In this document: one piece after another, positions 1 through 64,000 of the stretch
How positions within the stretch are numbered: position 1 is the first letter of the stretch
Layout of the letters: each line of letters begins with the position of its first letter
Assembly (NCBI RefSeq): GCF_029814935.1
Contig: NZ_CP104582.1
Span: forward strand, 1,550,001 to 1,614,000
DNA from: Pseudomonas sp. GD03919
GTDB lineage: Bacteria; Pseudomonadota; Gammaproteobacteria; Pseudomonadales; Pseudomonadaceae
Direction: 5' to 3'
Length of the DNA: 64,000 bases
Notes under the pieces: generated by a model
The model's input: the letters and a program-made list of their open reading frames with translations, nothing else
Databases searched by the model: none
What the model was told of the DNA's origin: nothing
Position numbers and translations under genes: made by a program

Positions 1-1
1 C

Positions 2-841
2 CTGACGGCCAACGGCAACCTGATCCAGGTGATCTATGCCAAGGATCCGAAGGAAGTCGACTACACCCAGTACGGCATCAAGAACGCACTGCTGGTGGAC
101 AACACCGGTGTGTGGCGTGATGCCGAGGGTCTGGGTCAGCACCTGGCCTGCCCGGGCGTCGATCGTGTCGTGCTCACCGCACCTGGCAAGGGCGCGCTGA
201 AGAATATCGTGCACGGCATCAACCACAGTGAAATCACCGCCGAGGACAAGATCATCTCTGCGGCTTCCTGCACCACCAACGCCATCGTGCCGGTGCTCAA
301 GGCGGTCAATGATCAGTACGGCATCGTCAACGGTCACGTCGAGACCGTTCACTCCTACACCAACGACCAGAACCTGATCGACAACTTCCACAAGGGCAGT
401 CGTCGTGGTCGTAGTGCCGCGCTGAACATGGTCATCACCGAAACCGGCGCGGCTACCGCTGCGGCCAAGGCGCTGCCGGTGCTGAAGGGCAAGCTGACCG
501 GCAACGCCATTCGTGTGCCGACGCCGAACGTGTCCATGGCCATCCTCAATCTGAACCTGGAGAAGGCCACCACCCGCGAAGAGATCAACGAGTACCTGCG
601 CCAGATGGCCATGCACTCGGATCTGCAGAAGCAGATCGACTTCGTCAGCTCGCAGGAAGTGGTATCGACCGACTTCGTCGGCTCGCGTCACGCCGGTGTG
701 GTCGATGCCGAAGCCACCATCGCCAACGATAACCGCGTCGTGCTGTACGTCTGGTACGACAACGAGTTCGGTTACAGCTGCCAGGTGGTGCGCGTGATGG
801 AAGACATGGCTGGGGTCAACCCGCCGGCGTTCCCGCGTTAA
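2..841 (+). CDS. gap: Glyceraldehyde-3-phosphate dehydrogenase, C-terminal part (5' end outside window)
   Basis: Oxidises glyceraldehyde-3-phosphate to 1,3-bisphosphoglycerate with NAD(P)+ in the cytoplasm. The reading frame is open from the window edge, so the N-terminal nucleotide-binding part lies to the left. The active-site motif SCTTN is visible, with the catalytic Cys codon near 269, followed by the usual C-terminal features, including a WYDNEFGYS block close to the end. Gene order next to nqr matches the GAPDH that precedes nqrA in P. aeruginosa. The frame ends in TAA and a strong hairpin terminator follows within 25 bp. Family assignment is firm. Which physiological GAPDH paralogue this is (glycolytic or gluconeogenic) is inferred from synteny only. 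Confidence 0.93.
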   Translation: MTANGNLIQVIYAKDPKEVDYTQYGIKNALLVDNTGVWRDAEGLGQHLACPGVDRVVLTAPGKGALKNIVHGINHSEITAEDKIISAASCTTNAIVPVLKAVNDQYGIVNGHVETVHSYTNDQNLIDNFHKGSRRGRSAALNMVITETGAATAAAKALPVLKGKLTGNAIRVPTPNVSMAILNLNLEKATTREEINEYLRQMAMHSDLQKQIDFVSSQEVVSTDFVGSRHAGVVDAEATIANDNRVVLYVWYDNEFGYSCQVVRVMEDMAGVNPPAFPR

Positions 842-862
842 GCGTCGGGTTTGCATGCAAAG

Positions 863-886
863 CGGGAGCTTCGGCTCCCGTTTTTT
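863..886 (+). terminator. Rho-independent terminator of gap; insertion target of the group II intron
   Basis: A perfect 7-bp stem (CGGGAGC / GCTCCCG) with a TTCG tetraloop is followed by six T residues. The group II intron begins two bases after the T-run, which is the placement expected for class C introns. Confidence 0.9.
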
Positions 887-1272
887 AGTGCGCCCGGCAC
901 GGGCGCACTCCTGGAGGTGCAAGTCCTCCCGTGAGCTGGCCACAGCGAACGGAGCGAAGCGCAACTGCGGAAGGGCGACCGACCGTGGGGAGGAAGCGTG
1001 GAGCGTAAACCGTGAGCCGATGAACAAGAATCGGATACGAGGCACTGCCAAGCAGGGCGAGCGGGCTAGAAGCCGCGAAGCTCTTGTGGCCAAGGCGAGG
1101 TGGTGTAAATCCGGCGGTTGTGCGGTGAAGGAGTGTGTTCTTACCCGGGGAGATCTCGCCTCATGCCTGAAAGGGCGACGTGGAAGCACGGAGCGAGAAG
1201 TCAGCAGAAGCCATAGTAGCTGCTTGGTCAGGGCGAAGGGCTGAACGAGAAGGAGCGTCAAACGCCTTGTCG

Positions 1273-2634
1273 ATGAGCGCTGTAACGCATCAGATGCCCG
1301 CGCCAGCGGGGCGGGTCGCGGAACGGGAAGGTGAAGCCTTACCGAATGCGATCAGCGATGAAACAGGGCTCCCGCGGCGAGAACCGGAGGGCGCAGGGCG
1401 AAGCCTGCTTGAGCAGGCGTTCGCACGAGAGAATATGCAGCGGGCATGGAAGCGCGTGAAGTCCAACAAGGGATCGGCAGGTGTGGACGGGCTGGATATT
1501 GCCCAGACTGCCGAACACCTGCGATGGGTGTGGCCGGAGCTTCGCCAGCAACTGCTGAGCGGCTCCTACCAACCACAACCCGTTCGTCGGGTAGGCATCC
1601 CGAAACCGGACGGCAGTGAGCGGGAACTGGGTATCCCCACCGTCACCGACCGTCTGATTCAACAGGCACTGCTGCAAGTGCTGCAACCTCTGATTGATCC
1701 CACCTTCAGCGAGCACAGCCACGGCTTCCGCCCGGGCCGCCGGGCCCACGATGCGGTGTTGGCTGCGCAACGCTATGCCCAACAGGGCCGCCACATCGTG
1801 GTGGATGTCGACCTATCGAAGTTCTTCGACCGGGTTAACCACGACATCCTGATCGACCGCCTGAAGAGGCGCATAAACGATCCTGGAGTCATCCGGCTGG
1901 TTCGTGCGTACCTGAACGCGGGCATCATGGACGGCGGTGTGGTCATGGATCGGCATGAGGGCACGCCGCAAGGCGGGCCGCTCTCGCCGTTGCTGGCCAA
2001 CGTTCTGCTGGACGAGGTGGATAAAGAGCTGGAACGTCGGGGGCACTGCTTCGCCCGTTACGCTGATGACTGCAACGTTTACGTTCGCAGTGAGAAGGCG
2101 GGAGAACGGGTGATGCGCCTGCTACGCCGGTGTTACAACAAACTGCGCTTGGTGATCAACGAATCCAAAAGTGCAGTCGCCAGCGTGTTCGGTCGCCAGT
2201 TCCTCGGTTATGCCCTGTGGCAGACGAGGGAGGGAGAGGTCCGACGCGCGGTATCAACGAAGGCGTTACAGGCGTTCAAGCTCCGGATCAGGCAACTGAC
2301 CCGGGGGTCAGGTGGTCGCAGCATGGCACAGGTGGTGGAGAAGCTCCGCAGTTACCTGCTCGGCTGGAAAGGGTACTTCAGGCTGGCACAAACGCCACGC
2401 ATCTGGCGATCACTGGATGAGTGGATACGTCGCCGCCTGAGAATGCTCCACCTCCGGCACTGGCGACGGGGCAAGACGATCTACCGGGAGCTGATCCGCT
2501 TAGGCGCGAGTTCCTGGGTTGCGGAATCCGTGGCGGCGCTGAGCCGTCGCTGGTGGCATAACAGTCGATCTGCCATCCATAATGTGCTGACCATTGCCTA
2601 CTTCGATCGGTTGGGAGTGCCGAGACTCTCGTGA
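1273..2634 (+). CDS. ltrA: Group II intron-encoded reverse transcriptase/maturase
   Basis: Helps the intron RNA fold and splice and copies it into DNA during retrohoming. From this start the protein is 453 residues. The RT core begins around LLEQAFARENMQRAWKRV and contains the polymerase motif YADD (2059-2070). A maturase X domain follows (SYLLGWKGYFRLA...), and the protein ends shortly after with no HNH endonuclease, as in class C introns, which prime from replication forks. The ATG at 1273 was chosen because homologues begin close to it. An in-frame ATG at 1180 would add 31 residues with no family support. The ribosome-binding signal is weak (AGGAG about 18 nt upstream), so the start is uncertain. 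The gene looks intact. Confidence 0.88.
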   Translation: MSAVTHQMPAPAGRVAEREGEALPNAISDETGLPRREPEGAGRSLLEQAFARENMQRAWKRVKSNKGSAGVDGLDIAQTAEHLRWVWPELRQQLLSGSYQPQPVRRVGIPKPDGSERELGIPTVTDRLIQQALLQVLQPLIDPTFSEHSHGFRPGRRAHDAVLAAQRYAQQGRHIVVDVDLSKFFDRVNHDILIDRLKRRINDPGVIRLVRAYLNAGIMDGGVVMDRHEGTPQGGPLSPLLANVLLDEVDKELERRGHCFARYADDCNVYVRSEKAGERVMRLLRRCYNKLRLVINESKSAVASVFGRQFLGYALWQTREGEVRRAVSTKALQAFKLRIRQLTRGSGGRSMAQVVEKLRSYLLGWKGYFRLAQTPRIWRSLDEWIRRRLRMLHLRHWRRGKTIYRELIRLGASSWVAESVAALSRRWWHNSRSAIHNVLTIAYFDRLGVPRLS

Positions 2635-2649
2635 AACCTCAACTTCTCG

Positions 2650-2722
2650 AACCGCCCGGTGCGGACCCGCATGCCGGGTGGTGTGGGAGGGGCGGAACTT
2701 ATTGGTTCCCCCCTATCCCGAT
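2650..2722 (+). ncRNA. Group II intron domains V and VI
   Basis: Domain V folds as ACCGCCCGG (2651-2659) paired with CCGGGTGGT (2674-2682). It has a 2-nt bulge (2672-2673) and a TGCG/CGCA upper helix closed by a four-base loop. Domain VI pairs GGGA..GGGG..GGAAC with GGTTCC..CCCC..TCCC, with a bulged A as the likely branch point, and leads to the 3' splice end. These are the catalytic elements expected in a functional intron. Confidence 0.75.
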
Positions 2723-2822
2723 TGTCTGGAATTTGCCCTGACGAGGTTGCCGAGTTGATCTTGGGCGGCACCGAGTGTGTTGCGTTCTGTTGCCGAAAGG
2801 CCAAAAAAAGCAAGCGCTTGGG

Positions 2823-2851
2823 TGGTCAGTGCAGGGGGGGGGCTTTATAAT
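2823..2851 (+). promoter_or_regulatory. Predicted sigma-70 promoter of the nqr operon
   Basis: A perfect -10 box TATAAT (2846-2851) lies 17 bp after TGGTCA (2823-2828, four of six matches to TTGACA). It is downstream of the intron, so the insertion left this promoter intact. It implies a leader of about 130 nt before nqrA. Confidence 0.55.
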
Positions 2852-2924
2852 CAAACGGATTTTTTACCCAGGTTTGGCACCTTCCTCCACGCCCATATCG
2901 TATCGGTGTGGTCGGGTCTATTAG

Positions 2925-4322
<1,398 letters not shown>

Positions 4323-4325
4323 TCC

Positions 4326-5537
4326 GTGGGCATTCGTGCATTCCTCGACAAGATCGAGCACAACTTCGAAAAGGGCGGCAAGTACGAGAAGTGGTATGCC
4401 CTCTACGAGGCCATCGACACCTTCTTCTATCGTCCTGGCAGCGTGACCAAGACCACCGCTCACGTGCGCGACGGCATCGACCTCAAGCGCATGATGATCA
4501 CCGTGTGGCTGTGCACCTTCCCGGCCATGTTCTTCGGCATGTGGAACACCGGCTACCAGGCCAACCTGATCTTCGCTCAGAGCCCCGAGCTGCTGGCGAG
4601 CCAGGAAGGCTGGCGTTTCGCCCTGATCGGCTCGCTGGCCGGTTTCGATCCGAACAGCCTGTGGGACAACTTCATCCAGGGCGCAGCCTACTTTCTGCCC
4701 GTCTACGCGGTGACCTTCATCGTCGGCGGCTTCTGGGAAGTGCTGTTCGCTTCGATCCGCAAGCATGAAGTCAACGAAGGTTTCTTCGTCACCTCCGTGC
4801 TGTTTGCCCTGATCCTGCCGCCGAGCATTCCGCTGTGGCAGGTCGCGCTGGGTATCAGCTTCGGTGTGGTGATCGGCAAGGAAGTGTTCGGCGGTACCGG
4901 CAAGAACTTCCTCAACCCGGCGCTGACCGGCCGTGCCTTCCTGTTCTTCGCCTACCCGGCGCAGATGTCCGGTGATGCGGTATGGACTGCAGTGGACGGC
5001 TTTGCCGGTGCCACTTCGCTGAGCCTCGCCGCTTCCGGTGGCATCGAGAACGTGATCAACAACGGCATCACCTGGATGGACGCTTTCTTCGGCACCATTC
5101 ATGGTTCGATGGGTGAGACCAGCACCCTGGCCATCGCCATCGGCGGCCTGGTACTGCTGATCACCAAGATCGCCTCGTGGCGCATCGTGGCCGGTGTGAT
5201 GCTGGGTATGATCGGCCTGAGCCTGCTGTTCAACCTGATCGGCTCCACTACCAACCCCATGTTCGCCATGCCCTGGTACTGGCATCTGGTCGTCGGTGGT
5301 TTTGCCTTCGGCATGTTCTTCATGGCCACCGACCCGGTGTCGGCGTCGATGACCAATACCGGCAAGTGGATCTTCGGTGCCCTGATCGGCGTGATGGTGG
5401 TGCTGATCCGTGTGGTCAACCCGGCCTTCCCCGAGGGCATGATGCTGGCGATTCTGTTCGCCAACCTGTTTGCACCGCTGATCGACCACTTCGTCGTTCA
5501 GGCCAATATCAAGCGGAGGCTGGCACGTAATGTCTAG
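4326..5537 (+). CDS. nqrB: Na+-translocating NADH:quinone reductase subunit B
   Basis: Polytopic inner-membrane subunit that carries a covalently bound FMN and lies on the Na+/electron route. It has 403 residues with many hydrophobic helices. The FMN attachment motif is recognisable as GATS within [13 protein letters not shown], where flavin is linked through phosphate to the Thr by ApbE, encoded further down this operon. The GTG start at 4326 is supported by AGGAGG at 4314-4319. The 3' end overlaps nqrC by 8 bp, indicating translational coupling. The gene appears intact. Confidence 0.96.
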
Positions 5538-6318
5538 TCAAAAAGAATCCACCGTTCGTACGCTGACGGTGGCCCTGTTGGTGTGTCTGGTGTGCTCGGT
5601 GTTCGTCGCCGGTGCCGCCATCGCACTGAAGCCAACCCAGGTGGAAAACCGAATGCTGGACAAGCAGCGCAGCATCCTGGCCATTGCCGGCCTGGGTGAG
5701 GCGGGTATGTCCGGTGCCAAGGTCAAGGAGCTGTTCGACAGCACCATCACTGCCAAACTGGTAGATCTGCAGAGTGGCAAGTTCTCCGATGCGTTCGATC
5801 CGATCACCTTCGACCCGCTGAAGGCGTCGAAGGATCCGCAGATTTCTCAGGTGCTCAAGGGCAGCGAGGATATCGCCGGGATCAAGCGTCAGGAGCGTTA
5901 CACCACCGTTTATATGGTGGAGAAGGATGGCGAAGTCGAAATCCTGATCCTGCCGGTGCGTGGCTACGGCCTGTGGTCGACCCTGCACGGCTTTATCGCG
6001 GTCAAGGGTGATCTCAATACCGTAGTGGGTATGGGCTTCTACCAGCATGGCGAAACGCCGGGCCTGGGGGGCGAGGTAGACAATCCGAAGTGGACCGGCC
6101 AGTGGCCAGGCAAGACCCTGTTCGATGAAAACGGCGAGTTGGCTGTAGAAGTTGTCAAGGGTGGTGTCGACCCGCAAAGTCCGAAAGCCGTGCACCAGGT
6201 CGACGGCCTTGCCGGCGCTACCTTGACTGGCAACGGCGTGGATAACCTGCTGAAGTTCTGGCTGGGCCAGAACGGCTTCGGTCCGTTTATCGCTAACCTG
6301 CGTGCAGGGGAGGCCTGA
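5530..6318 (+). CDS. nqrC: Na+-translocating NADH:quinone reductase subunit C
   Basis: A membrane-anchored subunit whose large domain faces the periplasm and carries the second covalent FMN. Its 262 residues contain one N-terminal transmembrane helix (about residues 12-33) and, near the C-terminus, the flavinylation motif GATLT in [14 protein letters not shown]. That Thr is the expected ApbE substrate. The ATG at 5530 lies inside the end of nqrB. nqrD follows after 2 bp. Confidence 0.95.
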
Positions 6319-6320
6319 TC

Positions 6321-6988
6321 ATGTCGCAGCCAACCATTAAAGAAGTCCTGCTCAACCCGATCTTCAACAACAACCCCATCGGCCTGCAGATCCTTGGCAT
6401 CTGCTCGGCGCTGGCGGTCACCTCGAACTTGCAGACTGCGCTGGTAATGTCCGCCGCGCTGACACTGGTGTGTGGTTTCTCCAACCTGTTCATCTCGATG
6501 ATCCGCAGCCAGATCCCCAGCTCGATCCGCATGATCGTGCAGATGGTGATCATCGCCTCGCTGGTTATCGTGGTGGATCAGTTGCTCAAGGCCTACGCCT
6601 TCAGCCTGTCCAAGCAGCTGTCGGTGTTCGTCGGTCTGATCATCACCAATTGCATCGTGATGGGCCGTGCCGAAGCCTTCGCCATGCAGAACCCGCCTGT
6701 ACTGTCTTTCTTCGACGGTATCGGTAACGGTCTGGGCTACAGCGCCTTCCTGATCGCTCTGGGCATCATTCGTGAGCTGTTCGGTGCGGGTAAGCTGATG
6801 GGCTACGAAGTGCTGCCGGTGATCAATGACGGTGGTTGGTATCAGCCCAACGGAATGTTGTTGCTGCCGCCTTCGGCGTTCTTCCTGATCGGCCTGTTCA
6901 TTTGGGCAGTGCGTAGCTGGAAGAAGGATCAGGTCGAGGCCAATGCCTACAAGATGGCGCCTCAGGTATCCAGCAAGGAGGCCTATTA

Positions 6989-6989
<1 letters not shown>
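6321..6989 (+). CDS. nqrD: Na+-translocating NADH:quinone reductase subunit D
   Basis: Integral membrane subunit of 222 residues with about six transmembrane helices. It pairs with NqrE to form an inverted-repeat core that holds an intramembrane iron-sulfur/iron centre. The two ligand cysteines expected from the family are present at C28 (LQILGICSA) and C111 (IITNCIVMG). Its TAA stop overlaps the nqrE start (TAATG). Confidence 0.95.
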
Positions 6990-7597
<608 letters not shown>

Positions 7598-7612
7598 GGA
7601 AAGGATGAACAG

Positions 7613-8836
7613 ATGAATTACGAAATCTTCCTCGCCATCGGCATGTTCACCGCCATCGTTCTCGCGCTGGTGCTGATCATTCTCGCTGCGCGCGCCAAGC
7701 TGGTCTCCAGCGGCGACGTGAGCATCGAAATCAACGGCGAAAAAACCATCGTGGTGCCGGCTGGCGGCAAGCTGCTGCAAACCCTGGCCGACAACGGCAT
7801 CTTCCTGTCCTCCGCGTGCGGCGGCGGCGGTACCTGCGCCCAGTGCAAGTGCATCATCGAGTCCGGCGGTGGCGAGATGCTCTCCACCGAAGAGTCGCAC
7901 TTCACCAAGCGTGAGGCCCGCGAAGGCTGGCGCCTGTCCTGCCAGGCCGCGGTCAAGCAGGACATGAAAATCAAAGTGCCGGAAGAAGTCTTCGGCGTGA
8001 AGAAGTGGGAATGCACGGTGGAGTCCAACCCCAACGTCGCCACCTTCATCAAGGAGCTGACGCTGAAGCTGCCGGAAGGTGAAAACGTCGACTTCCGCGC
8101 CGGTGGCTACGTGCAGCTGGAATGTCCGCCGCATACCGTGTACTACAAGGACTTCGATATCCAGGAGGAGTATCGCGGCGACTGGGACAAGTTCAACCTG
8201 TGGAAGTACGTGTCCAAGGTCGATGAGACCGTGATCCGTGCCTATTCCATGGCCAACTATCCGGAAGAGCGCGGTCTGGTGAAGTTCAACATCCGTATCG
8301 CCTCGCCGCCCCCCGGCAAGGACGATCTGCCGCCGGGCAAGATGTCGTCCTACGTGTTCAGCCTCAAGCCGGGCGACAAGATCACCGTGTACGGGCCCTT
8401 CGGTGAGTTCTTCGCCAAGGACACCGACGCCGAGATGGTCTTCATCGGTGGTGGTGCCGGCATGGCGCCGATGCGTTCGCACATCTTCGACCAGCTCAAG
8501 CGCCTGAAATCCAAGCGCAAGATCAGCTTCTGGTACGGTGCGCGTTCCTTGCGCGAGTCGTTCTACAACGAAGAGTACGATCAGCTGGCAGCGGAGAACC
8601 CGAACTTCGAATGGCACCTGGCGTTGTCCGACCCACAGCCGGAAGACAACTGGACCGGCCTTACTGGCTTCATCCACAACGTGTTGTACGAGAACTACCT
8701 GAAGGACCACCCGGCTCCGGAAGATTGCGAGTTCTACATGTGCGGCCCACCCATGATGAACGCCGCGGTGATCAAGATGCTCACCGACCTGGGCGTCGAG
8801 CCGGAGAACATCCTCCTCGACGACTTCGGCGGCTAA
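7613..8836 (+). CDS. nqrF: Na+-translocating NADH:quinone reductase subunit F
   Basis: Electron-input subunit: takes hydride from NADH onto FAD and passes electrons to a 2Fe-2S cluster. Its 407 residues run in order: an N-terminal transmembrane anchor (about 4-27), a ferredoxin domain with cluster ligands at C69, C75 and C78 ([11 protein letters not shown]) and a fourth Cys near 111 (LSCQA), an FAD domain with [11 protein letters not shown], and an NADH domain with [11 protein letters not shown]. All redox residues are present. It is the last structural subunit and is followed by maturation genes 3 bp away. Confidence 0.96.
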
Positions 8837-8839
8837 CGC

Positions 8840-9865
8840 ATGAGGTCTGCTGTACTCCAGCCCGTTATCGCTGTCGCCCTGGCGGCAGCCCTAACGGGCT
8901 GCTTGCATTCTGAACGGATCGAAGAGTTCGGTGGCCCAACCATGGGCAGCACCTATTCGGTCAAATATGTCCGCAGTGAAGGTGTTGCGCCGCAAGCCGA
9001 ACTCAAGGCGGCGACCGAGGCGATCCTCGCCGAGATCGATCTGCAGATGTCCACCTATCGCGATGATTCGCTGATCGAGCAATTCAACCGTGCGCCAGCT
9101 GGTACCTGCCAGGCCATGCCCAAGGGCGTGCTGGATCTGGTGCGTGCCGGCGATCGTCTGCACCAGGAGAGTCAGGGTTATTTCGACCTGACGCTGGAAC
9201 CCTTGCTCGACCTCTGGGGCTTCGGCCCCAAAGGGAAGGGCGAGGCAGTACCGGATGCCGAGCGTCTGGCCGAAGTGCGTCAGCGCGTTGGTCAGCAGCA
9301 CCTGAAGATCGACGGCGAGCAGCTGTGCAAGGATGCTGATGTTCAGGTCGATTTCAACAGCATCGCGGCCGGTTACGCCGTCGATCTAATCGTCGAGCGT
9401 CTGGGCGAACTGGGCGTCACCAGTTATCTGGTCGAGGCCACCGGTGAGCTCAAGGCGGCCGGTTTCAAGCCCGACGGCAGCCACTGGCGCATCGGCCTGG
9501 AAGCCCCGCGCGACGACCAGCGGGTGGCCCAACGCATTTTGCAGCTCGATGGTTACGGTATCTCCACTTCAGGTGACTACCGCAACTACTTCGAAGAGAA
9601 CGGCCAGCGCTACTCGCATACGCTCGATCCGCTGAGCGGCAAGCCGGTCAACCACAAGCTGGCGGCGGTGACGGTGGCCGATCCATCGACCTTGCGCGCC
9701 GATGGCTTGTCTACCCTATTGATGGTGCTCGGTCCGGATGCCGGCATGGCCTTCGCCGAGCGCAACGGTATCGCGGCGTTTTTCGTGACGCGTGAGGGCG
9801 AGGGCTTCGTCACACAGGGCACGACCGCATTTGAGCAGCTATTCGCTGCAGGAGATGAGCAATGA
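8840..9865 (+). CDS. apbE: FAD:protein FMN transferase (ApbE), lipoprotein
   Basis: Transfers FMN from FAD onto Thr residues of target proteins. In this operon the clear targets are NqrB and NqrC. Its 341 residues start with a lipoprotein signal ending in LTGC, so the mature enzyme is likely tethered in the periplasm, where the NqrC and NqrB sites are flavinylated. The family's N-terminal PTMGSTYSVKY motif and the SIAAGYAVDLIVE and STSGDYRNYFEENGQRYSHT blocks are visible. It overlaps nqrM by 4 bp (ATGA). Confidence 0.94.
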   Translation: MRSAVLQPVIAVALAAALTGCLHSERIEEFGGPTMGSTYSVKYVRSEGVAPQAELKAATEAILAEIDLQMSTYRDDSLIEQFNRAPAGTCQAMPKGVLDLVRAGDRLHQESQGYFDLTLEPLLDLWGFGPKGKGEAVPDAERLAEVRQRVGQQHLKIDGEQLCKDADVQVDFNSIAAGYAVDLIVERLGELGVTSYLVEATGELKAAGFKPDGSHWRIGLEAPRDDQRVAQRILQLDGYGISTSGDYRNYFEENGQRYSHTLDPLSGKPVNHKLAAVTVADPSTLRADGLSTLLMVLGPDAGMAFAERNGIAAFFVTREGEGFVTQGTTAFEQLFAAGDEQ

Positions 9866-10092
9866 CGTTTCTGGTGGTATTTCTGACCATGATCCTGGTC
9901 GTCGGCATGATGGCCGTTGGCGTGATCATGGGGCGCAAACCCATCGCCGGTTCCTGCGGTGGCATCGCCAACCTGGGTATCGAGAAGGAGTGCTCGATCT
10001 GTGGCGGTAGCCGTGAGAAGTGCGAAGAGGTCAATCGCGACAAGAGCGAAGCGCCCAACACCGACCTGGCTTACGACGCGAGCAAGCGCTAA
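9862..10092 (+). CDS. nqrM: Na+-NQR maturation protein NqrM (DUF539)
   Basis: A 76-residue protein with one N-terminal transmembrane helix (about 3-24) and a cysteine-rich tail containing GSCGG, then CSICGG and a further Cys. Four cysteines are the hallmark of NqrM, which is needed to deliver iron to the NqrD/NqrE centre. It sits last in the operon directly after apbE, the usual place. The call rests on cysteine pattern, size and position. Confidence 0.88.
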   Translation: MTFLVVFLTMILVVGMMAVGVIMGRKPIAGSCGGIANLGIEKECSICGGSREKCEEVNRDKSEAPNTDLAYDASKR

Positions 10093-10188
10093 GCCGGCTG
10101 GTAGCTTTGATAGCCGGCAGATGTAATCCACTGCCGGCCCTGCCGAGGGTGCGCCACAAGCGCTCCGGCCTGATCTGAAGGAGTAAAC

Positions 10189-11583
10189 ATGGCGGTCTAC
10201 AACTACGATGTGGTGGTGCTTGGCTCCGGCCCGGCGGGCGAGGGCGCGGCGATGAACGCGGCCAAGGCCGGGCGCAAGGTGGCCGTGGTGGACAACCGTC
10301 CGCTGGTCGGCGGCAACTGCACCCACCTGGGCACCATTCCGTCCAAGGCGCTGCGCCACTCGGTGCGGCAGATCATGCAGTTCAACACCAATCCGATGTT
10401 CCGCCAGATCGGCGAGCCACGCTGGTTTTCCTTCCCCGATGTGTTGAAAAGCGCGGAGAAGGTGATCGCCAAGCAGGTCACTTCGCGTACCGGCTACTAC
10501 GCGCGTAACCGCATCGACACCTATTTCGGCACCGCCAGCTTCGCTGACGAGCAGACGGTCGAAGTGGTCTGCCTCAATGGCGTGGTGGAAAAGCTGGTGG
10601 CCAAGCAGATCGTCATCGCCACCGGTTCGCGTCCGTACCGCCCGGCCGATGTCGATTTCCGCCACCCGCGTATCTACGATAGCGACACCATTCTCAGCCT
10701 GGGTCACACACCGCGTCGTCTGATCATCTACGGAGCGGGGGTGATCGGTTGCGAGTACGCCTCGATCTTCAGTGGCCTGGGTGTGCTGGTCGACTTGATC
10801 GACAACCGCGATCAGTTGCTCAGCTTCCTCGACTCGGAAATTTCCGATGCGCTTTCCTACCACCTGCGCAACAACAACGTGCTGATTCGTCACAACGAAG
10901 AATACGAGCGCATCGAGGGCGTGGAAAACGGCGTGGTGCTGCACCTGAAATCGGGCAAGAAGATCAAGGCCGACGCCCTGCTGTGGTGTAACGGCCGCAC
11001 GGGCAATACCGATCAGTTGGGGCTGGAGAACATTGGTATCGCGGTCAATAGCCGCGGGCAGATCCAGGTCGACGAGTACTATCGCACCGAGGTAAGCAAT
11101 ATCTACGCCGCCGGTGACGTGATCGGTTGGCCGAGCCTGGCCAGCGCCGCGGCTGACCAGGGCCGTTCCGCGGCCGGCAGCATCGTCGAAAACGGCAGCT
11201 GGCGTTTCGTCGATGACGTGCCGACCGGCATCTACACCATTCCGGAGATCAGCTCGATCGGCAAGACCGAGCGTGAACTGACCCAGGCCAAGGTGCCCTA
11301 TGAAGTGGGCAAGGCCTTCTTCAAGGGCATGGCCCGTGCGCAGATCTCGGTCGAGCCGGTTGGGATGCTGAAGATTCTCTTCCATCGTGAAACCCTGGAA
11401 GTGCTGGGCGTGCACTGCTTCGGCTATCAGGCTTCGGAGATCGTCCACATCGGTCAGGCGATCATGAACCAGAAGGGCGAAGCCAACAGCATCAAATACT
11501 TCATCAACACCACCTTCAACTACCCGACCATGGCCGAGGCCTATCGGGTTGCCGCGTTCGACGGCCTCAACCGGCTTTTTTGA
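10189..11583 (+). CDS. sthA: Soluble pyridine nucleotide transhydrogenase
   Basis: A cytoplasmic FAD enzyme that balances NADPH and NADH pools. Its 464 residues have an FAD-binding [10 protein letters not shown] motif at the N-terminus, an NAD(P) motif [13 protein letters not shown] in the middle, and [16 protein letters not shown] before the dimerisation domain. The active-site region reads [15 protein letters not shown]: the second Cys of the disulfide seen in lipoamide dehydrogenases is replaced, which separates SthA from its relatives. AAGGAG precedes the ATG. It stands alone after nqrM and ends at a hairpin terminator about 110 bp downstream. Confidence 0.95.
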
Positions 11584-11692
11584 GCGGCTCCGGCCGGCGG
11601 CCTGAGCCGGTCGGGGAGACAGGCTGGGTAGTGGCTTCCGAGTGGCGCTGGCCGAATCGGGAGAGCTTCTAGCGTCTCAGGCGGCAGCAAAG

Positions 11693-11721
11693 GACAAAAC
11701 CGGCCTAGTGCCGGTTTTGTC
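11693..11721 (+). terminator. Bidirectional hairpin terminator between sthA and glpQ
   Basis: GACAAAACCGGC pairs with GCCGGTTTTGTC around a short CTAGT loop. The A-rich and T-rich flanks let it serve either strand. It separates the convergent sthA and glpQ genes. Confidence 0.7.
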
Positions 11722-11740
11722 GTTGTTGGGCGCTGTATTC

Positions 11741-11800
11741 GTAGCTCGGATGCAATCCGGGGACATCCTCGCTCCAGCTCCCGGATTGCATCCGGGCTAC
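11741..11800. repeat. REP palindrome (GTAGCCCGGATGCAATCC family)
   Basis: The two arms run 11741-11762 and 11778-11800, with one mismatch between them. The same sequence recurs near 24453, at 41791-41850 and, in a GATGAAATCC variant, around the IS element at 60-62 kb. It is a dispersed Pseudomonas repetitive extragenic palindrome. Confidence 0.8.
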
Positions 11801-11845
11801 GCGGCGGGATCGCGGATAAATCCGCTCCTACGGAAGGTGAGTGCC

Positions 11846-12565
11846 TCAGCGGCGCAGCGTCTGCACCGCGATGCCGGGGAAGTCGGTGATGAGGCTGTCG
11901 ACACCAAAGTCGGCCAGGCGGCGCATCAGCGCCGGCTCGTTGACCGTCCAGACCGAGACATGCAGCCCCTGGTTCTGCGCCTTTAGCAGACGCTCCGGGG
12001 TGCACAGTGTCCAGTTCAATGCGAGTAGATGGCACTGGTAGTGCGCTGCCACTTTCAACGGGTCGAGCCAGGCGTACTCGGCCACCAGGCCCAGTTGCAA
12101 TTGCGGGGTCAGCTCGCGTGCGGCCTTGAGCACTTCGCGCGAGCTGGAGGTGATGGTGATCTGCTCGCGCAGACCGAAGCGCTCGACCAGTTCGGCAATG
12201 GCCAGCACGGTGCGTGCGGCGCGCACTTTCGAGGCGCTTTTAACTTCCAGCTGCCAGTGCTCGAACTGGCACTGCTCGAACAGGTCCTGCAGGCGCGGAA
12301 TGGGGCAGGGCCTTATCCAGCCCGGGCCACCCTTGCGCGCGTCGTACTTGATCAGCTCGGCTGCATCGTGTTCGACCACCTTGCCGCGCAATCCAGTGGT
12401 GCGCTTGAGGGTTGGGTCGTGAATCACCATCAGTTCGCCGTCGCGCGACAGGTGCAGATCCAGCTCGCAGCGATTGACGCCGTGCTCCAGGCAACGCTGG
12501 AAGCTGGCGAGGGTGTTTTCCGGGGCTTCGCCTTTGGCGCCGCGATGGCCGTAGATAAGGGTCAC
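11846..12565 (-). CDS. glpQ: Glycerophosphodiester phosphodiesterase
   Basis: Hydrolyses glycerophosphodiesters to glycerol-3-phosphate plus an alcohol. Its 239 residues start with IYGHRGAKGEAPENT and continue with CELDLHLSRDGELMVIHD, giving the HR, E-x-D and H residues of the GDPD active site. No signal peptide is visible, so it is the short cytoplasmic (UgpQ-like) form. The symbol glpQ follows Pseudomonas usage rather than the periplasmic E. coli enzyme. Its start overlaps the stop of the upstream gene by 4 bp (ATGA), so the two are likely co-transcribed. Confidence 0.85.
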   Translation of the reverse strand: MTLIYGHRGAKGEAPENTLASFQRCLEHGVNRCELDLHLSRDGELMVIHDPTLKRTTGLRGKVVEHDAAELIKYDARKGGPGWIRPCPIPRLQDLFEQCQFEHWQLEVKSASKVRAARTVLAIAELVERFGLREQITITSSSREVLKAARELTPQLQLGLVAEYAWLDPLKVAAHYQCHLLALNWTLCTPERLLKAQNQGLHVSVWTVNEPALMRRLADFGVDSLITDFPGIAVQTLRR

Positions 12566-12870
12566 TGTTGCTCCTTGACGGTGTCGAGGTGGCGTGAGCG
12601 GTGATGGCGCACGCTGTTGATCACGTGATCGTATTCGAAATAGACGCTGAATTCGCGGTAGTCCCAGCGCGTGATCGGCGGCTGGCCGACGGGTTTGTGC
12701 TCTTCATCGGCCAGGCCGAAACGCTCCAGTACCGAACGTTTGGACTGCCCCTTCTGGGGCAGGTTGCCGGCATCGAGATCCGCGCCCTGGCTGCCTAGTG
12801 GAATACTCAGGGTCTCGGCAAGCGAGGGCAGGGGCATCAGCAGGGCAAGTAGCAGGGCGAGTCGATACAT
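12562..12870 (-). CDS. Small exported protein of unknown function
   Basis: 102 residues with a clear signal peptide (MYRLALLLALLMPLPSLAET), so periplasmic or outer-membrane associated. The mature part holds a GQSKRSVLERFG segment followed by RWDYREFSVYFEYDHVINSV. That pattern recalls small BamE/SmpA-like folds but is not enough for a family call. The start at 12870 gives the signal peptide directly and has AAGGAA upstream; a longer frame adds nine residues with no support. It is coupled to glpQ by a 4-bp overlap. Confidence 0.7.
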   Translation of the reverse strand: MYRLALLLALLMPLPSLAETLSIPLGSQGADLDAGNLPQKGQSKRSVLERFGLADEEHKPVGQPPITRWDYREFSVYFEYDHVINSVRHHRSRHLDTVKEQQ

Positions 12871-12889
12871 GGCAATTCCTTGGCAGAGG

Positions 12890-13456
12890 TCATTCACGAG
12901 CCTGGCGACGTTCCAGAGCCTGTTTCTGCAGGATATGCCGAGCCAGTAACTGGCGCTGTGCGTCGGTCAACGCTTCGAACTCGGTACCGACTTCATATTG
13001 GCCATCTGCACGCTGGCTGCAATGCACGACCTTGGCCCGTAGCAGCAGACCGAGCGCCTGCGGCATCAAGACCATCTTGATCGCCAGATGGCTGCCCGGC
13101 GCCACGGCCTGGGCATTATTGAAGCTGATGCCGCCTTCGGACAGCGACACCTGACGCGGTGCGCCGATATCGCGCAGCAGGCTCTGGGCGACCGCCTGAC
13201 CGAGCAGGTCGATGCGCTTGTTGATTACCTTCAGGTAGTTGGCCAGGGTGCGGTCACGCTCGCTGATGTGGCGCAGCAGATGCTGCGACTCGAAGTCCAT
13301 CAGGTGCAGATCGCTGAGCAGATTGAATAGCGGCGACGGGTCGTGAAGTACGTCGCTGGCATAGGCTTCGGCCCCGGACAGCAGGCTGAATTCCAGTGCG
13401 ATCGTATCCTCGATACGATAGTATTCGCGGCGATCATCTACATCGTTAGTCGACAT
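12890..13456 (-). CDS. PilZ-domain protein, putative c-di-GMP binder
   Basis: 188 residues. The N-terminus has RREYYRIED, a match to the RxxxR c-di-GMP-binding motif, and the central part has LSEGGISF, resembling the D/NxSxxG motif of PilZ domains. In between lies a mainly helical region. Proteins of this type bind c-di-GMP and adjust motility or surface behaviour, but no partner can be named here. The start at 13456 was chosen because the frame upstream has no homologous character. It lies upstream of the small exported protein and glpQ on the same strand. Confidence 0.7.
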   Translation of the reverse strand: MSTNDVDDRREYYRIEDTIALEFSLLSGAEAYASDVLHDPSPLFNLLSDLHLMDFESQHLLRHISERDRTLANYLKVINKRIDLLGQAVAQSLLRDIGAPRQVSLSEGGISFNNAQAVAPGSHLAIKMVLMPQALGLLLRAKVVHCSQRADGQYEVGTEFEALTDAQRQLLARHILQKQALERRQARE

Positions 13457-13641
13457 GGCGAACCCATGAAAGCAGTGGTGGTCGAAGACCCTGTTGAAAG
13501 CCTCGTGAACGCCATGCGTGCCCGTGCCGGCCATAACTGCCTGGCAGACGCCGGTTACGAATGGTAAAGGCGTAATACTCGCATCGCCCGCTCCATTGGC
13601 GTCACACTGCAATGTGTCAGCCACTGGTGGCTTTCCAGGTG

Positions 13642-13660
13642 TTTTAACGCAGCAGGCCCG
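13642..13660. repeat. Remnant of the dispersed TTTTAACGCAGCAGG repeat
   Basis: This 19-nt stretch is identical to part of the MITE-like element at 59554-59694 (59649-59667), and similarity continues for about 15 nt. The terminal inverted repeats are missing here, so this is probably a fragment. It lies in the roughly 300-bp divergent gap between the PilZ gene and lolC, where I see nothing else certain. Confidence 0.5.
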
Positions 13661-13752
13661 TTGCACAGCAAGCGTTGATTTGCCTGTGAGTGTAAGGCTG
13701 CTGATCCGGCCCTGCCACAAGGACGTTTTTCTTTCCTCCGAATCTCTCCGAC

Positions 13753-15000
13753 ATGTTCAGACCTCTGTTCGTATTCATCGGTACGCGCTACACGCGGGCC
13801 AAGCGTCGCAACCACTTCGTCTCCTTCATTTCCCTGACGTCCATGCTCGGCCTCACCCTGGGGGTGATGGTGATGATCCTGGTGCTGTCGGTGATGAATG
13901 GCTTCGATCACGAGATGCGCACCCGTGTGCTGGGCATGATTCCGCATGCCACGGTCGAGTCGGCCACCCCGGTCAGCGACTGGCCGGCACTGGCGCGTCA
14001 GGTCGAACGTCATCCGCGCGTCGAGGCGCTGGCCCCCTTCACCCAGATGCAGGGCTTGCTGACGCACGACGGCAAGGTGCAGAAGGTGCTGATCAATGCC
14101 ATCGATCCCGAGCAGGAACGCAAGGTCTCGATCATCGATGGCTTCTTCCAGCAAGGCGGGCTCGACAGCCTGCAGCCCGGTGATTTCGCCATGATCATCG
14201 GTGACAAGGCAGCGGCCAAATTGGGCGTCAAGCTCGGAGACAAGGTCACCTTCGTCGCCCCCGAGGTCACCGTGACCCCGGCCGGAATGTTTCCGCGCCT
14301 CAAACGTTTTACCGTGACCGGTATCTTTCATGTCGGCGCCGGTGAGATCGACGGTGCCCTGGCGCTGGCCAATATCAGCGACCTGGCGCGTCTGCAGCGC
14401 TGGCAGCCGGATCAGGTACAGGGCCTGCGCCTGAAGTTCGATGACCTGTTCCAGGCACCGCGCAGCGCCTGGGAAATCGCCCAGACCCTCGACGGCGATT
14501 TCTACGCCCGCGACTGGACCCGCACGCATGGCAATCTGTATCAGGCCATTCGCATGGAGAAGACCATGATCGGCCTGCTACTGCTGCTGATCGTTGCGGT
14601 AGCCGCCTTCAACATCATCTCCACCCTGGTGATGGTGGTGACCGACAAGAAGGGCGATATCGCCATCCTGCGCACCCTTGGCGCCACGCCGCGGCAGATC
14701 ATGGCCATCTTCATGGTGCAGGGCACCGTGATCGGCGTAGTCGGCACCTTCATTGGCGCCGTCCTGGGGATTCTCGCCGCGCTGAACATCAGCAGCCTGA
14801 TTGCCGGCATCGAGCGGCTGCTGGGCATCAAGTTTCTCAATGCCGATGTCTATTTCATCGATTACCTGCCCTCGCAATTGCAGACCGCCGACGTGGTCAT
14901 GGTCTGCAGCGCAGCACTGCTGCTGAGCTTCTTTGCCACCCTGTACCCTGCCTGGCGTGCTTCGTGTACCCAGCCTGCCGAGGCCCTGCGTTATGAGTGA
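13753..15000 (+). CDS. lolC: Lipoprotein-releasing ABC transporter permease LolC
   Basis: An inner-membrane subunit of the LolCDE transporter, which extracts outer-membrane lipoproteins from the inner membrane and hands them to LolA. Its 415 residues have one N-terminal helix ([20 protein letters not shown]...), a large periplasmic domain and three C-terminal helices, the LolC/E topology of the MacB/FtsX superfamily. It is about as similar to the gene at 15706 as expected for the paired subunits. The labels LolC and LolE are assigned by order. The 3' end overlaps lolD by 8 bp. Confidence 0.9.
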
Positions 15001-15706
15001 GTCCATGAACCCGAACGCCATGAAACAGCACAATGCCGTGCTCAGCTGCCGCAACCTGAGCAAGCGTTACGACGAAGGCCCCGAGTCGGTGGTGGTGCTC
15101 GACGGGCTCGAACTGGAACTGCTGCCCGGTGAGCGCGTGGCCATCGTCGGCAGCTCCGGCTCCGGCAAGAGCACCCTGCTGAACATGCTCGGCGGCCTGG
15201 ATACGCCCAGTGCAGGCAGCGTGTGGCTGGCCGGCGAGCAACTGTCGGCGCTGAGCGAAACCGCCCGTGGCCTGTTGCGCAACCGTGCACTGGGCTTCGT
15301 TTATCAGTTTCATCATCTGCTGGCCGAATTTACCGCGCTGGAAAATGCCTGCATGCCGCTGCTGATCGGCAAGACGCCGATTGCCGAAGCGCGCCAGCGT
15401 GCGACCGCTCTGCTGGAGCGAGTCGGCCTGGGCCATCGCCTGCACCACAAACCGGCTGAACTGTCCGGTGGTGAGCGTCAGCGCGTAGCCATTGCCCGTG
15501 CCCTGGTCAACCGCCCCGGGCTGGTGCTGCTCGATGAGCCCACCGGCAACCTCGATCAGCACACTGCCGAAGGCATTCAGGAGCTGATGCGCGAACTGAG
15601 CCGCGACTCCAATACCGCATTTCTGGTGGTGACTCACGACATGCAGCTGGCGCGCCAGATGGATCGCGTGCTCAGCCTGCAGGACGGCAAGCTGGTGGCC
15701 CTCTGA
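14993..15706 (+). CDS. lolD: Lipoprotein-releasing ABC transporter ATP-binding protein LolD
   Basis: The ATPase that powers lipoprotein release. Its 237 residues contain a Walker A motif (GSSGSGKST), the family-typical [17 protein letters not shown]-loop region, the signature LSGGERQR, Walker B with [12 protein letters not shown], and a VTHD switch. The ATG at 14993 (MSESMNP) was chosen because relatives start close to it and it overlaps the lolC stop. The ATG at 15005 is an alternative. Its stop overlaps the lolE start (TGATG). Confidence 0.93.
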
Positions 15707-16950
15707 TGTTTCGTCCGCTGAGTATCTTCATCGGCGCTCGCTACACACGGGCCAAGCGCCGCAACCATTTCATCTCCTTCATTTCGCTGACTTCGATGAT
15801 CGGTCTGGCACTCGGCGTGCTGGCGATGATCGTGGTGCTGTCGGTGATGAACGGCTTCCAGAAGGAAATGAGCTCGCGCATTCTCGGCATGGTGCCGCAC
15901 GCCATGCTCTATGGTGCCGAGCCGGTTGCCGACTGGCGCGCCCTGGCGGCAAAGGCCATGGCCAATCCGCAGGTGCAGGCAGCTGCGCCTTATGCCGAGC
16001 TGGAGGGCATGCTTTCGCATCGCGGCACGATGCAGCCGATCCAGATCCACGGTATTGATCCGGCCGAGGAGGGCAAGGTGTCGATCCTGCCCGAGCATAT
16101 CCGTCAGGGCAGCCTGAACAATCTGCAGCCCGGTGAGTTCGGCGTGGTGATCGGTGATATCACCGCGCGTCGTTTTGGCCTGCAGGTGGGCGATAAGCTG
16201 ACGCTGATCATTCCCGAGTTGAGCAGTGCACCTGGTGGCGTCACCCCGCGCATGCAGCGGCTGAACGTGGCAGCGGTATTCAAGGTCGGCGCCGAGTTGG
16301 ACAGCTCGCTGGCGCTGATCAACGTCGCCGATGCGGCAGCGATGCAGCGCCTGCCGGAGGGCACTGTGCCGGGCATTCGTCTGGCGCTGAAGGATCTTTA
16401 CCAGGCGCCGCAGGTATCCAAGGCGCTGGTCGCCGAACTGGGCGCAGGGTATCGCGCCGACGACTGGACCCACACCCAGGGCAGCCTGTTCAGCGCGATG
16501 AAGATGGAGAAGACCATGATCGGTCTGCTGCTCTTGCTGATCGTCGCGGTGGCAGCCTTCAATATCATCGCCACGCTGATCATGGTGGTCGCCGACAAGG
16601 GCGGCGATATCGCCATCCTGCGTACGCTGGGCGCCACACCACGTCAGATCATGGCCATCTTCATGGTGCAGGGCTCGGTGATCGGCCTCGTCGGCACCCT
16701 GATCGGCACGGTATTCGGCGTGCTTGCGGCGCTGAATGTCAGTGCACTGGTGGCCTGGCTGGAATCCTTCGCCGGACAGCAGGTGCTGAGCTCCGACGTG
16801 TACTTCATCAGCAGCCTGCCATCGGACCTGCAGTGGCTGGATGTGGTGCTGATCTGTTCGGCGGCATTGATTCTGAGCTTCCTCGCCACGCTCTACCCAT
16901 CCTGGCGGGCAGCGCAAGTACAGCCAGCCGAAGCGCTACGTTACGAGTAA
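15706..16950 (+). CDS. lolE: Lipoprotein-releasing ABC transporter permease LolE
   Basis: The second permease of LolCDE: 414 residues with the same layout as the upstream permease, one N-terminal helix, a periplasmic domain and three C-terminal helices. Long identical blocks with LolC (for example [21 protein letters not shown]) show origin by duplication. Translation is coupled to lolD through the TGATG overlap. A strong bidirectional terminator begins within 5 bp of the stop. Confidence 0.9.
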   Translation: MFRPLSIFIGARYTRAKRRNHFISFISLTSMIGLALGVLAMIVVLSVMNGFQKEMSSRILGMVPHAMLYGAEPVADWRALAAKAMANPQVQAAAPYAELEGMLSHRGTMQPIQIHGIDPAEEGKVSILPEHIRQGSLNNLQPGEFGVVIGDITARRFGLQVGDKLTLIIPELSSAPGGVTPRMQRLNVAAVFKVGAELDSSLALINVADAAAMQRLPEGTVPGIRLALKDLYQAPQVSKALVAELGAGYRADDWTHTQGSLFSAMKMEKTMIGLLLLLIVAVAAFNIIATLIMVVADKGGDIAILRTLGATPRQIMAIFMVQGSVIGLVGTLIGTVFGVLAALNVSALVAWLESFAGQQVLSSDVYFISSLPSDLQWLDVVLICSAALILSFLATLYPSWRAAQVQPAEALRYE

Positions 16951-16954
16951 GCAT

Positions 16955-16985
16955 AAAAAAGCCGTCGATTTCGACGGCTTTTTTT
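16955..16985. terminator. Bidirectional terminator between lolE and the DUF2062 gene
   Basis: AAAAAAGCCGTCGA pairs perfectly with TCGACGGCTTTTTT around a TT centre. The A-run on one side and T-run on the other make it work for both convergent genes. The last base overlaps the DUF2062 stop codon. Confidence 0.9.
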
Positions 16986-17512
16986 CAGTGACGTTGTTGG
17001 TGAAGCTTTTCCTGGCGCTTGCGCCAGCTGCGCTGGACCCACCAGCGCCAGTAGAGCATGGTCAGGACGTAGCCCAGTGCCGCGAGGATGATTCCCGCGA
17101 CGAAGGAGCCCAGGTACAGTGGTTTCCACAGCACTGCCGCCTCGGCCGCGATCCATTCCAGACTCAGGGTTTGCGGCATGCGCACCGGCGGCGTCTGCAT
17201 GATCCACGCGCCCAGTTTGTAGGTGCAATAGAAAATAGGCGGCATGGTGATGGGGTTGGTCAGCCAGACCAGACCGATGGAGATCGGCAGGTTGGCGCGC
17301 AGCGGAATGGCGACGGCGGCGGCGGCCAGCATCTGCATCGGCATTGGGATCATCGCCCAGAACAGTCCGATGGCCATGCCGCGTGCTACCGAGTGACGAT
17401 TGAGATGCCACAGGTTGGGATCGTGAATCAGCTTGCCGAGAAAACGCAGGGACTTGTTAGTCTTGATGCTGTCGGGGTCGGGCATGTAGCGTTTGAATAA
17501 GCGACGCGGCAT
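16985..17512 (-). CDS. DUF2062 inner-membrane protein
   Basis: 175 residues of the DUF2062 family. The N-terminus is basic (MPRRLFKRYMPDP), followed by HSVARGMAIGLFWAMIPMPMQM and WLTNPITMPPIFY, the conserved family blocks, and then membrane helices with a basic cytoplasmic tail. The function is not established; it usually sits near comEC or envelope genes, as here. The start at 17512 was chosen from the conserved N-terminus. An upstream ATG at 17578 adds 22 residues without family support. It is convergent with lolE and divergent from comEC. Confidence 0.82.
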   Translation of the reverse strand: MPRRLFKRYMPDPDSIKTNKSLRFLGKLIHDPNLWHLNRHSVARGMAIGLFWAMIPMPMQMLAAAAVAIPLRANLPISIGLVWLTNPITMPPIFYCTYKLGAWIMQTPPVRMPQTLSLEWIAAEAAVLWKPLYLGSFVAGIILAALGYVLTMLYWRWWVQRSWRKRQEKLHQQRH

Positions 17513-17638
17513 GAAGAGTCTCTGAGCAGGCAAAAGCGCCGCTATTATGCATGCTTTGCGCATGAGCGGCGTTTCCATATTGTGACCGGAGGTGAGCGTC
17601 GGACGCGCCCGCCGTAGCTCGATGAGCAGGGAGGATGG

Positions 17639-19864
17639 ATGCGAACAGGGATGTTGGCGCTGGCCCTGGGCTTGCTCACGCTGCGTTTTTTGCCGGCTTT
17701 GCCGCCAGGCTGGCTGTTAGCGATTGCAGCCTGTGCCGGCCTGGCACTGTTGCTATCGCGCCTTTATCCGCTGGGTTTCTTTCTGCTCGGGCTGGCCTGG
17801 GCGTGCAGTTCGGCGCAATCGGCGCTGGATGATCGCCTCGCTGCACAACTCGATGGTCGTACCCTATGGCTGGAGGGGCGGGTGGTGGGCTTACCCGAAG
17901 TCTCCGAGGGTGTCGTGCGCTTTTTGCTGGAGGAGGCCCACTCGCGACGTGCCGAGTTGCCGCAAAGGCTGCGCGTGGCCTGGTATGGCGGGCCGACGGT
18001 GCAAGGCGGCGAGCGCTGGCGGCTGGCGGTCAATCTCAAGCGCCCGCACGGTCTTGTCAATCCGCAGCGTTTCGACTATGAGGCCTGGTTGTTGGCGCAG
18101 CGGATCGGCGCTACGGGTACGATCAAGTCAGGTGAGCGCCTGTCATCCGCGACAGGATTGGGCAGTTGGCGTGACAGCTTGCGTCAGCAATTGCTGGCTG
18201 TGCCGGCCTTTGAGCGGCAGGGCGCCATTGCGGCGCTGGTTCTGGGCGATGGTTCGGGTCTGAGCACAACAGACTGGCGCCTGCTTCAGCACACCGGAAC
18301 GGTGCATCTGATGGTTATCTCGGGGCAGCACATCGCGCTGCTGGCCGGGTTTCTCTATGGCCTGGTGGCACTGCTGGCGAAGCTCGGTGCCTGGCCCAGG
18401 CGCCTGCCCTGGCTGCCCTGTGCTTGTGCCTTAGCCCTGAGTGGAGCCTTGCTCTACGGTTTTCTGGCCGGTTTCGAGGTGCCGGTGCGCCGAGCCTGTG
18501 TGATGGTCGCGCTGGTGCTGCTATGGCGTATGCGTTTTCGCCATCTGGGTGCCTGGTGGCCGCTGCTGCTGGCCTTGATCGTGGTTCTGCTGCTGGAACC
18601 ACTGGCGTCCTTGCAGCCGGGGTTCTGGTTGTCGTTTTCGGCAGTGGCGATTCTGGTGCTGGTATTCGCTGGTCGTCTCGGCCTCTGGGGGTGGTGGCGT
18701 GGCCTGACGCGCGCACAGTGGACCATGGCCATCGGCCTGTTGCCGATGATGTTGATCCTCGGTCTGCCGGTGAGCAGTAGCGGGCCACTGGCCAATCTGA
18801 TTGCCGTGCCCTGGGTCGGCATGCTGGTTGTGCCTCTGGCGTTGTTGGGTACTTTGCTGTTGCCTGTCCCGTGGCTGGGTGAAGGTGTGCTGTGGCTGGC
18901 CGGTGGTGCATTGCACCTGTTGTTCGAACTGCTCGGCGCCATTGCTGCCTGGCTACCGGCCTGGCTGCCCAGCAACCTGCCGCTGTGGGCCTGGCTATTG
19001 GCTGCGGCTGGCGCGTTGCTGCTTTTGCTGCCGGCTGGTGTGCCCTTGCGCTGGCCCGGCATCGCGCTGCTATTGCCGGCATTGTTTCTGCCGGCGCCGC
19101 AGTTGGACGACGGGCGTGCCGACATCTGGGTGCTGGATGTCGGGCAGGGGCTGGCCGTGCTGGTGCGCACCCGGGAGCACGCATTGCTTTACGATGCCGG
19201 GCCGCGTTTTGGCGATTTCGATACCGGTGAGCGTATTGTCCTGCCCTCGTTGCGGGCGCTGAACCTCAGGCAGCTCGACGTGATGCTGCTCAGCCATGCC
19301 GATAACGATCATGCCGGTGGTGCGGCCGCGATCAAGGCCGGGATGCCGGTATCGAGGGTTGTCAGCGGTGAGCCGCAAAGGCTGGCCGATGCCCTCGGCG
19401 CCGAAGCGTGCGCGTCGGGGCAGAGCTGGCAATGGAACGAGGTGACCTTCAGGCTGTGGCAGTGGCAACGGGCCGGCTCCGGTAACCAGTTGTCTTGTGT
19501 ACTACAGATAGAGGCGGCGGGCGAACGCCTGCTGTTGACCGGCGATATCGACGTACAGGCCGAGCGGGCGCTGATGCAGGCTGACTTGCCCCTGGCCTCG
19601 CAGTGGCTACTGGCTCCCCACCACGGCAGCCGCACGTCATCCAGCCAGGCGTTCATCGATGCCGTCGCAGCGCAGCATGTGCTGATCACCCGCAGTCGCC
19701 ACAACGCCTTCGGCCATCCTCACCCGCAGGTGCTTGCACGCTATCGTGCTGCGGGTGTCGAGGTACATGACACGGCGTTGCACGGCGCCCTGCATATTCG
19801 CCTGGGGCAACATGGCACGGCGCGAGGGTTGCGAAGCGAGCCACGTTTCTGGCGGGAAAAATGA
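17639..19864 (+). CDS. comEC: ComEC/Rec2 family DNA-uptake channel protein
   Basis: The inner-membrane channel that brings single-stranded DNA into the cytoplasm during natural transformation. Its 741 residues consist of N-terminal helices plus a DUF4131 region, a central multi-helix competence domain (HLMVISGQHIALLAG...), and a C-terminal metallo-beta-lactamase domain with HADNDHAGG, LLLTGDID and LAPHHGSRTSS. All expected domains are present. AGGGAGG lies only 4 bp before the ATG at 17639. The ATG at 17651 (MLALALG) is an alternative start. Whether the strain is transformable cannot be told from this gene alone. Confidence 0.9.
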   Translation: MRTGMLALALGLLTLRFLPALPPGWLLAIAACAGLALLLSRLYPLGFFLLGLAWACSSAQSALDDRLAAQLDGRTLWLEGRVVGLPEVSEGVVRFLLEEAHSRRAELPQRLRVAWYGGPTVQGGERWRLAVNLKRPHGLVNPQRFDYEAWLLAQRIGATGTIKSGERLSSATGLGSWRDSLRQQLLAVPAFERQGAIAALVLGDGSGLSTTDWRLLQHTGTVHLMVISGQHIALLAGFLYGLVALLAKLGAWPRRLPWLPCACALALSGALLYGFLAGFEVPVRRACVMVALVLLWRMRFRHLGAWWPLLLALIVVLLLEPLASLQPGFWLSFSAVAILVLVFAGRLGLWGWWRGLTRAQWTMAIGLLPMMLILGLPVSSSGPLANLIAVPWVGMLVVPLALLGTLLLPVPWLGEGVLWLAGGALHLLFELLGAIAAWLPAWLPSNLPLWAWLLAAAGALLLLLPAGVPLRWPGIALLLPALFLPAPQLDDGRADIWVLDVGQGLAVLVRTREHALLYDAGPRFGDFDTGERIVLPSLRALNLRQLDVMLLSHADNDHAGGAAAIKAGMPVSRVVSGEPQRLADALGAEACASGQSWQWNEVTFRLWQWQRAGSGNQLSCVLQIEAAGERLLLTGDIDVQAERALMQADLPLASQWLLAPHHGSRTSSSQAFIDAVAAQHVLITRSRHNAFGHPHPQVLARYRAAGVEVHDTALHGALHIRLGQHGTARGLRSEPRFWREK

Positions 19865-19920
19865 GAACGGCGGCGCCCTATGCTAGAGTGGCGCGACTTT
19901 TTCGAGGGGGATTCTCTACC

Positions 19921-20553
19921 GTGTGGGAACTGGTCAAAGCTGGCGGCTGGATGATGCTGCCGATCATTCTCTGTTCCATCGCTGCTGCCGGTATCGTCGC
20001 TGAGCGCCTGTGGACCCTGCGGCCCGCCCGCGTCACCCCGGCCAATCTGCTGGCCCAGGTGTGGCGCTGGATCAAGGACAAGAAACTCAACAACCAGAAG
20101 CTCAAGGAGCTGCGCGAGCATTCGCCGCTGGGGCAGATACTCGCTGCCGGCCTGGCCAACTCCAAGCATGGTCGCGAAATCATGAAGGAGTGCATCGAGG
20201 AGGCTGCCGCGCGCGTCATCCACGAGCTGGAGCGTTATCTCAATGCGCTCGGCACCATTGCCGGCATCGCGCCGCTGCTGGGCCTGCTTGGCACCGTGCT
20301 GGGCATGATTGAAATCTTCAGCTCCTTCATGGGCTCGGGCATGGCTAACGCTTCCATGCTCGCCAGCGGTATCGCCAAGGCGCTGATCACCACGGCAGCC
20401 GGCCTGATGGTGGCGATCCCAGCGCTGTTTTTCCACCGCTACCTGCAGCGCCGCGTCGACGAGTTGGTGGTGGGCATGGAGCAGGAAGCGATCAAGTTGG
20501 TGGAGATGGTGCAGGGTGATCGCGATGTCGACCTGGGCGAGGGCAAGGCGTGA
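19921..20553 (+). CDS. exbB: ExbB/TolQ-type proton channel protein
   Basis: A MotA/TolQ/ExbB family inner-membrane protein that forms a proton-driven motor with the ExbD-like partner encoded next. 210 residues with three transmembrane helices: one near the N-terminus (MLPIILCSIAAAGIVAERLW) and two in the C-terminal half (LGTIAGIAPLLGLLGTVLGM and ITTAAGLMVAIPALFF). The GTG at 19921 was preferred because AGGGGG lies at the right distance; the longer frame from 19861 overlaps comEC. It overlaps exbD by 4 bp. Linkage to lpxK and kdsB is the usual Pseudomonas arrangement. The energised partner is unknown. Confidence 0.88.
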   Translation: MWELVKAGGWMMLPIILCSIAAAGIVAERLWTLRPARVTPANLLAQVWRWIKDKKLNNQKLKELREHSPLGQILAAGLANSKHGREIMKECIEEAAARVIHELERYLNALGTIAGIAPLLGLLGTVLGMIEIFSSFMGSGMANASMLASGIAKALITTAAGLMVAIPALFFHRYLQRRVDELVVGMEQEAIKLVEMVQGDRDVDLGEGKA

Positions 20554-20978
20554 AATTCCGGCGTAAACCGCGGGAGAACGTCGAGATCAACCTGGCCTCG
20601 TTGATCGACGTGGTGTTCATCCTGTTGCTGTTCTTCGTGGTCACCACTACCTTCACCCGCGAGACCCAGCTCAAGGTCGACCTGCCGGAGGCCGCCAGCG
20701 GCACGCCGCCGGAGCAGACCGAGCTGAAGCAGCTGGAAGTGTTGATCGCTGCCGACGGTGCGTTTTCGCTCAATGGCAAGGCGCTGCTGGAAAGCAACCT
20801 GAGCAGTCTCATGGCTGCCTTGCAGAAAGAGTCCGACGGCGACAACAGCCTGCCGCTGATCATCAGCGCCGATGGCAAGGCCCCGCACCAGGCGGTGATC
20901 ACCGCCATGGACGCCGCCGGCAAGCTGGGCTTCGCGCATTTGCGCATCACCACGGTGGAAGCACAGGAAACGCCCTGA
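20550..20978 (+). CDS. exbD: ExbD/TolR-type protein
   Basis: 142 residues with a single N-terminal transmembrane helix (about 17-36, LIDVVFILLLFFVVTTTF) that carries the conserved membrane Asp (ID), followed by a periplasmic domain. It is the partner of the upstream ExbB-like channel. The start overlaps exbB by 4 bp and the stop abuts the lpxK start with no gap, so the three are translationally linked. Confidence 0.9.
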   Translation: MKFRRKPRENVEINLASLIDVVFILLLFFVVTTTFTRETQLKVDLPEAASGTPPEQTELKQLEVLIAADGAFSLNGKALLESNLSSLMAALQKESDGDNSLPLIISADGKAPHQAVITAMDAAGKLGFAHLRITTVEAQETP

Positions 20979-21980
20979 GTGAGCGCTGCCGATCACCTGC
21001 TCGAGGCCTGGTATCGCGGTCATCCGGCGCTGGCGCTGCTGCGCCCGCTGGAGTGGCTGTACCGTCGCGTGGTGCAGGGCAAGCGCGCGCGCTTCCTGGC
21101 GGGCGAGGGCGCTATCTACCGCGCCCCGGTGCCGGTGCTGGTGGTGGGCAACATCACCGTCGGCGGCACCGGCAAAACGCCGCTGATCCTCTTTCTCATC
21201 GAACATTGTCGCGCCCGTGGCCTCAAGGTCGGTGTGGTCAGCCGTGGCTATGGCGCCACGCCGCCCAGCCTGCCCTGGCGCGTGCGCGCGGAGCAGCCGG
21301 CGACGCAGGCCGGTGACGAACCGCTGCTGATCGTCCAGCGTACGGGCGTGCCCTTGAAGATCGATCCAGACCGCAGCCGCGCCGTGCGTGCGCTGCTGGC
21401 CGAAGAACCACTGGATCTGATCCTCTGCGACGACGGCCTGCAGCACTACCGCCTGGCGCGTGATCTGGAGCTGGTACTGATCGACGCCGCCCGTGGCCTG
21501 GGCAATGGGCGCTGCCTGCCTGCCGGGCCGTTGCGCGAGCCAGTCGAGCGTCTGGCCGAGGTGGATGCCGTGTTGTTCAACGGCGCCGAAGCCGATAGTG
21601 CCGAGGGCTACGCCTTTCGCCTGCAGCCAACCGCGCTGGTCAACGTTGCCAGTGGTGAGCGCGTCGGCCTCGAGCACTTCCCACCCGGTCAGGCGGTGCA
21701 TGCAGTGGCCGGCATCGGCAACCCGCAACGTTTCTTCAATACCCTCGAAGCGCTAAACTGGCGTCCGGTTCCGCATCCCTTCGCCGACCATGCCCAGTAC
21801 AGCGCCGCGCAGCTCGCTTTCGAGCCGCCGTTGCCCCTGCTGATGACGGAGAAGGATGCGGTGAAATGCCGGGCCTTCGCTGCCGCCGACTGGTGGTACC
21901 TGGCCGTCGATGCCGTGCCCACGCAGGCGTTCGTCGACTGGCTGGATGGCGCGCTGGCCCGCCTCATACCGGGGTCCTAA
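20979..21980 (+). CDS. lpxK: Tetraacyldisaccharide 4'-kinase (lipid A biosynthesis)
   Basis: Phosphorylates the 4' position of the lipid A disaccharide at the inner membrane. Its 333 residues contain an N-terminal hydrophobic/amphipathic segment, a Walker A motif in [14 protein letters not shown] and the conserved DDGLQHYRL block. The GTG start follows the exbD stop directly. The surrounding kdsB gene works in the LPS core branch, so the cluster is devoted to LPS. Confidence 0.94.
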
Positions 21981-22002
21981 TGGCCCCAGCAAGGATTCCA
22001 CC

Positions 22003-22188
22003 ATGGATCTTAAACTGCTCGATATTCTCGCCTGCCCGATCTGCAAGGGCCCGCTGCAGCTTTCCGAAGACAAGACCGAGCTGATCAGCAAGGGCGCCGG
22101 CGTGGCTTACCCGATCCGCGACGGCATCCCGGTGATGCTGGAAAGCGAAGCCCGCACCCTGACCACTGACGAGCGTCTGGACAAGTAA
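22003..22188 (+). CDS. Trm112-like small zinc-ribbon protein (YcaR)
   Basis: A 61-residue protein of the Trm112/UPF0434 family, recognised by [14 protein letters not shown] at the N-terminus and [12 protein letters not shown] near the end. Only one CxxC pair is present. AAGGA lies upstream of the ATG, and the stop abuts the kdsB start. It is nearly always found between lpxK and kdsB. Its role in these bacteria is not firmly known. Confidence 0.9.
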
Positions 22189-22953
22189 ATGAGCGCAGCC
22201 TTCACCGTCGTCATTCCTGCCCGTTACGCCTCCACCCGCCTGCCCGGCAAGCCGCTGCAGGACATCGCCGGCAAACCCATGGTGCAGCACGTCTGGGAGC
22301 AGGCGAAAAAAAGCTCGGCCAGCCGCGTGGTGGTCGCCACCGACGACGCGCGCATCGTCGAGGCCTGCCAGGCCTTTGGCGCCGAGGTGCTGCTGACTCG
22401 CGAGGATCACAACTCCGGCACCGATCGCCTGGCTGAAGTGGCCACCCAGCTCGGCTTGCCGGCCGATGCCATCGTGGTCAACGTGCAGGGCGATGAGCCG
22501 CTGATTCCGCCTGCGATCATCGATCAGGTGGCGGCTAATCTGGCGGCCAATCCGCAGGCGGGCATCGCCACCCTGGCCGAGCCCATTGAGGACGTCACCG
22601 CGCTGTTCAACCCCAATGTGGTCAAGGTGGTCACCGACAAGAACGGCCTGGCCCTGACCTTCAGCCGCGCACCGTTGGCCTGGGCGCGCGATGCCTTCGC
22701 CCAGAGCCGCGACGTGCTGCCGACCGGCGTGCCTTATCGCCGTCATATCGGCATCTACGCCTACCGAGCCGGTTTCCTGCATGACTTCGTCGCCTGGGGG
22801 CCGTGCTGGCTGGAAGACACCGAATGCCTGGAGCAACTGCGCGCGCTGTACAACGGCGTGCGTATCCATGTTGCCGATGCGCTGGAGGCACCGGCGGCTG
22901 GCGTGGATACCGCCGAAGACCTGGAGCGGGTACGTCACCTGCTGGGGGCCTGA
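22189..22953 (+). CDS. kdsB: 3-deoxy-manno-octulosonate cytidylyltransferase
   Basis: Activates Kdo to CMP-Kdo for LPS inner-core synthesis. Its 254 residues open with [19 protein letters not shown], the nucleotide-binding start of the family, and include [12 protein letters not shown] and [11 protein letters not shown]. Length and motifs are normal. It starts immediately after the ycaR stop, and its stop overlaps the next gene by one base (TGATG). Confidence 0.95.
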
Positions 22954-23417
22954 TGAAGGTTCTGTTCGTGTGCCTGGGCAACATCTGCCGCTCGCCCACG
23001 GCCGAGGGCGTGCTGCGCCACAAGCTGCGTGCGGCAGGGATGGATGATCGCGTACAGGTGGATTCCGCCGGCACTGGTGATTGGCACGTCGGCAAGGCGT
23101 CGGACAGTCGCACCCGTCAGGCCGCGTTGCGCCGTGGTTATGACCTGTCGGCGCAGCGTGCACGCCAGGTCGAGGCTGCCGACTTTCAGCGCTTCGACCT
23201 GATCCTGGCCATGGACCAGAGCAATCTGCGCAACCTCAAGGCGCTGCGCCCGAGCGATGCCTGCGCCGACCTCGATCTCTATCTGCGCCGATATGGACTG
23301 GCGCTGGACGAGGTGCCCGACCCTTACTACGGCGGCGAGGATGGCTTCGAGCAGGTGCTGGATCTGATCGAACAGGCCAGTGATGCGTTGCTGGTGGAAA
23401 TCAAGGGGCGCCTGTGA
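22953..23417 (+). CDS. Low-molecular-weight protein tyrosine phosphatase
   Basis: 154 residues with the catalytic loop CLGNICRSP at the N-terminus (nucleophile Cys in CxxxxxR) and the general-acid motif DPYYGG near residue 121. Enzymes of this family dephosphorylate protein tyrosine, often in exopolysaccharide control. No cognate kinase is seen here. It is coupled to kdsB through TGATG and to murB through GTGA. Confidence 0.92.
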   Translation: MKVLFVCLGNICRSPTAEGVLRHKLRAAGMDDRVQVDSAGTGDWHVGKASDSRTRQAALRRGYDLSAQRARQVEAADFQRFDLILAMDQSNLRNLKALRPSDACADLDLYLRRYGLALDEVPDPYYGGEDGFEQVLDLIEQASDALLVEIKGRL

Positions 23418-24433
23418 GCCTGAATCTGCAAAGTGATGTATCGCTCAAGGCTTTCAACAGCTTTGGCGTCGAGGTGTGTGCCCGGCATTTCGCTGCAGCC
23501 CACAACGATGACGAAGTGCGCGAGGCGCTGCGCCTGGCCGAGCAGCAGGGCTTGCCGCTGCTGGTGATCGGTGGTGGCAGCAACCTGTTGCTGACCCGCG
23601 ATATCGAGGCACTGGTGCTGCGCATGGCCAGCCGTGGCATTCGCATCCTCGAAGACGACGGTGAGCGGATACTGGTGGAAGCCGAAGCTGGCGAGCCCTG
23701 GCATCCCTTCGTGCAGTGGAGCCTGGCGCAGGGGCTCAATGGTCTGGAAAACCTCAGCCTGATCCCCGGCACCGTCGGTGCCGCGCCGATGCAGAACATC
23801 GGCGCCTATGGCGTGGAGATCAAGGATCTGTTCGCCGGCCTGACCGCCCTGGATCGGCACAGCGGCGAATTACGAGACTTCGGCCTGGAGGAATGCGCTT
23901 TCGCTTACCGCGACAGCCTGTTCAAGCGCGAAGCCGGGCGCTGGCTGATCCTGCGTGTGCGTTTCCACTTGTGCCGTCTGGCTGCGCTGCGTCTTGACTA
24001 CGGCCCGGTGCGCCAGCGTCTCGCCGAGATGGGCGTGGAAGCGCCGACCGCCAGCGACGTCAGCCAGGCCATCTGCGCCATTCGCAGCGAAAAACTGCCA
24101 GATCCTGCCGAGCTGGGTAACGCTGGCAGTTTCTTCAAGAATCCACTGGTGTCGTTCGAGCTGGCCGAGCGCATTCGCGCCGAGCATGCTGATCTGGTCA
24201 GTTATCCGGCGGGTGATGGTCTGGTCAAACTGGCGGCTGGCTGGTTGATCGAGCGGGCAGGGTGGAAGGGCTTTCGCGAGGGCGACGCCGGCGTGCATCG
24301 TTTGCAGGCGCTGGTGCTGGTCAATTATGGCAAGGCCACGGGGGCGCAACTGCTGCAGCTGGCGCAGCGTATCCAGGCCGATGTGTTCGAGCGCTTCGCT
24401 GTCGGGCTGGAGATCGAGCCCAATGTGCTTTGA
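23414..24433 (+). CDS. murB: UDP-N-acetylenolpyruvoylglucosamine reductase
   Basis: FAD enzyme that makes UDP-N-acetylmuramate for peptidoglycan. Its 339 residues are of the long, type I form. FAD-binding blocks LVIGGGSNLLLT and LIPGTVGAAPMQNIGAYG are visible, as is GNAGSFFKNP with the catalytic Ser. The GTG start overlaps the upstream stop. It is the last gene of the LPS/cell-wall run, followed by a half REP and the rne terminator. Confidence 0.95.
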   Translation: MSLNLQSDVSLKAFNSFGVEVCARHFAAAHNDDEVREALRLAEQQGLPLLVIGGGSNLLLTRDIEALVLRMASRGIRILEDDGERILVEAEAGEPWHPFVQWSLAQGLNGLENLSLIPGTVGAAPMQNIGAYGVEIKDLFAGLTALDRHSGELRDFGLEECAFAYRDSLFKREAGRWLILRVRFHLCRLAALRLDYGPVRQRLAEMGVEAPTASDVSQAICAIRSEKLPDPAELGNAGSFFKNPLVSFELAERIRAEHADLVSYPAGDGLVKLAAGWLIERAGWKGFREGDAGVHRLQALVLVNYGKATGAQLLQLAQRIQADVFERFAVGLEIEPNVL

Positions 24434-24452
24434 TTTGACCGTCTTGGTGCTG

Positions 24453-24474
24453 CCCCGGATTGCATCCGGGCTAC
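24453..24474. repeat. Single REP arm
   Basis: CCCCGGATTGCATCCGGGCT with flanking bases matches the 3' arm of the REP at 11741-11800. The partner arm is absent. Confidence 0.65.
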
Positions 24475-24501
24475 GCATCTGAAACGGGATATGCGGACAT
24501 G

Positions 24502-24531
24502 AAAAAGGGGATGCCTAAGCATCCCCTTTTT
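24502..24531 (-). terminator. Terminator between murB and rne
   Basis: AAAAAGGGGATGC pairs with GCATCCCCTTTTT around CTAA. On the minus strand a T-run follows the stem, so it ends rne. The A/T symmetry suggests it also serves murB. Confidence 0.85.
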
Positions 24532-24547
24532 CGTACCTCCAGAAGGA

Positions 24548-27500
24548 TCAAGCCTGAGGCTTGACCTCTTCCTTGTCGACGTCTTGCACGTCTTCTTCCG
24601 GTTGCGCTTGCTTTACCGCTTCGCTCGCACTTTGCTCGCTGGCGACAGGGGGGGCTTCGGCTTCAGCGACCGGCTCGACTACAGGAGCTGTTTCGACTGC
24701 AGCAGCTTCGGCTTCTACCGGGGCGCTTGCTTCAGCGACCGGAGCGGTGTCGACTACTGGCGCAGCTTCTACAGCCGGGGCTGCAGGGGCGGCCTGTGCG
24801 GCTTCGCGGGCCAGGCGCTCGGCTTCACGCTGGCGACGACGTACTTCGCGCGGGTCGTTCGGCGCACGGCCAGTGGCATTGGCTGGGACCGGTGCCGGAG
24901 CAGGTGCTTGTTCGACCGCAGCCGGAGCTGGCTGCTCGGCGACTTCAATAACCGGTTCTGCTTGAACAGCAGGCTCGGCGACTGGGGCTTCAGCGACAAC
25001 CGGCGCTTCGACTGCGGTGGCAGGTTTTGCTTGCGTCACATTCTCCGCGACCGGAGCGCTTTCGACTGCCGCGCTTACGACAGGCTCTGCCTGTACGTCG
25101 ACCGACTGAACAGCAGGGGCTTCTTCAGCCTGAGTGGTCGGAGCTTCGACGACCGCAGCTTCGCTGGCAACGGCTTCGCTGTTTTCAACGCTTTCAGCAA
25201 CCACGGTGGCAGCAGAGGCTACCGCAGCGGTGACAGCCGCTTGTGCTTCTTGACCGGCAGCTTCGCTGTTCTCGGCGCTTTCGATCAGATTGCCATCGGC
25301 ATCACGCTGACGCTCGCGACGATTGCTGCGGCGACGCTGGCCACGCGAACGACGACGCGGACGCTCGCCGTCGTTGTTGTCCTGCTCGTCGTCCTGCAGC
25401 TGCTCCTCGTTCGGCAGTGCTTCGTCCTGCACAGCTTCGGCCTGTTCGGCGCGCGGCTGGCGCTCTTCGCGCGGCGGACGCTGACGCTCCTGACGCTCGG
25501 CGCGGGGCTGACGCTCGGCACCCTCTTCGCGTTGTTCGCTGCCGGCAGCGTCCAGCGGCTCACGCAGTTCGCGCACGCGCTCTTCACGCGGGGTACGCTC
25601 TTCGCGCGGCTTGCGCTCGCGGCGGTTTTCCTGGCCTTCACGCGGCTCGCGCGGAGTGCGTTCTTCACGCGGGGCACGCTCTTCACGTGGTTGGCGCTCT
25701 TCGCGTGGCTCGCGGGCCTGACGCTCTTCACGCGGGGCGCGTTCTTCGCGTGGCTTGCGTTCTTCATCGCGACGACCGCCGCGGTTGCGGCTCTGCTGAC
25801 GACCGTTGCGGCGTTCTTCACGCGGCGGACGCTCGTTGCTTTTCTTCTCGACGACTGCGGGCTTGGCTTCTTCTTCCTTGCCGGAGAACAGGCTGACCAG
25901 CGACTTCACCAGGCCTTTGAACAGGCTTGGCTCGGGTGCCTTGCTCGGTGCCAGCGGAGCCGGTTGTGGCTCGGCAGCGACCGGAGCGCTGCTGCGCGGT
26001 GCGGCCTTGATCGCGGCTTCCTGGCGAACCAGGGTGCGCGTGGCGGCACTTGGATGCGCAGTCGCTTCTTCGTGTTCTGCGGTGGCAGCGATTTCGTAGC
26101 TGCTCTGGCCGCTCAGCGCTTCCGGGCTGTCGTCACGCAGGCGCTGCACTTCGAAATGCGGGGTTTCCAAGTGATCGTTGGGCAGGATGACGATGCGCGA
26201 ACGGGTGCGCAGTTCGATCTTGGTGATCGAGTTGCGCTTCTCGTTGAGCAGGAAGGCGGCGACCGGGATCGGCACCTGGGCACGGACTTCGGCGGTGCGA
26301 TCTTTCAGCGCTTCTTCTTCGATCAGGCGCAGGATGGCCAGCGAGAGGGATTCGACGTCACGGATGATGCCTTGGCCGTTGCAGCGCGGGCAGACAATAC
26401 CGCTGGTCTCGCCCAGCGACGGACGCAGGCGCTGACGGGACATTTCCAGCAGACCGAAGCGCGAGATACGGCCGACCTGGACGCGGGCGCGGTCAGCTTC
26501 CAGGGCTTCACGCACCTTCTCTTCCACGGCACGCTGGTTTTTGGCCGGGGTCATGTCGATGAAGTCGATGACGATCAGGCCGCCGATGTCACGCAGGCGC
26601 AGTTGGCGGGCGATTTCTTCGGCCGCTTCCAGGTTGGTCTGCAGCGCGGTTTCCTCGATGTCGCTGCCTTTGGTGGCGCGCGCCGAGTTGATGTCGATGG
26701 ACACCAGGGCTTCGGTCGGGTCGATGACGATGGAACCGCCGGACGGCAGCTTCACTTCGCGCTGGAAGGCGGTTTCGATCTGGCTTTCGATCTGGAAGCG
26801 GTTGAACAGCGGCACGCTGTCTTCGTACAGCTTGATCTTGCTGGCGTACTGCGGCATCACCTGCTGGATGAAGCTCAGAGCTTCTTCCTGGGCTTCGACG
26901 CTGTCGACCAGCACCTCGCCGATGTCCTGGCGCAGGTAGTCGCGGATGGCGCGGATGATGACGTTGGATTCCTGATAGATCAGGAACGGGGCAGGGCGGC
27001 TGGTGGAAGCTTCCTTGATGGCGCTCCACAGTTGCAGCAGGTAATCGAGGTCCCACTGCATTTCTTCGCTGCTGCGACCGAGACCGGCAGTGCGCACGAT
27101 CAGGCCCATGTCGGCCGGTGCGTTGAGGCCGTTCAGCGCTTCGCGCAGTTCGTTGCGCTCTTCGCCTTCGATGCGGCGGCTGATGCCACCAGCACGTGGA
27201 TTGTTCGGCATCAGTACCAGGTAACGACCGGCGAGGCTGATGAAGGTGGTCAGGGCTGCGCCCTTGTTGCCGCGTTCTTCCTTCTCGACCTGGACGATGA
27301 CTTCCTGGCCTTCCTTGAGCACGTCCTTGATGTTGACGCGGCCGCCTTCAGGGGCTTTGGAGAAGTATTCGCGGGAGATTTCTTTGAGAGGGAGGAAGCC
27401 GTGGCGTTCGGAACCGAAATCGACGAAAGCGGCTTCAAGGCTGGGTTCAACGCGGGTGATGCGGCCTTTGTAGATATTGGCCTTTTTCTGTTCGCGGGCG

Positions 27501-27595
27501 CCGGACTCGATGTCCAGATCGTAGAGTTTTTGGCCATCTACCAGGGCGACACGCAACTCTTCGGGCTGAGTTGCGTTAATGAGCATTCTTTTCAT
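24548..27595 (-). CDS. rne: Ribonuclease E
   Basis: The essential endoribonuclease and scaffold of the RNA degradosome. 1015 residues: S1 RNA-binding domain (about 39-120), the RNase E/G catalytic domain with the DNase I-like acidic residues ([27 protein letters not shown]), and a Zn-link CPRCNGQG near 404-411. A long charged, repetitive scaffold follows with arginine/glutamate-rich blocks around 600-740 and an Ala/Val/Glu/Pro-rich tail. The C-terminal half is low complexity and accounts for the long open antisense frames. It is divergent from rluC. Confidence 0.96.
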
Positions 27596-28173
27596 GTGGT
27601 ACCAATGGGTTCCGGGCTAGCGGAAGCCACGTTAGGCACACACGACTCTCAGGGTCGGTGTCAGGCGCGTCAGAAACGGTCGTAAATCGTTCCACTGTCG
27701 AGCGACGGTCAGCCAATACCAGGCTGCGGTCGCGACGGACGTCTCCTGCTTGCTGTGGTGACAGAAAGCACTCAGTCAGGAAGAGGAATCAACTGGCGGT
27801 AGCGGACGAGATGAGGCGTCTTTGATCAAGCGATGTGCTACGCAGTCCGACAGTTGTACATCTCCACCCTACACGTATCGCTGAAAATCGGGTGCCGCGC
27901 GCGGATTCCGCAGCGGTTGTCATTTATCGCGACCGCCCGGCGGGCGAATCGCGCATCATACTCAAGGCTTTATTTCCGAAGTCTTCGTAGCCAATGGTGG
28001 CCTTTCTAAGCTGAAGAATCCGTCGGACGGCCTCACGTCCCAAAAGGTTTGCGCGGGCAGGGGATGGCAAGTTTGGCGATCATCCGCAAGCCAGGCCGCT
28101 TTTGGCGGCGTTCGCGACTATAGCAGCAATGATTAAGTGCTTCAATTCCATAAAAAATTGTTATGATTGCGCG
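27596..28173. other. rne-rluC divergent intergenic region (rne leader)
   Basis: This gap of almost 580 bp holds no convincing gene. In gamma-proteobacteria rne is made from a long 5' leader through which RNase E controls its own mRNA. The length here fits such a leader on the minus strand, but I did not resolve its promoter or fold. The rluC promoter lies at the right edge. Confidence 0.45.
28159..28167 (+). promoter_or_regulatory. Predicted extended -10 promoter of rluC
   Basis: TGTTATGAT is an extended -10 element (TG, one base, then TATGAT at 28162-28167). No good -35 box is visible. The rluC ATG starts 7 bp after the -10 hexamer, so a transcript starting at the usual distance would have almost no leader. 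Confidence 0.45.
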
Positions 28174-29127
28174 ATGACTACTCCTGCCTCTCCAACCTCC
28201 GGCGTTCAGCTGATCGAGGTTGCACCGGAACTCGCCGGCCAACGCATCGACAACTTCCTTCGGGCACAGCTCAAGGGCGTGCCCAAGACCCTGATCTACC
28301 GCATCCTGCGCAAGGGCGAAGTACGGGTGAACAAGGGGCGGATCAAGCCCGAATACAAGCTCCAGGCCGGTGACGTGGTGCGTGTGCCGCCGCTGCGCAT
28401 TGCTGAGCGCGATGAGCCCGAGCCGCTGGCGCAGGGGCTGCTTGAGCGTCTTGAGGCGGCCATCGTCTACGAGGACAAGGCGCTGATCGTGCTGAACAAG
28501 CCGGCCGGTATCGCCGTACACGGTGGCAGTGGCTTGAGCTACGGGGTTATCGAGGCCTTCCGTCAATTGCGCCCCGATGCCAAGGATCTGGAGCTGGTGC
28601 ATCGCCTTGATCGTGATACGTCCGGCCTGCTGATGATCGCCAAGAAGCGCAGCATGCTCCGACACCTGCACGAAGCGCTGCGTGGTGACGGCGTCGACAA
28701 GCGCTACATGGCCTTGGTCCGTGGGCACTGGGCAACCGCCAAGAAGCAGATCGCCGCGCCGCTGCTGAAAAGCAATCTGCGTTCCGGCGAGCGCATGGTC
28801 GAGGTCAATCCCGAGGGCAAGGAGGCGCTGACGGTGTTTCGCGTGCTGCGCCGCTTCGGTGAGTTCGCCACACTGGTCGAGGCCCGGCCGATCACCGGGC
28901 GCACCCACCAGATTCGTGTGCACGCCCAGTATGCGGGGCATGGTATCGCTGGTGACAGCAAATACGGCGATGACGACTTCTCTCGCGAGATTCGTGAGCT
29001 GGGCGGCAAGCGCCTGTTTCTGCATGCCTATGAGCTGCATGTGCCGCTGCCCGATGGCGGGGTTCTCAAGCTCAAGGCGCCGGTGGACGAGATGTGGGCC
29101 GAGACCCTGGAGCGGCTGAGTGCCTGA
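28174..29127 (+). CDS. rluC: 23S rRNA pseudouridine synthase RluC
   Basis: Converts specific uridines of 23S rRNA (955, 2504 and 2580 in E. coli) to pseudouridine. 317 residues: an N-terminal S4 RNA-binding domain ([20 protein letters not shown]...) and the RluA-type catalytic domain with [11 protein letters not shown] containing the catalytic Asp. The ATG at 28174 matches the family N-terminus. No Shine-Dalgarno is seen, in line with a possible leaderless mRNA. The GTG of the next gene overlaps its end. Confidence 0.94.
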
Positions 29128-29815
29128 CTATCAACTGCTGATCTTCGATTGGGATGGCACGCTGGTGGATTCCATCGGCCGTATCGTCGAAGCTATGCAC
29201 CGTGCTGCCGATGTGGTGGGTGTGCCACGCTGCTCCGATGTCGCGGTGCGCGGCATCATTGGTTTGGAGTTGGGGGTGGCGATTCGCACCCTTTATCCGG
29301 AGCTCACTGAGCCGCTGCTGATCGAAGCCATCCGGCGCGCCTACAGTGAGCAGTACCTGGCGCTGGAAACCGAGCCGTCGCCGTTGTTCGAGGGTGTGCG
29401 CGAGTCGCTCGACGCCTTTCGCGATCAGGGGTATCGATTGGCGGTCGCGACCGGGAAGGGGCGCAGGGGGTTGCATCGCGTGCTGGCTGACAAGGGGTGG
29501 CTGGATTACTTCGATATCACCCGTTGCGCTGACGAGACGGCAAGCAAGCCCGATCCCCTGATGCTGCATGAGATTCTTGCGCACTGCCGGGTGCAGTCTG
29601 GGCGGGCGCTGATGGTGGGTGATTCGACCTTCGATCTGTTGATGGCGCGTAATGCCGGGATGGATGCCGTGGCGGTGGGTTTCGGTGCGCAGCCGTTATC
29701 GGTGCTGCGTGAGTGCTCGCCGCGTTTGGCGATCAATGAATTCAATGAGCTGCGTACATGGCTGGAAGGTCATCGTGCGGTGCGTTCTGCAGAGGTGAGT
29801 GAGCATGTCGGATGA
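29120..29815 (+). CDS. HAD-superfamily hydrolase, phosphoglycolate-phosphatase-like
   Basis: 231 residues. HAD motif I is [10 protein letters not shown], with the nucleophile and acid/base Asp. Motif II (VATGKGRRG), the conserved Lys (SKPDPLML) and motif III ([16 protein letters not shown]) are all present, with a helical cap between motifs I and II. The substrate cannot be told; this subgroup is often annotated as Gph-like. The GTG start overlaps rluC by 8 bp and the end overlaps sppA. Confidence 0.85.
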
Positions 29816-30782
29816 GTGGAAGTCATCGTCTTCGTCTACCGAGGATGCCAAAAGCTGGAAGCTGCTGGAAAAGGCGCTGTTGTCCAGTGTTCAGGAGCAG
29901 CGCCGTTCGCGTCGCTGGGGCATTTTTTTCAAGTTGCTGACCTTTGTTTACCTGTTCGGTGCGCTGGCGCTGGTATTGCCGGTCCTTGATCTGAAATCGA
30001 CCTCGACTACCACTGCGCATACGGCGCTTATCGAGATTCGCGGCATGATCGCCGACCGTGAGGAGGCCAGTGCCGACAAGGTCGTGGGCAGTCTGCGTGC
30101 GGCTTTCGAGGATGCCAATACCAAGGGCGTGATCCTGCGCATCAACAGCCCGGGCGGCAGTCCCGTGCAGTCCGGTTACATCTATGACGAGATCCGTCGT
30201 CTGCGCGGCGAGTACCCGCAGATCAAGGTCTATGCAGTGATCAGTGATCTGGGTGCCTCCGGTGCCTACTACATTGCCAGCGCAGCCGATGAAATCTATG
30301 CCGACAAGGCCAGTCTGGTTGGCTCCATTGGTGTGACTGCGGCCAGCTTTGGTTTTGTCGAGGCGATGGAAAAGCTCGGTGTCGAGCGTCGCGTGTACAC
30401 CTCGGGTGAGCACAAGGCCTTCCTCGATCCGTTCCAGCCGCAGAAGGAAGAAGAAACTCGTTTCTGGAAATCCGTGCTCGATACCACCCATCGCCAGTTC
30501 ATCGATAGCGTGAAAAAGGGGCGCGGTGATCGTCTCAAAGCGGATGAGCATCCCGAGTTGTTCTCCGGGTTGGTCTGGTCGGGCGAGCAGGCGCTACAGC
30601 TTGGCTTGGTAGATGCGTTGGGTAGTGCCAGCTATGTGGCGCGCGAGGTGATTGGTCAGAAAGAGATGGTCGACTTCACTCAGCGTGATACGCCATTCGA
30701 TCGCTTCGCCAAGCGCCTGGGTACCAGTGTGGCGGATCGAATCGCGTTGTGGATGGGCTTTCAGGGGCCGACGCTGCGCTGA
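29805..30782 (+). CDS. sppA: Signal peptide peptidase SppA (S49 protease)
   Basis: A membrane-anchored serine protease that clears signal peptides. 325 residues, the short single-domain form: a transmembrane helix at about 37-60 and an S49 domain with INSPGGSP and the catalytic Ser region SDLGASGAYYIASAAD. The Lys base is expected in the second half. The ATG at 29805 (MSDEWK) was chosen; a GTG two codons upstream is possible. It overlaps the HAD gene by 11 bp. A hairpin terminator follows 12 bp after the stop. Confidence 0.9.
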   Translation: MSDEWKSSSSSTEDAKSWKLLEKALLSSVQEQRRSRRWGIFFKLLTFVYLFGALALVLPVLDLKSTSTTTAHTALIEIRGMIADREEASADKVVGSLRAAFEDANTKGVILRINSPGGSPVQSGYIYDEIRRLRGEYPQIKVYAVISDLGASGAYYIASAADEIYADKASLVGSIGVTAASFGFVEAMEKLGVERRVYTSGEHKAFLDPFQPQKEEETRFWKSVLDTTHRQFIDSVKKGRGDRLKADEHPELFSGLVWSGEQALQLGLVDALGSASYVAREVIGQKEMVDFTQRDTPFDRFAKRLGTSVADRIALWMGFQGPTLR

Positions 30783-30793
30783 CAGGTAAAAGG

Positions 30794-30814
30794 AAGGCCC
30801 GCTGAGCGGGCCTT
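30794..30814. terminator. Terminator between convergent sppA and maf
   Basis: AAGGCCCGC pairs with GCGGGCCTT around a TGA loop. The trailing T-rich tract is short, so strength is uncertain. Confidence 0.7.
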
Positions 30815-30827
30815 CTTCGTTGAGGGC

Positions 30828-31409
30828 TCAAGGGACTTCGATTCCCTCGTTCAGCAGCATGTCCACCAGGCGAATCAGTGGCAGGCCGATCAGGCTGCTG
30901 GTGTCTTCGCCTTCGGTGCTGCGGAACAGGCTGATGCCCAGGCCTTCTGACTTGAAGCTGCCGGCGCAATCGAATGGCTGCTCGCGTTGCAGGTAACGCA
31001 GAATCTGTGCGTCGCTGAGTGAGCGGAAGTGTACAGTGAATGGCACGCAGTCGACCTGGCATTGGCCGGTGTTCGAGTTGAGCAGTGCCAGGCCGGTGAG
31101 GAAGGTGACGCTGCTGCCGCTGGCTGCGCGCAGTTGTTGCTGGGCTCTCGCCAGATCGTGGGGTTTGCCGAGTATTTGCCCATCGCCGAGTACGGCGACC
31201 TGATCCGAGCCGATGATCAGATGATCGGGGTGGCTGTCGGCGAGGGCACGGGCTTTTTCTTCGGCCAGGCGCTTGACCAGGTCGGTGGCAGATTCGTCCT
31301 CGTGTCGGCTTTCATCGATGCTCGGTGATTGCCAGGAGAAGTGCAGTTGCAGGCGACCGAGCAGCTCGCGACGGTAGGGTGAGCTGGAGGCGAGCAGCAG
31401 CGCGGGCAT
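30828..31409 (-). CDS. Maf/YceF-type nucleoside triphosphate pyrophosphatase
   Basis: Hydrolyses non-standard nucleotides such as m7GTP. The 193 residues start with LLLASSSPYRRELLGRLQ, the Maf N-terminal motif, followed by IDES, EKARALA and IIGSDQV, all typical. Position between sppA and yceD-rpmF is the classical yceF position, which favours the YceF subgroup over MafA. It is divergent from yceD across about 110 bp. Confidence 0.9.
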   Translation of the reverse strand: MPALLLASSSPYRRELLGRLQLHFSWQSPSIDESRHEDESATDLVKRLAEEKARALADSHPDHLIIGSDQVAVLGDGQILGKPHDLARAQQQLRAASGSSVTFLTGLALLNSNTGQCQVDCVPFTVHFRSLSDAQILRYLQREQPFDCAGSFKSEGLGISLFRSTEGEDTSSLIGLPLIRLVDMLLNEGIEVP

Positions 31410-31481
31410 GTTCTCTTCCTTTATATAGGTGGGCGAGAAATTCTACTGATCGTCGCCATTTGAAAACAGGCCGAATTTCCT

Positions 31482-31510
31482 TTGACAGGGGCAGGGTGCA
31501 TCCCTAGAAT
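31482..31510 (+). promoter_or_regulatory. Near-consensus sigma-70 promoter of yceD-rpmF-plsX
   Basis: TTGACA (31482-31487), a 17-bp spacer and TAGAAT (31505-31510) give an almost perfect promoter. The expected start of transcription (about 31517) is within three bases of the yceD ATG at 31520. Confidence 0.8.
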
Positions 31511-31519
31511 GCTGCGCCT

Positions 31520-32047
31520 ATGTTGAATGGGCCGATTCCACCTCACGTTGATCCGCGCAAGCTCGCCGACCGCGAAGCTGCCCTCGAAGGGCAGCTCGAA
31601 CTGGCCAGCCTGCAGCGTCTCTGCGACCCGCTTGCCGAAACGGCTGGCACGGTGCAGGCGAAATTTCATTTCGCGCGTGACGAGCAGAAAACTGTGGTTA
31701 TCCGCAGTGAGCTTGAGGTTGAGGTCAAAATGGTCTGCCAGCGTTGTCTGGAGCTGGTCGCGCTACCCATCCGCAGCGAATGTGAATACGCGGTGGTTCG
31801 GGTTGGAGCGAACACTCAGTCCTTGCCGAAGGGCTACGACGTGCTGGAAGTGGGTGAGGAGCCGCTGGAGCTGCTTGGTCTGGTTGAGGATGAATTACTC
31901 CTCGCCCTACCGATCGTTCCTGCTCATGCCCCAGGTGATTGCCAGCAGCCGGACGGTCTCGATGAGCCCGAGCCGGGCGAGGACGAGGTATCGCGGTCCA
32001 ACCCGTTCAGTGTATTGGCGCAGTTAAAGCGTGACCCAAACGTTTAG
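31520..32047 (+). CDS. yceD: YceD/DUF177 family protein
   Basis: 175 residues of the DUF177 family, with the conserved cysteine motif MVCQRCLELV near residues 72-81 and an acidic C-terminal tail. YceD is linked to 23S rRNA or large-subunit assembly by its constant pairing with rpmF, but its biochemical role is not settled. The start codon comes directly after a strong promoter with no visible Shine-Dalgarno. rpmF follows after 13 bp. Confidence 0.9.
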   Translation: MLNGPIPPHVDPRKLADREAALEGQLELASLQRLCDPLAETAGTVQAKFHFARDEQKTVVIRSELEVEVKMVCQRCLELVALPIRSECEYAVVRVGANTQSLPKGYDVLEVGEEPLELLGLVEDELLLALPIVPAHAPGDCQQPDGLDEPEPGEDEVSRSNPFSVLAQLKRDPNV

Positions 32048-32060
32048 GAGTTAATGAGTT

Positions 32061-32243
32061 ATGGCTGTTCAGCAGAACAAAAAATCCCGTTCCGCCCGCG
32101 ACATGCGTCGTTCGCACGATGCTCTCGAGGCCAGCACCCTGTCCGTAGAGAAGAGCACCGGTGAAGTTCACCTGCGCCACCACGTTTCTCCGGAAGGCGT
32201 GTACCGCGGTCGCAAAGTGATCGACAAGGGCGCTGACGAGTAA
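32061..32243 (+). CDS. rpmF: 50S ribosomal protein L32
   Basis: 60 residues, normal length for L32. It opens with [21 protein letters not shown] and includes [17 protein letters not shown]. No CxxC zinc pair is present, so it is the zinc-independent form. TTAGGAG lies ahead of the ATG. It is part of the yceD-rpmF-plsX unit that links ribosome and lipid synthesis. Confidence 0.97.
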
Positions 32244-32246
32244 TCC

Positions 32247-33257
32247 TTGTCCGCCTCGATCATCGCGATTGATGCAATGGGTGGGGACTTCGGTCCCCAC
32301 TGCATTGTTCCGGCCTGCATTTCTGCGCTGGCCAAATTCCCCTCGCTGCATCTGGTCCTCGTCGGCCAAGCTCCCCTTATCGAAGAACAGCTCGCTCGCC
32401 AGTCCGGCGTCGATCGCTCGCGTCTGCAGGTTCATCACGCCAGTGAAGTCATCGCCATGGACGAACGTCCGGCGCAGGCCCTGCGTGGCAAGCCCGATGC
32501 CTCGATGCGCGTGGCGCTGGAGCTGGTGCGTCAGCGTCAGGCGCATGCCTGCGTCAGTGCCGGCAATACCGGGGCGCTGATGGCGCTCTCGCGTTATGTG
32601 CTGAAGACGCTGCCGGGGATCGATCGGCCGGCCATGGTCAGCCCGATTCCGACCGAGCGCGGCCATTGCTACCTGTTGGATCTGGGCGCCAACGTCGATT
32701 GCAGTGCCGAGCACCTCTATCAGTTCGCGATCATGGGCGCCGTCGCCGCGGAAACGCTGGGCATCAGTAGGCCTCGGGTCGCCTTGCTCAATGTCGGCAC
32801 CGAGGACATCAAGGGCAATCAGCAGGTCAAGCTGGCGGCCAATATGCTGCAGCAGGCCCATGGGCTGAACTTCGTCGGCTACATCGAAGGCGACGGCGTG
32901 TATCGCGGTGAAGCCGACGTGGTGGTGTGCGACGGCTTCGTCGGCAACATCCTGCTCAAGTCCAGCGAAGGCCTGGCGAAGATGATCACTGGTCGGGTCG
33001 AGACGCTGTTCAATGATGGTCTGTTCGCTCAGGCCATCGGTGCGTTGGCGATGCCTTTGTTGCGCCGTCTCAAGGCCGACCTGGCGCCGGCCCGGCATAA
33101 CGGTGCGAGCTTTCTCGGGCTGCAGGGCATCGTGGTCAAGAGTCACGGCGCGGCGGGGCAGGAGAGCTTTCAGAGCGCGATACGCTGCGCACTGCGCGAG
33201 GTGCAGGAGAATCTGCCGCAGCGACTGCATGGTCGACTTGAGGACCTGTTGCTGTAG
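32247..33257 (+). CDS. plsX: Phosphate acyltransferase PlsX
   Basis: Makes acyl-phosphate from acyl-ACP, feeding phospholipid synthesis and fatty-acid flux control. 336 residues opening with [14 protein letters not shown], the PlsX signature, with [13 protein letters not shown] further on. The start appears to be TTG at 32247, 3 bp after the rpmF stop, as commonly annotated in Pseudomonas. fabD follows after about 125 bp. Confidence 0.95.
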
Positions 33258-33383
33258 ACTCGTCGCGTTTTCAGGGGGTGACCGGCGGTGGAATGTGACC
33301 GCGGCACATCGCCTGTCATCCAACTGTCAGTTTGCTGCGCCAGGCTCGCCTGGCGCTGGTTTTTCGACTCAAGGGACTTATTC

Positions 33384-34322
33384 ATGTCTGCATCCCTCGC
33401 ATTCGTCTTTCCCGGTCAGGGTTCGCAAGCCCTGGCCATGCTCGCCGATCACGGTGCCCAGCAGAAGCTGGTGCTCGATACCTTCGGCGAGGCTTCCGAA
33501 GCGCTCGGTTACGACCTCTGGGCACTGACCCAGCAAGGCCCGGAAGAGCAACTGAACCAGACCGACAAGACTCAGCCGGCCATTCTTACCGCCTCCATCG
33601 CCCTGTGGCGTCTGTGGCAGGCCGAGGGTGGCGCCAAGCCGGCGTTCGTCGCCGGCCACAGCCTGGGTGAGTACTCCGCGCTGGTCGCTGCTGGCAGCAT
33701 CGGCTTTGCCGACGCCGTGAAGCTGGTGGAGCGTCGTGGTCAACTGATGCAGCAGGCCGTTCCGGCCGGGCAGGGTGGCATGGCCGCCATCCTCGGTCTG
33801 GAAGATGCCGACGTGCTGGCTGCCTGTGCCGAAGCCGCGCAGGGTGATGTGGTTAGTGCGGTGAACTTCAATGCCCCCGGTCAGGTGGTGATCGCCGGTA
33901 GCGCCGCTGCCGTCGAGCGCGCCATCGAGGCGTGCAAGGCGCGTGGTGCCAAGCGCGCCATCGCGCTGCCGGTCAGCGTGCCTTCGCACTGCGCGCTGAT
34001 GAAGCCGGCTGCCGAGCGTTTCGCCGAATCGGTCGAGGCACTGAACTGGCAGGCCCCGCAGATCCCGCTGGTGCAGAACGTCAGCGCCGCCGTGGTGTCC
34101 GACCTGGCCACCCTGAAGGCTGACCTGCTGGCGCAGCTGTACAGCCCGGTTCGCTGGGTCGAATCCATGGTGCGTCTGTCCGAGCAGGGCGTAACCGATC
34201 TGGTCGAGTGCGGTCCTGGAAAGGTGCTAAGCGGCCTGAACAAGCGCTGCGTCAAAGGCATCAACACCCACAATCTGGATACCCCCGACGCTTTCGCCGC
34301 TGCTCGTGCTGCGTTGGCTTGA
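33384..34322 (+). CDS. fabD: Malonyl-CoA:ACP transacylase
   Basis: Loads malonate onto ACP for fatty-acid elongation. 312 residues with FPGQGSQ at the N-terminus and the active-site GHSLGEYSAL around residues 90-99. The conserved Arg and His (SVPSHCALM) are present. The start at 33384 was chosen from the family N-terminus (MSASLAFVFPGQGSQ); the frame is open further upstream. fabG follows after 15 bp. Confidence 0.96.
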   Translation: MSASLAFVFPGQGSQALAMLADHGAQQKLVLDTFGEASEALGYDLWALTQQGPEEQLNQTDKTQPAILTASIALWRLWQAEGGAKPAFVAGHSLGEYSALVAAGSIGFADAVKLVERRGQLMQQAVPAGQGGMAAILGLEDADVLAACAEAAQGDVVSAVNFNAPGQVVIAGSAAAVERAIEACKARGAKRAIALPVSVPSHCALMKPAAERFAESVEALNWQAPQIPLVQNVSAAVVSDLATLKADLLAQLYSPVRWVESMVRLSEQGVTDLVECGPGKVLSGLNKRCVKGINTHNLDTPDAFAAARAALA

Positions 34323-34337
34323 GAAAGGAGAACGAAC

Positions 34338-35081
34338 ATGAGTCTGCAAGGTAAGGTCGCGCTGGTCACTGGCGCCAGCCGTGGTATCGGTCAGGCAATT
34401 GCCCTGGAGCTGGGCCGTCAGGGCGCCATCGTTATCGGCACTGCGACTTCGGCATCCGGTGCCGAGCGTATCGCTGCCACGCTGAAAGAGCACGGCATCA
34501 GCGGTACCGGTATGGAGCTGAACGTGACCAGTGCCGAGTCCGTCGAGGCCGTGCTGGGTGCCATCGCCGAGCAGTTCGGTGCGCCGGCGATTCTGGTCAA
34601 CAACGCTGGTATCACCCGCGACAACCTGATGCTGCGCATGAAAGACGACGAGTGGTTCGACGTCATCGAAACCAACCTCAACAGCCTCTATCGCCTGTCC
34701 AAGGGCGTGCTGCGCGGCATGACCAAGGCGCGCTTCGGCCGGATCATCAACATCGGTTCCGTGGTCGGTGCCATGGGCAATGCCGGGCAGGCCAACTACG
34801 CGGCCGCCAAGGCCGGTCTTGAAGGTTTCAGCCGCGCGCTGGCGCGTGAAGTCGGTTCGCGCGGCATTACCGTCAACTCGGTGGCCCCTGGTTTCATCGA
34901 TACCGACATGACTCGCGAGCTGCCGGAAGCACAGCGCGACGCGCTGCTGACGCAGATTCCGCTGGGTCGTCTGGGTCAGGCCGAAGAGATCGCCAAGGTC
35001 GTCGGTTTCCTGGCTTCCGATGGCGCAGGCTACGTCACTGGGGCTACTATTCCGGTGAACGGCGGTATGTACATGAGCTAA
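34338..35081 (+). CDS. fabG: 3-oxoacyl-ACP reductase
   Basis: NADPH-dependent reduction of beta-ketoacyl-ACP. 247 residues of the short-chain dehydrogenase family: TGASRGIG nucleotide motif, NNAGITRDNLM, a catalytic Ser in INIGSVVG, and the YxxxK pair in ANYAAAKAG. AAAGGAG precedes the ATG. The roughly 230-bp gap after it carries the acpP promoter. Confidence 0.97.
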   Translation: MSLQGKVALVTGASRGIGQAIALELGRQGAIVIGTATSASGAERIAATLKEHGISGTGMELNVTSAESVEAVLGAIAEQFGAPAILVNNAGITRDNLMLRMKDDEWFDVIETNLNSLYRLSKGVLRGMTKARFGRIINIGSVVGAMGNAGQANYAAAKAGLEGFSRALAREVGSRGITVNSVAPGFIDTDMTRELPEAQRDALLTQIPLGRLGQAEEIAKVVGFLASDGAGYVTGATIPVNGGMYMS

Positions 35082-35230
35082 AAAGAGCGCCTCTGTACAT
35101 CCGGAGGCTCTCGAATGTGACGCGAGCCATCAGAAAACTGTCATAGTGGCTGTCTAAAATCCGTTATAAAGCTGCAACAGGTTTATAGACAGATCGTTGA
35201 AGTGTTCCTGGGGGCTCCCCGGCATTCAGC

Positions 35231-35258
35231 TTGAAATGCTAAAAACCCTTTCTATACA
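35231..35258 (+). promoter_or_regulatory. Predicted acpP promoter
   Basis: TTGAAA (35231-35236), a 16-bp spacer and TATACA (35253-35258) lie about 50 bp before acpP. This gives the abundant carrier protein its own promoter within the fab cluster. Confidence 0.6.
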
Positions 35259-35309
35259 CTTGGCCGCTACCAGCTGCCTGGATTTGTCCAATAGGAGTGA
35301 AAACAAGGT

Positions 35310-35546
35310 ATGAGCACCATCGAAGAACGCGTCAAGAAAATCGTTGCCGAGCAACTTGGCGTCAAGGAAGAGGAAGTGACCAACAGCGCTTCCTTCGTTG
35401 AAGACCTGGGTGCCGACTCTCTTGACACCGTTGAGCTGGTGATGGCTCTCGAGGAAGAATTCGAGACCGAGATCCCGGACGAGCAAGCCGAGAAGATCAC
35501 CACCGTTCAGGAAGCCATCGACTACGTGACTGCCCACGCGCAATAA
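35310..35546 (+). CDS. acpP: Acyl carrier protein
   Basis: 78 residues, acidic, with the phosphopantetheine attachment motif GADSLDTVE (Ser in DSL). It carries all intermediates of fatty-acid synthesis and donates acyl groups to lipid A and phospholipid enzymes, including the PlsX route encoded nearby. AGGAG lies 12 bp before the ATG. Its own promoter and terminator frame it. Confidence 0.98.
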
Positions 35547-35568
35547 GTCACAGTCAGCTTTCTGGCCG

Positions 35569-35610
35569 AGAAAAGCCGCACTGCCCTAATCAGGCGTGCG
35601 GCTTTTCTTT
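35569..35610 (+). terminator. acpP terminator
   Basis: AGAAAAGCCGCAC pairs with GTGCGGCTTTTCT across a 14-nt loop and is followed by Ts. It lies between acpP and fabF and probably allows partial read-through. Confidence 0.85.
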
Positions 35611-35657
35611 ACGTGCAAGGCGCATGTGGCGCCTGAGTAGAACAAGAGGAGATTGCT

Positions 35658-36902
35658 GTGTCGCGTAGACGCGTCGTGGTTACCGGTTTGGGCATGCTGT
35701 CGCCGCTGGGTAACGATGTGCCGAGCAGCTGGCAGGGCATTTTGGCCGGGCGCAGTGGCATCGGCCTGATCGAGCATATGGACCTGTCGGCCTACTCCAC
35801 CCGTTTTGGCGGGTCGCTCAAGGGCTTCAACGTCGAGGAGTACCTCTCTGCGAAAGAGGCGCGCAAGCTCGACCTGTTCATCCAGTACGGTCTCGCTGCC
35901 TGCTTCCAGGCCGTGCGTGATTCCGGGCTGGACATCACCGACACCAACCGTGAGCGGATCGGTGTGGCCATGGGCTCCGGCATCGGTGGCCTGACCAATA
36001 TCGAGAATAACTGCAAATCGCTGTTTGATCAGGGACCGCGGCGTATTTCGCCGTTCTTCGTGCCGGGCTCGATCATCAACATGATTTCCGGTTTCCTGTC
36101 GATCCACCTGGGTCTGCAGGGGCCGAACTACGCCATCGCCACGGCGTGCACCACCGGCACACACTGCATCGGCATGGCTGCACGCAACATCGCCTATGGC
36201 GAAGCTGACGTGATGGTCGCCGGCGGCGCCGAGATGGCAGCCTGCGGCCTGGGCATGGGTGGCTTCGGTGCGGCGCGTGCGCTGTCGACGCGCAACGACG
36301 AGCCGACCAAGGCCAGCCGTCCGTGGGACAAGGGCCGTGACGGCTTCGTCCTGTCCGATGGCTCCGGTGCCCTGGTGCTGGAAGAGCTGGAGCACGCCAA
36401 GGCGCGTGGCGCCACCATCTACGCCGAGCTGATCGGCTTCGGCATGAGCGGTGATGCCTTCCACATGACTTCGCCACCCGATGATGGTGCCGGTGCGGCG
36501 CGCTGCATGGCGGCTGCTTTGCGCGATGCTGGTATCAACGCCGATCAGGTGCAGTACATCAACGCCCACGGCACCTCGACTCCGGCCGGCGACGTTGCCG
36601 AAGCCGCAGCGGTGAAAAGCGTGTTCGGCGATCACGCCTACAAACTGGCGGTCAGTTCGACCAAGTCGATGACCGGTCACCTGCTCGGTGCTGCCGGCGC
36701 AGTGGAGGCGATCTTCAGTGTGCTGGCGATCCGCGACCAGGTCGCACCACCGACCATCAACCTGGACGAGCCGGACGAAGGCTGCGACCTGGACTTCGTG
36801 CCGCATCAGGCCAAGGCCATGCCGATCGAGATCGCGCTGTCGAACTCCTTCGGCTTCGGCGGTACCAACGGCTCGTTGCTGTTCCGTCGGTACCACGGCT
36901 GA
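35658..36902 (+). CDS. fabF: 3-oxoacyl-ACP synthase II
   Basis: Condensing enzyme that elongates acyl-ACP with malonyl-ACP. 414 residues. The catalytic triad is Cys in [12 protein letters not shown] and two His in [11 protein letters not shown] and [19 protein letters not shown] precedes the GTG start at 35658. Its TGA overlaps the pabC ATG. Confidence 0.97.
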
Positions 36903-37717
36903 TGCTGAGCTGGGTCAACGGCGCGCCCGGCGAGCAGTTGTCGGTTCGTGACCGTGGCCTGGCTTACGGCGATGGTCTGTTCGAGACCATCGCCGTGCGT
37001 GGTGGGCGCATTCCGCTGCTGGCGCGGCATATGGCGCGCCTGGCCGAGGGCTGTCGGCGCCTGTCCATCCCCCTCGATCTGCTTCTCATTGAGCACGAGC
37101 TGCGGACGTTCGCTGAGCAGTTGGGCGAGGGTGTGGCCAAGCTGATCGTCACCCGCGGTGAGGGCCAGCGCGGCTATGTGCCGCCGCAGCCCTGCCAGCC
37201 GCTGCGCATCCTGCAGGCGGCACCGTTGCCACAGTATCCTGCTGCGCATGCCGAGCAGGGTGTGCGGCTTTTTCCCTGCAAGACGCGTCTGGCCGAGCAG
37301 CCGCTGCTGGCCGGGCTCAAGCACCTCAACCGCCTGGAGCAGGTGCTGGCGCGTGCTGAATGGCAGGATGCCGAGTGCGCCGAGGGTCTGATGCGTGACA
37401 GCCATGGCCGGGTCATCGAAGGCGTGTACAGCAACCTGTTTCTGGTCATCGAAGGCGGGCTGGTCACGGCCGATCTGTCACGCTGTGGCGTGGCCGGGGT
37501 GATGCGTGCCGAAATCCTGCAGCAGGCGCAGATGCTCGGAATGGCTTTCGCGTTACGTGATGTTTCCTTCGACGAACTGCTGAGTGCCGATGAAGTCTTT
37601 CTCTGCAACAGCCTTTACGGCATCTGGCCTGTACGGGCGCTGCAAGAGCGACACTGGTCGGTCGGGCCGCTCACCCGTAAACTGCAGGCCATCGTCTGCG
37701 ACCTACTGAGTAAATAA
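36902..37717 (+). CDS. pabC: Aminodeoxychorismate lyase
   Basis: PLP enzyme that releases pyruvate from aminodeoxychorismate to give p-aminobenzoate for folate. 271 residues of the class IV aminotransferase fold. The PLP Lys lies in GLKHLNRLEQVLAR, and SNLFLV plus GVMR in the second half fit the family. It is translationally coupled to fabF. mltG follows 3 bp after its stop, the standard fabF-pabC-mltG-tmk-holB order. Confidence 0.93.
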   Translation: MLSWVNGAPGEQLSVRDRGLAYGDGLFETIAVRGGRIPLLARHMARLAEGCRRLSIPLDLLLIEHELRTFAEQLGEGVAKLIVTRGEGQRGYVPPQPCQPLRILQAAPLPQYPAAHAEQGVRLFPCKTRLAEQPLLAGLKHLNRLEQVLARAEWQDAECAEGLMRDSHGRVIEGVYSNLFLVIEGGLVTADLSRCGVAGVMRAEILQQAQMLGMAFALRDVSFDELLSADEVFLCNSLYGIWPVRALQERHWSVGPLTRKLQAIVCDLLSK

Positions 37718-37720
37718 CTG

Positions 37721-38776
37721 GTGCTACGCAAGATTTTGGTGCTGCTTGAGTGCGGCGTGCTATTGGCTGCGCTGCTAGTCGTCGGTGCCGCCTGGCAGCA
37801 GCACAGAGCGCTGGAGCAGCCTCTGCAACTGACTGAAGAAATGCTCCTGGAAGTGCCGTCTGGTGCTACGCCGAGCGGCCTGCTCAATCGGCTTGAAGCC
37901 GAGGGTGTGATCGACAACGCCTTGTGGCTGCGTCTGTATTGGCGCTTCAACCTGCGTGCGCCGGCCATGCACAGCGGCGAATATCGCCTGCTGCCCGAGC
38001 ACAGTGCCCGGGACATGCTCGCTCTGTGGCAGCGCGGCGAAGTGGTGCAGTACAGCCTGACCCTGGTCGAAGGCTGGAACTTTCGTCAGGTGCGTGCGGC
38101 TCTGGGGCGTCAGGAACGTCTGGAGCAGCGCCTGGCCGATCTCACCGATGCCCAGTTGATGGAGCGTCTGGGCCTGGCCGGACAGAATCCGGAAGGGCGC
38201 TTCTTTCCCGATACCTATCGCTACGTGCGCGGCATGAGCGACGAAGACCTGCTCAAACAGGCCAATGCTCGCCTTGAAGCCGTACTCGCCGAAGAGTGGC
38301 AGCAGCGCGCCGAAGGCTTGCCCTATCGCGAGCCTTACGAGGCGCTGATCATGGCCTCGATGATCGAGAAGGAAACCGGCGTGCCCGAGGAGCGCGGCGA
38401 GATCGCCGGGGTGTTCGTGCGTCGTCTGCGCATCGGCATGCGTCTGCAGACCGACCCCACCGTGATCTACGGCATGGGCGAGCGTTATAACGGCCGTATC
38501 ACCCGCGCCGATCTGCGCACGCCGACACCCTACAACACCTATACCATCGACGGGATGCCGCCAACGCCGATTGCCATGGTCGGCCGTGAGGCGATTCATG
38601 CCGCGCTCAACCCGCGCGATGGCACCACCCTGTATTTTGTCGCGCGAGGCGACGGCAGCCATGTGTTCTCCAGCACCCTGGCCGAGCACAACCGCGCGGT
38701 GCGCGAATACCAGCTCAAGCGTCGTGCCGACTACCGCTCCAGCCCCGCGCCCCGTGCGGCGGCCGAAACCGAATAA
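37721..38776 (+). CDS. mltG: Endolytic murein transglycosylase MltG
   Basis: Cleaves nascent glycan strands to set peptidoglycan chain length. 351 residues: one N-terminal transmembrane helix, a LysM-like region (LLEVPSGATPSGLLNRLEAEGV), and the catalytic YceG domain with EGRFFPDTYRY and the catalytic Glu in MASMIEKETG. The GTG start comes 3 bp after the pabC stop. tmk follows after 9 bp. Confidence 0.94.
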   Translation: MLRKILVLLECGVLLAALLVVGAAWQQHRALEQPLQLTEEMLLEVPSGATPSGLLNRLEAEGVIDNALWLRLYWRFNLRAPAMHSGEYRLLPEHSARDMLALWQRGEVVQYSLTLVEGWNFRQVRAALGRQERLEQRLADLTDAQLMERLGLAGQNPEGRFFPDTYRYVRGMSDEDLLKQANARLEAVLAEEWQQRAEGLPYREPYEALIMASMIEKETGVPEERGEIAGVFVRRLRIGMRLQTDPTVIYGMGERYNGRITRADLRTPTPYNTYTIDGMPPTPIAMVGREAIHAALNPRDGTTLYFVARGDGSHVFSSTLAEHNRAVREYQLKRRADYRSSPAPRAAAETE

Positions 38777-40403
<1,627 letters not shown>

Positions 40404-40528
40404 GCGCCAGGGTGGCGGATTCGGCAGGGTGTCACATTCTGCTGGTTGCATGCCGCTCGGTGGTTTGCGCATGAGCATGAACAAGCCCTAGAATCAGCCA
40501 TTAAGCAATAAATGCCAGGAATGTGCTG

Positions 40529-40885
40529 ATGAGCTTGCCACCCAATCTGGGGCCCCGTAACGGAATTCTGTCCCTGACCATCAAGGACAAGTCCGTGCTG
40601 TACGCGGCCTACATGCCTTTCATCAAGAATGGCGGGCTCTTCATTCCCACCAACAAGAGCTACAAGCTCGGTGACGAAGTGTTCATGTTGCTCAACCTGA
40701 TGGATGAGCCGGAGAAAATCCCGGTGGCCGGCAAGGTGGTGTGGATCACCCCGAAAGGTGCCCAGGGCAACCGCGCTGCCGGTGTCGGCGTGCAGTTCAA
40801 CGACGGCGACAACACCGCGCGCAACAAGATCGAAACCTACCTCGCCGGCGCGCTGAAGTCCGACCGCCCGACGCACACCATGTAA
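40529..40885 (+). CDS. pilZ: Type IV pilus assembly protein PilZ
   Basis: 118 residues, the founding PilZ of type IV pilus biogenesis. The sequence (MSLPPNLGPRNGILSLTIKD...) is nearly identical to what I recall of P. aeruginosa PilZ. It lacks the RxxxR motif of c-di-GMP-binding PilZ domains and acts with PilB and FimX instead. The ATG at 40529 was preferred over a GTG two codons earlier. AGGAA lies upstream. It is placed between holB and tatD, as in other pseudomonads, away from other pil genes. Confidence 0.96.
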   Translation: MSLPPNLGPRNGILSLTIKDKSVLYAAYMPFIKNGGLFIPTNKSYKLGDEVFMLLNLMDEPEKIPVAGKVVWITPKGAQGNRAAGVGVQFNDGDNTARNKIETYLAGALKSDRPTHTM

Positions 40886-40998
40886 CAGCTGGCCGCGATT
40901 ATGCTGTCCTCGCGGTCGTAGTATCGTCCCCAGAGCGTCCAGGCATCGGCCGCTTTCGATTACAATTCGGGCTTTCCCTTTGCCCGAGTTCTCCTGCT

Positions 40999-41781
40999 GT
41001 GCTGATCGACTCCCATTGCCACCTTGATCGTCTCGACCTCGCTGCCCATGGCGGCTCGCTGGATGCTGCCCTGGATGCGGCGCGCGCCGCTGGCGTCGGC
41101 CACTTCCTGTGTATTGGCGTCAGTGCCGACAACGCCGCCATGGTCAAGGGCCTGGCCGAGCGCTACTCGGATGTCGATTGCTCGGTAGGCGTGCATCCAC
41201 TGGATCTGGAACCAGGCGCCGAGCCGGCGCTGGACTGGCTACTCGGTGAGCTGGCGCACCCGAAGGTGGTGGCCATTGGTGAAACCGGTCTGGATTACCA
41301 CTACGAGCCGGAATCCGCTGCGTTGCAGCAGGCCTCTTTCCGTCTGCACCTGGAGGCGGCGCGCATCACGGGTAAGCCGGTAATCGTGCATACCCGCGAG
41401 GCCCGCGCCGACACCCTGGCGTTGTTGCGCGAAGCGGCGCTGCCGCAGGCTGGCGTGCTGCACTGCTTCACCGAAGACTGGGAGATGGCCAAGGCCGCGC
41501 TGGATATCGGCTTCTATATCTCGTTGTCCGGCATCGTCACCTTCCGCAATGCTGAGGCGTTGCGCGACGTGGCGCGTCAGGTGCCGGCTGACCGTCTGCT
41601 GGTGGAAACCGACTCGCCTTACCTGGCGCCCGTGCCGCATCGCGGCAAGCCCAACCTGCCGCAATACGTGCGCGAAGTGGCCGAATACCTGGCGGTGCTG
41701 CGTGGGGTGAGTTACGAAGCGCTGGCCGAGCAGACCTCGAACAACTTCAAGCGTCTGTTCCCGCTGGCGGCTGTGGCCTGA
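40999..41781 (+). CDS. TatD-family metal-dependent hydrolase
   Basis: A cytoplasmic TIM-barrel DNase/hydrolase of the TatD family. 260 residues: metal-binding HxH in IDSHCHLD at the N-terminus, AIGETGLDYHY, VIVHTREA, LHCFTED and ETDSPYLAP, giving the usual set of metal ligands. The GTG at 40999 was chosen because it places SHCH at the normal distance from the start. The upstream frame is out of family. Specific substrates are unknown. Confidence 0.92.
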   Translation: MLIDSHCHLDRLDLAAHGGSLDAALDAARAAGVGHFLCIGVSADNAAMVKGLAERYSDVDCSVGVHPLDLEPGAEPALDWLLGELAHPKVVAIGETGLDYHYEPESAALQQASFRLHLEAARITGKPVIVHTREARADTLALLREAALPQAGVLHCFTEDWEMAKAALDIGFYISLSGIVTFRNAEALRDVARQVPADRLLVETDSPYLAPVPHRGKPNLPQYVREVAEYLAVLRGVSYEALAEQTSNNFKRLFPLAAVA

Positions 41782-41790
41782 AAGCATGGC

Positions 41791-41850
41791 GTGGCCCGGG
41801 TGCAGTCCGGGGGGCGTCGGTAACCATTTCCCGGATTGCATCCGGGCTAC
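41791..41850. repeat. REP palindrome
   Basis: A diverged first arm (GTGGCCCGGGTGCAGTCCGG) and a canonical second arm (CCCGGATTGCATCCGGGCTA, ending at 41850) are of the same family as 11741-11800. It sits directly after tatD. Confidence 0.75.
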
Positions 41851-41876
41851 GGTTCGCACTTCTGTCATCAGACCAG

Positions 41877-41998
41877 GCAAAAAAAACCCGGACTCTGGGG
41901 GATGAATCCGGGTTAAGACCATTAGGAGTAAATCAAGGTACGCGGTCCACGGTACCTTGGCTGGCGGGGCACTTGGGGGGAGATGCCGCACACCAGTA
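41877..41998 (-). ncRNA. rgsA: Probable RgsA (P16) small RNA
   Basis: On the minus strand, AACCCGGA and TCCGGGTT form a stem (41885-41914) followed by a run of eight Ts, a clear intrinsic terminator. About 120 nt upstream is CAATACT (42005-42011), close to the CTATACT -10 element of RpoS promoters. The predicted RNA is about 122 nt. In P. aeruginosa the RpoS-dependent sRNA RgsA (P16, about 120 nt) lies next to tatD at the same place. The call rests on synteny, size, promoter type and terminator, not on alignment. Confidence 0.6.
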
Positions 41999-42088
41999 AG
42001 TTCCAGTATTGGTCATGATCAGCGAGCGTCCAGGCCAAAGCCTGAGTTTTTTAAACGGATTTGGAATACTGCGGACGCTGCTGAGTCC

Positions 42089-43222
42089 TCACCCTTTTGC
42101 CAGCTGGGTTAGCAGGCTCAGCGTTTCCTCGATCACCTGCTCGCGGGTGTAAAAATGTGGTGACAGGCGCACGCCTGGTCCGCGTTGCACGCAGATCACC
42201 TGTTCCTCGCGCAGACGTTGATACAGCGCAGCGTTGTCCCAGCCTGCCAGGCTGAAGTTGAGGATGCCGGCACGGCGCGCCGGGTCGAGCGGGCTATGAA
42301 TCACCGCACCGGGTAATGCGCGAATGCCGTCGTCGAGGCGCTGAATCCGTTCCTCCAGCAAGGCGCCGACCCGCTCCATACCCACGTCTTCGAGCAACGA
42401 CAAACTCGCCTCCAGGGCGAAGGCGCCGAGCATGTTCGGGCTGCCGCATTCGAAGCGCCGCGCACTGCGGGCCGGTTGCCAGTCCCGACGGGTGTAATCG
42501 CCGGCGTGCTCGAGCATGTGCCAGCCATACTCATGCAGTTTCAGCTGATCGCGTACCGCACTGCGGCAATAGAATACGCCCAGACCTTCCGGGCCGAGCA
42601 TCCACTTGTGGCCGTCGGCCATGGCGAAGTCGCAGTCATAGGCCTGGACGTCGAAGGGCAGGGCGCCCAGTTGCTGGATGGCATCGATACAGAACAGCAC
42701 GCCATGCTGGCGGCAACCGCGGCCGAGACGCGGCAGATCCAGGCGCAGGCCGCTGGCGAACTGCACGGCGCTGATCGACAGCAGGCGTGTTCGCGGGGTG
42801 AAGGCGGCGAGCAGGGCAGCCTCCGGGTCATCGCCCTTGAGGCTGACTTCGACCACCTCCACACCCTGGGCCGCCAGTGCCAGCCAGACGATGCGGTTGG
42901 ACGGAAATTCCTCATCGCTGATGATCACCTGGTCGCCGGCTCGCCAGTCCAGGCCGAAGGCCACGAAGGACAGTGCTTCGGATGTATTCTTGACCAGTGC
43001 GATATCGCCGGTGCTGGGTGCGTTCATCAGGCGCGTCAGGCGTTCGCGCAGGCAGCGCTCCAGTTTCAGCCAGTCCGAATAGTCACGTGCGCCACTGCTC
43101 ACGTTCACCTCGGAGAACCTCCGCACCGCTTCAGCACTGCGTTTTGGCCAGGGAGCGACCGCTGCGTGGTTCAGGTAGCGCAGTCCGTTTTCTTGGGAAA
43201 ACTCATCATGAAACACGTACAT
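42089..43222 (-). CDS. Class V aminotransferase (NifS/IscS-like fold)
   Basis: 377-residue PLP enzyme. The Lys anchor lies in ADGHKWMLGPEGLGVFYC, preceded by the cofactor-binding FCIDAIQQLGALPFD and followed by ARRFECGSPNM. No active-site Cys loop of cysteine desulfurases is evident, so it is probably an aminotransferase or lyase of unknown substrate. The ATG at 43222 (MYVFHDEF) was chosen because the longer frame runs back over the divergent TetR gene. RgsA lies downstream on the same strand. Confidence 0.85.
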   Translation of the reverse strand: MYVFHDEFSQENGLRYLNHAAVAPWPKRSAEAVRRFSEVNVSSGARDYSDWLKLERCLRERLTRLMNAPSTGDIALVKNTSEALSFVAFGLDWRAGDQVIISDEEFPSNRIVWLALAAQGVEVVEVSLKGDDPEAALLAAFTPRTRLLSISAVQFASGLRLDLPRLGRGCRQHGVLFCIDAIQQLGALPFDVQAYDCDFAMADGHKWMLGPEGLGVFYCRSAVRDQLKLHEYGWHMLEHAGDYTRRDWQPARSARRFECGSPNMLGAFALEASLSLLEDVGMERVGALLEERIQRLDDGIRALPGAVIHSPLDPARRAGILNFSLAGWDNAALYQRLREEQVICVQRGPGVRLSPHFYTREQVIEETLSLLTQLAKG

Positions 43223-43297
43223 GGTCGGATGATCCGTGCAATTTGGCCGCATTTGGGCATAATAGTCGGCTTCGATTTTTGACCCCGTAGTCCCTTT

Positions 43298-43921
43298 ATG
43301 CAGAAAGAACCCCGTAAGGTCCGCGAATTCCGTCGCCGCGAGCAAGAAATTCTCGATACCGCGCTGAAACTCTTCCTCGAGCAGGGAGAAGACAGTGTGA
43401 CCGTCGAGATGATCGCTGATGCGGTCGGTATCGGCAAAGGCACTATCTACAAGCACTTCAAGTCCAAGGCGGAGATTTACCTGCGCCTGATGCTCGACTA
43501 CGAGCGCGATCTCAACGAGCTGCTGCATTCGGCCGACGTGGATCGGGACAAGGAAGCGCTGTCGCGTGCGTACTTCGAATTCCGCATGCGCGATCCGCAG
43601 CGTTATCGCCTGTTCGACCGCCTGGAAGAGAAGGTGGTCAAGGGTAATCAGGTGCCGGAACTGGTCGAGCAACTGCACAAGATCCGTGCCTCCAACTTCG
43701 AGCGCCTGACCCAGCTGATCAAGGGCCGTATCGCTGAAGGCAAGCTGGAAGACGTGCCTCCGTACTTCCACTATTGCGCCGCCTGGGCGCTGGTACATGG
43801 CGCCGTGGCGCTGTATCACTCGCCGTTCTGGAGCAATGTGCTCGAGGATCAGGAAGGCTTCTTCCAGTTTCTCATGGACATCGGCGTGCGCATGGGTAAC
43901 AAGCGCAAGCGCGACGCCTGA
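43298..43921 (+). CDS. TetR-family transcriptional regulator
   Basis: 207 residues. The N-terminal helix-turn-helix DNA-binding domain (about 12-60) carries TVEMIADAVGIGKGTIYKHFKSKAEIY; the C-terminal domain is helical. It is divergently transcribed from the aminotransferase across 75 bp, so it may control that gene and itself. Ligand unknown. The homologous gene is next to tatD in P. aeruginosa (PA2957 region by recollection). Confidence 0.88.
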   Translation: MQKEPRKVREFRRREQEILDTALKLFLEQGEDSVTVEMIADAVGIGKGTIYKHFKSKAEIYLRLMLDYERDLNELLHSADVDRDKEALSRAYFEFRMRDPQRYRLFDRLEEKVVKGNQVPELVEQLHKIRASNFERLTQLIKGRIAEGKLEDVPPYFHYCAAWALVHGAVALYHSPFWSNVLEDQEGFFQFLMDIGVRMGNKRKRDA

Positions 43922-44148
43922 TGCCAGGCATGTCGGCCGCTACACTACTAAGGCTGATGATCGTTTCGCTCCACCTCCAGCAAGTGGGCTTTAGCCCATC
44001 TTCAGCATCAATGCGCTGAAGCAGGGCTTCGCTGCGCCAGGCCTCAGCGCAAACCGATTGCGGTCAAGGTGTTGAGGTTCAATGGCTCGGCAGTCATGTT
44101 TGGCACGGCTACACTGCCGCTGCGTCAATCAATCGAGCGTTCCTAGCC

Positions 44149-45044
44149 ATGCCCGCCACCTTTCCCATTGCTTATATCGAGCCAGTGTTTCGTCCGCCAA
44201 GTGAGGCGCAGTCGCTGATTCTGCCGGTTACCAACGGTTGCTCCTGGAACCAGTGCACCTTCTGCGTTGGATGTACACCGCGCCGCAGAAGAAATTCCGC
44301 GCCCGCGACGAGGCACTCGTGCTGGAGGAGATCCGTCGCGCCGGTGAGCAGTTGATTGTCAACCGCGTCTTTCTTGCCGATGGTGACGCGCTGGTCTTGC
44401 CGACCCGGCGCCTGCTGTCGATTCTGCAAGCCATTCGCGAATACATGCCCGAGGTTCGTCGAGTGTCCAGCTACTGCCTGCCGCGCAACCTGCGCAAAAA
44501 ATCGGTGGGTGAGCTCAAGGAACTGGCCGATGCCGGGTTGAAAATGGCCTATGTCGGCTGCGAGTCGGGCGACGATGAAGTGCTGGCGCGGGTCAACAAG
44601 GGGGAAACCTTCGATTCCAGCCTCAGTGCTCTGGACAAGCTCGGTCAGGCCGGGATCACCCGCTCGGTGATGATTCTCAATGGGCTCGGCGGCCAGGCGC
44701 TCAGCGCTCAGTATGCGGATAATTCGGCACGATTGATGAACGAGGCTCAGCCCGAATATCTGTCTACGCTGGTGGTCAGTTTCCCCATGGGTGAGGCACG
44801 TTTTCGCCAGCAGTTCGCCGATTACCAGCCGCTGACGCAGCTGCAGTTGTTCACTGAAGTCGAGCGTCTGCTGCAGGGGCTCGAACTGCAGCAAACGGTG
44901 TTTCGCAGCGATCATGCCTCCAATTATCTGGTGCTCAAGGGTAACCTCGGGCGTGATAAAGCACGCCTTCTGGCTCAGGTGCGTAGTGCCATCGAGCGGC
45001 CGCAACAGGCGAACCTGCGTCAGGAATGGCAGCGTGGGCTTTGA
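44149..45044 (+). pseudogene. Radical SAM protein, frameshifted at the cluster motif
   Basis: Frame one (from 44149) encodes MPATFPIAYIEPVFRPP... up to NGCSWNQCTFC, the CX4CX2C iron-sulfur motif of a radical SAM subfamily, then runs into a non-homologous tail. The rest of the protein (MYTAPQKKFRARDEALVLEEI... to 45044) is in another frame. The break is at about 44265-44270, where GTTGG stands in place of the three bases expected for the next codon (family: CEMYTAP). Two extra bases explain it. Unless the sequence is wrong, the cluster domain and the barrel are not joined, so the gene is dead. Substrate unknown. Confidence 0.85.
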
Positions 45045-45115
45045 CCTGGCTGGCGCAGAATCTGCATCTTTTTCTCATCCGCCGGATTTCCGTCACCGGC
45101 GAGGAGGATCGATTC

Positions 45116-45718
45116 ATGCGTAACCTGCTTCTACTGGTGGCGCTGCTGGGGCTGGCTGGCTGCATGAAGGTCAGTGATCTGGCCAGCGGCGCCGAATATC
45201 ATCTGCGCGATGCCGGTGTGCTCGACCATGGCCGCACCGAGCGCATGGCGTCGCGGCGTCTGCAGCAGGACTCTTTCATCTACATCGCCCAGGGCCATTT
45301 CGTGCCACCTGGTCACGGTTATCCGCGCCCCAATGTGGTGGCCGAAGAGGCCTTCAAGGGCTTCGTCGAATACTTCCCGCTGGTACGCCGCGCACGTCAG
45401 CCGGCAGGGCTGGATGAAGCCATGGCTGAAGCACGCAGCGCTGGCGCGCATTACCTGCTGTATGCGCGCTTTGCCTACAGTGACGACCGTATCGGCACCC
45501 TGGAAGAATGGGAGGATCAGGAGGCTGTGGATCGTCTCGGTACCGACCGGGCATCGATTCAGTTGATGCTGATCGAAACCAATACCCGCTTTCTGGTGGA
45601 CACCGCACGGATCCGCAGCCGTGGCGGATTCCTGACGTTTTACGATGCCCAGCCGCAGGATCTGATCGGCCCACCCCTGCACGACTATGCACGCAGCCTG
45701 ATCGGCGTCGGGCGTTAA
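45116..45718 (+). CDS. DUF4823-type lipoprotein
   Basis: 200 residues with a lipoprotein signal (MRNLLLLVALLGLAGCMKV), so lipidated at Cys16. The mature part contains ASRRLQQDSFIYIAQG and a YLLYARFAYSDDRIGTLEEW segment, resembling the DUF4823 family. Function unknown. The start at 45116 is fixed by the signal peptide and GAGGAGG 9 bp upstream; the longer frame is unsupported. It follows the broken radical SAM gene but is itself intact. Confidence 0.78.
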   Translation: MRNLLLLVALLGLAGCMKVSDLASGAEYHLRDAGVLDHGRTERMASRRLQQDSFIYIAQGHFVPPGHGYPRPNVVAEEAFKGFVEYFPLVRRARQPAGLDEAMAEARSAGAHYLLYARFAYSDDRIGTLEEWEDQEAVDRLGTDRASIQLMLIETNTRFLVDTARIRSRGGFLTFYDAQPQDLIGPPLHDYARSLIGVGR

Positions 45719-45888
45719 GAACGCTCTTAGACGGTAGGTGAAGGTCATTGCGTCTGGATGATGCCCTTCCGGGCTGGCGCAAGCACTGTTCAGCGATGAA
45801 GCCCGATTTTAGGCGCGCGGCCCTTTAGTCGCGACAGGCGCCACGGTGTATCCTTTTCGGCTGGCAGTGACGTGGACGAGGACAGAGC

Positions 45889-46458
45889 ATGAGTGATCCA
45901 GGCAAGGCCGGCGACCTGCTGGCGCAGATCCCCAAGGCTGAAGGCAAGGGCCTGCCCCCTGTGCACCTGTGGAACCCGGATTTCTGTGGCGATATCGATA
46001 TGCGTATCGCCCGCGATGGTACCTGGTACTACCTGGGCACGCCCATCGGCCGCAAACCCATGGTGCGGCTGTTTTCCACCATCATCCGTCGTGACGGCGA
46101 CGACTACTTCCTGATCACGCCGGTGGAAAAGGTCGGCATCCAGGTCGAGGACGCGCCCTTCGTCGCGGTGACCCTGCAGGTTGACGGTGAGGGCGAGGCG
46201 CAGGTGCTGCGTTTCACCACCAACGTCGAGGATGAAGTGGTGGCTGGCGCCGAGCATCCTCTTCGCGTCGAGATCGACCCTGCGACACTCGAACCTTCGC
46301 CCTACATTCGGGTGCGGCATAACCTCGATGCGTTGATCCATCGCAACGTGTTCTATCAGCTGGTGGAGCTGGCGGTGGAACGCGAGATCGACGGAGAGCC
46401 CTGGCTGGGCGTCTGGAGCAGTGGAGTGTTCTACCCCATCGGGCCTTCCCCGGCCTGA
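45889..46458 (+). CDS. DUF1285 family protein
   Basis: 189 residues matching the DUF1285 pattern: [26 protein letters not shown] at the N-terminus, [20 protein letters not shown] next, and [11 protein letters not shown] in the middle. It is cytoplasmic by appearance. Function is unknown, though the family is common in proteobacteria. The 170 bp before it show nothing definite. Last intact core gene before the mobile and decayed segment. Confidence 0.85.
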
Positions 46459-46749
46459 GCCGGCGATGTTCAGGTCGCGCCGGTGCGCACGGTACATCCT
46501 GTGGACGCGACCTGCGTTGCTCATCTGCCTCGGTTCAGTCGATGGCGTCAGCAGGTTGCGAATCCAGTGGTTCCAGCCAGTGCAAAGAGGCAGTGAGGGG
46601 CGTTTCATCACGCAGCCTCTTCTGCGTGGCTGCTTATGGCTATTACGGCGCTGTTGCACTGTGCTGGGTTTAAGCGCTGGTTCAGGCGCAGGTGCATGGG
46701 CTTTATGTGAAAGGTTATAGTATTGCGTTTATTTTCCATCGAAAGGTTA

Positions 46750-47322
46750 AAACCACCGGCTTTCAGCCGGTGAGCTTTAGCGCCACCATGCGGGGCTGGA
46801 GGGCAAGCGCATGGATTACAGATACGGCAGTCATACGGTCTACCAGATCGAGTATCACTTTGTTTGGGTGACTAAGTACCGATACAAGGTGCTCAGCGGT
46901 GAGGTTGCTGAGCGAGTGCGAGAGCTGGTGAGACAGACGTGCGAAGCATTTGAAATTCGGATTGTGAAAGGTGTGGTGAGCAAGGATCACGTGCATATTC
47001 TGGTGAGCAGTCCGCCGAATTTGGCGCCGAGTGAGATCATGAGGCGGATCAAGGGGCGTACGGCGAGCAAGCTTTTCGAGGAGTTTCCCCATCTGAAAAA
47101 ACGCTATTGGGGGCAGCATTTTTGGGGTCGCGGGTACTTTTGCGCGACGGTTGGGCAGATGACGGAAGAGATGATCAAGCAGTATCTGGAGCATCATTTT
47201 GAGCCGAGCCCGAACGATAATTTCAGGATGGAGCCTGACTGATCCGACGCGTCGTTCAGTCGACGCGTATCCGGACTTTCAGTCCGTAAGTCACTAACCC
47301 ACCGACTTCAGTCGGTGGTTGT
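46750..47322 (+). mobile_element. IS200/IS605-group insertion sequence (IS200-like, tnpA only)
   Basis: The element is framed by subterminal hairpins rather than inverted repeats. The left one is CACCGGCT/AGCCGGTG (46754-46772) with a TTC loop; the right one is CCACCGAC/GTCGGTGG (47299-47318). Inside the right end are two more hairpins (47247-47268 and 47272-47286). It contains a single Y1 transposase and no tnpB. Exact ends are uncertain by several bases. The 350 bp between DUF1285 and tnpA otherwise hold nothing recognisable. On its right it abuts a truncated acyltransferase gene. Confidence 0.85.
46811..47242 (+). CDS. tnpA: IS200-like Y1 HUH transposase TnpA
   Basis: 143 residues, the normal size for IS200 TnpA. 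The HUH motif is H60-V-H62 in SKDHVHILVS and the catalytic Tyr is probably Y125 in EEMIKQYLEHHF. Such enzymes cut and join single-stranded DNA at hairpin-marked ends and do not duplicate targets. The gene is intact, so the element may be active. Confidence 0.93.
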   Translation: MDYRYGSHTVYQIEYHFVWVTKYRYKVLSGEVAERVRELVRQTCEAFEIRIVKGVVSKDHVHILVSSPPNLAPSEIMRRIKGRTASKLFEEFPHLKKRYWGQHFWGRGYFCATVGQMTEEMIKQYLEHHFEPSPNDNFRMEPD

Positions 47323-47325
47323 TGA

Positions 47326-47619
47326 GTGCTGCTGGCCTATTTCGAGCGCCGCAATGACGGGCGCATGGTGCGCACGCTGGCGGTATTCGGCAGTGCGCCG
47401 ATGTTCTTCTACCTGCTGCACCTGTATGTGCTGAAGCTGCTCTATGTCACCGCTTTCGCCATCTGGGGCGCCAACCAGGGACATTACTTCGGTTTCGAGA
47501 CGATGGGCTGGATTTGGGCGGCGACCTTGGCTCTGGCCGTGCTGTTGTTCCCGCCTACGCAATGGTTCGCCCGGCTCAAGGCGCGGCGTCGGGATATACG
47601 TTGGTTGAAGTATTTCTGA
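47326..47619 (+). pseudogene. 3' fragment of a DUF1624/HGSNAT-like membrane acyltransferase
   Basis: About 97 codons encode LLAYFERRNDGRMVRTLAVFGSAPMFFYLLHLY... with two or three membrane helices. This matches the C-terminus of heparan-alpha-glucosaminide N-acetyltransferase-like bacterial proteins (normally about 350-400 residues). A TGA lies in frame immediately upstream, at the edge of the IS200-like element. The first roughly 70-75% of the gene is missing and is not found to the left of the IS. IS-associated deletion is the simplest explanation. Confidence 0.72.
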
Positions 47620-47620
47620 T

Positions 47621-48211
47621 TCGTGGTCATGCCACGAATGAAGCGTCCAGCGCTGTCTTATGTGGGAGCCCCGCCTCGGGGCGAAACGTAGCGAGGCCGT
47701 GCTGGCCAGATTCGCGGCGGGGCGCCGCTCCTACAACATTGTAGGAGGTGTGGAGCAAGGCGAAACCCGTCAGGTGATCCCGGGTTTCGCTGTGCTCAAC
47801 CCAGGCTAACTGCTGAGTCGTGGCCATGCTACGAATGAAGCGTCCAGCGCTGTCTTGTGTGGGAGCCCCGCTTCGGGGCGAAATGTTGCGAGGCCGTGCT
47901 GGCCAGATTCGCGGCGGGGCGCCGCTCCTACAACATTGTAGGAGGTGTGGAGCAAGGCGAAACCCGTCAGGTGATCCCGGGTTTCGCTGTGCTCAACCCA
48001 GGCTAACTGCTGAGTCGTGGCCATGCTACGAATGAAGCGTCTAGCGCTGTCTTATGTGGGAGCCCCGCTTCGGGGCGAAATGTTGCGAGGCCGTGCTGGC
48101 CAGATTCGCGGCGGGGCGCCGCTCCTACAGCATCGCAGGAGGCGTGGAGCAAGGCGAAACCCGTCTGATGTTCTCGGGTTTCGCTGTGCTCAACTCAGGC
48201 TACACGCCTGA
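47621..48211. repeat. Three tandem copies of a 197-bp unit containing REP-like arms
   Basis: Corresponding points recur exactly 197 bp apart (TCGTGG at 47621, 47818 and 48015). Copies one and two are almost identical; copy three diverges in its last 60 bp. Each unit contains TGTGGGAGCCCCG and CGCCGCTCCTACA arms typical of Pseudomonas REP pairs, then AGCAAGGCGAAACCCGTC and GGGTTTCGCTGTGCTCAACC, themselves an inverted pair. Short open frames recur in each copy with no coding character. This fills most of the 680-bp gap before the TonB receptor. Confidence 0.9.
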
Positions 48212-48225
48212 CGCACAGCATGCGC

Positions 48226-48285
48226 GTAGGAGCCCGCTTGCGGGCGATGGGCGGCGGACGTGATCGCCGGCAAGCCGGCTCCTAC
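48226..48285. repeat. REP pair of the GTAGGAGC family
   Basis: GTAGGAGCCCGCTTGCGGGC and the matching arm ending in CCGGCTCCTAC are inverted around a short centre. It lies just past the stop of the minus-strand TonB receptor and could act as its terminator. Confidence 0.7.
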
Positions 48286-48298
48286 AGGTTGTGTTGCG

Positions 48299-50374
48299 CT
48301 ACAGCTTCATGTTCACCGACACATAGGCCGAGCGGCCCGGCGCGGGGGAGAACATCGGTTGTTCATCGCCAGCGGCCCAGAAGAAGTTGTCGAACCACAC
48401 GTACTCATACTCGCGATCGGTCAGGTTCTTCATCTGCAGGTCGAGGCTGGTGGTGGCTGAAACCTGATAGCGCACGTTGGCATCGAGCACCGCGAAGCCG
48501 CCGTACTTGCCTTGCTCGTTCAGCTCGTCGATGTAGTAATCGCCCTGCGCGCGCGCCGACAGGCCGAAGCGCCAGGCGTCGTTGAACTGGTAGTCGACCC
48601 CGGCATTGCTGATGTAGCGCGGGGTGGAGAACACTTCCTTGCCGGCCAGCGACTGCCCACCAGCGGTGAAGGCGCTGACGACCTTGGCTTCCTGAATGGC
48701 GTGCGAGCCCCACACCGTCCACTGCTCGTTCAGTTGCGCAGTGAGCTGCATGTCAATGCCGCGACGTCGAGTTTCGCCGAGGCCGACCGTGGTACCGGTC
48801 GCGGGCATATTGGAAACCTCGTCGGTGGCGTCCTGCTGCCATACGGCAATACGCGCTTCCGAGCCGGCGAACGGCTTGAATTTCACCCCCACTTCCTTGC
48901 CGGTGTTGATCGACGGTTTGTACGACGCCTGGCCGGCGGTCAGGTAGGCCGGTGCGGTCGACCCGGTGAGGATCTGGAAGGTACGCCCCCAGTTGGCGTA
49001 GAGGTTGACGTCCGGGGTGAGGCTGTACACCACGCTGAGCTTGGGCTGCTCGATCCAGCCGTAATCTTGCAGCGAACCCTTGTCGGTGGTGGTGACACCA
49101 TTGTTAGTGCTCGATATATGGGTATTGCCACTGAAGGTGTCGACCCGATACGCCGGGATGATCTTCAGCTGCTCGATAGGTTGGATGATCGCCTGGGCGT
49201 ATGCGCCGGTGTTGTACAGCGTGTAGCTGTCGTCGTTCTGCGTACGTGCCGGCGGCGCGTCGAAGTCGGTGGGGATACCGAAGTTGTAGCGATAACGGCG
49301 GTATTCGTTGTTCTGCTGCTCGTAGTTGACGCCACCATCGAGGGTGAGCATGTCGTGGGCGCGCCAGGTCAGGTTGCTGAGCATGCCGATCTGCCGCTCC
49401 TGCCATTGGCGACGCTGGCGCGGAGCGTTGCCGGCCGGGTTGTCGGTGAAGGTCACGGTACGGTCATCGTCGTAGCTGTTGTAGTACAGCTTGTTGCTCA
49501 GACTCAGGTCATCGCTGAGTTGAAAATCGGCATGGCCACTGAGGTGCTTCATGTCGCGGTCGTCACCATCGTTGGCATTCTTGGCCGGCGACTGGGTGCG
49601 GCTGGCGGCCAATTGCCGGGCGGTGAGAAAACCCGGCTCCTCGGCCTCGTGGTGGTAGAGGCGGGCGACCACGCCGAGCTTCATGGTCTGCTCGTCATCG
49701 CTGACGAACCATTTGCCGCCCAGGGAATACTTGTTGGAGTCGCTGTGGTCGCGGAAGCCGTCGGAGTCCTGTTTGGCCAGGAAATAGTTCTGCGCGAAAT
49801 TGCCTTCCTCATGGCCGACCGCCAACTGCAATTCGCGGGTATTGAAGCTGCCGTAGGTCAGGCGGCCATCGGTGTAGTTGCCGCCCTGACGGGTGACGAA
49901 GTTGATGTTGCCGCCGATGTTGTGCAGGCCGTAGCGTGGGTCGTTGGTACCGCGCACCACCTTGATGTAGTCGATGTCCAGCGGGAAGACCATGTCGATG
50001 AAGCGCTGGTTGCCGCTGTTGACGTTGCTCGGCACGCCGTCGATCAGGGTCTTGATGCCATTGATGTAGCCCTCGCCATTGAACGCGCGGAAGGTCACCT
50101 TGCCGGACTCGGCGCCCATGCGCGTCTCGGTCAGCTGGATGCCGGGCATCTGGCCCACCAGCTCCCAGCTGTTCATCACGGTTTTGTCCTCGATCTTGTC
50201 GCTGCCCATGATGTCGACTTACGTCAGGATGCTGTCGGTACGCAGCGTGCCGCTGGCCTCCGGTGTGACGTAGACCGAGCCGAGCGAAACGGTGGAGTTG
50301 CCGGATGAGGCAGCGTGAATCTGAGGCGTGACCAGGGCGGTCATGACGGCGAGGGAGGCCGAGGTGGCTTTCAT
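48299..50374 (-). pseudogene. TonB-dependent outer-membrane receptor with a stop at codon 52
   Basis: Read through, the gene encodes about 690 residues: a signal peptide (MKATSASLAVMTALVTPQIH AA), a TonB-box-like stretch (STVSLGSVYVT), a plug domain (VGQMPGIQLTETR, RGTNDPRYGLHNIGGNINFVTRQGG) and a full barrel ending in the usual terminal aromatic-rich strand region (SAYVSVNMKL). Codon 52 (50219-50221) is TAA in the same frame, between TDSILT and VDIMGSDKIED. The downstream ATG at 50209 could restart but would lack the signal peptide, so no functional receptor is expected. A Zur-box-like palindrome upstream suggests metal uptake as the former role. Confidence 0.85.
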
Positions 50375-50480
50375 GGGTATTCCTAATGTTGCGTTGTCTG
50401 AGAGTCGGGAGGTGGTTGTGTTGGCTGGCCAGAGAGCGTTTCGCCCATGACAGGCAGTGGCGGATTGGTCTCGATAAAGA

Positions 50481-50495
50481 TGTTATATCATAACA
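50481..50495. promoter_or_regulatory. Zur-box-like palindrome upstream of the TonB receptor
   Basis: TGTTATATCATAACA is a perfect palindrome of 6-bp arms with a 3-bp centre, about 110 bp upstream of the receptor start. It resembles the GTTATA..TATAAC operators bound by the zinc regulator Zur in gamma-proteobacteria, and Pseudomonas Zur controls TonB receptors. The rest of this 316-bp gap shows nothing clear. The diguanylate cyclase on the other strand starts about 195 bp away. Confidence 0.5.
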
Positions 50496-50690
50496 ATTAT
50501 TTGGTGATCGACCAGCCTGGAGCGTGCGTAGTGAGGCTGGCGAGTGACTGCCTGAAGTGCCTGCTGATCCCCCATGCTGTGCAACGGCCTGCTGGTATGG
50601 CTTCAGCGCGGCATGCACGATTAGACGTCAGCCTGACAATGGCGTATCAATATCACGCGTCTTTCGCGTTTCTATCCCGGCAGAATCACT

Positions 50691-52346
50691 ATGCAGTCCC
50701 TGTGTTCAGTCAATGCGCCCGGCAGCGCCAACGATGAGCGGCTCGAAGCCCTGCTGCGTCTGCTTGGCCGGTATTTCCATGCGGTCGCCGTACTGAGTTC
50801 CGGCACTGGCGCATCGCGGCGCATCTGGGCCAGCCATGCGCTGAGCGATGGGCAGCGGACGGCGATTGACCAAGCCGGCACGCTTGCCTGGCCATTGCCG
50901 ACGCACGAGGGCAGGTCGCTCGGCACGCTATACCTCGTGGGCGAGCAGCCGCTCGAGCTTGACGCCCGAGCGCGTGAAGCACTGCAGGATTTTGCCAACC
51001 TGGCTCACGACCTGTTGGCATGCGCCGCAGATCAGGCCTTTCAGCAGCATGAGATCGCCGCCCTGCGCGACAGTGAACGGCGCATGGCGCTGGCCATCGC
51101 GGGCAGCGGTACCGGCATCTGGGATCGAAACATCAGCACTGGCGAGATTCATTACTCCAGCAGCTGGAAGGCGCTGCTCGGCTATGCCGACCACGAGATC
51201 GGCAATCGCATCGAAGAGAGCTACGGCCGTGTGCATCCGGCTGACCTCGATTACGTGCGGGCCACCATCCAGGCGCATCTGGATCAGCGCACGGCGGCCT
51301 ACGAAGTCGAGCACCGCCTGCGCTGCCGCGACGGCCAGTACAAATGGGTGTGCAGTCGCGGCAAGGTGGTCGAGCGCGACAGGCAGGGTAAGCCGCTGCG
51401 CATGGTTGGCACCACGACCGACATTACCGCCATGCGACGGTTATCCGAGCAGGTGCAGCAGACCGCCGCCCTGATGACCGACCTGACCACCGAAATTCCC
51501 GGCATGGTCTTCCAGTACCGCAGGCCAGCCGATGGAGAGTCGGCCTTCACCTACGTCAGCGCTGGCGCGCAAGCCATCTGCGGCCTCAGCGCAATGCAAC
51601 TGATGGCCGATGCCAGGACGCTCACAGAGGCTGTCCATCCGGATGACCGCATGGCCTTCATCGACTCCTTCGAGCTGTCGGCTGAAGAGCTGACGCTCTG
51701 GCATCTGGAATTTCGCGTACAGATCGCGGGGCAGGAAATCTGGTGCCTGGGTGAGGCCCGCCCGCGTCGTGAAGAGGACGGCAGCGTGATCTGGCACGGC
51801 TTCATGACCGATGTGACAACGCGCAAACAGATCGAGGCCGAGCTACAGGCTTTTGCCACCACCGATTTTCTTACTCAGCTCGCCAACCGTCGGCACTTCA
51901 TGCGGCAGCTCGAGGCGGAGCTGGCCCGCCTGCAACGCAACCCCGGGCAGAGTGCAGCGGTTCTGATGTTCGACCTGGACTACTTCAAGGTCATCAACGA
52001 CCGCTGGGGGCACAACGTCGGTGACCAGGCCTTGCGTCACTTTGCGGACATTCTCAGAGGTCAGTTGCGCAAGACCGACACTGCTGGCCGCCTGGGTGGC
52101 GAGGAATTCGCGGTGGTGCTCAGCGAAGCGAATCTGGACAAGGCCATGTACTTCGCCACACGCATCCAGAGCGAACTGGCCCGCACGCCCGTCCCGCATG
52201 CAGGCGAGCCGATCTTCCTGGCAGTGAGCGTCGGCATCTCCTCGCTCGATGCCAGCGATGCCAGCGTCGAGGCTGCCCTGTCGCGCAGTGACAGCGCCCT
52301 GTACTGTGCCAAGCGCGGCGGGCGCAATCGCATCGAGCATCACTGA
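50691..52346 (+). CDS. PAS-GGDEF diguanylate cyclase
   Basis: Makes c-di-GMP from GTP. 551 residues: an N-terminal GAF-like region (about 15-120), two PAS/PAC modules (about 130-255 and 265-385, each ending in a PAC motif such as TTDITAMRR and MTDVTTRKQIE), and a GGDEF domain with DFLTQLANRRHF, FDLDYFKVINDRWGH and the active-site GGEEF near residue 470. No RxxD inhibitory site precedes GGEEF at the usual spacing, and there is no EAL domain. The protein is soluble. The Shine-Dalgarno is weak. Signals sensed are unknown. Confidence 0.9.
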   Translation: MQSLCSVNAPGSANDERLEALLRLLGRYFHAVAVLSSGTGASRRIWASHALSDGQRTAIDQAGTLAWPLPTHEGRSLGTLYLVGEQPLELDARAREALQDFANLAHDLLACAADQAFQQHEIAALRDSERRMALAIAGSGTGIWDRNISTGEIHYSSSWKALLGYADHEIGNRIEESYGRVHPADLDYVRATIQAHLDQRTAAYEVEHRLRCRDGQYKWVCSRGKVVERDRQGKPLRMVGTTTDITAMRRLSEQVQQTAALMTDLTTEIPGMVFQYRRPADGESAFTYVSAGAQAICGLSAMQLMADARTLTEAVHPDDRMAFIDSFELSAEELTLWHLEFRVQIAGQEIWCLGEARPRREEDGSVIWHGFMTDVTTRKQIEAELQAFATTDFLTQLANRRHFMRQLEAELARLQRNPGQSAAVLMFDLDYFKVINDRWGHNVGDQALRHFADILRGQLRKTDTAGRLGGEEFAVVLSEANLDKAMYFATRIQSELARTPVPHAGEPIFLAVSVGISSLDASDASVEAALSRSDSALYCAKRGGRNRIEHH

Positions 52347-52374
52347 AACCCGGCCACCAGGAAGGGCAGAACTC

Positions 52375-53049
52375 ATGGATGAACGCCAGTGACTGCAACG
52401 TGATGGTTATGTCCTGCTGCGCCAGGCCATTGCGCCCGAATGGCTCGCTGGCCTGCGCAGCGCGTTCGATACCGGCGTCAAACCCGCAGACCAATGGCCC
52501 GTACCGCGAGGCATGGATTACCGCCACTCGTTGCTGGACGACAATCCGAGCGTGCAGGCGGTGTGCCGTTTGCCGCAGGTATTGGCGGCGGTGGAGGCGT
52601 TGATCGGCGAGGTCTCCTTCCTGGTGCAAGTGGAAGGCCGCGAGCCTCTGCCGGGGCGTGGTCACCAGCGCCTGCACCGCGATCTTTCCATGCGCCGACC
52701 GGGGGATATCGCCAACGCCATGGCTTACTTTCACGACTATGGCCCCGACAATGGAGCGACCCGCCTCGTGCCCGGCAGCCATCGTCCGCAAACGGCTGCG
52801 CCGGCGTTCGATTTCGACGATGAATCGGCTGTCGTTCAGTTATCGAGCCGCGTGGTCGACATCCTGATATTCGATGTCGACCTGGTGCATGCCGGCAGCC
52901 TCAACCCCAGCGGTGCGCGGCGCCGCAGCATCCTGATCAGCTATTTCGCCGCGAGCCTGTATGAGGTACATCTACAGAGCATGGCCCTGCGCGGTGTACG
53001 GATGGACACCCGCGAGCGCTTCGACCCCGCGAACATCATCTGGCCTTGA
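52375..53049 (+). pseudogene. PhyH-family 2-oxoglutarate dioxygenase with a stop at codon 6
   Basis: A good ribosome site (AGGAAGG) precedes ATG at 52375. The frame then reads MDERQ, TGA (52390-52392), LQRDGYVLLRQAIAPEWL and on without interruption to 53049, 224 residues in all. Downstream sequence has the dioxygenase metal motif HRD (QRLHRDLSM) and the distal His in DVDLVHAGSLNPSG, with RRRS supplying the Arg. So it is a whole PhyH-like gene silenced by one early nonsense codon. The next ATG (52513) lies 46 codons on and would lose the first strand. Substrate unknown. Confidence 0.78.
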
Positions 53050-53298
53050 GCGGGTCGCTGCGCGACGAGCATGCCTGCTCAACCCTTGGCTGGCACTTCA
53101 TCAGGCGTAAGTGCAGAACTTCATTGAAGTCAGGCCACTGCACTCGCGGCCAGCACTGCCCTGAGTGGGCCCTGGTAACAGTTACGGCGCAGCTTGCCGT
53201 GCGATGATTGCCGCCTGTCTCGACGGGTGCGGTGTACACCTGTGGCCCACTGATTCACCCATTGGCCTGCATGCCAGGCAAACCTGCAGGGAACGCCT

Positions 53299-53800
53299 GT
53301 GAAATTTCTGAAAAAACTGTTTGGACTCTCAGCCAAAGCGACCCCCGAGATCGAACAAGCGCCGGCCTCCGCGATGCCCATGGCTGAAGGCTATGACCCC
53401 AACGCAGCCGCCAACCAGGCTGGCCACTGGCAAATGCCTTGATCGACACTGGCAAACCGTCGGCCGCGTTGAGCGTGATGTGCTGACGTACCTCATCAGC
53501 CAGGCCTTCTCCGGTGGTGCGCAGTGGCCCTCGACACGCCAGGCGTACCGCATCGTACGCCGGGGTGAAGCCATCATCCTGGCGACCGAAGGCCTGTGCA
53601 ATCCGTTCGACGATGTGCAGGGCATGGGCAACGGCTTCGAAATGGAACTGTTTCTGGAAAGCGCGGATATCCCCGAGCATGCCCGTGGCAAACCTGGCGA
53701 GGTCGACCCGCTAAAGGGCAGTTGGGCTTTCGAGCTGATCGAACATGTGGCCGCTACCGTGGCTGACGCTGGCGGCATCGGCCGGCAGATCGAGCAAGGC
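53299..53800 (+). pseudogene. Broken gene resembling a SUFU-domain protein (frameshift plus 3' loss)
   Basis: A GTG start with AGGGA upstream opens MKFLKKLFGLSAKATPEIEQ..., which stops at 53442 after 47 codons. From about 53430 a second frame continues with HWQTVGRVERDVLTYLIS, GGAQWPSTRQAYRIVRRG, GNGFEMELFLESADIP and SWAFELIEHVAATVADAGGI. That is conserved-looking protein sequence that I tentatively relate to bacterial suppressor-of-fused domain proteins. The similarity ends near 53790-53800, where antisense of the next gene begins. Hence a frameshift near 53430 and a missing C-terminus. Family name is low certainty. Confidence 0.55.
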
Positions 53801-53923
53801 AGCTTGCACTGTGATGCGATCAAAACCTGCCACCTGGCGGGCGACAAAGCCGTAGTCGACCGGGTTGTCGACGAACACCTCGGACAATGCCGACCACAGT
53901 CGGATGCGTTCTGCGCGGGTCAT
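53797..53923 (-). pseudogene. 5' fragment of a small uncharacterised protein gene
   Basis: A start codon at 53923 with AGGA upstream opens MTRAERIRLWSALSEVFVDN followed by PVDYGFVARQVAGFDRITVQ. This looks like the N-terminus of a small Pseudomonas family that I recall as DUF7079 (low certainty), usually about 100 residues or more. After about 42 codons the frame runs into the antisense of the gene on the other strand. The remaining part is missing, pointing to a deletion that joined two convergent genes. Confidence 0.5.
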
Positions 53924-54112
53924 GAGTCCTGATCCTGTATGCCGTGCCGCGACTGTATAGGCGCGTGCGCTGACTGGCCATCGTCATTGGCTGCTGTGAA
54001 GTCGTGGCGGCATGTATCATCGTCGCCATGGCTGCGCGGCGCTGTGCGCGCGAGCAGTGTTTTCGTATCCGGGCCGCTTCAGGCAGGCCCGCTCTCTGCG
54101 AGTGATGACACG

Positions 54113-55813
54113 ATGATCGAGGTAACCGAAGTTTCCATTGCCGAGCTGCGCGCCGCGCTGGAGTCCGGCCGCACCACGGCGGTCGAGCTGGTCAAGGCCT
54201 ACCTGGCACGTATTGACGCCTATGACGGCCCGGATACGCCGACCCGGCTCAACGCGGTGGTGGTGCGCAACCCCGATGCGCTGAAAGAGGCCGAAGCCTC
54301 TGATGCGCGCCGCGCCCGTGGCGAGACGCTGAGTCCGCTTGATGGCATCCCTTACACCGCCAAGGACAGCTACCTGGTCAAGGGTATGACGGCTGCCTCG
54401 GGCAGCCCGGCATTCAAGGATCTGGTGGCGCAGCGCGATGCCTTCACCATCGAGCGCCTGCGCGCGGCCGGCGCCATCTGCCTGGGCAAGACCAATATGC
54501 CGCCGATGGCCAATGGCGGCATGCAGCGCGGCGTCTATGGCCGTGCGGAAAGCCCCTACAACGCCGATTACCTGACCGCGCCGTTTGCTTCCGGCTCGTC
54601 CAATGGCGCCGGCACCGCTACCGCTGCCAGCTTCTGTGCCTTCGGCCTGGCCGAGGAAACCTGGTCCAGCGGGCGCGGCCCGGCCTCGAACAACGGCCTG
54701 TGCGCCTACACGCCGTCGCGCGGGGTGATCTCGGTGCGTGGCAACTGGCCGCTGACACCGACCATGGATGTGGTGGTGCCCTATGCCCGCAGCATGGCCG
54801 ATCTGCTGGAAGTGCTGGATGTGGTGGTGGCCGATGATCCGGATACGCGTGGCGACCTCTGGCGCATGCAGCCCTGGGTGCCGATTCCGCGCCCGTCCGA
54901 GGTACGACCGCAGTCCTACCTGACGCTGGCTGCTCAGCCCGCAGCGTTGGCAGGTAAACGCCTGGGCGTGCCGCGCATGTACATCAACAAGGACGCGCTG
55001 GCCGGCACCAGCGAAAAGCCTGGCATTGGCGGGCCAACCGGGCAGCGCATCCAGACCCGAGCCTCGGTGATCGAGCTGTGGGAGCAGGCGCGTGCTGCGC
55101 TGGAAAAGGCCGGCGCTACGGTGATCGAGGTGGACTTTCCGCTGGTGTCCAACTGCGAAGGTGATCGCCCCGGTGCGCCGACCGTTTACAACCGAGGCCT
55201 GGTACCCCACCAGTTCCTGCTCGACGAACTGGGTGAGCTGACGGCCTGGGCCCTGGATGATTTCCTGCGTGCCAATGGTGACCCGAAACTCAATTGCCTG
55301 GCCGATGTCGACGGCCCACAAATTTTCCCCCATGAGCCGGGTACCTTGCCCAACCGTGAGGATGACCTGGCCTTTGGCATGGACGAGTATGTGCGCATGG
55401 CACAGCGTGGCCTCAGGCTGTGGAGTGAAATCCCCAGCGTACCGGATGGTATGCGTGCCCTGGAGCACACGCGCAAGCTGGATCTGGAAGACTGGATGGA
55501 TGAGCTCAGGCTCGATGCGGTGCTGTTCCCCACCGTGGCCGATGTCGGGCCAGCGGATGCCGACGTCAACCCAGTGTCCGCCGATATTGCCTGGAGTAAC
55601 GGCGTGTGGGTGGCCAACGGCAATTTGGCGATCCGCCATCAGGGCGTGCCGACCGTCACCGTGCCGATGGGGGTGATGGCCGATATCGGTATGCCGGTGG
55701 GGCTGACCTTTGCCGGCCGTGCCTACGACGATTCAGCACTGCTGCAATTGGCTGCAGCCTTTGAGTCCACCGGCAACAAGCGTCTGGTGCCGCCGCGCAC
55801 GCCGGCGTTGTGA
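54113..55813 (+). CDS. Amidase (amidase signature family)
   Basis: 566 residues of the amidase signature family, which hydrolyses C-N amide bonds by a Ser-cisSer-Lys triad. The Lys is in IPYTAKDSYLVKG, the Gly/Ser-rich signature runs through FASGSSNGAGTATAASF, and SSGRGPASNNG supplies the Ser pair. The length exceeds GatA, and there are no gatC or gatB neighbours, so this is a stand-alone amidase of unknown substrate. The start at 54113 (MIEVTEVSIAELRAALESG) matches the family N-terminus; the open frame upstream is not homologous. It lies at the right edge of the decayed segment but is intact. Confidence 0.86.
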   Translation: MIEVTEVSIAELRAALESGRTTAVELVKAYLARIDAYDGPDTPTRLNAVVVRNPDALKEAEASDARRARGETLSPLDGIPYTAKDSYLVKGMTAASGSPAFKDLVAQRDAFTIERLRAAGAICLGKTNMPPMANGGMQRGVYGRAESPYNADYLTAPFASGSSNGAGTATAASFCAFGLAEETWSSGRGPASNNGLCAYTPSRGVISVRGNWPLTPTMDVVVPYARSMADLLEVLDVVVADDPDTRGDLWRMQPWVPIPRPSEVRPQSYLTLAAQPAALAGKRLGVPRMYINKDALAGTSEKPGIGGPTGQRIQTRASVIELWEQARAALEKAGATVIEVDFPLVSNCEGDRPGAPTVYNRGLVPHQFLLDELGELTAWALDDFLRANGDPKLNCLADVDGPQIFPHEPGTLPNREDDLAFGMDEYVRMAQRGLRLWSEIPSVPDGMRALEHTRKLDLEDWMDELRLDAVLFPTVADVGPADADVNPVSADIAWSNGVWVANGNLAIRHQGVPTVTVPMGVMADIGMPVGLTFAGRAYDDSALLQLAAAFESTGNKRLVPPRTPAL

Positions 55814-56211
55814 GCTGAATGCCCGGCAAGGCCTGTCGGTGTCACGCCCTCGCTGCTAAGGCCCGGCCGGCCGTTGTGCTGGCGTGAGTGTCGCTGGGGA
55901 AGTGCCTTCGCGCGCGGGGCGCGTTCCCGGCAACTGCGGCTGACGTCGCCAGGTCGCCCGAGCCGGGGATGGTGTTCGTAGCGGTAACATCGCGCACCAT
56001 AATGAGCACATAGGGAACGCAGGTGTGCTGTTTGGGTGCCATTTTTAGCTCTGGTCAAAGGTGCGAGAGGCTTTGAGGCCAATGAAATCGGCTTTTGCTG
56101 ATTCATGGCCTGACTCTTGCTGAAATTATCTGTTTATCCTTTCTGCTTGATCACTCCTTTTTCAAGCTGTCAATATCTGCGTCCGGCGCATCCAGTGCTT
56201 CTGTAATTAGT

Positions 56212-56227
56212 TGTCGCATTGAGGAAA
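56212..56227 (+). promoter_or_regulatory. ArgR half-site upstream of aotJ
   Basis: TGTCGC, eight bases, then AA fits the half-site consensus I recall for Pseudomonas ArgR (TGTCGC-N8-AA). The same AGTTGTCGCAT core appears before aruC. A second good half-site was not found. The rest of the 568-bp gap between the amidase and aotJ shows only AT-rich promoter-like sequence around 56120-56215. Confidence 0.55.
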
Positions 56228-56381
56228 TATCGCCTCATTGCCTGCCGCTAGAATGCCGCACACCCAGCCAAGGCCCCCTTGCCGCCCTCCACACGACGGC
56301 GCAGCATCGCCTTCTACAACCCATAAAAGGCCCGGGCCCCTCACTGCCATCGATGCCATACCCAATTCGAAGGAGCAAAGA

Positions 56382-57155
56382 ATGAAGAAGATCGCACTGC
56401 TCGGCGCCCTGGCGCTGTCCTTGATGTCGCCGCTGGCCCTGGCTGAAAAACCGCTGCGCATCGGTATCGAGGCGGCCTATCCGCCCTTCGCATTCAAAAC
56501 GCCCGATGGCCAGATTGCCGGTTTCGACTACGACATCGGCGTCGCCCTGTGCGAAGAGATGAAGGTCGAGTGCAAGTGGATCGAGCAGGAGTTCGACGGC
56601 CTGATCCCAGCCCTGAAAGTGCGCAAGTTCGACGCCGTGCTGTCGTCCATGTCAATCACTGAAGACCGCAAGAAGTCCGTGGACTTCACCGGCAAGTACT
56701 ACGCCACCCCCGCCAAGCTGGCGATGAAAGCCGGTACCGAGCTCAAGGACCCGCTGGCCGACCTGAAAGGCAAGAAGATCGGTGTGCAGCGCTCGTCCGT
56801 GTATGACCGTTACGCCACCGACATCTTCGCCCCGGCCGGGGCCGAGATCGTGCGTTACAGCTCGCAGAACGAAGTGTTCCTGGATATGCAGTCCGGTCGC
56901 CTTGATGCCACCCTGGCCGATTCGGTGAATATCGATGACGGGTTCCTCAAGACTGACGGCGGCAAGGGCTTTGCCTTCGTAGGCCCGGATTTCACCGATG
57001 TGAAGTACTTCGGTGAAGGCCAGGGCATTGCTGTGCGCAAGGGCGACAAGGCGCTGGCCGACAAGATCAGTGCGGCCATCCTGGCCATTCGCGCCAACGG
57101 TAAGTACAAGGAAGTGCAGGACAAGTACTTCGACTTCGACGTTTACGGCGAGTAA
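56382..57155 (+). CDS. aotJ: Arginine/ornithine ABC transporter substrate-binding protein
   Basis: Periplasmic binding protein for arginine and ornithine. 257 residues: signal peptide cleaved after PLALA, then [20 protein letters not shown] and [14 protein letters not shown], the start of the SBP family 3 fold, with the ligand Arg/Asp sites in [23 protein letters not shown] lies ahead of the ATG at 56382; the frame is open further upstream but only this start gives a signal peptide. First gene of aotJQMP, preceded by an ArgR site and followed by an attenuator-like hairpin. Confidence 0.93.
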
Positions 57156-57173
57156 ACGCTCCGAGGCAGATTG

Positions 57174-57212
57174 AAGTGGCACTAACCTTTACCGAGGTTG
57201 TGCCACTTTTTT
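57174..57212 (+). terminator. Terminator/attenuator between aotJ and aotQ
   Basis: AAGTGGCAC-t-AACCT pairs with AGGTT-GTGCCACTT, leaving one bulged base and a short loop, and is followed by a T-run. It lies about 20 bp after aotJ. It would let the binding protein be made in excess over the permease. Confidence 0.8.
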
Positions 57213-57340
57213 CTTGGTTCATCCTGTAGGTCGGCTGCCGCTTCGCCTGTGTGGGCGTTCGGACTTTGTACGTCGCTGCGGCGACATTCATTTTCTTTGT
57301 GCTACAAGGCGCCATCGGGGTGCCTGAGAGGTATTGGCGC

Positions 57341-58030
57341 ATGCTTCAAGGCTACGGCTCGACCATTCTCGACGGTGCCTGGCTTACCGTGCAGTTGGCG
57401 CTGCTGTCGATGGCGGTCGCTGTCACGCTCGGCCTGCTCGGTGCAGCGTTTCGCCTGTCGCCGGTGAAATGGCTGGCGCTGCTGGGCGAGACCTATGCCA
57501 CGGTGATTCGCGGTATTCCCGAGTTGGTGTTGATCCTGCTGATCTTCTTCGGTGGTCAGGATCTGGTGAATCGTGTCGCTCCGTTGCTGGGGCATGAGGA
57601 TTACATTGATATCAATCCCTTCGTGGCAGGCGTTGGCACCTTGGGCTTCATTTACGGCGCCTATCTGTCGGAGACCTTTCGTGGCGCCTTCATGGCGATC
57701 CCGAAAGGGCAGGGCGAAGCGGGTCTGGCTTATGGCATGAGCCCGTTGAGGGTGTTCTTGCGCATTCTCGTGCCGCAGATGATCCGCCTGGCGATTCCCG
57801 GTATCACCAACAACTGGCTGGTGCTGGTCAAGGCCACCGCGCTGATTTCCCTGGTCGGCCTGCAGGACATGATGGCCCGCGCCAAGAGCGCCGGTGATGC
57901 GACCCGTGAGCCGTTCACCTACATCCTGCTGGCGGCGGCGGTGTACCTGGCGATCACCAGCGTGTCGCTGCTGGTGTTGCGCTATCTCGAACGGCGCTAT
58001 TCGGTCGGCGTGAAAGCCGCCGAACTCTGA
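57341..58030 (+). CDS. aotQ: Arginine/ornithine ABC transporter permease
   Basis: 229 residues with about five transmembrane helices, HisQ/HisM family. The C-terminal EAA loop is seen in EAGLAYGMSPLRVFLRILVPQ. The start at 57341 (MLQGYGSTILDGAWLTVQ) matches AotQ from P. aeruginosa as I recall it and has GAGAGG upstream; the longer frame from 57251 covers the attenuator's downstream flank. aotM follows after 10 bp. Confidence 0.9.
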   Translation: MLQGYGSTILDGAWLTVQLALLSMAVAVTLGLLGAAFRLSPVKWLALLGETYATVIRGIPELVLILLIFFGGQDLVNRVAPLLGHEDYIDINPFVAGVGTLGFIYGAYLSETFRGAFMAIPKGQGEAGLAYGMSPLRVFLRILVPQMIRLAIPGITNNWLVLVKATALISLVGLQDMMARAKSAGDATREPFTYILLAAAVYLAITSVSLLVLRYLERRYSVGVKAAEL

Positions 58031-58040
58031 GGGAGTGACC

Positions 58041-58739
58041 ATGCTTTTCGATTACAACGTGGTGCTCGACAGCCTGCCGCTGTACCTCGGTGGCGTACTG
58101 GTGACCCTCAAGCTGCTGATCATCGCGCTGGCTGTGGGCCTGCTGCTGGCCGTTCCGCTGGCGATCATGCGGGTGTCCAGGCAACAGCTGATCAACTTCC
58201 CGGCATGGCTCTACACCTACGTGATCCGTGGTACGCCGATGCTGGTGCAGTTATACCTGCTGTACTACGGCCTGGCCCAGTTCGAGGCCGTGCGCGAAAG
58301 CTTCATGTGGCCCTACCTGTCCAGCGCCACCTTCTGTGCCTGTCTGGCCTTTGCCATCAATACCAGTGCCTACACCGCTGAAATCCTCGCGGGCAGCCTC
58401 AAGGCCACGCCGCCCGGCGAGATCGAGGCGGCCAAGGCCATGGGCATGTCGCGCAGCAAGCTGTATCGGCGCATTCTGCTGCCGTCGGCGTTGCGCCGTG
58501 CGCTGCCGCAGTACAGCAATGAGGTGATCATGATGTTGCACACCACCAGCCTGGCCTCGGTGGTGACCCTGATCGACATCACCGGCGCGGCCAAGACCGT
58601 CAGCTCGCAGTACTACCTGCCGTTCGAGGCCTACGTCACTGCCGGCCTGTTCTACCTGGCACTCACCTTCATCCTGGTGCGCCTGTTCAAACTGGCCGAA
58701 CGCCGCTGGCTAGCTTATCTGGCACCACGCAAGGCCTGA
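58041..58739 (+). CDS. aotM: Arginine/ornithine ABC transporter permease
   Basis: 232 residues, second HisM-type permease with about five helices and an EAA loop (EIEAAKAMGMSRSKLYRRILLP). Forms the membrane channel with AotQ. The ATG at 58041 has GAGGGAG upstream; a GTG at 58035 is possible. In P. aeruginosa aotO follows aotM, but here the ATPase gene comes next. Confidence 0.9.
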   Translation: MLFDYNVVLDSLPLYLGGVLVTLKLLIIALAVGLLLAVPLAIMRVSRQQLINFPAWLYTYVIRGTPMLVQLYLLYYGLAQFEAVRESFMWPYLSSATFCACLAFAINTSAYTAEILAGSLKATPPGEIEAAKAMGMSRSKLYRRILLPSALRRALPQYSNEVIMMLHTTSLASVVTLIDITGAAKTVSSQYYLPFEAYVTAGLFYLALTFILVRLFKLAERRWLAYLAPRKA

Positions 58740-58767
58740 TGCCATGACGATTGAAGAGAACCCGAAC

Positions 58768-59532
58768 ATGTACAAACTCGAAGTTCAGGACCTGCACAAG
58801 CGCTACGGCAGCCACGAGGTGATCAAGGGTGTGTCGATGGCGGCCAAGGCCGGCGACGTGATCAGCATCATCGGCTCCAGCGGCTCGGGCAAGAGCACCT
58901 TCCTGCGTTGCCTGAACCTGCTGGAACAGCCGCACGCCGGCAAGATCCTGCTCAACAGCGAAGAACTGAAGCTGGTGCCGGCCAAGGACGGTTCGCTGCG
59001 CGCCGCCGATGCCAGGCAGTTGCAACGCATGCGCTCGCGTCTGGCCATGGTGTTCCAGCACTTCAACCTGTGGTCGCACATGAGCGCCCTGGAGAACGTC
59101 ATGGAAGCGCCGGTGCATGTGCTGGGTATGAACAAGGCTGAAGTCCTTGGCAAGGCCGAGCACTATCTGGCCAAGGTCGGCGTGGCGCACCGCAAGGACG
59201 CCTACCCGGCGCACATGAGCGGCGGCGAGCAGCAGCGCGTGGCCATTGCCCGCGCCCTGGCCATGGAGCCGGAAGTGATGCTGTTCGACGAACCGACTTC
59301 GGCACTCGATCCGGAGCTGGTCGGCGAAGTGCTCAAGGTGATGCAGGACCTGGCCGGTGAAGGCCGCACCATGGTGGTGGTGACCCACGAAATGGGTTTT
59401 GCCCGCGAGGTGTCGAACCAGTTGGTATTCCTGCACAAGGGGCTGGTGGAAGAGCGCGGTTGCCCCAGGGAAGTGCTGGCCAAACCGCAATCCGAGCGGC
59501 TCAAGCAGTTTCTTTCCGGCAGTCTCAAATAA
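58768..59532 (+). CDS. aotP: Arginine/ornithine ABC transporter ATP-binding protein
   Basis: 254-residue ATPase of the HisP type. Walker [11 protein letters not shown]-loop FQHFNLWSHMSALENV, signature [15 protein letters not shown], Walker B VMLFDEPTSALDPE and switch VTHEMGFA are all present. The start at 58768 (MYKLEVQDLHKRYG) matches AotP; an ATG at 58744 adds eight residues. It is followed by the MITE-like element and argR. Confidence 0.93.
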   Translation: MYKLEVQDLHKRYGSHEVIKGVSMAAKAGDVISIIGSSGSGKSTFLRCLNLLEQPHAGKILLNSEELKLVPAKDGSLRAADARQLQRMRSRLAMVFQHFNLWSHMSALENVMEAPVHVLGMNKAEVLGKAEHYLAKVGVAHRKDAYPAHMSGGEQQRVAIARALAMEPEVMLFDEPTSALDPELVGEVLKVMQDLAGEGRTMVVVTHEMGFAREVSNQLVFLHKGLVEERGCPREVLAKPQSERLKQFLSGSLK

Positions 59533-59553
59533 TAAGAAGCTAGACTGCGTTTC

Positions 59554-59694
59554 AAAGCCTGTTCAAAGTCTTGCGAGCTAGAGGCATGCAAGGCAAAAAC
59601 AGGCGAGGAAGCGGAGTGTACTTTTGTACATGAGCATTCCGAGCCTGTTTTTAACGCAGCAGGCCCGACGCGCAGCAAACTGTGAACAGGCTTT
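59554..59694. mobile_element. 141-bp MITE-like element with perfect 11-bp terminal inverted repeats
   Basis: AAAGCCTGTTC (59554-59564) and GAACAGGCTTT (59684-59694) are perfect inverted repeats. Inside, AAAAACAGGC (59595-59604) pairs with GCCTGTTTTT (59643-59652) around an inner TGTAC-TTTT-GTACA hairpin, giving a strong cruciform or terminator-like fold. It has no coding capacity. A related fragment occurs at 13642-13660. The right repeat ends one base before the argR ATG, so the element supplies argR's ribosome-binding region. Confidence 0.75.
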
Positions 59695-59695
59695 C

Positions 59696-60676
59696 ATGAC
59701 CCCTCATCGAATCGGCTTTCTATACTGGCCCGGCACCAAGGCGCTGACGTTATCTCTGGCAGAAGAAGCCCTGCGTGTCGCCCAGCGTGTACACCCGGAA
59801 GTGGTCTACGAGCTGGTGTTTCTCCAGGCCGAGCCGCTGGCGGCCGGTGACTGGCGGCTGCCAGGCGAGCCTTGGGCCGGGCATATGGACGGCCTGGACA
59901 AGCTGTTCCTGCTGGCCGATGTGCCGCCGGCGCAGGTGTCTGCCGGGCTGGCCGCCGCACTCAAGCAGCAGGTACGCAGCGGTTGTGTGATTGGTGGCCT
60001 GTCTGCCGGGGTCTATCCGCTGGCTCAGCTCGGTCTGCTCGATGGTTACCGTGCGGCGGTGCACTGGCGCTGGCGGGACGATTTCGCCGAGCGTTTCCCC
60101 AAGGTCATCGCCACCAGCCATCTGTTCGACTGGGATCGTGATCGCCTGACCGCCTGCGGCGGCATGGCTGTGCTCGACCTGCTGCTGGCCGTGCTGGCGC
60201 GCGATCACGGCGCCGAATTGGCCGGTGCGGTGAGTGAGGAGTTGGTGGTTGAGCGTATTCGCGAAGGCGGGGAGCGCCAGCGCATTCCGCTGCAGAACCG
60301 CCTCGGCTCCAGCCACCCGAAGCTGACCCAGGCGGTGCTGCTGATGGAGGCCAACATCGAGGAGCCGCTGACCACCGACGAGATCGCTCAGCACGTGTGC
60401 GTATCGCGCCGGCAGCTGGAGCGCATCTTCAAGCAGTACCTCAATCGTGTGCCCAGTCAGTACTACCTGGAGCTGCGTCTGAACAAGGCGCGCCAGCTGC
60501 TGATGCAGACCAGCAAGTCGATCATCCAGATCGGTCTGTCCTGCGGCTTCTCCTCGGGGCCGCATTTCTCCAGCGCCTACCGCAACTTCTTCGGCGCCAC
60601 CCCGCGTGATGATCGCAACCAGCGTCGTAGCAACAGCCCCTTCGAGTTGACCTCGACGCCAGTCGAGCGCGGCTGA
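59696..60676 (+). CDS. argR: Arginine regulator ArgR, AraC family with GATase1-like domain
   Basis: Arginine-responsive regulator that activates aot and aru genes and represses arginine synthesis genes. 326 residues: an N-terminal DJ-1/GATase1-like sensor (about 1-190; IGFLYWPGTKALTLSLAEEAL, VIGGLSAGVYPLAQLGLLDGY) and a C-terminal AraC DNA-binding domain with two helix-turn-helix motifs (LTTDEIAQHVCVSRRQLERIF and IIQIGLSCGFSSGPHFSSAYR). It is unrelated to the E. coli ArgR repressor. The start at 59696 (MTPHRIGFLYWPG) matches homologues. Confidence 0.95.
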   Translation: MTPHRIGFLYWPGTKALTLSLAEEALRVAQRVHPEVVYELVFLQAEPLAAGDWRLPGEPWAGHMDGLDKLFLLADVPPAQVSAGLAAALKQQVRSGCVIGGLSAGVYPLAQLGLLDGYRAAVHWRWRDDFAERFPKVIATSHLFDWDRDRLTACGGMAVLDLLLAVLARDHGAELAGAVSEELVVERIREGGERQRIPLQNRLGSSHPKLTQAVLLMEANIEEPLTTDEIAQHVCVSRRQLERIFKQYLNRVPSQYYLELRLNKARQLLMQTSKSIIQIGLSCGFSSGPHFSSAYRNFFGATPRDDRNQRRSNSPFELTSTPVERG

Positions 60677-60723
60677 TCCAGCTCGCTTCCATGCTGCAGT
60701 AGCCCGTATATGGACTCCTCCTC

Positions 60724-60943
60724 TGGCGCAAGTAGCAAGATGGTGATCAACGCGACCGTATATTCGACTTCGTAAAGGGAGCCGTTGCTCCCGAGCCTAG
60801 ATGGGGCGTTCGCTGCTGGAGTGCCTATCGGATGAGCGACCCTATCATGGGGCTGCGGGCTACTCGGCTTTTCTCCAGCCGGATCTGATCCTTATTCCAT
60901 CTTCCGTTGCGCTGTCGGTTGTACCTCCTTGTTGGGTTAAGGC
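60724..60943 (-). ncRNA. Candidate bridge-RNA region of the IS1111-type element
   Basis: The 220 bp downstream of the transposase, inside the repeat, have no open frame of note. In IS1111-group elements the structured RNA that guides target and donor choice is encoded in this long non-coding end. The location fits. I have not derived the guide loops, so the RNA itself is inferred from family knowledge. Confidence 0.4.
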
Positions 60944-61999
60944 TCAGGCCTGCTGTGGCTGAGCCCGATAAGGGGTGTTGTGTTTGATCACGGCATAGAT
61001 GATCCGCGCCAAACGGTTGGCTATGGCGATAACGGCTACCGTGCGTCGTTTACTCTCCAGCAAGCGTCGAGCCACCTGGCTAATGGCATCCTCACGTCTC
61101 TGGCAGTGATTGAGCACCGATTGGGCACCCTGTACCAGCAGCGTTCGCAGGTAGGGATTGCCACGCCGAGTGATCCCCCCCAATCGTCGCTGCTGACCTG
61201 AAGAGCGCTCACTGGGGGTCACCCCCAAGCTCGCGGCGAACTGACGGGCATCGGCAAAGTGGCTGATGTTGTTACCGTACTCGGCAACCACTGCTGTGGC
61301 AGTGATCAGCCCCACACCGTGGATGCTCTGTACCTGCCGAATCAAGACGGATGCTTGGCTGGCAGCTTTGAGTCGGCCTTCGATGCTCTGGATCTGCGCG
61401 TCGATACCGGCGACTTGGCATGTGATCTGTTCAAGTAGCTCGATCAGGCCGGCGCTCACCTCTTGATTGGGCTCCTCCTGGCATACCAGGCGGATCAACG
61501 CCTCCAGCGCAACACGCCCCTGTGGCGCTATCTGACCACGCTCGGCCAGCAGACTCCGGGCCTGATTGAGTAACTGGGTGCGCTGACCAACCAGCAGTTC
61601 CCGCAGCCGGTGCTGAGCGCACAAATCCTGCTGCTCAACCGTTTTGACCGCAACAGCACCTACTCGCCGATCCTGGTGGACGGCAAAGATCGCATCGGCA
61701 TCATTGCCATCGGTCTTGTTGCCGATGCGCTGTTTGTCGACAAATTGAGCGGGAACTCGTTTAACCCGATAACCCAACGCCAAAAGACGTCGGCACCAAT
61801 AATTGCTGCTGGCGCAGGCTTCCATCACCACAAGGCAATCACTATTGGACTCTTCACAAAATAGCCTGTCGAACTGGCTGCGACTCAGCGTCAGGCATTG
61901 TTGGCGATGGCCGTCGGCCGAATAACCATGAACCTGAAATTTATGCTTGGCCAGATCCACGCAATACAACGGACTGTGGGTAGGTGCGCTACGATTCAT
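60944..61999 (-). CDS. IS110-family (IS1111-group) DEDD transposase
   Basis: 351 residues. The N-terminal RuvC-like DEDD domain is marked by LYCVDLAKHKFQVHG (first Asp at 15), VVMEACASSNYW and NKTDGNDADAIF. The C-terminal Tnp_20 domain has SIHGVGLITATAVVAEYGN and GVTPSERSSGQ...RRGNPYLR with the catalytic Ser region. The start at 61999 (MNRSAPTHSP) has GGAGGAG upstream; this ribosome site repeats the sequence of the subterminal inverted repeat. The gene is intact. Confidence 0.94.
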   Translation of the reverse strand: MNRSAPTHSPLYCVDLAKHKFQVHGYSADGHRQQCLTLSRSQFDRLFCEESNSDCLVVMEACASSNYWCRRLLALGYRVKRVPAQFVDKQRIGNKTDGNDADAIFAVHQDRRVGAVAVKTVEQQDLCAQHRLRELLVGQRTQLLNQARSLLAERGQIAPQGRVALEALIRLVCQEEPNQEVSAGLIELLEQITCQVAGIDAQIQSIEGRLKAASQASVLIRQVQSIHGVGLITATAVVAEYGNNISHFADARQFAASLGVTPSERSSGQQRRLGGITRRGNPYLRTLLVQGAQSVLNHCQRREDAISQVARRLLESKRRTVAVIAIANRLARIIYAVIKHNTPYRAQPQQA

Positions 62000-62307
62000 G
62001 GCGGACTCCTCCTCTCTACAGCGTTTGTCGGTGACCCTTCTCAGGTATAGACAATCTGGCACATTGCGATGCCGTCCGTGGGAGGAGGAGTCCATCCCAT
62101 CAGATGAAATCCGGGGCGATCAGGTGCCGGCCCCGGATTTCATCCGGGCTACGCAATCACGGGTTTCGATACCGGCTGGTCAGCCTGCGGAGATTTTTTC
62201 CCGCGGCGTGCTCCAGGTGATGATCTGCGATTAAACTGCGCCTTTCCGACGCTTTCTGTCGCTTCGACGAAAACCCGTGGAAAACCCGGGGTGGCGCTGT
62301 AAGAAGT

Positions 62308-62323
62308 TGTCGCATGGCGACAA
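62308..62323 (+). promoter_or_regulatory. ArgR half-site upstream of aruC
   Basis: TGTCGC-N8-AA again, about 100 bp before aruC, embedded in AGTTGTCGCAT as at aotJ. It lies to the right of the IS element, so operator and gene are still joined. Confidence 0.55.
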
Positions 62324-62335
62324 TGCCAGCCCTGA

Positions 62336-63643
<1,308 letters not shown>

Positions 63644-63718
63644 GTGTTTGCAGGCTATGGCAGGCTTCCTGCTGCTGTCAGCCTGACACTGGCCATAAAC
63701 CTTTGAAGGAGTGACTCC

Positions 63719-64000
63719 ATGCTGGTGATGCGCCCTGCGCAAATGGCAGACCTGGCTCATGTGCAGCGTCTGGCGGCTGACAGCCCGGTCGGCGTCACTT
63801 CGCTGCCCGATGACGCGGAGCGCCTGGGTGACAAGATCGTCGCATCGGAGTCGTCTTTCTCTGCCGAAGTCAGCTTCAACGGCGAGGAAACCTACTTCTT
63901 CGTCCTCGAGGACACGGCCAGCGGGCGATTGGTCGGCTGCTCCGGCATCGTCGCGTCCGCCGGTTATTCCGAGCCGTTCTACAGCTTTCGCAACGAAACC
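63719..64000 (+). CDS. aruF: Arginine N-succinyltransferase alpha subunit, 5' part (runs off the window)
   Basis: First 94 codons of a protein starting MLVMRPAQMADLAHVQRLAA, with GVTSLPDDAERLGDKI and TYFFVLEDTASGRLVGCSGI. This is the N-terminus of the arginine/ornithine succinyltransferase alpha subunit, which starts arginine catabolism by succinylating arginine. AAGGAG lies ahead of the ATG. Gene order aruC-aruF is that of the aru operon. Truncated only by the window edge. Confidence 0.92.
   Translation, partial: MLVMRPAQMADLAHVQRLAADSPVGVTSLPDDAERLGDKIVASESSFSAEVSFNGEETYFFVLEDTASGRLVGCSGIVASAGYSEPFYSFRNET

Follow-up and report, generated by a model that had tools for sequence, protein, structure and literature searches.

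A predicted guide RNA matches the REP site occupied by an IS1111-type element in Pseudomonas

What directs an insertion sequence (IS) to one exact position within a REP palindrome? The question is raised by a 64,000-nucleotide stretch of the genome of Pseudomonas sp. GD03919 (hereafter the window), in which an intact IS1111-type element of 1,396 bp (60707-62102) splits one REP arm. Since the element lies exactly inside the REP and carries guide segments that match it, its landing-site choice can be read from its own sequence. As far as sequence comparison can tell, that choice is very probably set by a guide RNA from the non-coding end downstream of the transposase gene, tnp.

On the tnp (minus) strand, the element reads TGATGGG (the 7-nt left tip, 62096-62102), a 14-nt subterminal inverted repeat (sTIR), ATGGACTCCTCCTC (62082-62095), then tnp (60944-61999) and a 237-nt non-coding end (60707-60943) that closes with the inverted 14-nt sTIR (60710-60723) and the 3-nt right tip, ATA (60707-60709). 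The two sTIRs are complementary at 14 of 14 positions; the outer flank is TAT for one and CCCATCA for the other, which is the 3- and 7-bp asymmetry described in a sequence-only reading of this DNA that preceded our analysis. The same reading gave the non-coding end 220 bp: the region is right, but the distance to the tip is 237 nt, as the shorter figure omits the repeat and the tip. Non-coding DNA thus amounts to 237 nt downstream of tnp versus 103 nt upstream, the total length of the left end. The intact tnp encodes a DEDD transposase of 351 aa in which the Pfam domains DEDD_Tnp_IS110 (PF01548) and Transposase_20 (PF02371) are both above cut-off, and the segment GVTPSERSSG can be read as the G--P----SG motif given for IS1111 transposases (PMC11187229).

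These features are those of the IS1111 group: a DEDD transposase with an IS110-type C-terminal domain, here of 351 aa for an expected 330-350; perfect or near-perfect sTIRs, usually of 11-13 bp (PMC11187229) and here matching at 14/14; extensions of 7 bp on the left (TGATGGG) and 3 bp on the right (ATA), with empty sites that reveal no target duplication; a longer non-coding region downstream of tnp; a single target in a single orientation in 4/4 copies; and, at the sequence level in the predicted RNA, a top-strand match 5' of the bottom-strand match. The element lacks the arrangement of the strict IS110 group, with the RNA upstream of tnp and the bottom-strand match first. Among its relatives, sTIR arms starting with ATGGAC are common.

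The 4.66-Mb genome holds four near-identical full copies (99-100% identical), all with tnp free of internal stops, so that the element looks recently mobile. Nucleotide-level matches came from two of the 398 genus genomes drawn, namely the element's own genome, which was in the sample, and a second genome, G255; this survey scored only two candidates per genome. The nearest transposases in a large protein database are 74-89% identical and lie mostly on contigs of 1.3-2.2 kb (P0002-P0012); one that is 81% identical is labelled Pseudomonas sp. CAU 1711. Among the matches listed in a genus protein search, no relative from another species exceeds 44% identity. A plasmid DNA search gave two partial matches only, covering 7-9% of the query, and a phage DNA search with the element gave no match. 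The best 5,000 records of the plasmid protein searches are all less than 60% identical to the transposase, and no ISfinder name for this IS appears among the matches listed there.

The insertion site can be defined to the base. The REP half on the right-end side (60699-60706, minus strand; CGGGCTAC in the tnp reading, target positions 0 to +7) joined to the remainder on the left-end side (62103-62117, minus strand; GCCCCGGATTTCATC in the tnp reading) gives the 23-nt sequence GTAGCCCGGATGAAATCCGGGGC, the exact reverse complement of the second, intact arm of the REP pair (62130-62152, plus strand). The perfect 23-bp arm previously rebuilt by joining 60706 to 62103 is therefore confirmed at every base. 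All four genomic copies lie at TTTCATC^CGGGCTAC in one orientation, reading GATTTCATC^CGGGCTAC on the tnp strand. Empty sites in related genomes, which had been suggested as a check, were looked for and found: the orthologous loci of G012 (L162) and of the same-species genome G255 (L173, L174) both read GTAGCCCG|GATGAAATCCGGGGC, keeping GTAGCCCGGATGAAATCCGGGGC unsplit at the locus of the window and revealing no target duplication. These empty sites, together with the same junctions in 4/4 copies within different flanks, exclude a chance match at the junction.

Five right-end fragments in G255, located at contig ends or close to them, also follow a REP half. This half reads exactly GTAGCCCG in four of them and GTAGCCGG in L180, at an error-rich contig end; one left end in the same genome precedes GATGAAATCCGGG. 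No copy of this IS was found in a non-REP target, the four in its own genome being in REPs and the G255 fragments beside REP halves. The right-end fragments L177-L180, from G255 contig ends, show about 6-11% differences near those ends, which probably reflect low-quality assembly edges, not true variants.

Could the half-REPs instead belong to the ends of the element, carried along with it and never a target? They do flank every copy seen, but G012 and G255 lack the element and have an intact REP at this locus, the sequence past the shared REP bases differs between copies, and intact REP arms are numerous in the genome (40 + 147 with the 13-nt core); we give this idea a negligible chance. Just as improbable is a segmental duplication of one inserted REP region, which would turn four insertions into one and would suit the 99-100% identity of the copies. 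At the three other places, however, the matches stop within the REP pair or at its border, all four outer flanks are different and unrelated, and the right ends of G255 adjoin further, other flanks. Separate insertions into REP targets are the reading that we keep. That the IS reads a REP sequence, as was claimed for it, is supported both by the one REP junction shared by 4/4 copies and by guide segments matching this junction.

The guide segments belong to a predicted guide RNA (bridge RNA, or long seekRNA) on the minus strand at 60755-60885. Its T guide, GUAGCCCG (60856-60863), would pair with the top strand at target 0 to +7, and its B guide, UCAUCCG (60829-60835), with the bottom strand at -5 to +1. 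They occupy positions 80-88 and 109-115 of the non-coding region, respectively, in the IS1111 order, with the top-strand match first. A possible ninth T-guide base, the A at 60864, matches the target in the window copy only. The two guides match both target strands at 15 of 15 positions, as anticipated for a guide loop in the non-coding end complementary to the REP junction.

How unusual is such a match? Loci L001-L160 supplied 106 elements that passed the end finder, with 93 distinct 13-nt targets, the window element included. A first automatic end finder placed some ends wrongly, among them cases in which a REP palindrome outscored the sTIR; ends were re-anchored on ATGG arms, loci without such an arm were dropped, and residual wrong ends count as misses. 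The guide score compares 8 nt with target 0 to +7, then 7 nt with -5 to +1, the two starts being 20-35 nt apart. The full score of 15 obtained by the window element is reached by 9 of the 93 elements, by none of 7,730 swapped RNA-target pairs and by none of 3,000 shuffles of the window RNA. Scores of at least 13 on the own target occur in 57/93 elements versus 30/7,730 swapped pairs, and the own target stands above every control in 47 elements and not in the other 46. Relatives tolerate guide mismatches, as in L154, which matches 7/8 on the T side. The nearest relatives with DNA, L061 (54% identical) and L062 (50%), score only 10 and 11, like many controls, perhaps from misplaced ends; the RNA covariance model nonetheless matches both (65.1 and 67.5 bits, respectively). 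In L062, the guide-RNA end occurs twice in tandem (2667-2796 and 2972-3101, 305 bp apart).

This covariance model was built from 47 relatives with guide scores of at least 12, the window element excluded (49 non-redundant segments out of 78, minus L117, which is incomplete, and L039). As its members were picked by guide score, the model is independent of the window element but not of the T/B layout. Its match in the window runs from 60885 to 60755 with 59.7 bits and an E-value of 6.7e-13 (a rough figure, from a short calibration), while the next-best match there has 10.9 bits and an E-value of 0.29. The consensus fold combines stems of 7 bp and 3 bp, an internal loop, an apical hairpin and a second stem of 4 bp; T lies on the 5' strand of the internal loop and B on the 3' strand, and in the window element these two strands hold GUAGCCCG and UCAUCCG. 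Compensatory changes affect 15 of the 18 consensus pairs, and 92.8% of cells are paired, versus 27-45% (maximum 45.4%) when partners are slid by 1-3 columns. The fold energy of the 67-nt target loop is below that of most shuffles (z -2.10), and that of a 116-nt segment is ordinary (z -0.57); with single-sequence energies this modest, the case for a guide RNA rests on covariation and on the guide matches. An Rfam search over 60400-62500 produced nine matches, all below threshold and four of them on the REP palindrome, which we rejected. The model of relatives thus locates a guide RNA where no Rfam family reached threshold, and the structured RNA that the sequence-only reading expected in the non-coding end is predicted there with the backing of covariation.

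As far as we know, REP-targeting elements of the IS3 and IS4 families work without a guide RNA. Insertion sequences of other families that target REPs, IS3 and IS4 among them, have been reported (PMC1525189), and the transposase studied here might likewise recognise REP DNA itself, by sequence or by cruciform shape, the RNA being incidental. We see only a slim chance of this: the RNA has both target segments where those of its relatives lie, relatives with other RNAs occupy other targets, and the variable target bases vary in the RNAs too.

If the guide RNA does set the target, transposition might proceed as follows. The IS would excise as a circle, the junction of its ends would serve as a promoter for both tnp and the RNA, and the transposase would bind the guide RNA. 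The target loop would pair with the REP, on the top strand with CGGGCTAC and on the other with the bottom strand of TCATCCG, while a second part of the RNA would pair with the two ends of the circle itself (GATGGG, left; ATATA, right). The DEDD recombinase would then exchange strands at the paired target and donor.

Candidate donor guides are found downstream of the T and B guides. The window element carries CCCAUC (60800-60805, minus strand), complementary to left-end nucleotides 2-7 (GATGGG), and AUAUA (60759-60763, minus strand), identical to the final five nucleotides of the right end. Among 79 elements with guide scores of at least 12, the window element included, a 5-mer complementary to left-end nucleotides 3-7 sits about 30 nt past the B-guide start and, in each of the four largest end classes, tracks the left tip: CCCAT in 29/30 elements with CAATGGG, CCAAT in 10/10 with TAATTGG, CTCAT in 8/9 with TAATGAG and TCCAT in 6/6 with TAATGGA, with no cross-matches among these classes. 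The small classes TAATGGG, TGATGAG and TGATGGG showed the expected 5-mer in 0/3, 0/2 and 1/2 elements, respectively, and most other small classes were scored without their own 5-mer. The right tip is tracked likewise, by ATATA in 42/43 elements (ATA), ATACA in 27/27 (ACA), ATAGA in 5/5 (AGA) and ATAGG in 1/1 (AGG); of the 27 ACA elements, 15 also contain ATAGA and 10 contain ATAGG, and the GTA (n = 2) and CTA (n = 1) classes were scored without their own 5-mer. This positional test replaced an unplaced, wide-window test in which own and other left tips were not separated (own tip strictly best in 13/79). Donor and target guides have been predicted for ISPa11 and others (PMC11208160), and the candidate segments of the window element and its relatives agree with those donor guides. 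According to PMC11187229, the role of the long seekRNA remains to be established; donor pairing would give it a task.

The ends, once joined, may also form a promoter-like sequence. Connecting 60708-60707 to 62102-62099 would create a candidate -10 box, TATGAT, with a 17-nt spacer from a candidate -35 box, TTGCGC (60726-60731, minus strand, by hand-counted coordinates), which has 3 mismatches. Over the 79 elements, including that of the window, the junction hexamer differs from TATAAT by 1.04 mismatches on average, versus 4.34 at shifted positions. A junction promoter is described for ISEc11 (PMC11187229).

Does the guide distinguish between variants of the REP? Counted by the 13-nt REP core, intact arms in the genome number 40 with TCATCCGGGCTAC (T at -5) versus 147 with another base at -5, of which 94 among the 100 listed have G (GCATCC). 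All four insertions lie in arms of the rarer T subtype; drawing four of four from 44 of 191 has a probability of 0.0025, a post hoc value with n = 4. With U as the first base of its B guide, at -5, the RNA matches the TCATCC subtype perfectly and the other subtype with one mismatch, a G at -5 lowering the guide score from 15 to 14. A guide-based choice would thus favour TCATCCGGGCTAC over GCATCCGGGCTAC, and the presence in a single genome of two REP subtypes distinguished by a guide base makes this a natural setting for testing specificity. Several nearby REP pairs in this genome hold one arm of each subtype.

The same genome harbours a second IS1111 element (L141, 906961-907971, and L142, 1753045-1754055), inserted at G^TAGGAGCC of two different repeats that have those bases in common and that, judging by their palindromes, we read as REP-like. 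It shares the guide-RNA family of the window element (77.7 bits, although the model holds close kin and is not independent) and differs from it in its site, its sTIR (ATGGACTCGCCC) and a transposase that is about 35-36% identical; its T guide is GGCTCCTAC. For the T guides of this lineage, GGCTCCTAC, AGCTCCTAC, CGCTCCTAC, AGCTGCTAC and CGCTCTTAC, the sites of the own host are best or equal best, with 8.5-9 of 9 matches; on the B side, only 3-6 of 7 positions match. The comparison covers eight host groups that are related and have five guides among them, so they do not represent eight independent events. The second lineage seems to point the same way, towards a guide fitted to the host's repeat variant.

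A further, less expected feature of the left end concerns expression of the transposase. A third, internal and inverted sTIR copy of 13 nt (62003-62015, minus strand) ends 3 nt before the tnp start and overlaps its likely ribosome-binding site. In a transcript through the left end, the left sTIR (62082-62095) is predicted to pair with this copy, burying the likely ribosome-binding site (-47.6 kcal/mol, z -3.33), and a transcript from the presumed junction start has a predicted fold of -40.5 (z -2.97). In 49/79 elements, that of the window included, the internal copy agrees with the element's own sTIR at a minimum of 10 of 12 positions, versus 8/754 comparisons with other sTIR classes and 2/395 shuffles; the own sTIR is strictly best in 57/79 and tied in 7. 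Matches of at least 10 occur in 44/79 left-end regions versus 5/316 control windows inside tnp. Several sTIR classes, for example those starting with ATGGTCA or ATGGACCCATCC, have no good internal copy among the examples listed.

Which arm does the internal copy follow? We set aside a first comparison (64 for the left end, 21 for the right), biased because the copy had been located using the left arm. With unbiased location in 66 of the 79 elements, sTIR positions at which the two arms disagree give 7 distinct cases in which the copy sides with the left arm, 0 in which it sides with the right and 1 in which it matches neither; beyond the sTIR the tendency is weak (left 36, right 24, neither 35). 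The copy would follow the left arm if that arm is its pairing partner in the mRNA, and the agreement inside the sTIR favours such an mRNA hairpin over a simple binding site. Transcripts entering through the left end, or starting at the circle junction, would then fold the left sTIR onto the start site and keep transposase low, which, if real, would help explain how elements of this IS1111 branch stay quiet. The principle is already known from ISPpu9, an IS110 element at REPs whose 5'-UTR likely buries the ribosome site (PMC8450116); for a hairpin formed by the sTIR itself, we found no report in the accessible passages of the open-licence literature, which is weak evidence. Slightly short of an even chance is how we rate the combined proposal that the left sTIR of this branch has a second duty, curbing the transposase through this fold, and that REP-targeting IS1111 elements have guides adjusted at single bases to the REP subtype of each host. 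The subtype fit and the left-end hairpin are the two by-products that deserve a test.

How does the element compare with known systems? Its nearest counterpart by published description is ISPa11, another IS1111-group element sitting in a REP, that of P. aeruginosa. The ISPa11 seekRNA, which co-purified with its transposase, is located downstream of tnp and has matches to both strands of the target, the top-strand match lying 5' of the bottom-strand match (PMC11187229). Like the window element, ISPa11 is without direct repeats in the account of PMC1525189, which places its insertion between REP bases 6 and 7, whereas the window element cuts the REP arm 8 nt from its end. ISEc11, ISKpn4 and ISPst6, whose seekRNAs were purified, have the same IS1111 anatomy and guide order (PMC11187229), but their targets are not REPs. 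A DEDD recombinase and REP targets are also common to the IS110 elements IS621, ISPpu9 and ISPpu10; IS621 inserts into REP elements by means of its bridge RNA (PMC11208160), and the solved structures nearest to our transposase are those of IS621 (8wt6, E-value 5.2e-7) and ISCro4 (9t56, E-value 9.7e-7). In the IS110 type, however, the RNA generally lies upstream of tnp and the sTIRs are short or absent, the opposite of what we find, and the guide order was reversed in the one tested member cited, in contrast to T then B here (PMC11187229); direct repeats of 2 bp have been reported for ISPpu9 and ISPpu10 (PMC1525189), whereas the window element made no duplication. The proposal of a natural REP-targeting, bridge-guided recombinase is therefore supported computationally, with less novelty than it implied, as ISPa11 and IS621 are in print. 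A 2006 paper described IS110-family elements that target REPs (PMC1525189), and the seekRNA of the REP-targeting ISPa11 followed in 2024 (PMC11187229). An RNA-guided IS1111 element that targets REPs has thus already been published, and the present element joins these known systems as a well-documented case: its target and empty site, a predicted guide RNA and candidate segments for target and donor pairing are all readable from the one element.
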